NCBI GenBank assembly: GCA_021325195.1
Contig: JAJPHQ010000055.1
Span: 1 to 35,441, forward strand
Source: Gammaproteobacteria bacterium
GTDB lineage: Bacteria; Pseudomonadota; Gammaproteobacteria; Xanthomonadales; Rhodanobacteraceae
Length of the DNA stretch: 35,441 nucleotides
Reading direction: 5' to 3'
The position numbers and the translations under genes are program-made. Shown piece after piece: positions 1 through 35,441 of this stretch. The notes beneath the pieces are model-generated. The model worked only from the letters and a program-made list of their open reading frames with translations. It had not been told where the DNA came from and searched no databases. Each line of letters starts with the position of its first letter. Positions within the stretch are counted from its first letter, which is position 1.

Positions 1-445
1 GCGCGAACGCAAAGTTTTTCCTGCCATCGGGGTCCTGGCGCAGGCGCTTCTGGTAGGTTTCGTAGGAGGCCAGGCTGTCGAACGCGATCAGCCCCCAGCC
101 GACGTAGTTGGTGCCCTGCCACGGCATGAAGTAGCCGACCAGATGGCCGCCGCAACGCGGGATGATCCGCCCCCAGTTCTCCGCGTACTCGCGGAAGGCG
201 TCGCGCTGGAACGGGTCGATCTCGTAACGGATGATGCAGACGATGCTCATCTTGGAGTCCCTCGATGGATGCGGCCGCGATGCGGCGTGCCGGTCGGCCA
301 GAACGCCGAAGTCGGGTGCCGCGACCGCGCCCGCCGCCAGCGCAACGCCGCTGGCCAGGAATTCGCGCCGTGTGACGCTGCGCGCCGGTGCCGTCGGCAC
401 CTGCGGCAGTTCCGGCCGCGTATCCGGATGCTCGTGTTTGTCCAT
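1..445 (-). CDS. NIPSNAP-family protein with apparent Tat leader (partial, 3' end outside window)
   Basis: The body from the internal ATG at 250 ([19 protein letters not shown]...) matches the ferredoxin-like NIPSNAP family, small alpha/beta-barrel proteins of unclear biochemical role. The protein continues past position 1, so its C-terminus is unseen. The frame stays open upstream to an ATG at 445. That adds 65 residues containing [11 protein letters not shown], a twin-arginine motif, followed by an Ala/Gly-rich hydrophobic stretch ([11 protein letters not shown]), i.e. a plausible Tat signal. Family members usually start at the MSIV position, and the internal ATG has a fair Shine-Dalgarno (GAGGGA, 7 nt away). 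Two readings are possible: an exported Tat-NIPSNAP protein, or a cytoplasmic protein whose upstream frame is a relic of another gene. It is divergent from the ArsR-type gene, only 52 bp away if the long start is used. Confidence 0.7.
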
Positions 446-497
446 GGCGTGCATGCTCGCGCTTGCGTCGCCGGCATACTTCGATTACGGTAAAAAC

Positions 498-1208
498 ATG
501 GATGTCGAGCGCGCCGACGCGCCCGTCTCGGAAATCGCGGCCGCGATCGCCGAACCGGCGCGCACCCGGATGCTGTGCTGCCTGCTGGACGGACGCGCAC
601 GCACCAGCACCGAGCTTGCGATCGTGGCGGAGGTGAGCCCGTCCACCGCCAGCGTGCATCTGGCCAAGCTGGCCGAACGGCGGCTGGTCAGGGTGCAGGC
701 GCAGGGCCGGCACCGCTACTACAGTCTGCACGACCGGCACGTCGCCGCCGCGCTGGAAGCGCTGACGGTGGTGGCCGGCGCGCCGCGCGACCGCTTCGTG
801 CCACGCACGCCGGAACGTCTGCGCACGGCGCGCACCTGCTACGACCACATGGCCGGCGCACTGGCGGTCGCGCTGCACGACCGCCTGTTCGCCTTGCGCT
901 GGCTGGCGAAGGCCGGCGCGAACGACGACTACGATGTCACGCACGCAGGTGCCGAGGCGCTGGAAAAGCTGGGGATGGACGTCGAAGCCGCGCGCGGGCA
1001 GCGCCGCCGTTTCGCCTGCGCCTGCCTCGACTGGAGCGAACGCCGCCCGCACCTGGCCGGCGCGCTCGGCGCCGGATTGCTGGAGGCCGCGCTCAAACGC
1101 AAGTGGGTGACGCGCGACCTCGACAGCCGCGTGCTTTCCGTCACGTCCGCAGGCAAACGCGAATTGCGCGAACGTTTCGGGATAGAGGCGGCGGATTTGC
1201 CAGGCTAG
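498..1208 (+). CDS. ArsR-type winged-helix transcriptional regulator (236 aa)
   Basis: The N-terminal ~95 residues form an ArsR-like winged helix: a helix over EPARTRMLCCLLDG, the recognition region ELAIVAEVSPSTASVHLAKL, and the wing LVRVQAQGRHRYYSL. The remaining ~130 residues are an extra C-terminal domain ending in a second wing-like segment (KWVTRDLDSRVLSVTSAGK), as in the longer ArsR subfamily rather than the ~100-aa metal sensors. I see no clear Cys/His metal site; the cysteine pair CAC at ~174-176 is the only candidate. The start is the ATG at 498 without a good Shine-Dalgarno. It is divergent from the NIPSNAP gene, so it may control that gene and itself. Its stop overlaps the stop of the convergent HAD gene by 4 bp. 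The ligand is unknown. Confidence 0.8.
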   Translation: MDVERADAPVSEIAAAIAEPARTRMLCCLLDGRARTSTELAIVAEVSPSTASVHLAKLAERRLVRVQAQGRHRYYSLHDRHVAAALEALTVVAGAPRDRFVPRTPERLRTARTCYDHMAGALAVALHDRLFALRWLAKAGANDDYDVTHAGAEALEKLGMDVEAARGQRRRFACACLDWSERRPHLAGALGAGLLEAALKRKWVTRDLDSRVLSVTSAGKRELRERFGIEAADLPG

Positions 1209-1924
1209 ATCGAGGCCGCTTCACCGCCGCAACGCGCAACCGCGCCGGGAATTTCCGAGGCGTTGTGCACCACGAACACGCGCGGATGGCCGGCCTCGAT
1301 GCCGTGTTCCAGTTCGTGTTCCCATGTGACGTGATAAGGCACGTGTACGCCCCAGCCGCCCAGGCTCACGACCGGTTCTATGTCCGAGCGCAGCGAATTG
1401 CCGATCATCACGAACGCATCTGCTTTGATGCCGAACTCGGCCAAGACCTTGCCGTAGTTGCGCCCGTTTTTCTCCGACACGATCTCGATGCGGTGGAACA
1501 GGTCGTCCAGCCCGCTGCGCGCGACTTTGCGTTCCTGGTGGTGCAGATCGCCTTTGGTGATCAGCACCACGCGATATTGCGCGGCCACTTTTTCGACTGC
1601 TTCACGGACGTCAGGCAACAGTTCAACCGGATGTTCCAGTATGGCCTTGCCCAGGGCGACGATGCGATGGATATCGCGCGCGGAGATCGCGCCGTCCGTC
1701 AACTCGATGGCGGTCTCGACCATCGTCAGCGTCATGCTCTTGGCGCCGTAACCGAGCAGCGCGAGATTGCGGCGTTCGGCGGCCAACAGACGGGCGCGCG
1801 TTTGCGCGTCATCGAGGTCGACATAAGTGCCGACGATGCGCTCGAATTCTGCGCCGGCGTGCTGGTAGTAACCCTCGCTGTGCCAGAGCGTGTCGTCGCC
1901 GTCGAAGCCGACCAGTTCGATCAT
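1205..1924 (-). CDS. HAD-superfamily hydrolase (239 aa)
   Basis: A haloacid-dehalogenase-like phosphatase. Motif I is FDGDDTLW, with nucleophile Asp8 and acid/base Asp10. Motif II is LITKGD. The Lys of motif III lies in SEKNGRNYGK, and motif IV is MIGNSLRSDIEP. The insert between motifs I and II is helical, as in type C1 caps. Length is normal for the family. The substrate cannot be deduced from sequence. The start ATG at 1924 puts GGAGAG about 10 nt upstream and begins directly at the conserved IELVGFDGDDTLW segment. An upstream in-frame extension would run through a repeat-like sequence (1958-1969), so it was not used. It lies downstream of glnS on the same strand, but a strong hairpin separates the two. 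It is tail-to-tail with the ArsR-type gene. Confidence 0.85.
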   Translation of the reverse strand: MIELVGFDGDDTLWHSEGYYQHAGAEFERIVGTYVDLDDAQTRARLLAAERRNLALLGYGAKSMTLTMVETAIELTDGAISARDIHRIVALGKAILEHPVELLPDVREAVEKVAAQYRVVLITKGDLHHQERKVARSGLDDLFHRIEIVSEKNGRNYGKVLAEFGIKADAFVMIGNSLRSDIEPVVSLGGWGVHVPYHVTWEHELEHGIEAGHPRVFVVHNASEIPGAVARCGGEAASI

Positions 1925-1957
1925 CTTCGGTGCGCTCTCCAAAAGCTCGACACGGAG

Positions 1958-1969
1958 CCATCCATGGCG
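1958..1969. repeat. Short palindromic repeat core upstream of HAD gene
   Basis: The 12-mer GCCATCCATGGC lies between the HAD start and the glnS stop. The same 12-mer opens the repeat copies at 8281 and 16128. The adjacent CACGGAG at 1952-1958 also occurs, in the opposite orientation, within those copies, so this looks like a shorter or diverged member of the same dispersed family. Confidence 0.5.
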
Positions 1970-1998
1970 CGCCTCCCGATCGGCATCCATGCCTCACC

Positions 1999-2052
1999 CG
2001 AAAAGCGAGCACGCGATGCGCTACTCCGCATCGCGTCAGCGCTCGCTTTTCG
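1999..2052 (-). terminator. Large hairpin overlapping the glnS stop codon
   Basis: Inverted repeat: 2001-2010 (AAAAGCGAGC) pairs with 2041-2050, and 2011-2020 (ACGCGATGCG) pairs with 2027-2036. The loop is CTACTC and positions 2037-2040 form a small bulge. On the minus strand the hairpin ends in GCTCGCTTTT, a terminator-like U run partly inside the stem. The glnS stop (2036-2038) lies within it, so the last sense codons form the 5' arm. It probably terminates glnS and insulates the HAD gene. Confidence 0.7.
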
Positions 2053-3769
2053 ACCACGAATCCCTGAGCGTCACCGTGCGGTTGAACACCGGCCGTTCGC
2101 GCGAATGGTCGTGGCGGTCGGCGACGAAGTAACCAAGGCGTTCGAACTGGAAATGCCGTTCGGGCTGTGCGTCGCGCAGCGACGGTTCGAGATGCCCGCG
2201 CACCACCCGCCGCGAGCCGGGATTCAGGTGGTCGCGGTAGGTCCTGCCACCGTCGTCGTCGTCGGGGTTCGCCACCCGGAACAGCTGGTCGTACAACCGC
2301 ACCTCGGCTTCGATCGCGTGTCTGGCGCTGACCCAGTGGATGGTGCCCTTGACCTTGCGGTCGGCGCCGGGCATGCCGTGACGCGATGCCGGATCGAGCG
2401 TGCAGCGCAGTTCGACGACATCGCCGGAACCGTTCTTGACCACTTCCTCGCATTTCACGATGCCGACGCCACGCAGCCGCACTTCGCCGCCGGGCACCAG
2501 CCGCTTGAAACCCTTCGGCGGCACTTCCGCAAAGTCCTCGCGCTCGATCAGCAGTTCGCGCGAGAACGGCACCGCGCGCGAACCGAATGATTCGTCTTTC
2601 GGATGATTGGGAAACGTGAACGTTTCCTCGTGGCTTTCCGGCAGGTTGGTGATGACCATTCGCAGCGGATCGAGCACGGCCATCCGGCGCGGCGCGTGCG
2701 CGTCCAGATCCTCGCGCACGCAGTTCTCCAGCACGCTGCAATCGATCACGCTGTTCTGCTTGGACACGCCCGCCCGTTCCCAGAAGGTGCGGATCGCGGC
2801 GGCGGTGAAACCGCGCCGGCGTGCCCCCGCCAGCGTGGGCATGCGCGGATCGTCCCAGCCGTCCACCAGACCGTCGTTGACCAGTTCCAGCAGCTTGCGC
2901 TTGCTCATCACGGTGTAGCTGAGATTGCCGCGCGCGAATTCGATCTGCCGGGGTTTCGACGGTGCGATCTCCATGCCCGCGTCGCGCAGCGGTTTCCACA
3001 GCTCCGGGTGATTGGGCAGATCGACCTGCTCGACGAACCAGTCGTACAGCGGGCGGTGGTCTTCGTATTCCAGCGTGCAGAACGAATGGGTGATGCCCTC
3101 GATCGCATCCGAGAGCGGGTGCGCGTAGTCGTACATCGGGTAGATCGGCCACGCGGTGCCCGTGTTCTGGTGCGGGACCTTGCGGATCCGATAGATGGTC
3201 GGGTCGCGCAGGTTGATGTTGCCGCTCGCCATGTCGATCTTTGCGCGCAGGGTGCGCGAGCCGTCGGGAAATTCGCCCGCGCGCATCCGCATGAACAGAT
3301 CGAGGTTCTCACCGACCGGGCGGTCGCGGAACGGCGAAGCGCGCCCGGGTTCGGTCAGCGTGCCGCGGTAGGCGCGCACCTCGTCGGCGGAAAGGTCGTC
3401 AACGTAGGCGTTGCCGTCCTCGATCAGCTTGAGCGCGGCGCGGTACAGCACCTCGAAGTAATCCGAGGCGTGACGCAGCGCGTGCCAGTCGAAGCCCAGC
3501 CAGTGCACGTCGTCCTTGATGGCCTCGACGTATTCGGCCTCCTCCTTGCCGGGATTGGTGTCATCCAGCCGCAGGTTGCAGACACCGCCGAATTCCCGCG
3601 CGATGCCGAAATCGAGGCAGATCGCCTTGGCGTGTCCCAGGTGCAGATGTCCGTTCGGTTCCGGCGGAAAGCGGGTGACCACGCGGCCGCCGTACCGGCC
3701 CGAGGCCAGGTCGGCCAGCACGATCTGGCGGATGAAGCTGGTCGGGACGGGGGAGATCTCGGTCGCCAT
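2036..3769 (-). CDS. glnS: Glutaminyl-tRNA synthetase
   Basis: Charges tRNA-Gln with glutamine in the cytoplasm (class I synthetase). The class I signatures are clear: RFPPEPNGHLHLGHAK, with the HIGH-type motif HLGH at 43-46, and the KMSKS-equivalent VMSKR at 287-291. The catalytic core runs to about residue 340 and is followed by the anticodon-binding beta-barrels. At 577 aa it is close to the E. coli enzyme (554). The start ATG at 3769 has AGGAA upstream and gives MATEISPVPTSFIRQIV, matching family N-termini. The extended upstream frame was rejected because it crosses the intergenic region. Presence of glnS implies direct Gln-tRNA charging. It is divergent from the DUF2007 gene with a 90-bp gap. 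Confidence 0.97.
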   Translation of the reverse strand: MATEISPVPTSFIRQIVLADLASGRYGGRVVTRFPPEPNGHLHLGHAKAICLDFGIAREFGGVCNLRLDDTNPGKEEAEYVEAIKDDVHWLGFDWHALRHASDYFEVLYRAALKLIEDGNAYVDDLSADEVRAYRGTLTEPGRASPFRDRPVGENLDLFMRMRAGEFPDGSRTLRAKIDMASGNINLRDPTIYRIRKVPHQNTGTAWPIYPMYDYAHPLSDAIEGITHSFCTLEYEDHRPLYDWFVEQVDLPNHPELWKPLRDAGMEIAPSKPRQIEFARGNLSYTVMSKRKLLELVNDGLVDGWDDPRMPTLAGARRRGFTAAAIRTFWERAGVSKQNSVIDCSVLENCVREDLDAHAPRRMAVLDPLRMVITNLPESHEETFTFPNHPKDESFGSRAVPFSRELLIEREDFAEVPPKGFKRLVPGGEVRLRGVGIVKCEEVVKNGSGDVVELRCTLDPASRHGMPGADRKVKGTIHWVSARHAIEAEVRLYDQLFRVANPDDDDGGRTYRDHLNPGSRRVVRGHLEPSLRDAQPERHFQFERLGYFVADRHDHSRERPVFNRTVTLRDSWSKSER

Positions 3770-3859
3770 CGACGGTTCCTGCAAGGCGCAGCGCCCCAGT
3801 GTAGCGAGGTGTGCGGCGCATCGCTTGCAGCCGCACTGCCGCGGCGCTAGCGTGAAGCC

Positions 3860-4135
3860 ATGAGAATCGTGTATCGCGCCGAGAACCTGGTCGATGCGCA
3901 CCTGGTCAAGGACGCGCTGGAGCAGGCCGGCATTCCGGCCTTCATCAGCGGCGAATGCCTGATCGGCGGGGTGGGGCAGTTGCCCGCGCGCGATTTCATC
4001 GCGGTCAGCGTGCCGGACATCTGCGTGGCGGACGCGGAACCGGTGGTGCGGGACATCATCGCGATGCTGGGCGAGGCCCGCGATGGTGCGCGCGGCGTGG
4101 AGAAGACGCCGTGGCCGAAACCGGTGCCGGCTTGA
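3860..4135 (+). CDS. DUF2007-family small protein (91 aa)
   Basis: A short protein beginning [20 protein letters not shown] and containing [12 protein letters not shown]. This is the pattern of the DUF2007 domain (putative signal-transducing protein), a ferredoxin-like fold seen alone or fused to other domains. It has no membrane segment and no catalytic motif. The start ATG at 3860 has GTGAAG upstream. Its 3' end overlaps or abuts the 5' region of apt: the alternative apt GTG start at 4111 lies inside it, so the two are probably co-transcribed. The function is unknown. The assignment rests on the N-terminal half; the last 20 residues look variable. Confidence 0.85.
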
Positions 4136-4173
4136 GCGGCGCGCGCGTGGCAGCGCCGACCGGGTATCCCTCC

Positions 4174-4692
4174 ATGCTGCGGCTGGCGCCGCTGATCCGG
4201 GACATCCCGGATTTCCCCAAGCCCGGCGTGACGTTCAAGGACATCACGCCGCTACTTGCCGATCCCGCGGCGTTCGCGATCAGCATCGATGCGCTGGCCT
4301 CGCCGTGGCGCACCAGGCAGATCGATGCGGTGTGCGCGATCGAGTCGCGCGGTTTCATCTTCGGCGCGGCGCTGGCGCACGCGCTGGATGCGGGGTTCGT
4401 GCCGCTGCGCAAGGGCGGCAAATTGCCGGGGCACACGCTGGGCGTCGATTACCAGCTGGAATACGGCGACGGCCGCCTGGAAGCACACGCCGATGCGCTG
4501 GAAGCCGGTTCGCGCGTGGTGATCGTCGATGACGTGCTGGCGACCGGCGGCACGCTGGCCGCCGCGCGCAAACTGGTGGAGCGGCTGGGCGCGCGGCTGG
4601 AAGGCGCGGCGGTGGTGGTCGAGATCGGCTTCCTGCGCGGCCGGGCACGCTGGGGCGGCGGCGTGCCGTTGCACGTGCTGCTGCGGTACTGA
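4174..4692 (+). CDS. apt: Adenine phosphoribosyltransferase
   Basis: Salvages adenine to AMP using PRPP. Features are the N-terminal [21 protein letters not shown], the flexible-loop region after ESRGFIFG, and the PRPP-binding motif [14 protein letters not shown]. The ATG at 4174 gives 172 aa, within the usual 170-185 range, but lacks a Shine-Dalgarno. A GTG at 4111, in frame and preceded by GGAG at 8 nt spacing, would give 193 aa and overlap the DUF2007 gene, suggesting translational coupling. I list the ATG because homology begins close to it; the true start is uncertain. The C-terminal segment after [11 protein letters not shown] is short and ends LHVLLRY. Confidence 0.93.
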
Positions 4693-4998
4693 TCGGAATG
4701 AAACCCCGCTCCGTTCGGGAGCGGGTGGCTCGAAGCGCGGGCTGAAGGTGCGAAGGTATCAAGCAGCGATCGCGTCCCTGACCCTCATCCGGAGGAACCT
4801 CTGATTTTTGCTCACTGGTGATGTCTCCGACCCTCTGGCCCCTTGAGTCAAGGGGGTGGCCAAACCGTCGCCCTGCAACGGTTTGGCGGGGGGGGGGGGG
4901 GGGGGAAGAGTGAGCTTGTGGGAACGAAGCACGAACTGGCCGGGTGATCAGATGTTCCCGGAGGGAGCGCCTGCAAATCAGGCCTTCGGGAAGACGGC
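4693..4998. other. Non-coding gap with hairpins and an 18-G homopolymer
   Basis: No convincing gene lies between apt and the degS-like gene (convergent). Structures seen are: an 8-bp hairpin (4705-4712 with 4718-4725), possibly ending apt; a perfect 8+8 palindrome around CCCCTTGAGTCAAGGGG (4839-4855); a 9-bp hairpin (4860-4868 with 4878-4886); and immediately after it a run of 18 G (4888-4905). Frames through this stretch are low-complexity with no recognisable domain. Confidence 0.7.
4888..4905. repeat. Homopolymeric G(18) tract
   Basis: Eighteen consecutive G residues directly follow the 9-bp hairpin at 4860-4886. Such tracts are prone to slipped-strand length change and to sequencing error, so the exact length is uncertain. 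It is in non-coding DNA downstream of both flanking genes. Confidence 0.9.
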
Positions 4999-6174
4999 TC
5001 ACCCCCGTCCGACGGGTTTCAGGCCCGGCCGTTTCGCCAGCACCACGTCGGTGCGGAACGGCTCGCCGTCGCGCAGGCCGAAAATCTCCACCCTGGTGCC
5101 GGGCTTCATTTCGGCTTCGCGGGTACGCAGGTCGGCAGGATCGATGATGGGCTTCTGGTCCATCTTCAGCAGCACGTCGCCCGGTTCGAGACCCGCGCGC
5201 GCGGCCGGTCCGCCCGGATAGACATCGGTGACGGTGGCGCCGCGTGCGGCGGCGGGCAGCCCGGAATCGGCAGCCACGGTCACGCCCGCGACGTCGGCGC
5301 CCAGCCAGCCGCGCGTCACGCTGCCGTGCTCGACGATCTGTTCCAGCACCATCTTGGCGGTGCGCACGGGGATCGCGAAGCCTATGCCCTGCGCGCCGGT
5401 GTCGTGCTCGAGCATGGCGGTGTTGATGCCCACGAGCTGGCCGTTGGCGTTGACCAGGGCACCGCCGGAATTGCCGGAGTTGATCGCCGCGTCGGTCTGG
5501 ATGAAGTCCTCGTACGGCGAGAGGCTCAACTGCCGCCCCAGCGCGCTGACGATGCCCATCGTCACGGTCTGCCCGATCCCGAACGGATTGCCGATCGCCA
5601 GCACCACGTCGCCCACCTGCGGCGGGCCGGAGGCGACCTGGATGGTCGGCAGGCTGCCCGCATCGACCTTCAGCACCGCCAGATCGGTGTCATTGTCGGT
5701 GCCGACCACGTGTGCGTGCGCGACCCGGCCGTCGTGCAGCATCACCTGGATGTCGTCGGCACCCGCGATCACGTGGTTGTTGGTCAGCACGTAGCCGTCG
5801 GAGGTGAAGATCACGCCGGACCCCAGGCTTTGCTCGCGGCGCTTCAGGGCAGGTCCCACCGGGCCGCCGAACAGGCGCTGCATCAGCGGATCGGGAAACA
5901 CCCGGTACGGGCGTTCGGTGACGATCTTGTCGGCGTAGATGTTCACCACCGCGGGCGCCGCGCGCGCCACCGCCTCCGCGTAGGAAACCGGACCGCTCGC
6001 GCGCGGCGCGGGGGGCGCCTGCGCCACCGCCGATGCCGGACGCACGTCGCCGGCAAGCCGCGCACGCAGGTTCGGTCCGGCGTTGGGCCAGAACTTGCCG
6101 ATCACGAAGGCGGCTGCAAGACCCACCACCGCGAATTGGAGGACGAACAGGAGCGGGCGCAGCATGCGTGACAT
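4999..6174 (-). CDS. degS: DegS-like trypsin-family serine protease, membrane-anchored, one PDZ domain
   Basis: A periplasmic S1C (HtrA) protease of 391 aa. An N-terminal hydrophobic segment (~6-28) acts as an uncleaved anchor, a Pro/Ala linker follows to ~62, and then the protease domain with catalytic His134 (TNNHVI), Asp164 (NDTDLAVL) and Ser236 (NSGNSGGAL). A single PDZ domain spans about 270-380 (GWLGADVAGV...GGPAARAGLEPGDVLLKM). One PDZ plus a membrane anchor is the DegS/AlgW architecture, not two-PDZ DegP. In known relatives it senses misfolded porins and cleaves the anti-sigma factor RseA. That role is inferred here, since no rpoE/rse genes are in the window. The start at 6174 has GGGGAG 7 nt upstream. 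It is divergent from petABC, the arrangement known in xanthomonads and related bacteria. Confidence 0.92.
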   Translation of the reverse strand: MSRMLRPLLFVLQFAVVGLAAAFVIGKFWPNAGPNLRARLAGDVRPASAVAQAPPAPRASGPVSYAEAVARAAPAVVNIYADKIVTERPYRVFPDPLMQRLFGGPVGPALKRREQSLGSGVIFTSDGYVLTNNHVIAGADDIQVMLHDGRVAHAHVVGTDNDTDLAVLKVDAGSLPTIQVASGPPQVGDVVLAIGNPFGIGQTVTMGIVSALGRQLSLSPYEDFIQTDAAINSGNSGGALVNANGQLVGINTAMLEHDTGAQGIGFAIPVRTAKMVLEQIVEHGSVTRGWLGADVAGVTVAADSGLPAAARGATVTDVYPGGPAARAGLEPGDVLLKMDQKPIIDPADLRTREAEMKPGTRVEIFGLRDGEPFRTDVVLAKRPGLKPVGRG

Positions 6175-6204
6175 GGAGGTTCTCCCCGCGGACCGGCCGG
6201 TCGA

Positions 6205-6233
6205 TTGTGCGACGCGGGGGCGATCGTTAAACT
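6205..6233 (+). promoter_or_regulatory. Candidate sigma-70 promoter for petABC
   Basis: TTGTGC (6205-6210) and TAAACT (6228-6233) are separated by 17 nt in the degS-petA divergent gap. The match to consensus is moderate; spacing and position (about 110 nt before petA) are good. Confidence 0.45.
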
Positions 6234-6351
6234 AACACGATTTTGGGGCCCAAAGGGTGGCTGGAATGCGGCTTGCAGAGTGTGATTCAGACGCACCGAA
6301 CGGGACACGGCGCGGCGCCGGCCTCCCCCGCGGCAGGCGGCGGAGGCGCTG

Positions 6352-6948
6352 ATGGCGACCGAAGGCATCAACCAGGGGCGGCGCAGGTTCCTGACCGCCT
6401 CGACCGCGGTGATCGGCGGCGCCGGCGTGATCGTCACGGCCATCCCTTTCGTCAAGTCGTGGCTGCCCAGTGCGCGCGCCGAGTCGGCGGGCGCACCGGT
6501 CACGGTTCCACTCGGCAAGATCGAGAAGGGCCAGATGGTGCGCTACGCGTGGCGCGGCCTGCCGGTGTTCGTGGTCAACCGCACCCCCGAGCAGCTCGAG
6601 TGGCTGCCCAAGCAGGACCCGCGCCTGCGTGACCCGATGAGCAAGGAGAGCGACCAGCCCAGGTACTGCCAGAACGAACACCGCTCGATCAAGCCGGAAT
6701 GGATGGTGCTGATCGGCATCTGCACGCACCTCGGCTGCGTGCCCGACTACAAGGGCGAGGTGCGGCCCGAGCCGTTCGACCCCGACTGGAAGGGCGGCTT
6801 CTATTGCCCGTGCCACCACTCGCGCTACGACATCGCCGCGCGCGTGTACCAGGGCGTGCCGGCGCCGCTGAACATGACGGTGCCGCCGTATCACTTCATC
6901 GACGACACCCATATCCAGATCGGCGTTGATCCGAAAGGGGCCGCGTGA
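6352..6948 (+). CDS. petA: Ubiquinol-cytochrome c reductase, Rieske iron-sulfur subunit
   Basis: The Rieske subunit of the cytochrome bc1 complex, which transfers electrons from ubiquinol at the Qo site to cytochrome c1. A twin-arginine-type N-terminus (RRRFLTASTAV) and hydrophobic anchor (~17-36) are followed by the Rieske fold. It carries the [2Fe-2S] ligand boxes CTHLGC (124-129) and CPCHHS (152-157), which hold the two Cys and two His ligands plus the disulfide cysteines. Length (198 aa) is typical. The start ATG at 6352 has GGAGG 5 nt upstream. The stop overlaps the petB start (TGATG), so the two are translationally coupled. Confidence 0.97.
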   Translation: MATEGINQGRRRFLTASTAVIGGAGVIVTAIPFVKSWLPSARAESAGAPVTVPLGKIEKGQMVRYAWRGLPVFVVNRTPEQLEWLPKQDPRLRDPMSKESDQPRYCQNEHRSIKPEWMVLIGICTHLGCVPDYKGEVRPEPFDPDWKGGFYCPCHHSRYDIAARVYQGVPAPLNMTVPPYHFIDDTHIQIGVDPKGAA

Positions 6949-8240
6949 TGACAGAGCATGTGACCGTGCACCCCCGCAACCGTCTCGCGGCGTGGATCGA
7001 GGAGCGCCTGCCGGTGTTCTCGTTCCTGGCTTCGCACACCAGCGGTTATTACGCGCCCAAGAACTTCAACGTGATGTACTACTTCGGTTCGCTGGCGCTG
7101 CTGGTGCTGGCCAACCAGATCCTGACCGGCATCTTCCTGACGATGTTCTACAACCCGAGCGCGGCCGGCGCGTTCGACTCGGTGCAGTACATCATGCGCG
7201 ACGTGAAGTGGGGCTGGCTGATCCGCTACATGCACGAGGTCGGCGCGTCGATGTTCTTCATCGTCGTGTATCTGCACATGTTCCGCGGCCTGATGTACGG
7301 CTCGTACAAGAAGCCGCGCGAGCTGGTGTGGCTGCTGGGCATGCTCATCTTCCTGGCGCTGATGGCCGAGGCCTTCATGGGCTACGTGCTGCCGTGGGGC
7401 AACATGTCGTTCTGGGGCGCCAAGGTGATCATCACGCTGTTCAGCGCGGTGCCGTGGATCGGCGACACCCTGGTCACCTGGATCATGGGCAACTACTTCC
7501 CCGCCGACGCCACCCTGAACCGCTTCTTCGCGCTGCACGTGATCGCGCTGCCGCTGGTGCTGCTGCTGCTGGTGGTGCTGCACCTCGCCGCGCTGCACGA
7601 GGTCGGGTCCAACAACCCCGACGGCGTGGAAATCAAGCAGAAGAAGGGGCCGGACGGGCATCCGCTGGACGGCATTCCGTTCCATCCGTACTACACGGTG
7701 AAGGACCTGTTCGGGGTGGGCGTGTTCCTGATCATCTGCGCCTTCATCATTTTCTTCGAGCCGACCGTGGGCGGTTACTTCCTCGAGCCCGACAACTCGA
7801 TTCCCGCCAACAACCTGGTCACGCCGGCCGCGATCAAGCCGGTGTGGTACTTCTCGCCGTTCTACGCGATCCTCCGGATGATCCCGAGCAAGGGCTGGGG
7901 CGTGCTGGCGCTGCTGGCCTCGATCGTGCTGCTGTTCCTGGTGCCGTGGCTGGACCGCGGCAAGGTCAAGTCGATCCGCTACCGCGGCACCGGCTACAAG
8001 GTGGCGCTGACGATCTTCGCGATCGTGTTCGTGCTGCTGGGCACGATCGGCGCGGACCTCACCGCGATCTGGATCCCCGAGATCTTCGGCGCCAACGCCG
8101 ACGTCACCTTCATCGAGAACCTGTACGGCCGGATCCTGGTGATCCTGTATTTCGGATTCTTCGTGTTCCTGTGGGCGTACACGTATTTCGGCTGGGAGAG
8201 GACCAGGCCGGTTCCCGAGCGGGTGAGCATGCATGAATAG
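6948..8240 (+). CDS. petB: Ubiquinol-cytochrome c reductase, cytochrome b subunit
   Basis: The di-heme membrane subunit of cytochrome bc1. The heme ligands are visible as two pairs: His96/His110 (RYMHEVG...YLHMFRG) and His197/His212 (FALHVIA...LHLAALHE). The Qo-site loop reads PVWYFSPFYAILR; the canonical PEWY Glu is Val here, a variant I recall from other beta/gammaproteobacteria. About eight transmembrane helices are apparent. A GTG at 6945 also precedes; I chose the ATG at 6948, which overlaps the petA stop by one nucleotide and has AAAGGGG upstream. The protein is about 430 aa, normal for the full-length bacterial form. The petC gene follows after an unusually long, repeat-filled gap. Confidence 0.97.
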   Translation: MTEHVTVHPRNRLAAWIEERLPVFSFLASHTSGYYAPKNFNVMYYFGSLALLVLANQILTGIFLTMFYNPSAAGAFDSVQYIMRDVKWGWLIRYMHEVGASMFFIVVYLHMFRGLMYGSYKKPRELVWLLGMLIFLALMAEAFMGYVLPWGNMSFWGAKVIITLFSAVPWIGDTLVTWIMGNYFPADATLNRFFALHVIALPLVLLLLVVLHLAALHEVGSNNPDGVEIKQKKGPDGHPLDGIPFHPYYTVKDLFGVGVFLIICAFIIFFEPTVGGYFLEPDNSIPANNLVTPAAIKPVWYFSPFYAILRMIPSKGWGVLALLASIVLLFLVPWLDRGKVKSIRYRGTGYKVALTIFAIVFVLLGTIGADLTAIWIPEIFGANADVTFIENLYGRILVILYFGFFVFLWAYTYFGWERTRPVPERVSMHE

Positions 8241-8470
8241 CATGTGTGCGCCATCCCTGCGCATGAAAGCGGCCGGAGCTGCCATCCATGGCAAAGAGCT
8301 CCGTGGCCGCCCTTCTCGCCATGCCGAATTACCCGCCCGTGAAAGCGGACGTTGGCTGGGCTGTCCCTGCAAGAAAAGGCGGCCATCCACGGCCGCGGGT
8401 TGAGTGCGCTGTCCCTGCGCGTGAAAGCAGACAACCCCGTCTGCACTTCTCGCAAACAAGATGGGCTTCG
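8241..8470. repeat. Cluster of degenerate short repeats between petB and petC
   Basis: The 230-bp gap holds four degenerate copies of a unit resembling TGCGCGTGAAAGCGGNC, at 8259-8274, 8337-8350, 8368-8384 and 8417-8432. Three are preceded by a (G/A)TCCCTGC box. CATCCATGG/CATCCACGG palindromic cores occur at 8283 and 8384. The minus strand stays open here, but only as low-complexity Arg/Pro/Gln sequence. This is a dispersed intergenic repeat cluster, not a gene or CRISPR: the units are diverged and irregularly spaced. Confidence 0.7.
8281..8308. repeat. 28-bp dispersed repeat, intergenic copy
   Basis: Begins GCCATCCATGGC and ends AGCTCCGTGGCC. It matches the copy inside purK (16128-16155) at 27 of 28 positions, differing only at the 13th base (A here, C in purK). 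The core is partly palindromic (CCATGG, GAGCTC). Confidence 0.85.
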
Positions 8471-9220
8471 ATGATGCGTATGAGCAGAACATTGACGTTT
8501 ATTCTCCTGCCATTGTTGCTGCTCGTCGGCACGCCCGGCGCGTTCGCGGAAGAAGGCGGCGGCCTGCCCAGCGCCAACACCAACATCCACGATCAGGCTT
8601 CGCTGCAACGCGGCGCGCGCCTGTTCTTCAACTACTGCGTCGGCTGCCATTCCCTGAAGTACCTGCGTTATTCGCGGATGGCTGCCGATCTGGGCCTGAC
8701 CGAACAGCAGGTGATGGAAAACCTGGACTTCACCGGCGCCAGGTTCGGCGATCCGGTCATCTCGGCGATGCCTGCCGCCGATGCGCAGAAATGGTTCGGC
8801 AAGGACCCGCCCGACCTGTCGCTGGAAGTCGCGGCCAAGGGCGCCGACTGGGTCAGCGCCTACCTGCACTCGTTCTATCTCGATCCGACCTCGCAGGTCG
8901 GCTGGAACAACACGGTGCTGGTCAATGCGGCCATGCCGTTTCCGCTGTGGGAGCTGCAAGGCATCCAGACCGCGGTGATGGGACCCGCACAGGACGGGCT
9001 GCCGCCGCAGGTGGAGAAACTGGTGCTGAAGCAGGCGGGCAGCATGACGCCGGTGCAATACGACCAGGCCGTGCGCGATCTCGTCTCGTTCCTGCAGTAC
9101 GCGTCGGAGCCTGCGGCGCTGGAGCGCACCCACATCGGAGCGTGGGTGGTGCTGTACCTGGCCTTGTTCACCTTTTTCGCGTTCCTGCTGAAAAAGGAAT
9201 ACTGGAAGGACGTGCATTGA
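8471..9220 (+). CDS. petC: Ubiquinol-cytochrome c reductase, cytochrome c1 subunit
   Basis: The cytochrome c1 subunit, which carries electrons from the Rieske protein to soluble cytochrome c. A signal peptide (~1-26, ending GAFA) directs export. The covalent heme motif is CVGCH (56-60), and the likely axial Met is in NAAMPFPLWE (Met155). A C-terminal membrane anchor spans AWVVLYLALFTFFAFLL before KKEYW. The ATG cluster at 8471/8474/8480 leaves the exact start uncertain. The frame is open further upstream to 8288, but that part is intergenic repeat and would destroy the signal peptide, so it was rejected. It is separated from petB by repeats but still reads as one pet-ssp cluster. Confidence 0.95.
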   Translation: MMRMSRTLTFILLPLLLLVGTPGAFAEEGGGLPSANTNIHDQASLQRGARLFFNYCVGCHSLKYLRYSRMAADLGLTEQQVMENLDFTGARFGDPVISAMPAADAQKWFGKDPPDLSLEVAAKGADWVSAYLHSFYLDPTSQVGWNNTVLVNAAMPFPLWELQGIQTAVMGPAQDGLPPQVEKLVLKQAGSMTPVQYDQAVRDLVSFLQYASEPAALERTHIGAWVVLYLALFTFFAFLLKKEYWKDVH

Positions 9221-9319
9221 TCCCGTGCCAGCCGGGGGGCGGCGGGCGATGCAACTTGCAGGCTGGCCCCGGACGTTGCCCGGCCAGCGGAGTCCGGAAC
9301 CTGTGGGGAGGTCGTTGAC

Positions 9320-9946
9320 ATGATCCAGAACGCGCGAACACGTACCGTGCTTACCCTGTTTACCGCACCCGACGACATTCAATGCCACCGCGCGCGGCTG
9401 GTGCTGGCCGCCAAGGGCGTGGTCTATGACCGCGTCGAGGTGCAACCCGGCAAGCCGCACGAGGAGCTGCAGGAAATCAATCCGTACGGCGACCTGCCGA
9501 CCCTGCAGGACCGCGACCTGATCCTGTACGAGCCGGACGTGATCTGCGAATACGTCGATGAACGCTATCCGCATCCGCCGCTGATGCCGGTCGATCCGCT
9601 TTCCCGCGCGCGCTTGCGGCTGGCCTGCGTGCGCATCGAGCGCGACTGGCTGCCGGAAGTGGCCGCGATCCGGGCCGGCGGCCGTGCCGCCGAGACCGCG
9701 CGCAAGCGCCTGCGCGATGCGCTGATGACCGCGTTGCCACTGTTCAAGGCGGCCAAGTTCTTCCTCAACGCCGAAATGAGTCTGGCCGACTGCCTGGTCG
9801 CACCGGTGGTGTGGCGCCTGCCTTCACTGGACGTGCAGCTGCCCAAGGAAGGCAAGCCCATCGTCGATTACGGCGAGCGCATCTTCCGCAGCCAGGGTTT
9901 CGCGCGCAGCCTCACCACGGAAGAACGCCTGCTGGGCAACCTGTGA
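9320..9946 (+). CDS. sspA: Stringent starvation protein A (GST-fold)
   Basis: An RNA-polymerase-associated protein of the glutathione-S-transferase fold, related to E. coli SspA, which affects stationary-phase and acid-stress transcription. The N-terminal thioredoxin-like half has TLFTAPDDIQCHRARLVL and the cis-Pro segment NPYGDLPTL. The SspA hallmark surface loop PHPPLMPVD follows, then the helical C-terminal half (MSLADCLVAPVVW). It lacks the catalytic Ser/Cys/Tyr motif of active GSTs, as expected for SspA. The start ATG at 9320 has GGGGAGG 8 nt upstream. A 7-bp hairpin (9262-9268 with 9282-9288) lies in the petC-sspA gap. The petABC-sspA-sspB order is conserved in many beta- and gammaproteobacteria. 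Confidence 0.95.
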   Translation: MIQNARTRTVLTLFTAPDDIQCHRARLVLAAKGVVYDRVEVQPGKPHEELQEINPYGDLPTLQDRDLILYEPDVICEYVDERYPHPPLMPVDPLSRARLRLACVRIERDWLPEVAAIRAGGRAAETARKRLRDALMTALPLFKAAKFFLNAEMSLADCLVAPVVWRLPSLDVQLPKEGKPIVDYGERIFRSQGFARSLTTEERLLGNL

Positions 9947-9974
9947 GGCGGCTGCGCGGCCGTCGAGGCGAAGC

Positions 9975-10463
9975 ATGACCGAGCCGCCCGTCATGACCTC
10001 CAACCGCCCGTACCTGCTGCGCGCGGTGTACGAGTGGATCTGCGACAACGGTCTGACCCCGTACATCGTGGTCGATGCCAGGCATGCCGGGGTGCGGGTA
10101 CCCGCCTCGGCCGTGGCCGACGGACGCGTGGTGCTGAACATCGCCGCGCGCGCGGTGGCGCACCTGGAACTCGGCAACGAGGTGATCCGCTGCATGGCGC
10201 GCTTCGGCGGCGTCAGCCATCCGGTCGAAGTGCCGGTCCCCGCGGTGCAGGCGATCTACGCACGCGAGAACGGACAGGGCATGTTGCTGCCGCCGGATGC
10301 GCCGACGGAGGGCGAGGCGCCTGCACAGCAGAATGCGGGCGCGCCGCTCGCGGCGGTACCGGATGCCGCCGCCGGACAGGACGGGGCGGCCGGCCCGTCG
10401 GATGCACCCGGCACCGACAAGCCGCCGCCCAAGGGCAAGCCCACGTTGCGCGTTGTGAAATGA
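9975..10463 (+). CDS. sspB: ClpXP protease specificity-enhancing factor SspB
   Basis: The adaptor that tethers ssrA-tagged proteins to ClpXP. The N-terminal ~110 residues (RPYLLRAVYEWICDNGLTPYIVVDA...) are the dimeric substrate-binding domain. A flexible Ala/Pro/Gly-rich linker follows and ends in GKPTLRVVK, the ClpX-binding (XB) motif at the extreme C-terminus, as in E. coli SspB. The presence of both ends indicates a functional adaptor. The start at 9975 is used; a second ATG seven codons later (MTSNRPYLLRA) is equally plausible. It lies 28 bp after sspA. A 7-bp hairpin (10462-10481) follows the stop in the gap with the convergent DUF3301 gene. Confidence 0.95.
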   Translation: MTEPPVMTSNRPYLLRAVYEWICDNGLTPYIVVDARHAGVRVPASAVADGRVVLNIAARAVAHLELGNEVIRCMARFGGVSHPVEVPVPAVQAIYARENGQGMLLPPDAPTEGEAPAQQNAGAPLAAVPDAAAGQDGAAGPSDAPGTDKPPPKGKPTLRVVK

Positions 10464-10481
10464 CGACGTGACGCCGTCGTC
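10462..10481. terminator. Short hairpin between convergent sspB and DUF3301 genes
   Basis: GACGACG (10462-10468) pairs with CGTCGTC (10475-10481) around a 6-nt loop. It overlaps the sspB stop and has no U run, so a terminator role is only tentative. Confidence 0.3.
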
Positions 10482-10490
10482 GCGCGCAGG

Positions 10491-10910
10491 TCAATGCAGC
10501 GTCCGCTTCGCGCGGCCGATCGGAATCACGTTGTCGGTGCCGCCGCCGCGCGGCGGCGGGCGCGGGACGATGCGGCCCGCGCCCGGTGGCGCTGCCTCGG
10601 CGAGATTTTCCCGCGACGGCAGGCTGACGCGGACCACCCGGTCGCCCAGGAGGGTCATGCTGGCGCTCTGGCGGTCCTGGCCACCCAGGCTGGTGTCGAA
10701 ACGGTATTCACGAAACACCCGCAATGCGCCGTGCCGCCGGTGCAGGAACAGGCGGTGCAGCGCCACGCTCTGGTCCAGCAACTGCAACCCGTGCCGTTCG
10801 CACAGGCGCGCGGCGTGGCGCGTCGCGCGCTCGCGCAGCCGCAGCGCGTGATACCAGGCCACGCCGACCGCCACGCACACCGCCAGCGGCAGCCACACCT
10901 CGATCTGCAT
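10491..10910 (-). CDS. DUF3301-family membrane protein (139 aa)
   Basis: A small protein with one N-terminal transmembrane helix (VWLPLAVCVAVGVAWYHAL), then the cytoplasmic signature RERATRHAARLCERHGLQLLDQSVAL and FREYRFDTS. This is the pattern of DUF3301, a gammaproteobacterial family of unknown role. The C-terminal tail is Pro/Arg-rich. The start ATG at 10910 has a weak GGAAA upstream. It is the last gene of the apparent minus-strand run Trm112-DUF1631-nadC-DUF3301, with a 104-bp gap after nadC that I cannot assign. No catalytic motif is seen. Confidence 0.85.
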   Translation of the reverse strand: MQIEVWLPLAVCVAVGVAWYHALRLRERATRHAARLCERHGLQLLDQSVALHRLFLHRRHGALRVFREYRFDTSLGGQDRQSASMTLLGDRVVRVSLPSRENLAEAAPPGAGRIVPRPPPRGGGTDNVIPIGRAKRTLH

Positions 10911-11014
10911 CCGGAATTTCCGCGAATCGGCCAGGCCATCATCATGCCCGCGCCGGGTGCGGAAGGGAACGGCCGGCAGTCACGACGGGTTGACGCCCGG
11001 CGAGCAGGAATGAT

Positions 11015-11872
11015 TCAGGCCTCGTCGAAACGCATCGACAGGTCGATCGCGCGGATGTGCTTGGTCAGCGCGCCGACCGAAATGAAGTCCACGCCGGTTT
11101 CGGCGATCGCCCGCACCCGCGCCAGATCCACGCCGCCGGAGACTTCCAGCGGCACGCGACCCGCGGCGGCGGCCACCGCCTCGCGCAGCAGCGCGGGCGT
11201 GAAATCGTCCAGCAGCACGCGGTCGGCGCCGGCGGCAATCGCCTCGTGCAGTTCGTCCAGCGATTCCACCTCGACTTCCAGCAGCAGTTCCGGATGCGCC
11301 GCGCGCGCGGCCCGGACCGCCGGCGCGATGCCGCCGGCCGCGGCGACGTGGTTTTCCTTGACGAGGATCGCGTCGAACAGGCCGGTCCGGTGGTTGCAGC
11401 CGCCGCCGCAGCGCACCGCGTACTTCTGCGCCAGCCTGAGTCCCGGCAGGGTCTTGCGGGTATCGAGTATCTTCGCGCGCGTGCCCGCGACTGCATCGAC
11501 GAAGGCGCGTGTCGCGGTGGCGGTGGCCGACAGCGTCTGCAGGAAATTCAGCGCGGTGCGTTCGGCCGACACCAGCGCGCGCGCCTTTCCCGTGATGCGG
11601 CAGAGTTCCGCATCCGCCGGCAGGCGATCGCCGTCGGCGCATCGCCAGTCGATGCGCACCTCCGGATCGAGCTGCCGGAAACACGCCTCGGCCCACGCGC
11701 TGCCGGCCAGCACGGCGTCCTCCCTGCACACGATGCGCGCCTTCGCGCGCATCGCGGGATCGATCAGCGCGGCGGTGGCATCGCCCGTGCCCAAGTCTTC
11801 CGCGAGCGCGCGGCGGACGTCGGACTGGATGCTTTCCCGCGGCGGCGGTTGCGGCCTGTCGGCGGCGTTCAT
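11015..11872 (-). CDS. nadC: Nicotinate-nucleotide pyrophosphorylase (quinolinate phosphoribosyltransferase)
   Basis: Converts quinolinate and PRPP to nicotinate mononucleotide in de novo NAD synthesis. The type II PRTase signature is clear: LNFLQTLSATATATRAFVDAV, then TRKTLPGLRLAQKYAVRCGGG with the substrate-binding Arg/Lys residues, NHRTGLFDAILVKENH, and barrel-end glycines in LEVSGGVD and ISVGALTKH. The length of 285 aa is normal. The start ATG at 11872 overlaps the DUF1631 stop in an ATGA, implying translational coupling. An upstream extension in this frame lies inside DUF1631 and was not used. nadA/nadB are not in the window. Confidence 0.96.
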   Translation of the reverse strand: MNAADRPQPPPRESIQSDVRRALAEDLGTGDATAALIDPAMRAKARIVCREDAVLAGSAWAEACFRQLDPEVRIDWRCADGDRLPADAELCRITGKARALVSAERTALNFLQTLSATATATRAFVDAVAGTRAKILDTRKTLPGLRLAQKYAVRCGGGCNHRTGLFDAILVKENHVAAAGGIAPAVRAARAAHPELLLEVEVESLDELHEAIAAGADRVLLDDFTPALLREAVAAAAGRVPLEVSGGVDLARVRAIAETGVDFISVGALTKHIRAIDLSMRFDEA

Positions 11873-14205
11873 GCCTCGGGCTTGGCGGTCTGGCGCTCGG
11901 CCTGTGCGGCGCGCAGGCGTTCCACGATCGCATCCAGGGCGCGGTCGAACAGCGGCACTTCCTCGAGGATCAGCGCGCGTCCCTTGTGCAGTTCCAGCGC
12001 CAGCTGCGGCGCGCTGCGGTCGGCCACTTTCAGGCCGCGCCGGTTGACGAACAGGTACTTGCCGCTGATCGGGCTGATCCACGAGAGCTTGGCCCGTTCG
12101 CGCGTGCCCTGTTCGTCGATGAATTCCACCCAGGTGCCGACCTTGAGACCCTGCACCGCGCGCAGCGATTCGGGGTCGATGGCCTCTGCTTCCGGCGTTT
12201 CGGCCGCGGGTTCCGGGGGAGGCGCCGCCTCGATCACCGGCTGCACGTTCTCGGTGATGGCCGCCAGCACGGAGTCCGCGGTGTCCGCGGCGCGCGCGGG
12301 GGCTGCGGCCTCCTCGCCCAGTTGCTGGCGCCAGAACGTCTTCAGTTCATCGAGCAGGCGGTCGACATCGGGTTCCTGGAACGCGACGGTGGCGAGACCG
12401 TGGCGCAGGTGTTTTTCCAGCGCCGGCATCGAGTCGCGGAGACGCGCGCGCGCGACGTTGTCGCGCGGCACTTCCGCGCTGGCCACGAAGTCGTCCACGA
12501 ACTGCACGGCGGAACGGAACTCGGGTGAATCCGCGCCCTGGCGCAGCAGCACCAGCACCAGGTAATTGGCCCACGGCCGGGTCAGCACCCCGCGCAGCAG
12601 TGCCGGCAGCGCGCGGCCCTCGATCCGGGAGACGATTTCCTGGGCGGCCCGGCGGCGCGCCTCCTGCAGGCGCTCGCGGCCGCGCGCGGCTTCGGTGGCG
12701 CGGCTTTCGGCCAGCTCGGCGCGCTTGCGGTTCTGCTCGACGAAGGCGTTGAATTCGGCGAGGTGGCGCTCGAACACGCCGATGTCGTCGTCGAATTCGG
12801 CCAGCAGCGATTCCACCACGCTCTTGACCTTGTCGAAAAGGCGGTGGTCGCGGTCCGATTCCTCCGACCAGCCCTTGGCGGTGTCGGCCAGCAGGTCCAG
12901 CAGGCGGCGCGCGGGATGCGAGGCGTGCGCGAACATGCGCCGGTCGAGGATCGCGACCTTGAGATAGGGGATCTGCAGGCGCGACAGCAGCACCTGCATC
13001 GGCGCGGGAATGGTGTGGTCCTGGAGGATGTATTCGAACAGCATCCCGACCAGGTCGATGGTGTCTTCGTCGGCGCCGGACATGCGCGCGCGGGCCTCGC
13101 CGGAAAGCCGGCGAATCTGCTCGAGCAGTTCCGCCTTGAGGTGTTGCACCATCTCGACCGCGGTGCGCGTATCCACCGCGTTCGGCATCGCCGGCAGCGG
13201 ACGCGATTCGCCCTGCAGCAGCGTCAGCGCACCCAGCAGTTCGGCCGGGGTCAGCGACGCAATGGCCGGTCCGTCGCCGTAACCGCCATCGGCGTCGCTC
13301 CGGAAACTCTGGCGGCGCGCCGCCAGCAGGGAGGTCAGGGTCTGCATCAGCTCGGCGTGCAGGTCGGCGCTGCCGTCGTCGCCGGCCCACGCACCGGCTT
13401 CGGCGCCGGCCGCCGGATGCGGCGAGGCCGGGCGGCGTGCGCGCGCGGCCGTCGCGGTATCGGAGGCCCTGCGGTTCACCACCGGATGACGCAGGTGCGG
13501 CAGCACGCCGGCCTGCACCAGCTTGACGTTGACGTCGTGATACAGCGCATCCAGCGCGTTCAGCACGTAGCGCTCGAACATCTTCAGGATGATCAGGCGC
13601 ACCTTGATATCGACCACGTCGAGTTCGCGCAGCGCGTCCCGGAATGCCAGCGCGAGGGCGTTGGGGCCCAGCGGGTTGTTGGTGTCGTCGATGGCCTGGC
13701 CGCCGCAGATCACCGACAGCCGCTGGTTCAGCGCCGCCAGCGCGGCCGCCAGCCGCACGTCGGCCTTGGTGACCATGCTGGAAATCGCGAGCGATTCCTC
13801 CAGCTCGCGGTCGTCCACCAGGCTGAGCTCGCCGGTGGTGCCCGGACCGATGTCGGTCTGGTTCGCGCGTGCACGCGACAGCCGTCCGGCGGCGAAATCC
13901 GCGAAGCCGCGTGCGACCCGCTCGCTGAAAAGCCGCTCGATCCGCGGGCGTTTCTTGCGGGTTTCGCGCATGCCGTCGAAGTATTCGGTCTGGGTGGCGT
14001 TGCTCTCGGCCTTCTCGGCGAGGTCGAACAGCGTGTCGTCCACGTTGTCCAGCAGCGAGGCGACCAGGTCGCAGGTGTGCTTGAGCGTGAGCGCGCGCAC
14101 CGCGCCCAGCAGTTCCCCCACGTTTTCATGGCGCGGATCGCCGCGCGCACCCAGTTCGACGACCTTGTCGCCGGGACCGTGCTGGCTGGATTCGGGCAGG
14201 GTCAT
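11869..14205 (-). CDS. DUF1631-family protein with C-terminal PilZ-like domain
   Basis: A 778-aa, mostly helical, acidic cytoplasmic protein. The N-terminal part (LASLLDNVDDTLFDLAEKAES...) and the long middle are characteristic of DUF1631, a proteobacterial family of unknown function. Residues roughly 680-760 form a beta-rich segment (LKVGTWVEFIDEQGTRERAKLSWI, FVNRRGLKVAD) resembling a PilZ-like fold, the c-di-GMP-binding family. I do not see a clean RxxxR...DxSxxG pair, so nucleotide binding is unproven. A GTG two codons earlier (14211) is possible; I use the ATG at 14205. The 3' end overlaps nadC by 4 nt. Upstream is a 93-bp gap to the Trm112-like gene. Confidence 0.88.
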   Translation of the reverse strand: MTLPESSQHGPGDKVVELGARGDPRHENVGELLGAVRALTLKHTCDLVASLLDNVDDTLFDLAEKAESNATQTEYFDGMRETRKKRPRIERLFSERVARGFADFAAGRLSRARANQTDIGPGTTGELSLVDDRELEESLAISSMVTKADVRLAAALAALNQRLSVICGGQAIDDTNNPLGPNALALAFRDALRELDVVDIKVRLIILKMFERYVLNALDALYHDVNVKLVQAGVLPHLRHPVVNRRASDTATAARARRPASPHPAAGAEAGAWAGDDGSADLHAELMQTLTSLLAARRQSFRSDADGGYGDGPAIASLTPAELLGALTLLQGESRPLPAMPNAVDTRTAVEMVQHLKAELLEQIRRLSGEARARMSGADEDTIDLVGMLFEYILQDHTIPAPMQVLLSRLQIPYLKVAILDRRMFAHASHPARRLLDLLADTAKGWSEESDRDHRLFDKVKSVVESLLAEFDDDIGVFERHLAEFNAFVEQNRKRAELAESRATEAARGRERLQEARRRAAQEIVSRIEGRALPALLRGVLTRPWANYLVLVLLRQGADSPEFRSAVQFVDDFVASAEVPRDNVARARLRDSMPALEKHLRHGLATVAFQEPDVDRLLDELKTFWRQQLGEEAAAPARAADTADSVLAAITENVQPVIEAAPPPEPAAETPEAEAIDPESLRAVQGLKVGTWVEFIDEQGTRERAKLSWISPISGKYLFVNRRGLKVADRSAPQLALELHKGRALILEEVPLFDRALDAIVERLRAAQAERQTAKPEA

Positions 14206-14298
14206 GGCCACCGCATCCCGTGCGCGGACGAGTGTTTGCCGGGGCCTAGCAGTATGCCTTTGCGCAGGGCGGGGAACGTGAAAGGGTTCACAGGCCGC

Positions 14299-14565
14299 TC
14301 AGTTCGGGAAATCAGTGAGTTGCAGGGTGCCTATGCCTTCGTCCGCCAGCATCACCGGGATGTCGTCCTCGATGCGATAGACCACCTTGCGATCCATGGT
14401 GATCAGGCCGGCCGCAAGCGGCTCGGCGACCTTGCGGCCGGCCACGGTATCCACCGCGCCCGCGCCGATCGCCCTGTTGATCGCCTCCAGTTCGTCGGGA
14501 CGCAGCAGGCGCACCGGGGTCTTGGTGACGGGGTCGCAGAGGATGTCGAGCAATCGCTTGTCCAT
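14299..14565 (-). CDS. Trm112-family protein (88 aa)
   Basis: Begins MDKRLLDILCDPVTKTPVRLL and continues INRAIGAGAV, then IPVMLADEGI, the pattern of bacterial Trm112 (YcaR-like) proteins. Eukaryotic and archaeal Trm112 activate methyltransferases; the bacterial role is not settled. Only one cysteine of the usual zinc knuckle is present (ILCDP), so zinc binding is doubtful. The length is longer than the ~60-aa E. coli form because of an insert around VDTVAGRKVAEPLAA. It is divergent from purE with only 35 bp between starts, so their promoters must overlap the coding ends. It is the first gene of the minus-strand group leading to nadC. Confidence 0.9.
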   Translation of the reverse strand: MDKRLLDILCDPVTKTPVRLLRPDELEAINRAIGAGAVDTVAGRKVAEPLAAGLITMDRKVVYRIEDDIPVMLADEGIGTLQLTDFPN

Positions 14566-14600
14566 GCCGCGTACAATAGCCGTTTTGCAGCGATCAGGCC

Positions 14601-15173
<573 letters not shown>

Positions 15174-15259
15174 AAGCCCGGTTTCCGTTTTTCACCCAGC
15201 CTTGCCTGATTCCGGCGATGCCTCGTGGACATCACTTCGACCAGCGTCTTCGGAATTTG

Positions 15260-15299
15260 TCCCTCGCCCCCGACCCTCTCCCGCAGGCGGGACGAGGGA
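15260..15299. repeat. GC-rich palindromic repeat, copy 2 (purE-purK gap)
   Basis: The outer arms TCCCTCG (15260-15266) and CGAGGGA (15293-15299) enclose a second hairpin, TCCCGC (15279-15284) with GCGGGA (15287-15292). It has a REP-like architecture. It lies in the 171-bp gap between purE and purK and could also act on the purEK transcript. Confidence 0.7.
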
Positions 15300-15344
15300 A
15301 GTCGGCAGTAACGGGGGCCGTTGCGCATGCGATCCGGCAGCGTC

Positions 15345-16532
15345 ATGTCTGAGGTTTCGCAAACGGTCGGCATCCTGGGTGGCGGCCAGCTCGCGCGCAT
15401 GCTGGCGCTGGCCGCCGCGCCGCTGGGCGTGCGCTGCTTGGCTGTGGACCAGGCCCCGGACGCCTGCGCAGGGCAGATCGCGGAACTGGTGCAGGCCGAA
15501 TGGCATGACTTCGCCGGGCTGGAACCGTTCGCGCATCGGATCGACGTCGCCACGTTCGATTTCGAAAACGTGCCGGCGGAAACCGCCGAATGGCTGGCCG
15601 AGCGGACGCGCGTGTTTCCGAATCCCCGCGCGCTGACGGTGGCGCAGGACCGCCTGACGGAAAAGAACCTGTTCCGGGCCTGTGGCCTGGACACGCCGGC
15701 ATTCGTCCCCGTCGATACACGCCCCGGCCTCGACGAAGCGCTGGGCAGGATCGGCGCGCCGGCCATCCTGAAGACGCGCCGCTTCGGCTACGACGGCAAG
15801 GGCCAGTTCCGGATCAAGTCGCCTGCGGACGCGGATGCGGCGTGGCGGGCGCTGGGCGCGCACACCGGACGCGCCGGATTGATCCTGGAGTCCTTCGTCC
15901 CGTTCGTGGCCGAGGTTTCGGTGGTGGCGGTGCGCGCGCGCGACGGGGATTTCCGCACCTGGCCGCTGACCCGCAACTGGCACGTGGACGGGATTCTTTC
16001 CGCGAGTCTGGCGCCTGCGCCGGCCGATGACGCGATCGCCGGGGCCGCGTTCGCGCACGCGCGCGCGATCGCCGAGGAACTGGATTACGTGGGCGTGTTC
16101 GCGCTGGAGCTGTTCGTGTCGGCGGATGCCATCCATGGCCAAGAGCTCCGTGGCCAAAGGCTCCTTGGCAACGAAATGGCGCCGCGTGTGCACAACTCGG
16201 GGCACTGGACCCTCGACGGCGCGGTCACCTCGCAGTTCGAGAACCACCTGCGCGCGGTGCTGGGCCTGCCGCTGGGCGACACCTCCGCGCGCGGTGTCTC
16301 GTGCATGCTCAACTGGATCGGTGAATTGCCCGATCGCGACGCGCTGCTCGCGGTTCCCGACGCGCACTGGCATGACTATGGCAAGTCGCCGCGCCCCGGC
16401 CGCAAGGTCGGCCATGCGACCGTGTGTGCCGGCGACGCCGGGACGTTGGCGCAACGGTTGCAACGGGCCGCTCGCGCGCTGGGTCGCGAGGCGCAGGTGC
16501 AACCTGTCGTGCAGGCGCTGGCGGCGACATGA
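15345..16532 (+). CDS. purK: N5-carboxyaminoimidazole ribonucleotide synthase, with in-frame repeat insertion
   Basis: An ATP-grasp enzyme that makes N5-CAIR from AIR, bicarbonate and ATP and feeds PurE. Clear elements are the N-terminal VGILGGGQLARMLA, TFDFENVPAE, the ATP-binding KTRRFGYDGKGQF, and the Mg/ATP segment NEMAPRVHNSGHWT followed by TSQFENHLRAVLGLPLG. Between the strand ending ELFVS (about 255-259) and RLLGNEMAP there are about ten residues more than in E. coli PurK. They read AIHGQELRG (262-270) and are encoded by the 28-bp dispersed repeat at 16128-16155. The frame is kept and downstream motifs are intact, so the enzyme is probably functional. The start ATG at 15345 lacks a strong Shine-Dalgarno. 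The protein is 395 aa. Confidence 0.95.
   Translation: MSEVSQTVGILGGGQLARMLALAAAPLGVRCLAVDQAPDACAGQIAELVQAEWHDFAGLEPFAHRIDVATFDFENVPAETAEWLAERTRVFPNPRALTVAQDRLTEKNLFRACGLDTPAFVPVDTRPGLDEALGRIGAPAILKTRRFGYDGKGQFRIKSPADADAAWRALGAHTGRAGLILESFVPFVAEVSVVAVRARDGDFRTWPLTRNWHVDGILSASLAPAPADDAIAGAAFAHARAIAEELDYVGVFALELFVSADAIHGQELRGQRLLGNEMAPRVHNSGHWTLDGAVTSQFENHLRAVLGLPLGDTSARGVSCMLNWIGELPDRDALLAVPDAHWHDYGKSPRPGRKVGHATVCAGDAGTLAQRLQRAARALGREAQVQPVVQALAAT
16128..16155. repeat. 28-bp dispersed repeat, copy inside purK
   Basis: Matches 8281-8308 at 27 of 28 positions. It starts exactly at codon 262 of purK and is read in frame as AIHGQELRG plus the first base of the next codon. Confidence 0.85.
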
Positions 16533-16587
16533 AGCGGCCGTACGGCTTCGGCCGGTGCCTCCCGATGCGACCCGGCAGAAGTAGCAC

Positions 16588-19500
16588 TTATTTCTCGATC
16601 CGGTAATTCAGGCTGGCGCGGTTGCCGGTGGTGGCGTTCTCGGCCTCGAACTGCAGGAAGCGGTTCAAGGTGTAGCGCAGCGTGATCACCTGGCCCGGCG
16701 TGAACAGGCCGAGGCCGTAGCTCAGGAACAGGCGCGGCGAAAGGTATTTGCCCGCGGTGAACGCCGAGCCGCCCAGTGCTTCGCTGCTGGATACGCCGGC
16801 TTCCAGTCCAAGGCGTGAACCGATCGATTTCGCGAGGCGGTCGCCGGCCAGACCCCCAAGCGCCTGCGCGGCGGTGTTGAGGGTGTCGCCCTCGCCGCTT
16901 TTCAACGCATTCAGGGGACGGCCGGTGACGAGGTACGACAGCGCCTCGGCCTGCTCCATCGGTGGCGTCGAAAACACGGTCAGCACCGGTTGCTGCGCGG
17001 TGCCGCGGATGCTCAGGCCCACCGTGATGTCCTGGCTGCGGATCGCGCGCGTGGCGCGGATGTCGAGACCCGGATTGTCGAGCCGGGTGCCGGCGAACAG
17101 CAGGCGGCCGCGGTCGATCGTGAGGTTCTGGCCGTACGCCTGGTATTTCCCGCTGACGCGGATCTCGCCGCGTCCGGTCGCAGTCTGCTCGGGACGCACG
17201 CGCACCGCCAGCGCGCCCTGCACCCTGCCGTCCAGTCCGTAGCCCTGAACCCTCACGTCGTCGCCCAGCTTCACGTCGATGTCGGCGTTCATCGCCAGCG
17301 GTCCGGTTCCGGACTGCCGCGGCTGATCCACGATCACCACGTCGGGCGATGCCTGGCTGGGTCCCTGGCCCGGCAGTTTTTCGACTTCCACCTTCGCCTC
17401 GGGAATCGCGATGGAACCGGTCAGCGTGTACATGCCTTGCGTGCGGCCGAGGTGCAGGTCGGGCGAGGCCAGCACGTACGCCGCGGGAATGTCGGTGATC
17501 AGCACGCGGTCGCCCTCGAGGTTCAGCGTCAGGGGCGCATCGGCGGACAGCCCGGTGCTGCCGTCGATGTGCAGCACGCCCTTGCCGGACGCGATCTTTC
17601 CGGTGATGTGCAGGTGTCCCAGCGAATCGCCGGCCACGCTGAACTGGCCGTCGTGCAGTTTCAGGCCAGCACGCGGCAATTCGGCGGCGAAACCCTGCGT
17701 CCGGATCCGGCCCTGGAATTGCGGCGCTGACAGCGTGCCGGAAAGCTGCAGGGTGCCGCCCAGCGTGCCGCGCACGTCGGCGATTTCCGGCGACAGCGCC
17801 GCGAGGAAAGCGAGACTGCGCAGGTCGGCGTCGAGGATTCCCTGCAACGCGCGGTTCGCGCCGCCGATCGTGATGTCGCCGTCGATGTGCCCGCCATCGC
17901 TCAATGCGCCTTGCAGACGGAGGTGCTGATTCGCGCCGCTCGCCGTGGCGTTGGCGCGCAGGCTGGTCCACGCGAGCAGCGGATTGCCGGGATTGGAGCC
18001 GTAGGCGAGGCTGCCTGCGCCGGCCGTGAGTTCGGCGCTGCCGCGGACCGCGCCGTTGGCGTCGATGGCGAGCTGTCCGGAACCCGCGATCTCGCCGCCG
18101 GCCAGCAGGGAATCGGGACCCGATGCCAGCGTCGCCAGCAGTTGCATCGGAAGATGCTGCAGTTCGTATTTCGCGTCGATCGCGCCTTGCGCGTCGCGAT
18201 GGGCCGACAGGCAGAGTTGCGGCGCGCCGGCGCTCAGGCAAAGCGGCGCGAGCGCGGCCACGCCGTTCTGCCAGGTGAGCGCGGTCGCCTGCCGCTGCCG
18301 CCATGCCGGCATTCCCCGCGGCGCGAGCTCGACGCCGCTCAGCGTGCCGCTCCAGCGTTTCGCGTTCGCAAGCCAGCTTCCCTGCAATGCCAGCGTGGCG
18401 CTGACCTGCCTGCCTTGTGCGTTCAACTGCAAACGATGCGAGGCGGCGGTGCCATGGCCTGCGAGCCTTACAGCGTCGAAGTCCAGCCCCGATGCACGCA
18501 CGCCGCGCAGCGCAAGCTCGAGATCACCGCCGGGTTTGCTAAAGTCCGGTACCGATGCGGTGAGTTGCAGGTTGTCGATCCGGCGTGAGCCCTCGCTCAA
18601 TCCCATGCCGTGCAATTGACCGGCGATCGCGAGTTTGGGCCACGTGCCCCTGACGGTGAATCGTCCCTGCAGCTTTCCGGAAGCATTGGGCAGCCAGTCG
18701 CCCAGCGAGACGATGTCGAGCGCGACCGTTGCATCGGTCTGCCTGCCGCCCTTGCCGGTGGCCTGAATGCGGCTGCCTCCCGCGACCAGCAGCAGCGAGC
18801 CGTCCAGCAGGTTGCCCGGCGCGATCCCCAGGTCGGCCCTGCTGCCCGTGAGGCTGCGCCCGCGCAGCGTGCCGCCGACCTTGTCGAGTTTAAGCGTGGC
18901 CTGTGGCCCTTGTGGCGTCAGCGTGCCCCGCGTTGCCAGCGTGAAATCCAGCGCGCCGTTCCAGCCGGCCATGATCGCGCCGGGATCGAAGCGCTTGGCG
19001 ACCGCGTCGAGCTTCCAGGTCGTCCGCGGTTGCAGGCCGATGCTGCCGCGGGCGTCGAGGCCGCCGCTTTTCTGCACCAGTTTCAGCGCGTTGATCTCGA
19101 TCGTCTGCGGAGTGCCGGCCAGGTCGAGTCGCAGGTCCGACAAACGTCCGGGTGGTCCGATTGACAGCGCGCCTCGCAGGGCGAAGCGTTCCGCGCTGCC
19201 TTCGAGATGCACGTCGCCGTGCGTCGCCAGTGCCTGGCCGGCGAGATCGGCCGGCAGTTGCACGCCGCTCCACTGCACGTCCAGCGCGGCGGTCACCGGG
19301 GTCGGGCCGAGGTGCACAGCGCCGGTCGCGATCGCGACGCCGGGAATCCGCGGCGTACGCAACCGCAGCGGATCGAGTGTCAGCGTCTTGCCGTCGTACC
19401 GGAACCGCGCGGGATCGAGCAGCAGGGTGGTGCCGTTGGCGACCACGCTGCCGGTGAGCTTGCCGCCACGCGCATCGCCCGCGCCATGCAGGTCCAGCGC

Positions 19501-20322
19501 CAGCGTTTTCAGCGAAGCGGGTAGCGCGGGCAGGGCGCGGGCGTCGAAGGCCGGCGCGTTCAATGTCAGCGTCCATGCATCGGATTTGTCGAGTTTCAAC
19601 GACGCGTTCAGCACGAGGCGCACCGGCGCGGCGAGCGTGGCATGCAGTTGCGCGGTGCTGCCATCGGATTGCGAAGCGAGGGTGCCGACGTAGCGGGCAC
19701 CGTCCTGCGTCCAGTCGAGCCTGGCCGTGCCCTGACCGCTGTAACCGCGCGCGAACGCCAGCGTGCCTTGCAGGTCCGCGCTGCCCGCGGGCGCGCGCAA
19801 CGCGAGTCGCCTGACCACGAGGCGCCGGCTGCTCCACGATCCCGCGATCGCGAGGCTGTCGGCCGTGAAGACCGGCTTGCCGTTTTCGCTGACCGCGACG
19901 CGCGTCAGCAAGGCGTCGTCCAGCACGATGGTCAACGGCGGCTTCAGCGAGAGGCCGTTCGAGGGATTCGAGGGTTTGGAAGGCGCGAGATCGAGGGCCA
20001 TGTCGTCGATGCGCGCCCTGCGGACGTGCAGGTGCTTGCCGAGCAACGCCCACGGCGAAAGCGCGATCGTCGCGCGCTGCACCTGCAGCACGTCGCCGCT
20101 GTCGTCGCGGTAGCGCAAGCCCTCGAGCGCGGTTTCGCCGGCCAGCGTGCCGCGCGCGTCCGCGTACGCGAATTGCCCGTGCATCAGCGCGACGCCGCGA
20201 TCCAGCGCGAAGCGCAGGCCGGACGGCGTGTACAGCAGCCACGCGAACGCCGCGACCAGCGCGACAAGCAGTGAACCGAGAACGGCACCAGCACCAATCA
20301 GCCATTTGTGCGTCCGGGTCAC
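16588..20322 (-). CDS. tamB: Translocation and assembly module subunit TamB (1244 aa)
   Basis: An inner-membrane-anchored AsmA-like protein that bridges the periplasm and works with TamA in outer-membrane protein assembly and, as shown for the family, phospholipid transport. An N-terminal signal-anchor (~7-31) is followed by long repetitive beta-rich sequence. The conserved DUF490/TamB domain occupies the last ~380 residues (VQGYGLDGRVQGALAVRV, RGTAQQPVLTVFSTPP, EALSYLVTGRPL) and ends in an aromatic/basic YRIEK. The start is a GTG at 20322, 7 nt after the tamA stop, with GTGAGG 5 nt upstream. A small tandem repeat (19958-19975) encodes PSKPSNPSN at residues 114-122. It is convergent with purK. 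Confidence 0.94.
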   Translation of the reverse strand: MTRTHKWLIGAGAVLGSLLVALVAAFAWLLYTPSGLRFALDRGVALMHGQFAYADARGTLAGETALEGLRYRDDSGDVLQVQRATIALSPWALLGKHLHVRRARIDDMALDLAPSKPSNPSNGLSLKPPLTIVLDDALLTRVAVSENGKPVFTADSLAIAGSWSSRRLVVRRLALRAPAGSADLQGTLAFARGYSGQGTARLDWTQDGARYVGTLASQSDGSTAQLHATLAAPVRLVLNASLKLDKSDAWTLTLNAPAFDARALPALPASLKTLALDLHGAGDARGGKLTGSVVANGTTLLLDPARFRYDGKTLTLDPLRLRTPRIPGVAIATGAVHLGPTPVTAALDVQWSGVQLPADLAGQALATHGDVHLEGSAERFALRGALSIGPPGRLSDLRLDLAGTPQTIEINALKLVQKSGGLDARGSIGLQPRTTWKLDAVAKRFDPGAIMAGWNGALDFTLATRGTLTPQGPQATLKLDKVGGTLRGRSLTGSRADLGIAPGNLLDGSLLLVAGGSRIQATGKGGRQTDATVALDIVSLGDWLPNASGKLQGRFTVRGTWPKLAIAGQLHGMGLSEGSRRIDNLQLTASVPDFSKPGGDLELALRGVRASGLDFDAVRLAGHGTAASHRLQLNAQGRQVSATLALQGSWLANAKRWSGTLSGVELAPRGMPAWRQRQATALTWQNGVAALAPLCLSAGAPQLCLSAHRDAQGAIDAKYELQHLPMQLLATLASGPDSLLAGGEIAGSGQLAIDANGAVRGSAELTAGAGSLAYGSNPGNPLLAWTSLRANATASGANQHLRLQGALSDGGHIDGDITIGGANRALQGILDADLRSLAFLAALSPEIADVRGTLGGTLQLSGTLSAPQFQGRIRTQGFAAELPRAGLKLHDGQFSVAGDSLGHLHITGKIASGKGVLHIDGSTGLSADAPLTLNLEGDRVLITDIPAAYVLASPDLHLGRTQGMYTLTGSIAIPEAKVEVEKLPGQGPSQASPDVVIVDQPRQSGTGPLAMNADIDVKLGDDVRVQGYGLDGRVQGALAVRVRPEQTATGRGEIRVSGKYQAYGQNLTIDRGRLLFAGTRLDNPGLDIRATRAIRSQDITVGLSIRGTAQQPVLTVFSTPPMEQAEALSYLVTGRPLNALKSGEGDTLNTAAQALGGLAGDRLAKSIGSRLGLEAGVSSSEALGGSAFTAGKYLSPRLFLSYGLGLFTPGQVITLRYTLNRFLQFEAENATTGNRASLNYRIEK

Positions 20323-20329
20323 GTGAGCC

Positions 20330-22099
20330 TCACAAATCCGGCCCGATCACGATATGCAACTGTGCGCCGTGGTAGTAGCGGTTGTTGATCGGCACGCCGA
20401 TGTCCACGCGCACCATGCCCACCGGCGAACGCCAGCGCACGCCCAGGCCCGCGCCGGTTTGCGCATGGAAGGCGGTGCCGTCGAAGGCATCGCCGGAATC
20501 CACGAACGCGGCCATGCCCCAGTCGCGGGTGAAGTAGTGCTCGACTTCGGCGCTGCCGACCAGCAGGCGCGTTCCGCCGACCACGAAGCCGTAGCTGTTG
20601 CGCGGGCCCAGCGCCTGATAGGCATAGCCGCGGATCGAACGGTCGCCGCCCGCGAAGAAGCGCAGTTGCGGCGGCAGCTTGCCGAAATCGCCGACGCTGG
20701 TGATGCCGGCATCGCCGCGCAGGATCAGCCGGTTGCGCCGGCCCAGCGCGTGGATCCACTTGAAGCTGGCCAGCGCCTGCGCGAAGCGGGTGTCGATGCC
20801 GGGTCCGGCGCGCGCAACCAGGTTCAGCGAGTATCCGTTGCGCACGAACAGTGGGTTGTCGGCGACTTTCTTCGTCAGCCCGATTTCGGGATAGATCAGC
20901 ACGCTGCGGCCGTGTTCCACGCCGGGCACGTTGACGTCGTTGCCGGAGTTGCCGACGGTGAAGGTGCCGGCCAGCAGGTGCACGCCGATGGTGCGGACGA
21001 AGCCGTGCCAGTCGCGGGTTTCGTTGGCGGCGACCGAAAAGGTGCGCGATACCGAGGTCTTGGTGTTCTCGTCGCGGTAGCCGACGCCCAGGTTGAAGCT
21101 GGCATGGTCGCGTCCCGGACGCGGAATCCCGTACACGACTTGCGCGGTCTTCAGGCGTTGCGCCAGCAATACCTGCGTGTCCAGCGTGTGGCCGCGGTCG
21201 TTGATCCAGCGCCGTTTGGCGCCGCCACGCACGCCGGGTCCGGTGTCGGTGCCGACGAACACGCCGGCGGTGTACACCGTGCGCTTGGCGGACGCGACCT
21301 CGACCTTGATCGGCACCACGTGGTCCCGCGCCTGTGCGACCTGCGGTTCGACGTCAACGATCGAGAAGTAGTCGGCGTCGTTCAGCGCCTGCTGCAGCGC
21401 CAGCAGGTCCGCCTGCGTGTACCAGTCGCCGGTCTGCCACGGCACGTAGCGTTGCAGGAAACCCGGCCGGAACTGCGACCCTTCGAACGTCACCGCACCC
21501 AGCTTGTAACGTTCGCCGGTGGTGTAGTGCAGGTGGATGTCGGCGCGGTTGTCGGCGCGGGTCACCTCGACCTTGTGCACGGCGGCCTTGGCATCGAGGT
21601 AGCCGTTATCGAGCAGCGCGGTCCCGATCGCCGCCTTGGATGCCTCGTATTTGGCGTCGTCCATCACCTCGCCCGCGCGCGGATGGAACGCCCGCACCGC
21701 CTTGCGCACCGGCGGCAGCGCGGCGGCCGGCGCCGGTACCCTGAGATCCAGTTGGACGACCCTGGTCTCCGGACCGGGCGTGACGCGCAGCGACAGTCGC
21801 CACACGCCGGCGACGTGCTGCAGACGGCTGACGGCGTCGGCGTTGTAGTAACCGTAGGGCTGCAAGGCTTCCTTCGCCTGCGCTTCCGCCTCGCTGGCCA
21901 GCAGCCGCGCCTGGGTTTCGCTGACATCCTTGCGCTGCGCGTACTGGCTCGCGGTCAGGCGTTCGCGTATCGCCGCCTGCAATGCCTTGTCGACGCCGTC
22001 GATCGCGACCTCGAGGGTGTCCGCACGCACGGGAGTTGCCAGGATCATCACGGCGATGCAGGCGGAGAACAGCGCCATGCGTGGGAGTGATGCCGGCAT
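20330..22099 (-). CDS. tamA: Translocation and assembly module subunit TamA (Omp85 family)
   Basis: An outer-membrane Omp85-superfamily protein of 589 aa. The signal peptide is ~1-26 (cleavage after TPVRA). POTRA-like domains span ~27-270, and a 16-strand barrel domain extends to the C-terminus. The Omp85 lid-loop motif is present as GGDRSIRGYAYQALGPR. The C-terminus ends HIVIGPDL rather than in aromatic Phe, which is common in TamA. The start ATG at 22099 has AGGA 7 nt upstream; a second Met seven codons later is less likely. It lies 18 bp after the glucan-synthase-like gene and 7 bp before tamB, so all three are probably one transcript. Confidence 0.94.
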   Translation of the reverse strand: MPASLPRMALFSACIAVMILATPVRADTLEVAIDGVDKALQAAIRERLTASQYAQRKDVSETQARLLASEAEAQAKEALQPYGYYNADAVSRLQHVAGVWRLSLRVTPGPETRVVQLDLRVPAPAAALPPVRKAVRAFHPRAGEVMDDAKYEASKAAIGTALLDNGYLDAKAAVHKVEVTRADNRADIHLHYTTGERYKLGAVTFEGSQFRPGFLQRYVPWQTGDWYTQADLLALQQALNDADYFSIVDVEPQVAQARDHVVPIKVEVASAKRTVYTAGVFVGTDTGPGVRGGAKRRWINDRGHTLDTQVLLAQRLKTAQVVYGIPRPGRDHASFNLGVGYRDENTKTSVSRTFSVAANETRDWHGFVRTIGVHLLAGTFTVGNSGNDVNVPGVEHGRSVLIYPEIGLTKKVADNPLFVRNGYSLNLVARAGPGIDTRFAQALASFKWIHALGRRNRLILRGDAGITSVGDFGKLPPQLRFFAGGDRSIRGYAYQALGPRNSYGFVVGGTRLLVGSAEVEHYFTRDWGMAAFVDSGDAFDGTAFHAQTGAGLGVRWRSPVGMVRVDIGVPINNRYYHGAQLHIVIGPDL

Positions 22100-22117
22100 C
22101 CGGTATCCTGGCTCGGT

Positions 22118-24883
22118 TCAGCTGCCTGTGACGGACATCGCCTCGACCGTTTCCGGTATCGCCGCACGCACGGTACGGTTCTCCGCTGCCTGCGACAGTA
22201 TCGCCGCCTCGGGCTTCTCGCGCGAGCGGTGCGCCACCCACGCGCCGGTCAGCGCGGAGAGATACGGGATCGCCTGTGCGGCCAGGATCACCATCCACAA
22301 CTCGCCCTCGACATAATGGGCGCCGAAGTTGATGGCCATGCCGAAGATCGCCAGCAGCAGCGCGATCGACATCAGCAGTTCCTCGCGCACCGGTCCGAGC
22401 GCGCTGGCCGCGCTGCCCGACAGGCGCCGGCTCTTGGCGGTGCGCACGAAGGCGGTCTTCTGCTTGATCAAGCCCGTCCATACGCCGCGCGCGATCGCGT
22501 GCGAGAGGCCCATGCTGGCGATCGACGCCATCAGCGTGTCGCGCCATCCGCACGGCACGCGCGCGCGGTACAGCACGATGCCGAACAGTGCCCTGGCCAC
22601 GAAGAAGCCGAGCACCGGAATCAGGAACAGCTGCATCGGCAGGCTGAAGATCGAGGGCGCGGCCAGCATCCCGACCGTCCAGGCCAGCGCCAGCAGCGTG
22701 AACACCATGTGCAGCGCATCGGCGAACCACGAGAACCAGCCCGTGAGGAAATGGAAGCGTTGGCCGGAAGTCAGCGGGCCGCGCCGCACCAGCCAGTCCC
22801 AGCGGCCTTTCAGGATCTGCATTGCGCCGAATGCCCAGCGATAGCGCTGGCTCTTGTAGGCACGGAGATCGGCGGGCGTGAGGCCCTTGCCCATCAACTC
22901 GTCCACGTAGATCGTGTCGTAGCCCGCGTGCATCAGGCGCAGGCCCAGTTCCGCGTCCTCGCAGATCGTCCACTCCGACCAGCCGCCGGTGCCTTCCAGC
23001 GCGACCCGGCGCACCATGGTCATTGTGCCGTGCTGGATGATCGCGTTGCGCTCGTTGCGGTGATGCATGCCGATCCGGAAGAAGCCGTCGAACTCCCAGT
23101 TGGTCATGCGCCGGAACGCGTTGTGCACGTAGTCGCGATGCGCCTGCGGGCACTGCACCACCGCGACGTTGCGGTCGTGGAAGTAGCCGGCCAGCGAGGA
23201 CAGCCAGTCCTTGCGTACCACGTAGTCGGCATCGACCACCGCGATGATGTCCGCGCGCGGATCGGTCTGCTTCAGGCCGTAGTTCAGCGCACCGGCCTTG
23301 AAGCCGGGCCAGGGATCGAGGTGGAAGAAGCGGAAGCGCTCGCCCAGTTGCGCACAGCGCCCCTCGACGGGTTTCCACACCTCTGCCTTTTTGGTGTTGT
23401 TGTCGATCACCAGCACCTCGTAGTTCTGGTAATCGAGTGCGGCCAGCGAATCCAGCGTGGCGATCACCATCTCCGGTGGCTCGTTGCAGCAGGCCAGGTG
23501 AATCGACACGAACGGCTGGTGCGCCGGCGGATCGGGTTCCAGCAGGCCGAAATGCCGCAGCCATTGCCTGCGCCACAGCACCTCGACGAACTCGAAACCG
23601 TTGATCAGCAGGATCGCGAGGATCGCCAGTTGCGCGGGGAACAGGATCACCAGCATCGCCCAGTCGATCACGTCCAGGTAGAACTGGAACGGCACGGTCA
23701 CCGACCACACGATCAGGGCGGCGGCGAGCTGGATCAGCGCCATGAACACGAAGCGCCCGACCAGCCTGAAGCGCGCGAAGCGCCAGCCGAACCACACCAT
23801 CGGAATCAGCGCCAGCAGTCCGGATGCCAGCGCCTTCCACGGCCAGGTCGGGTCTTCCAGCACCGGCCCGGTCAGCGGGAACTTCAGCTGGCGATCGGCG
23901 TTGAACATGCCCCAGTACGCGCCGGTGCGGCCCTCGCCCAGCCCTTCCTTCCACGGCTGGTCGATGGCTTCCATGATGTAGTAATCGATGTGTTGTTCGC
24001 TGGCGACGTTGAACCAGTCGCGCAGGAAAATCGCCTGGTTGGCGGTGGACGGCTTGGCGTATTCGAAGCGGTCACCGTTGGACGGCCAGCCCACCTCGCC
24101 GATCACGATGTGCTTGTCCGGGTAGAGCTGCCGGAGGCGCTGGTAACGCATCAGCACGTCGCCGATCGCGTCCTTGCGCGGCACGCCTTCCCAGTACGGC
24201 AGCAGGTGCACGGTGATGAAATCGACGTGCTGCGCGAGTTCCGGATATTTTTCCCAGATGTGCCAGGGCTCGGCGGTCGAGACCGGCTGGCGGATCGCGG
24301 CGCGCGCGCGGTCGAGGTACGCCATCAGCTTTTCCGGCGACATGTCGTGGCGCAGCAGCACCTCGTTGCCAACGATCACGCGCTTGATGTCCGGCCAGCG
24401 TCGCGCCTGCGCGATCAATGCGTCGAGTTCGCGCTCGTTGTTGCCGTCGCGGCGGTCCAGCCACGCGCCGGCCATCACGTCCAGGTGATACTTCATGGCC
24501 AGCCGTGGAATGGCCGGGTACTGCCACACCGAATACACGCGGACGCGGTCGCTGTGCCTGGCCATCAACGCCAGGTCGGCATCGACCTGCTTGTCGTCGG
24601 GGAAACTGTCGTTCAGCGGGCTCTGGAAACGCTGGAACGGACTGTAGGCGAAGCCGGCGATCTTGCCCCGCCACGGCGTCACGCGGGTCGGGTGGTCCGC
24701 CTCGCGCCACAACGCGAAATTCAGCGCCGCAACCAGCAACGCCAGCACCACCGCCGACAACAGGGCGGCGACGCGCGGGCGGCGCGGCTCGATGGCGGTC
24801 TTGGCGTTCAGGACCCTCTCCCGGGCGAAGCGGCACGGCGCGAAACCCGGCAGCCTACGTGCGCACGCCTGAAAATTGTGCAA
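22118..24883 (-). CDS. GH17-GT2 fusion membrane protein, NdvB-like beta-glucan synthase
   Basis: A two-domain polytopic membrane protein of ~921 aa. An N-terminal membrane helix (~37-59) is followed by a periplasmic GH17-like domain with the two catalytic-type glutamates, Glu174 (IVGNEVLLRHD) and Glu263 (IGEVGWPSNGD). Membrane helices lie around 350-430. A cytosolic family-2 glycosyltransferase follows with DAD (551-553), TICEDAE (acceptor Asp ~643) and QRYRW (679-683), then further membrane helices. This layout matches proteobacterial NdvB-type proteins that build and remodel beta-1,3-linked periplasmic glucans; the exact product here is inferred. No ATG precedes the first helix. The listed start is TTG 24883 without a Shine-Dalgarno, so the N-terminus is uncertain. 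It is followed closely by tamA-tamB. Confidence 0.88.
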   Translation of the reverse strand: MHNFQACARRLPGFAPCRFARERVLNAKTAIEPRRPRVAALLSAVVLALLVAALNFALWREADHPTRVTPWRGKIAGFAYSPFQRFQSPLNDSFPDDKQVDADLALMARHSDRVRVYSVWQYPAIPRLAMKYHLDVMAGAWLDRRDGNNERELDALIAQARRWPDIKRVIVGNEVLLRHDMSPEKLMAYLDRARAAIRQPVSTAEPWHIWEKYPELAQHVDFITVHLLPYWEGVPRKDAIGDVLMRYQRLRQLYPDKHIVIGEVGWPSNGDRFEYAKPSTANQAIFLRDWFNVASEQHIDYYIMEAIDQPWKEGLGEGRTGAYWGMFNADRQLKFPLTGPVLEDPTWPWKALASGLLALIPMVWFGWRFARFRLVGRFVFMALIQLAAALIVWSVTVPFQFYLDVIDWAMLVILFPAQLAILAILLINGFEFVEVLWRRQWLRHFGLLEPDPPAHQPFVSIHLACCNEPPEMVIATLDSLAALDYQNYEVLVIDNNTKKAEVWKPVEGRCAQLGERFRFFHLDPWPGFKAGALNYGLKQTDPRADIIAVVDADYVVRKDWLSSLAGYFHDRNVAVVQCPQAHRDYVHNAFRRMTNWEFDGFFRIGMHHRNERNAIIQHGTMTMVRRVALEGTGGWSEWTICEDAELGLRLMHAGYDTIYVDELMGKGLTPADLRAYKSQRYRWAFGAMQILKGRWDWLVRRGPLTSGQRFHFLTGWFSWFADALHMVFTLLALAWTVGMLAAPSIFSLPMQLFLIPVLGFFVARALFGIVLYRARVPCGWRDTLMASIASMGLSHAIARGVWTGLIKQKTAFVRTAKSRRLSGSAASALGPVREELLMSIALLLAIFGMAINFGAHYVEGELWMVILAAQAIPYLSALTGAWVAHRSREKPEAAILSQAAENRTVRAAIPETVEAMSVTGS

Positions 24884-24986
24884 ACGGGAACCGGAACAGG
24901 GTGCAGAAGAAAGCCGACGCGACGGGGCGAATGCCGGCCCGGGTGCGCCGGCTTGTTCCGCTCCCGTCTCCCCGCGCAGGCGGAAA

Positions 24987-25004
24987 GGCCGCCTGCAGGC
25001 GGCC
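24987..25004 (-). terminator. Perfect 18-bp palindrome, probable sodB terminator
   Basis: GGCCGCC-TGCA-GGCGGCC forms a 7-bp GC stem with a 4-nt loop. On the minus strand it is followed by TTT (24984-24986) and lies 28 bp after the sodB stop. Confidence 0.65.
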
Positions 25005-25032
25005 CCGGCTTCCGTTCATCGCGGCGTGACGT

Positions 25033-25611
25033 TCACGCCATCTGGGTCGAGGCGAAATCCCAGTTCACCAGGTTCCAGTACGCCTCGACGTACTTGGCGC
25101 GCGCATTGCGGTAGTCGATGTAGTAGGCGTGTTCCCACACGTCGCAGGTCAGCAGCGGGCGGTCGCTGCCGGTGATCGGCGTGCCGGCGTTCGAGGTGCT
25201 GACCAGGCCCAGCGAGCCGTCGGCGCGCTGCACCAGCCAGGCCCAGCCGGAACCGAAGGTGCCCACCGCGAGCTTGCCGAATTCCTCCTTGAACCTGGCA
25301 ACCGAGCCGAACGCCTTGGTGAGCGCGTCGGCCAGCTTGCCGGAGGGATCGCCACCCCCTTTCGGCGAGAGCGAATTCCAGTAGAAGGTGTGGTTCCACG
25401 CCTGCGCGGCGTTGTTGAACATGCCGCCGGTGGCCTTCTTCACGATGTCCTCGAGGTTCATGTCGGCGAAATCGGTGCCCTCGATCTGCTTGTTGAGGTT
25501 GTCGACGTAGGCCTTGTGGTGCTTGCCGTAGTGGTAATCCAGCGTTTCCTCGGAAATGTGCGGGGCGAGGGCATTGCGCTCGTAGGGCAGCGGGGGAAGT
25601 TCGATCGCCAT
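25033..25611 (-). CDS. sodB: Superoxide dismutase, Fe type
   Basis: Converts superoxide to hydrogen peroxide and oxygen. All four metal ligands are at the expected positions: His27 (DYHYGKHH), His74 (AWNHTFYW), Asp157 and His161 (CDVWEHAYY). Gln70 in FNNAAQAWNHTFYW, together with the overall pattern, matches Fe-type rather than Mn-type enzymes; metal use cannot be proven from sequence. There is no signal peptide, so it is cytoplasmic. The length of 192 aa is standard. The start ATG at 25611 has AGGAG 7 nt upstream. It is divergent from grxD with a 113-bp shared promoter region, pairing oxidative-stress and iron-sulfur functions. A terminator hairpin follows at 24987-25004. Confidence 0.97.
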   Translation of the reverse strand: MAIELPPLPYERNALAPHISEETLDYHYGKHHKAYVDNLNKQIEGTDFADMNLEDIVKKATGGMFNNAAQAWNHTFYWNSLSPKGGGDPSGKLADALTKAFGSVARFKEEFGKLAVGTFGSGWAWLVQRADGSLGLVSTSNAGTPITGSDRPLLTCDVWEHAYYIDYRNARAKYVEAYWNLVNWDFASTQMA

Positions 25612-25724
25612 CGTGGTTCTCCTTGATCGAAGGTCAGGGCAAGGCGCCATGCGGCTGCGGCGCGCCTGATACAATCGGACGCCATCGGCACAACGCCATC
25701 CGGCCATTCTAGACCCATACGCTC

Positions 25725-26054
25725 ATGGACGTCATCGAACGCATCAAGAGCACGCTCGCGGAACACCCGATCGTGCTGTACATGAAAGGCACGCTGCAGT
25801 TCCCGATGTGCGGCTTTTCCGCGCGCACCGTGCAGGCGCTGGACGCGGCCGGCGCGGAGTATTTCTCCGTCAACGTGCTGGAAGACCCGGAGATCCGCGC
25901 CAACCTGCCGCGCTATTCCAACTGGCCGACCTTCCCGCAGCTCTACATCAACGGCGAGCTGATCGGCGGTTGCGACATCACCCTGGAACTCTACGAATCC
26001 GGCGAACTGCAGCGCATGGTGGCCGAGGCCGGCAAGCAGACGGCTTCGCGATGA
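25725..26054 (+). CDS. grxD: Monothiol glutaredoxin, Grx4 family
   Basis: A monothiol glutaredoxin that binds and transfers [2Fe-2S] clusters with glutathione. Motifs are KGT at 21-23, the active-site CGFS at 29-32, WPTFPQLYI with the cis-Pro, and GGCDI near the C-terminus, all glutathione-binding elements. The length of 109 aa is typical. The start ATG at 25725 lacks an obvious Shine-Dalgarno. TACAAT at 25670-25675 is a possible -10 without a good -35. The stop overlaps the start of the following SDR gene (ATGA), so the two are coupled. Confidence 0.96.
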   Translation: MDVIERIKSTLAEHPIVLYMKGTLQFPMCGFSARTVQALDAAGAEYFSVNVLEDPEIRANLPRYSNWPTFPQLYINGELIGGCDITLELYESGELQRMVAEAGKQTASR

Positions 26055-26848
26055 CCCTCCCGGCAGCGTGTCTGCCGGCGGACTGGACGCCAGCCCCCGA
26101 CGCGCTCGCGGGGCGGGTGGTGATGGTTACCGGCGCCGCGGGCGGTCTTGGCAGTGCGGTCTCGATCGCCTGTGCGAAGGCCGGCGCCACGGTGCTGCTG
26201 ACCGGCCGCAAGATCCGCGCGCTGGAGCCGGTGTACGACGCGATCGCCGGCTTGCCGGACGCGCCGCAACCGGTGCTGCAGCCGCTGGACCTGCAGGGCG
26301 CTTCGCCGCTGGAATACCAGACGCTCGCCGAAACCATCCGCAGCCAGCTCGGCCGGCTGGACGGCATCGTGCACGCGGCCGCACGGTTCGACCTGCTGAC
26401 GCCGCTGGCGCTGCTCGATCCCGAAGTCTGGCTGGGCACCCTGCACGTCAACCTCTCCGCTCCGTTTCTGCTGACGCAGGCCTGCATGCCGCTGCTGCAG
26501 GAACGCGCCGACAGCGCGGTGGTGTTCGTGCTGGACGATCCGGAACGGATGACGCGTGCGCACTGGGGTGCGTATGGCGTGGCCAAGGCAGGACTCGCGG
26601 GGCTGGTTTCGATCCTGCACCAGGAAACCGACGAGTCGTCGCTGCGCGTGCACGCGCTGCTGCCCGGCCCGATGCGCTCCGCGCTGCGTCAGCGCGCCTG
26701 GTTCGGCGAGGACACCCGGCTGCTCGCCACGCCGGAAGCACCCGCGCGGGCCGCGGTGTATCTGCTGTCGGCCGAAGGCGCCGCGGCACGGGGGAAGGTG
26801 CTGGACTTGCGCGGGCAGCAGGGGAGCGGGGGCCGGGGACAGGGGTAG
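26051..26848 (+). CDS. YciK-like short-chain dehydrogenase/reductase, catalytic Ser absent
   Basis: A 265-aa Rossmann-fold SDR. The cofactor motif TGAAGGLG is at 27-34, TGRK at 51-54 suggests NADP preference, Asn134 lies in HVNLS, and the catalytic-type Tyr175-x3-Lys179 is in YGVAK. The context around HWGAYGVAKAGLAGL resembles E. coli YciK. The position 13 residues before Tyr, normally Ser, is Asp162 in FVLDDPER, so classical dehydrogenase activity is doubtful. The start overlaps the grxD stop by 4 nt. The C-terminus ends in a Gly/Gln-rich tail. The substrate is unknown. Confidence 0.85.
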   Translation: MTLPAACLPADWTPAPDALAGRVVMVTGAAGGLGSAVSIACAKAGATVLLTGRKIRALEPVYDAIAGLPDAPQPVLQPLDLQGASPLEYQTLAETIRSQLGRLDGIVHAAARFDLLTPLALLDPEVWLGTLHVNLSAPFLLTQACMPLLQERADSAVVFVLDDPERMTRAHWGAYGVAKAGLAGLVSILHQETDESSLRVHALLPGPMRSALRQRAWFGEDTRLLATPEAPARAAVYLLSAEGAAARGKVLDLRGQQGSGGRGQG

Positions 26849-27022
26849 AACACGCTTCCCTGTTTGTCGTGTGGTTTCCTGCCCTGGACCTGCAGGGGAA
26901 CGTTCGAAAAAAACCGCGGCTCGCGCTGGCGCATCGTCCCGGCGAATGCGTGACGAGGCAGCCGCACGGTTGCTCGAAGACATTGTTAGGCTTCCAGGTC
27001 CCCGGCTTGGCAAAGGAACCCC

Positions 27023-27628
27023 ATGCACACGCAAATGACCATCCTGTCGGCCGGCGTGATGCTGTTCCTGATCCTGGACCCGCTCGGCAACATCCCGTTC
27101 TTCCTCAGCCTGCTGAAGGACGTGCCGCCGCGCCGGCGGCGCTGGGTGATGGTGCGCGAACTGCTGATCGCGCTGGCGGTGCTGGTGGCGTTCCTGCTGG
27201 GCGGGCAGCTCCTGCTGCACATCATGCAGCTCAAGCAGGAGTCGGTCAGCATCGCGGGCGGCATCGTGCTGTTCCTGATCGCGATCAAGATGGTGTTTCC
27301 GCCCAGGGACGGCGGCATCTTCGGGCCGCCGGGGCAGGGTGAACCGTTCATCGTGCCGCTGGCGATTCCCGGCGTGGCGGGGCCATCGGCGATGGCCGCG
27401 CTGCTGCTGCTCACCACCACCCAGCCCGGCCGTGAACTGGAGTGGGGGCTGGCGCTGTTCCTCGCGTGGCTCGCGACCGCGGTGATCCTGCTCAGCTCGA
27501 CCTGGCTGTTCAGGCTGCTGGGCGAGAGCGTACTGACCGCGCTGGAACGCGTGATGGGCATGCTGCTGATCGCGTTGTCGGTGCAGATGTTCCTGGGCGG
27601 TCTCGAAGCCTACCTGCATGCCGCGTGA
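27023..27628 (+). CDS. MarC-family inner-membrane protein (201 aa)
   Basis: An integral membrane protein with about six helices and the family pattern LFLILDPLGNIPFFLSLLKD near the N-terminus, then IAGGIVLFLIAIKMVFP and PLAIPGVAGPSAMAALLLL in the middle. These are the two pseudo-repeated halves of MarC/YhgN (UPF0056) proteins. Despite the name, no antibiotic-resistance role has been established for the family, and the transported substrate, if any, is unknown. The start ATG at 27023 has AAAGGAA upstream. It stands alone: 174 bp after the SDR gene and 222 bp before the TonB receptor. Confidence 0.9.
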   Translation: MHTQMTILSAGVMLFLILDPLGNIPFFLSLLKDVPPRRRRWVMVRELLIALAVLVAFLLGGQLLLHIMQLKQESVSIAGGIVLFLIAIKMVFPPRDGGIFGPPGQGEPFIVPLAIPGVAGPSAMAALLLLTTTQPGRELEWGLALFLAWLATAVILLSSTWLFRLLGESVLTALERVMGMLLIALSVQMFLGGLEAYLHAA

Positions 27629-27710
27629 GCAGACGAGGGGCGATGGTTTCCGGAAGGCGCGGGCATCGATGCCTGCCTGTCCACGGAGCAGCACAACCGT
27701 CACAAACGGC

Positions 27711-27719
27711 TGTTAAACT
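27711..27719 (+). promoter_or_regulatory. Candidate extended -10 element for the TonB receptor
   Basis: TGTTAAACT fits TGn-TAnAnT about 130 nt before the receptor start. No convincing -35 is seen 17 nt upstream. A small hairpin TCCGCC-gaa-GGCGGA (27784-27798) lies in the putative leader. Confidence 0.3.
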
Positions 27720-27850
27720 TCCGTATTGTGGTGGTGCCGGGGCACTCGCCACGGGGGTTGCTGCAGGTCGTGTGTCGCGTTCGTCCGCCGAAGGCGGATG
27801 GACGGCGCGCCGACCCTGCGTGGATGCCGATGACTTCGAGGACGAAAACC

Positions 27851-30800
27851 ATGAGACTTTCGCTTGCCGCGCGGTTGCTGTCATTCGTTGCCGTCATGCT
27901 GTTTGCCGCGTCGCCGGCGCTGGCGCAGAACACGTCCTCGTCGATGGACGGGCACGTGATCGATGCCGGCGGCAAGCCGGTGGCAGGGGCCATGGTGCAG
28001 ATCGTGCACGTGCCGTCCGGCACCACACGCACCATCACCACCGATGCCGCCGGCGGTTACAACGCACAGGGCCTGCGGGTGGGCGGGCCTTACGACATCC
28101 GCGTGGTCCTTGACGGCAAGACCGTGGCCGAGCGCGACAACGTCTATCTGCAACTGGCCCAGACCAGCACGATCGACCTGACCATCACCGCGGCGGCGCC
28201 CAGCGAGGTCACCAATCTCGGCGCGGTCAACGTGACGGCCTCGGCACTGAGCCAGATCTTCCAGCCCGACAACAAGGGCGTCAGCACCAACGTCTCGCAG
28301 CGCCAGCTCCAGGTCATCCCGGTTCCCAACCGCTCGATCCAGGACATCGCGCGTCTCGACCCGTTCGTCTCGCTGACCAACAACAACGCGGCCGGCGGCT
28401 TCACCCAGATCAGCGCGCTGGGCCAGAACAACCGCTACAACAACGTCACCATCGACGCGGTGCCGACCAACGATTCGTTCGGCCTCAATGCCAACGGCCT
28501 GCCCGCGCAGAACCAGCCGCTGTCGTTCGACGCGATCGAGGCCTACAACATCTCGACCGCGAATTACGACGTCACCTCCAAGCGCGCGCTGGGCGCCAAC
28601 ATCAACATCGTCACCAAGAGCGGCACCAACCAGTACCACGGCTCGCTGTACTACGCCTACACCAACGCCAACGACCTGACCGGCAAGGGCAAGACCGACA
28701 ACACCTTCACCGGCTATTCGCAGAAATACACCGAAGGTGCCACCTTCAGCGGCCCGATCGTCAAGGACAAGCTGTTCTTCTTCGTGGACGTGGAGAAGTC
28801 CAAGGTGATGGCCCCGGCGCCCAGCTACGGCCCGATCGGCTCCGGCGCGGCCAACATCGTCCCCGTCACCCAGGACCAGATCGACCAGATCATCAGCATC
28901 GCCCAGGGCTACGGGATCAACCCGGGCACGCTCAAGGCCGATTCGAACAACCAGACCGACATGCGCGCGCTGGTCAAGCTGGACTGGAACATCAACGACT
29001 CGCACCGCCTCAGCCTGCGCGTCAACCAGGACAACGGGCAGACGCCGAACATACAGGGCAATTCGGTCAGCTCGCGGCCCTCGCTGGGCCTGTCCAGCTA
29101 CTGGTACACCCAGCACCAGGATCTGCGCCAGTACGTGCTGAATGCGTATGACGACTGGTCCGACACGTTCTCGACCGAGGCGTCGGTTTCCTACGCCAAG
29201 TACCACTCCACCCCGACGGTGCTGGCGCACGCGCCGATGATCCAGGTTTACACCTCGCCGACTTCGCCCGGCAGCCTGACGGGACCGTCGGTATTCCTGG
29301 GCGAGGACCAGTACCGCGACTACAACGTGCTCAACGTGGACACCACGACCGCGTTCTTCGCCGGCACGTGGTTCCTGAGCGAGCACACCGTCAAGGCCGG
29401 TTTCGACTTCCAGCAGGACAGGTTCTACAACCTGTTCGGCCGCACCGAGTTCGGTTCCTACCAGTTCAGCGGCATTCCGGCTTTCGCGGCGGGCACCTAT
29501 TCCAGCTACACGCTGTACCAGCCCGTCGACGGCAACATCAACAGCATCGCCGCGAACTGGACGTTGCAGCAGTGGGGCCTGTTCGCGCAGGACACCTGGA
29601 ACATCTCGCCCCGGCTTTCCCTGCAGTACGGCGTGCGCGTGGACATTCCCAAGGCGAACAAGTCGCCCGTGTACAACCCCTGCTTCTCGTCCGCGCCGAT
29701 TCCGGACGGCTCCGGTCCCAGGGGCTGCCAGTACGGCGGTTTCGGAATTCCCAACAACGCCAGGCTGAGCAGCAAGCCCATCATCGAGCCGCGCATCTCG
29801 TTCAACTACGCCTTCGACACCCGCTACAAGACGCAGTTGCGCGGCGGCATCGGCCTGTCCGAGGCGGTGACGCCGGGCGTGTGGTTGAGCAATCCGTACA
29901 CCAACAACGGCGTCACGCTGACCAGTGCGACCAGCCGTTCCGGCCAGTTCAACCCCGATCCGTTCACCCAGCAGTTGCCCAAGGGTTCTCCGCCGACGCC
30001 CGAGGTGGACGTGACCGATCCGCACTTCCAGTTGCCGACCGCGCTCAAGGCCAGCCTGGGCCTCGACCGCGAGCTGCCCTGGTGGGGCCTGGTGTTTTCG
30101 GCCGATTACATCCACCTGCAGGTCCAGCACGGCCTGTTCTACCAGAACCTCAACTACGGCACGCCCACGGGCACCATGCCGGACGGCCGTGCGAGCTACT
30201 GGAACCCGACCGCCGCCACCGTTTGCCACAACGGCAAGTCGGGCCAGCCTTACACCATCGCCGCGTGCCTGCAGAACCCGAACTTCTACAACGTGGTGTA
30301 CCTGACCAACACCCGTTACGGTTCGGCGGATTACCTGTCGCTGATGCTCACCAAGCCCTTCGGCCAGGGTTTCTTCGGCAATTTCGGCATCGTGCTGGGC
30401 CGGTCCACCGAAGTGAACCCGGGCACTTCCTCGCAGGCAGCCTCCAACCTCAACAATAACGCCGTTGCCAACGGCAACGAGGACGTCGCCTCGCGCAGCA
30501 TCTACGCCGTGCCCAAGCGCGTGATCGCGTCGCTGACCTGGGAGCACAGGTTCTTCGGCGACTACGTGACCAGCGCGTCGGCGTTCTATGACGGCCACAG
30601 CGGTACGCCTTACAGCTGGGTGTTCGGCAACGACGCCAGCGGCCTGTGCTTCGGCAGCAGCACCAACTGCCCCTACGAGCTGGCCTACATTCCGGCCCCG
30701 GGCGGCGTGGAGTTCACGCCGGGCACCACCGCCGCGCAGCAGCAGCAGTTCTGGAACTTCATCGCCAGCAATCCGTACCTGCGCAGCCATCAGGGCCAGA

Positions 30801-31141
30801 TCGCGGGCCGCAACGGCGCGATCTCGCCGTGGGTGAACACGCTCAACCTCAGCTTCATGCAGGAAATCCCCGGCCTGTTCAAGGGCAACAAGGGTTCGGT
30901 CAAGTTCGACATCTACAACTTCCTCAACCTGCTCAACAAGAAGTGGGGCGATGTCTATGACGTCGATTTCCCGTACATGCGCACGCTCGCGAATTTCGCC
31001 GGCGTCGATCCGGCCACCGGCAAGTACATCTATTCGCTGCCGACCAGCGGGGGCAGCTACAACCCGGGTTCGCTGAAGCTGGAGGACCAGTGGGCGCAAT
31101 CGCGCTGGGCCGTGCAGGTGACGCTGCGCTACACGTTCTGA
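27851..31141 (+). CDS. Oar-like TonB-dependent receptor (1096 aa)
   Basis: A large outer-membrane receptor. The signal peptide is 1-25 (cleavage after SPALA). A carboxypeptidase-regulatory-like beta domain spans ~30-115 (SMDGHVIDAGGKPVAGAMVQIVH cut short here, then GGYNAQGL). A plug domain spans ~130-270 (RLDPFVSLTNN, ALGQNNRYNNVTIDAVPT, GANINIVTKSGTNQYHGS), and a long beta-barrel ends in the outer-membrane signature VTLRYTF. This is the Oar/SusC-like architecture common in Xanthomonadales; known relatives take up or help secrete large molecules, and the substrate here is unknown. The start ATG at 27851 has AGGA about 8 nt upstream and gives a proper signal peptide. No partner lipoprotein or protease is adjacent. 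A strong terminator follows. Confidence 0.92.
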   Translation: MRLSLAARLLSFVAVMLFAASPALAQNTSSSMDGHVIDAGGKPVAGAMVQIVHVPSGTTRTITTDAAGGYNAQGLRVGGPYDIRVVLDGKTVAERDNVYLQLAQTSTIDLTITAAAPSEVTNLGAVNVTASALSQIFQPDNKGVSTNVSQRQLQVIPVPNRSIQDIARLDPFVSLTNNNAAGGFTQISALGQNNRYNNVTIDAVPTNDSFGLNANGLPAQNQPLSFDAIEAYNISTANYDVTSKRALGANINIVTKSGTNQYHGSLYYAYTNANDLTGKGKTDNTFTGYSQKYTEGATFSGPIVKDKLFFFVDVEKSKVMAPAPSYGPIGSGAANIVPVTQDQIDQIISIAQGYGINPGTLKADSNNQTDMRALVKLDWNINDSHRLSLRVNQDNGQTPNIQGNSVSSRPSLGLSSYWYTQHQDLRQYVLNAYDDWSDTFSTEASVSYAKYHSTPTVLAHAPMIQVYTSPTSPGSLTGPSVFLGEDQYRDYNVLNVDTTTAFFAGTWFLSEHTVKAGFDFQQDRFYNLFGRTEFGSYQFSGIPAFAAGTYSSYTLYQPVDGNINSIAANWTLQQWGLFAQDTWNISPRLSLQYGVRVDIPKANKSPVYNPCFSSAPIPDGSGPRGCQYGGFGIPNNARLSSKPIIEPRISFNYAFDTRYKTQLRGGIGLSEAVTPGVWLSNPYTNNGVTLTSATSRSGQFNPDPFTQQLPKGSPPTPEVDVTDPHFQLPTALKASLGLDRELPWWGLVFSADYIHLQVQHGLFYQNLNYGTPTGTMPDGRASYWNPTAATVCHNGKSGQPYTIAACLQNPNFYNVVYLTNTRYGSADYLSLMLTKPFGQGFFGNFGIVLGRSTEVNPGTSSQAASNLNNNAVANGNEDVASRSIYAVPKRVIASLTWEHRFFGDYVTSASAFYDGHSGTPYSWVFGNDASGLCFGSSTNCPYELAYIPAPGGVEFTPGTTAAQQQQFWNFIASNPYLRSHQGQIAGRNGAISPWVNTLNLSFMQEIPGLFKGNKGSVKFDIYNFLNLLNKKWGDVYDVDFPYMRTLANFAGVDPATGKYIYSLPTSGGSYNPGSLKLEDQWAQSRWAVQVTLRYTF

Positions 31142-31165
31142 ACGCCGCAAAGGGATCAATCACGG

Positions 31166-31190
31166 AATCGGCGCCCCTGCGGCGCCGATT
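31166..31190 (+). terminator. Intrinsic terminator after the TonB receptor
   Basis: AATCGGCGCC (31166-31175) pairs perfectly with GGCGCCGATT (31181-31190) around CCTGC. A T-rich TCCTTTC follows, 25 bp after the stop codon. Confidence 0.8.
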
Positions 31191-31289
31191 TCCTTTCGCT
31201 CCGGCTTGACCGGCGGTACCGTGCACGCGCAATCTTGTCGGCCCTTTCCGGGCGGCACCGAACCGCCCGACACAGGAGAACGCAGAGGG

Positions 31290-32705
31290 ATGAACGACGT
31301 CCGCAGCCCTTCCCGGGCGAAGCAGCCGACCGTCAACGCGCGGATCGTGCCGGCCGGCACGCTGGACGTGCTGTCGCGGGACGAGATCTCGCGCCTGCGC
31401 GATGCCAGTGCCGCGGGGCTGCACGGACTGCTGCGTTCCTGCGCGCTGGCCGTGCTGACCTCCGGCGCGATGCATGACAGCGCGCGCGCGATGCTGGACC
31501 GCTATCCCGACTTCGACATCCAGGTGCTGCAGCAGGACCGCGGCCTCAAGCTGGAACTCAAGCACGCGCCGGCGCAGGCGTTCGTGGACGGCAGGATCAT
31601 CCGCGGCACCAACGAGCTGCTGTTCGCGGTGGTGCGCGACATCGTGTACGTCTCCACGCAGATCGCCGCGGGGCAGTTCGAGCTCACCGATTCCAGCGGC
31701 ATCACCCACGCGGTGTTCGACATCCTGCGCAACGCGCGGGTGCTGCGCGCGCGTTTCGATCCCAACCTCGTGGTGTGCTGGGGCGGGCATTCGATCTCGC
31801 GCGAGGAATACGACTACACCAAGGACGTCGGCTATGAGCTGGGCCTGCGCGGCATGGACATCTGCACGGGCTGCGGTCCTGGCGCGATGAAGGGGCCGAT
31901 GAAAGGCGCCACCATCGCGCACGCCAAGCAGCGCCACCGCAACAACCGCTACATCGGCCTGACCGAACCCAGCATCATCGCGGCGGAATCGCCCAACCCC
32001 ATCGTCAACAGCCTGGTGATCCTGCCCGACATCGAGAAGCGGCTCGAGGCATTCGTGCGCATAGGCCACGGTTTCATCGTGTTCCCGGGCGGCGTCGGCA
32101 CCGCGGAGGAGATCCTGTATCTGCTGGGCATCCTGCTGCACCCCGCCAACGCGAAGCTGCCGTTCCCGCTGGTGTTCACCGGGCCGAAGGTGGCTGCCCC
32201 GTACTTCGAGCAGATCGACAGGTTCCTCAGGCTCGCGCTGGGCGAGGCTGCCGCGAAGCGTTACCAGGTCATCATCGACGATCCCGCGGCCGTGGCCCAC
32301 GCGATGCAGCGCGGCATCGAGGAAGTCCGCGACCACCGGATCGCGCAGCACGACGCGTTCTTCTTCAACTGGGAATTGAACATCGACCTGGCTTTCCAGA
32401 AACCGTTCGATCCCACCCATGCGGCGATGGCGGCGCTGAACCTGCAGCGTGACCAGCCGGTGCACGAACTGGCCGCCAACCTGCGCCGCGCGTTCTCCGG
32501 CATCGTCGCCGGCAACGGCAAGGAGGAGGGCATGCGCCGGATCGACGAGGAAGGCCCGTTCGAGATCAACGGCGATCCGGAGATCATGCGGGCGCTGGAC
32601 GCGTTGCTGAAGAGCTTCGTCGAGCAGCACCGGATGAAGCTGCCGGGCAGCAGGTACGTGCCGTGCTACCGGATCGTCGCAGCGGACGGACGGGGCGGCC
32701 GCTGA
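31290..32705 (+). CDS. ppnN: Pyrimidine/purine nucleotide 5'-monophosphate nucleosidase
   Basis: A LOG/YgdH-family enzyme that cleaves nucleoside monophosphates to base and ribose-5-phosphate. E. coli PpnN is stimulated by (p)ppGpp. Visible parts are CWGGHSIS (~163-170), TGCGPGAMKGPMKGA (~193-207) and the signature PGGVGTAEE (266-274), which lines the phosphate and catalytic site. The N- and C-terminal extensions match PpnN (471 aa here against 454 in E. coli), which distinguishes it from short LOG phosphoribohydrolases. The start ATG at 31290 has AGGAG and GAGGG upstream. The (p)ppGpp link is family knowledge, not visible here. Confidence 0.94.
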   Translation: MNDVRSPSRAKQPTVNARIVPAGTLDVLSRDEISRLRDASAAGLHGLLRSCALAVLTSGAMHDSARAMLDRYPDFDIQVLQQDRGLKLELKHAPAQAFVDGRIIRGTNELLFAVVRDIVYVSTQIAAGQFELTDSSGITHAVFDILRNARVLRARFDPNLVVCWGGHSISREEYDYTKDVGYELGLRGMDICTGCGPGAMKGPMKGATIAHAKQRHRNNRYIGLTEPSIIAAESPNPIVNSLVILPDIEKRLEAFVRIGHGFIVFPGGVGTAEEILYLLGILLHPANAKLPFPLVFTGPKVAAPYFEQIDRFLRLALGEAAAKRYQVIIDDPAAVAHAMQRGIEEVRDHRIAQHDAFFFNWELNIDLAFQKPFDPTHAAMAALNLQRDQPVHELAANLRRAFSGIVAGNGKEEGMRRIDEEGPFEINGDPEIMRALDALLKSFVEQHRMKLPGSRYVPCYRIVAADGRGGR

Positions 32706-32728
32706 CCCGGATCGGGATGGCGGGCGTT

Positions 32729-32757
32729 TTGACACCTTTCGGTGCCGCCCGGATAAT
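32729..32757 (+). promoter_or_regulatory. Strong sigma-70 promoter for tRNA-Asn
   Basis: A perfect -35 TTGACA (32729-32734), 17-nt spacer and -10 GATAAT (32752-32757, 5/6). The predicted start near 32764 leaves a leader of about 120 nt before the tRNA. Confidence 0.7.
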
Positions 32758-32885
32758 GGATGACCCCGCGTTGATCCGGTGCCCGGGCAGTTCGGCCGCT
32801 CGAGTGGCGCGCCGAATGCGAGGAGGAGGCAGGGATGCCGAACGGCAAACGCTCCAGGGACGGATCATGCGACAATTTTGCAAGT

Positions 32886-32962
32886 GCCCGAGTAGCTCAG
32901 CCGGTTAGAGCATCTGACTGTTAATCAGAGGGTCCCCCGTTCGAGTCGGGGCTCGGGCGCCA
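32886..32962 (+). tRNA. tRNA-Asn (anticodon GTT), CCA encoded
   Basis: A full cloverleaf can be drawn. The acceptor stem is GCCCGAG (32886-32892) with CTCGGGC (32952-32958), discriminator G32959 and encoded CCA (32960-32962). The D arm is GCTC...GAGC. The anticodon stem TCTGA/TCAGA carries loop CTGTTAA (GTT at 32920-32922), and the T arm is CCCCG-TTCGAGT-CGGGG. It is 77 nt in all. Confidence 0.97.
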
Positions 32963-33060
32963 ATCTCGTTCGTCCCGTCACGCGCCATCCGCGTTGACAC
33001 GGCTTGCACGATCCGCACCGTACGCTGGCGGGCCCGCAAACATTGCATTCGGCGCCTGCC

Positions 33061-34560
33061 ATGATCGGGCACACATCCCCGGTGATTCCATCCGTCGGCA
33101 TCAGTGGAATGGCGCTGTACGTTCCGCCGTACCGCGTCGATCTCGAGCAATGGTGCCGCTGGACCGGCGGCAACCGGGACAAGACCCGCGCCGTGGTGGG
33201 CCACGGCTTCCGGATGCCGGCGCCGGGCCAGAGCATCTACGCGATCGCGGCCAACGCGGTGCTGCGGCTGATCGACCGCTGCGGCATCGATCCGCGCCGG
33301 ATCGGTCACCTTGCGCTGGGCACCGAATCCAGCACCGACAACGCCGCCGGCGCGGTGATCGTGCGCGGGCTGGTCGATCGCGCACTGCAAGCCGAAGGCC
33401 GGCCGCGCGTCGCGCGCGACTGCGAGGTGCCGGAACTGAAACACGCCTGCCTGGGCGGCGTTTACGCGATCAAGGGCGCGTTGCGCCATCTCGCGCTGGA
33501 CGGTCGAGGCCGGCAGGCGATCGTGGTCAGCGCCGACATCGCCGAATACGCACGCGGCAGCAGCGGCGAACCGACCCAGGGCGCGGGCGCGGTGGCGATG
33601 CTGCTGGAGGAAAACCCGCGGCTGCTGGCGCTGGACCTGACCCGCAGCGGCAGCGCGTCGGCTTACCGCGGCGCCGATTTCCGCAAGCCGTTCCTGCGCT
33701 TCGCGGGACAGGTGCCCGGCCGCGACGGCCGTTTGCGCGACACGCCGGTGTTCAACGGCAAGTATTCCACCGATTGCTACATCGACGAGACGCTGCACGC
33801 GCTGGATGCGATGTTCGCGCGGCGCGCGGGACCGCGCGCCGCATACCTGCGCGGGCTGGGCGCGGTGTTCATGCACCGGCCCTATCACCGGATGCCGCGT
33901 GCGGCGTGGGCGATGGCGTACCTGTTCGCGCTGGGTCACGATGCCGCGGACGATGGGGAAGCGCGCAGCGAACTGGCCCGTTATTGCGATGCCGCGCAGG
34001 TGCCGCTGGAAGCCTTGCTCCGCGAAATGCGCTCGGGCGGGCTCGATGGTTCCGGAACGGAAACGCCGCCACCCGACCCGTACCCGCTGTCGCAGCAGGT
34101 GCTGAAGGCGTTCCGCGACGGCGATGCGCACGGGGCTGTCGTCGAGGACAAGCTGCGGTTGGGCTCCGAGGCGATGATGGAACTGGGCAACCTCTACACC
34201 GCCGCGCTGCCCGCGTGGCTGGGGGCGGGACTCGAGGAAGCGGCGGTCCGCGAATACGCACTCGATGACCGCGACCTGCTGCTGATGGGCTACGGCAGCG
34301 GCGATGCGGCCGAGGCGATTCCCGCGACCGTCGCGCCGGGCTGGCGGGACGCGGCCCGTGCGATGGGTTTTCGCGAAGCGCTGGCCGGTGCCGTGGATCT
34401 GGAGCGCGAGGAATACGTCTCGCTGCACGATGCGGGCGAAGTGGACGGCGCGCGTCGTCCGCTTGCGGCCGGTTTCGTGGTCGATCGCGTGGGCATGCGC
34501 AACGACCCCGAATTCCAGGATTACGGGATCGAGTACTACCGCTACCTCGGCATGCCCTGA
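33061..34560 (+). CDS. Hydroxymethylglutaryl-CoA synthase family protein (499 aa)
   Basis: A thiolase-fold enzyme of the HMG-CoA synthase type, which condenses acetyl-CoA with an acetoacetyl thioester. The catalytic triad of the family can be placed: Glu89 (LGTESSTD), Cys130 (ELKHACLGG) and His272 (FMHRPYHRM). The protein is longer than typical bacterial MvaS (~390), with inserts around 275-370, so it may be a lineage-specific subgroup. No other mevalonate-pathway or polyketide genes are in the window, so the product is unknown. The start ATG at 33061 is used; an ATG at 33109 (MALYVPPYRVDLEQW) coincides with the start of strong homology. A TTGACA at 32994-32999 could be a -35, but the -10 is poor. 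Confidence 0.88.
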   Translation: MIGHTSPVIPSVGISGMALYVPPYRVDLEQWCRWTGGNRDKTRAVVGHGFRMPAPGQSIYAIAANAVLRLIDRCGIDPRRIGHLALGTESSTDNAAGAVIVRGLVDRALQAEGRPRVARDCEVPELKHACLGGVYAIKGALRHLALDGRGRQAIVVSADIAEYARGSSGEPTQGAGAVAMLLEENPRLLALDLTRSGSASAYRGADFRKPFLRFAGQVPGRDGRLRDTPVFNGKYSTDCYIDETLHALDAMFARRAGPRAAYLRGLGAVFMHRPYHRMPRAAWAMAYLFALGHDAADDGEARSELARYCDAAQVPLEALLREMRSGGLDGSGTETPPPDPYPLSQQVLKAFRDGDAHGAVVEDKLRLGSEAMMELGNLYTAALPAWLGAGLEEAAVREYALDDRDLLLMGYGSGDAAEAIPATVAPGWRDAARAMGFREALAGAVDLEREEYVSLHDAGEVDGARRPLAAGFVVDRVGMRNDPEFQDYGIEYYRYLGMP

Positions 34561-34585
34561 GCCAGCCCGGCGGCCATGGCTTGGG

Positions 34586-35143
34586 TCAGCCGGTTCCGGC
34601 CAGGGCCAGGCATTCCCGCAACCGCTGCGGTTCCGGCGCTCCCGCGCGCACTCGCCCCGAATTGGCGACCACCACCGACCGGCCGCGCCCGTCGCCGGCA
34701 TGGCAAATGGTGAACGTCGCGTTGCTGCCGCCGGCGCCGCCGTTGGGACGGAACGCGATCTGCGGACGGCCGACGGTGGTGATCACGCGGGTGCCGCGCG
34801 GCAGCGCGTCGAACACCGCCAGCGGCGGCGTGCCGCCGTCGGGCCGGCCATCGCGATCGTCGTCCAGTGCCACCATCCAGCCGTGTTGCCAGTCATCGCC
34901 ACGCCGACACTGCCTGCCGTCGGGGCTCGGGCAGACCAGCACCTGGGTACGGCGCAGGATCGCGGTTTCGCGCGCGTGCATCAGGCTGGCGACGAAGGCA
35001 TTTTCGGCCGCGGCATCGTGCGAGCGCGCCAGCATGCCAGCCAGGGCCGGCGCGCCGGCCATCGTCAGGATGCCGAGGATCGCGAGGGCCGTCACCAGTT
35101 CGGTGAGCGTGAAACCACGCACGGAAGCAGCTCGCGAGCGCAT
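34586..35143 (-). CDS. GspH/FimT-type pseudopilin
   Basis: A minor type IV pilin or type II secretion pseudopilin of 185 aa. A short basic leader MRSRAASVRG precedes the prepilin-peptidase site G10|FTLTE with Glu at +5, then a hydrophobic helix (LVTALAILGILTMAGAPALAG). The C-terminal GspH-like domain contains the pattern TVGRPQIAFRPNG...GSNATFTICHAG and cysteines that may pair. The start ATG at 35143 has GGAGGG upstream at good spacing; in-frame codons further upstream were rejected. No other pilus genes are adjacent. It is convergent with the HMG-CoA synthase-like gene (25-bp gap) and divergent from uvrB. Confidence 0.88.
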   Translation of the reverse strand: MRSRAASVRGFTLTELVTALAILGILTMAGAPALAGMLARSHDAAAENAFVASLMHARETAILRRTQVLVCPSPDGRQCRRGDDWQHGWMVALDDDRDGRPDGGTPPLAVFDALPRGTRVITTVGRPQIAFRPNGGAGGSNATFTICHAGDGRGRSVVVANSGRVRAGAPEPQRLRECLALAGTG

Positions 35144-35230
35144 GACCGATCCCTCCATCGTGACGGCGACAGTCTGCGCATTCGGGACTGCGTGCGGCAG
35201 CGGCACGCGGCGTCATCGTGTGTCGGACAT

Positions 35231-35266
35231 TGCTGACAGGGGTTGTCAGCAGGGCAAACGTATAAT
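35231..35266 (+). promoter_or_regulatory. uvrB promoter with inverted repeat
   Basis: A perfect -10 TATAAT at 35261-35266. Upstream, TGCTGACA (35231-35238) and TGTCAGCA (35244-35251) form a perfect 8-bp inverted repeat over the -35 zone, where no consensus -35 is present. This is a candidate operator. It matches neither the E. coli LexA box (CTGT-N8-ACAG) nor the Xanthomonas LexA boxes I recall. Confidence 0.6.
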
Positions 35267-35272
35267 GCCGGG

Positions 35273-35441
35273 ATGGATACGAGCCGCGCCCCGCAACGCA
35301 GCGAAGAGCGCTTCCGGCTGGTCGCGCCGTACCAGCCCGCCGGCGACCAGCCGCAGGCGATCGCGAAGCTGATAGAAGGCTTCGAATCGGGCCTGGCCGC
35401 GCAGACGCTGCTGGGCGTCACCGGTTCCGGCAAGACCTTCA
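35273..35441 (+). CDS. uvrB: Excinuclease ABC subunit B (5' part, runs off right edge)
   Basis: The damage-verifying helicase-like subunit of nucleotide excision repair. Only the first 56 codons are in the window. They contain the conserved [18 protein letters not shown] and [13 protein letters not shown], the Walker A motif of UvrB. The start is the ATG at 35273, which lies where transcription from the TATAAT at 35261 should begin. There is no Shine-Dalgarno, so the mRNA may be leaderless. Confidence 0.95.

Follow-up and report, generated by a model that had tools for sequence, protein, structure and literature searches.

The purK gene of the window (the whole stretch of DNA analysed, 35,441 nucleotides) contains a 28-bp segment that recurs almost unchanged in an intergenic stretch of the same window, raising the question of whether a mobile repeat has entered a conserved gene, kept its reading frame, and become part of the protein. 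The best-known examples of palindromes turned into protein parts come from Rickettsia, which are obligate intracellular bacteria. We compared the window with the 2.92-Mb genome that holds it (G000) and with 15 genus relatives (G001–G015). The following elements of purK are relevant to the argument:

15327 to 16532, plus strand: purK, 5-(carboxyamino)imidazole ribonucleotide synthase (from the translation; the start codon is provisional)
16128 to 16155, plus strand: 28-bp repeat copy GCCATCCATGGCCAAGAGCTCCGTGGCC, read as AIHGQELRG, inside purK
16128 to 16157, plus strand: net 30-bp insert (10 residues, 268-277) relative to an empty PurK site (from relatives and PDB alignments)
16140 to 16169, plus strand: 15-bp imperfect tandem pair CAAGAGCTCCGTGGC / CAAAGGCTCCTTGGC, 12/15 identical (from the sequence and relatives)

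Reading purK from 15327 gives a frame that stays open through the insert up to 16532. The gene is single-copy (one match in its own genome), and its product scores above the cut-offs of NCBIfam TIGR01161 and NF004679. The translation confirms what the initial annotation had read, with the repeat beginning at a codon boundary and A-I-H-G-Q-E-L-R-G forming PurK residues 268-276. The same annotation had put the surplus at about ten residues, in agreement with the 10-residue gap opposite the insert in both PDB alignments inspected (2 of 21 PDB sequences matched) and with the 11 of 13 genus relatives that are without the insert; the indel that it expected at residues 260-272 exists, but is located at residues 268-277. 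The sequence across the insert region of the window PurK is ELFVSADAIHGQELRGQRLLGNE. In the tandem pair, the repeat's 3′ half stands first and a stretch similar to it comes next, where native codons belong, whereas purK of G001 and purK of G004 contain a single such 15-bp stretch.

Further occurrences of the repeat, or of its 12-base core, are located elsewhere in the window:

8281 to 8308, plus strand: intergenic repeat copy GCCATCCATGGCAAAGAGCTCCGTGGCC, 27/28 identical to the purK copy, amid other short repeats
8382 to 8393, plus strand: core with one mismatch GCCATCCACGGC, in a simple hairpin, in the same intergenic stretch as the copy at 8281-8308
1957 to 1968, plus strand: exact core GCCATCCATGGC without the remainder of the 28-mer

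Direct comparison of 16128-16155 with 8281-8308 gives the count originally claimed, 27 of 28. The repeat had also been described as palindromic; it contains two overlapping short palindromes, and not one perfect palindrome. By eye, the intergenic stretch 8240-8460 contains further short repeats, consisting of CTGTCCCTGCGCGTGAAAGC-like units, together with a hairpin.

Searches of the genome and its relatives reveal a dispersed family that extends beyond the two loci first noticed. Specifically, the 28-mer has 16 copies in G000 at ≤3 mismatches (reversed-pattern control, 0), and the 12-base core has 53 exact copies in G000 (control, 0). The core is found in 16 of 16 genus genomes, all but two of which are multi-contig drafts, at 16 to 90 copies each (control, 0 to 2 per genome), and the longer repeat (27 positions, ≤3 mismatches) is found in 14 of the 16, with no control matches. 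Outside the genus, the longer repeat is present in 2 of 217 family genomes, in one copy each, again with no control matches. For the analyses below we used two separately selected, mostly overlapping sets of 118 copies, one for gene location (own genome plus 12 relatives) and one for consensus and nesting; genus copies fetched by place are a partial sample that favours GGC-ending over GGT-ending copies and in which G014, the genome richest in copies, is represented by few. The core is also central in several otherwise unrelated G000 repeats, having the forms GGCAG-core-CTGCG and GACTCGC-core-GCTCGCCC (e.g., L017, L018, L020, and L044).

These data bear on whether the PurK loop could be a native adaptive elongation, with its match to the repeat being coincidental or secondary. 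A few extra residues do occur in the same turn of some distant PurKs (e.g., Ancylobacter and Methylocystis loci). However, all 28 bases of the purK copy are the repeat family's majority base at each position, no chance match at ≤3 mismatches appears in 100 dinucleotide shuffles of the window, and the identical peptide is present in unrelated proteins, making a native origin hardly credible. We consider that the PurK segment is very probably a copy, inserted in frame, of a REP-like mobile palindromic module (core GCCATCCATGGCCAAGAGCTCCGTGGCC) that is nearly restricted to the genus and is tolerated in protein loops; the mobility of the repeat is itself something that we infer from sequence comparison.

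Alignment of purK across the genus reveals both empty and filled sites. The site is covered by a PurK match in 13 of the 15 genus relatives (G006, with a partial match, and G010, with no match, are not counted): insert-free PurKs (11 relatives), a PurK with 18 additional bases (G001), and a PurK with 15 additional bases (G004), as compared to 30 in the window. The G001 and G004 inserts have the same core at the same codon as the window, and in both the 3′ half of the repeat replaces the native ELLG codons, which resemble the repeat. The pattern of core plus NEMAP codons is found in 3 of 233 family genomes, namely G000, G001, and G004. From 593 candidates, 80 titled PurK loci were retained, and none of these has an AIHG-like segment; the best titled PurK relatives are Lysobacteraceae, Rhodanobacter, and similar, and all 80 are more distant than the genus. 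With 2 of 13 genus relatives and 0 of 80 titled loci having it, the loop is not general among PurK homologues.

The three carriers occupy different places in the trees: the sister of G004 is the empty G008, G001 falls in a group with G014 and G005, both empty, and G000 is placed with G004 and G008, with its position being unsupported in the PurK tree with outgroups. Forcing the three carriers into a single clade is rejected whether PurK is left out of the tree (p-AU 7e-6) or the tree is that of PurK (p-AU 8e-88). Because the carriers do not form one clade, repeated hits on the PurK site are likely; judged from these sequences, the site has probably been hit more than once, and the simplest reading is that one PurK codon gained an insert on two or more separate occasions.

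Two other histories have to be weighed against separate gains. In the first, the insertion occurred once in an ancestor, was inherited, and was then precisely lost from most lineages. Such an origin would account for the use of the same codon in all three carriers and for the CTC CTT GG that follows the core in all three and in none of the empty PurKs inspected, and the trees would permit a partial form, in which G000 and G004 share one event and G008 has lost it. The rejection of a carrier clade nevertheless stands against it, as does its requirement for clean losses in G008, in G005, in G014, and in a larger clade, all to outgroup-like codons, and we regard it as unlikely. In the second, the insert moved between species through recombination of a purK segment, which would yield a similar insert at the same site in separate lineages. 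The 60-bp PurK flanks do not discriminate between vertical descent and such short conversion (the left 60 bp of G001 matches empty G003 and carrier G000 alike, at 88%), but over the left 240 bp the flank of G001 is closest to that of its insert-free relative G014 and the flank of G004 to that of insert-free G008, the right flank of G001 is closest to G005 and G014 (with that of G005 being short, at a contig end), and the insert lengths are unequal (30, 18, and 15 bp). Recombination thus appears very unlikely, and separate gains remain our preferred reading.

The predicted structure of the window PurK places the added residues in a turn. The AlphaFold2 model (37 sequences) has a mean pLDDT of 91.8, and the insert is framed by strands 256-266 and 277-285. 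Residues 268-275 have pLDDT < 50, the sole such run of three or more residues besides the N-terminal eight. The best PDB match of the model is PurK 3aw8 (rmsd 1.5), with E. coli 1b6s and 3eth lower in the ranking. Residues that are invariant in the 37 sequences are retained on either side of the insert (e.g., E261, N282, and E283). The low-pLDDT residues between strands, together with the retention of the conserved flanks, predict a flexible turn beside conserved strands. In particular, the added residues are predicted to be the low-confidence, probably disordered tip of a beta-hairpin, with the conserved ELF and NEMAPR strands next to it, so that the surface loop proposed in the initial annotation falls, in the model, at a beta-hairpin turn.

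PurK is not the sole protein to carry the repeat. Using our own codon model seeded with PurK sequences, we located 14 of 118 distinct copies inside predicted genes and the others outside, as compared to a predicted coding share of 0.82 for the same loci, which makes copies in genes rare. The 14 copies are not all independent, since ValS and MurL each appear twice, and they represent 12 distinct genes. In an NCBIfam scan that covered nine of the 14 gene products, eight score above the curated cut-off (PurK, ValS, MurL, IleS, UvrB, GcvT, DusB, and the aspartate kinase of locus L199), and the PgpA match is under its cut-off. The repeat is open in all six frames, of which the one encoding AIHGQELRG is read in 7 of the 14 in-gene copies (P ~0.004 versus 1/6) and in 6 of the 12 distinct genes (P ~0.008).

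Comparison of these genes across the genus reveals further filled and empty sites. In GcvT, the repeat is present at one site in G005 and G001 (2 of 16 genomes; +24 bases versus empty), G003 has another short insert, and 13 genomes are empty. In MurL, the repeat is present in G001 (+33 bases) and absent from its relative G005 (91% identical), and in G000 the same variable region of MurL contains a copy in reverse orientation. At the IleS site, in a survey that leaves out G012, nine genomes are empty, the G003 sequence is different, G015, G010, and G007 contain an in-frame class-B-like parent repeat, and G001 contains the parent repeat with the element nested inside, making it 27 bases longer than that of G015; G004 is empty at that site and has a repeat plus element farther downstream. 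The occurrence of in-frame copies within further conserved genes, at sites that are empty in relatives, supports the proposal that a mobile repeat entered a gene in frame.

The same proteins contain other variable inserts. IleS has, near residue 297, different in-frame repeats by species at two adjacent sites (L348, L349, L351, L361, and L362). GcvT of G000 (contig C55, L293), G001, G004, and G013 (L292, L294, and L295) has a second, different in-frame insert of ~42 residues (~126 bp) at one site, absent from the other 12 genomes; the insert DNA is 86-90% alike, as compared to 61-76% at the fourfold sites of the gene. ValS (L318-L332) has further in-frame inserts that vary by species, one group near aligned columns 459-490 and another near columns 849-932; some in the second group resemble by eye the translated CCCTCTCCC repeat.

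Analysis of the surroundings of the 118 copies reveals that the module is frequently nested in longer repeats: class A (50 copies; parent CAGAACGGCC...TGACTTTTCACAA), class B (18 copies; parent CCCTCTCCC...GGGTGAGGG), class D (8 copies), class C (5 copies), and class E (3 copies; parent TCCCGGCC...GGGATGAC), with 34 copies located elsewhere. Pairs with the module present versus absent, which are different loci of one repeat and not orthologous sites, differ by a 27-base step in class B (L023 versus L014) and a 28-base step in class A (L185 versus L197), and neither of the two pairs has a target duplication of ≥3 bp. Over PurK, GcvT, MurL, IleS, and the parent-repeat pairs, the steps range from 15 to 33 bp, and are mostly 24-33 bp. 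At five sites (PurK versus G004, GcvT, MurL, class A, and class B), an observation and not a statistic, the 3′-terminal TCCNTGGCC of the module continues into a GGC or GTGG that pre-exists at the empty site.

We propose that copies of the repeat spread into new places, that selection would purge most insertions in genes, and that the surviving gene copies would be those that are in frame, stop-free, and in tolerant turns. Because the TCCNTGGCC end meets an existing GGC/GTGG stretch, and because there is no duplication of ≥3 bp in the two pairs, the mover is probably a single-strand hairpin process, either RAYT-like transposition or template switching. In such a process, which would fit these observations, a short single strand that forms a hairpin may be copied to new sites, either by a RAYT-like enzyme or through template switching that its TGGCC end guides.

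The hairpin itself is without support as a feature that matters: no palindrome base pair covaries above its column shuffles, and the DNA fold energy of the 34-base consensus is ordinary relative to shuffles (z -0.40). Covariation as proof of a selected hairpin was rejected, with one double change (A-T to G-C) in 118 copies.

A RAYT as the present-day mover was likewise rejected: PF01797 (Y1_Tnp) has no match in G000, and its presence in 7 of the 16 genus genomes (6 above cut-off) is unrelated to copy number. There is also the reading in which a RAYT transposase acting on GTAG REPs moves the element as a passenger. At G014 L147 1026-2161, a Y1_Tnp gene, assigned to RAYT by its family and neighbours, lies between GTAG-type units that hold nested element copies on either side, with four exact GTAGGAGCGGC on one side and TGCAGGAGCGGC and CCTCCTAC units on the opposite side, and this arrangement would allow transport of the element as a passenger. 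However, PF01797 is unmatched in G001 and G004, which like G000 are rich in copies, the element is near only 1 of 13 PF01797 loci (~1.5 kb searched on each side), and the majority consensus of 118 copies with 40-bp flanks contains neither a GTAG nor a CGTC tag; we therefore consider passenger transport doubtful. A more far-reaching idea, which we think improbable, is that of a ~27-bp self-spreading module that would keep frame by its length, home via TCCNTGGCC homology into the hairpin loops of repeats and into matching codons, need no host RAYT, and repeatedly hit the same protein loops in separate lineages.

The closest known systems include intragenic REPs (GTAG/CGTC superfamilies), which are described as 20-40-bp palindromes that are mostly intergenic, with some wholly within conserved genes; in-frame examples have been published from several species, among them copies in tRNA synthetases of X. 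oryzae, and in recB at approximately the same site in two Xanthomonas species (PMC3733652). The window family is likewise 20-40 bp, palindromic, and present in many copies, but its consensus is without the GTAG/CGTC tag of REPs, and its module nests in other repeats, is nearly confined to one genus, and has probably hit one PurK codon repeatedly. The initial annotation had drawn an analogy to Rickettsia palindromic elements (RPEs), which are palindromic, occur in frame inside unrelated conserved genes, and have lengths given as 105-146 bp or about 150 bp (PMC2229807, PMC10969869). The analogy holds for in-frame copies within unrelated conserved genes, but not for unit size, ~27-30 bp in the window family and thus nearer to intragenic REPs, nor for the host, a relative of Rhodanobacter and other Lysobacterales and not Rickettsia. 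MITEs, according to the same sources, are short, non-autonomous, dispersed elements that sometimes form in-frame gene fusions (PMC2229807, PMC10969869). The window repeat shares their short, dispersed, in-frame-in-gene character but is without target duplication in two parent-repeat pairs, and the search for a parent transposon covered PF01797.

The literature searched, available in part, contained no description of the window repeat family. In-frame intragenic REPs are already published, and the novelty lies in the family described here, in the way it nests, and in its probable repeated hits on a single codon. With copies in other housekeeping genes as well, the repeat is a good natural example of how repeat DNA turns into protein, and a genus with empty, intermediate, and filled states (IleS, GcvT, PurK, and MurL) offers a direct look at movement, frame-keeping, site choice, and loop neutrality.
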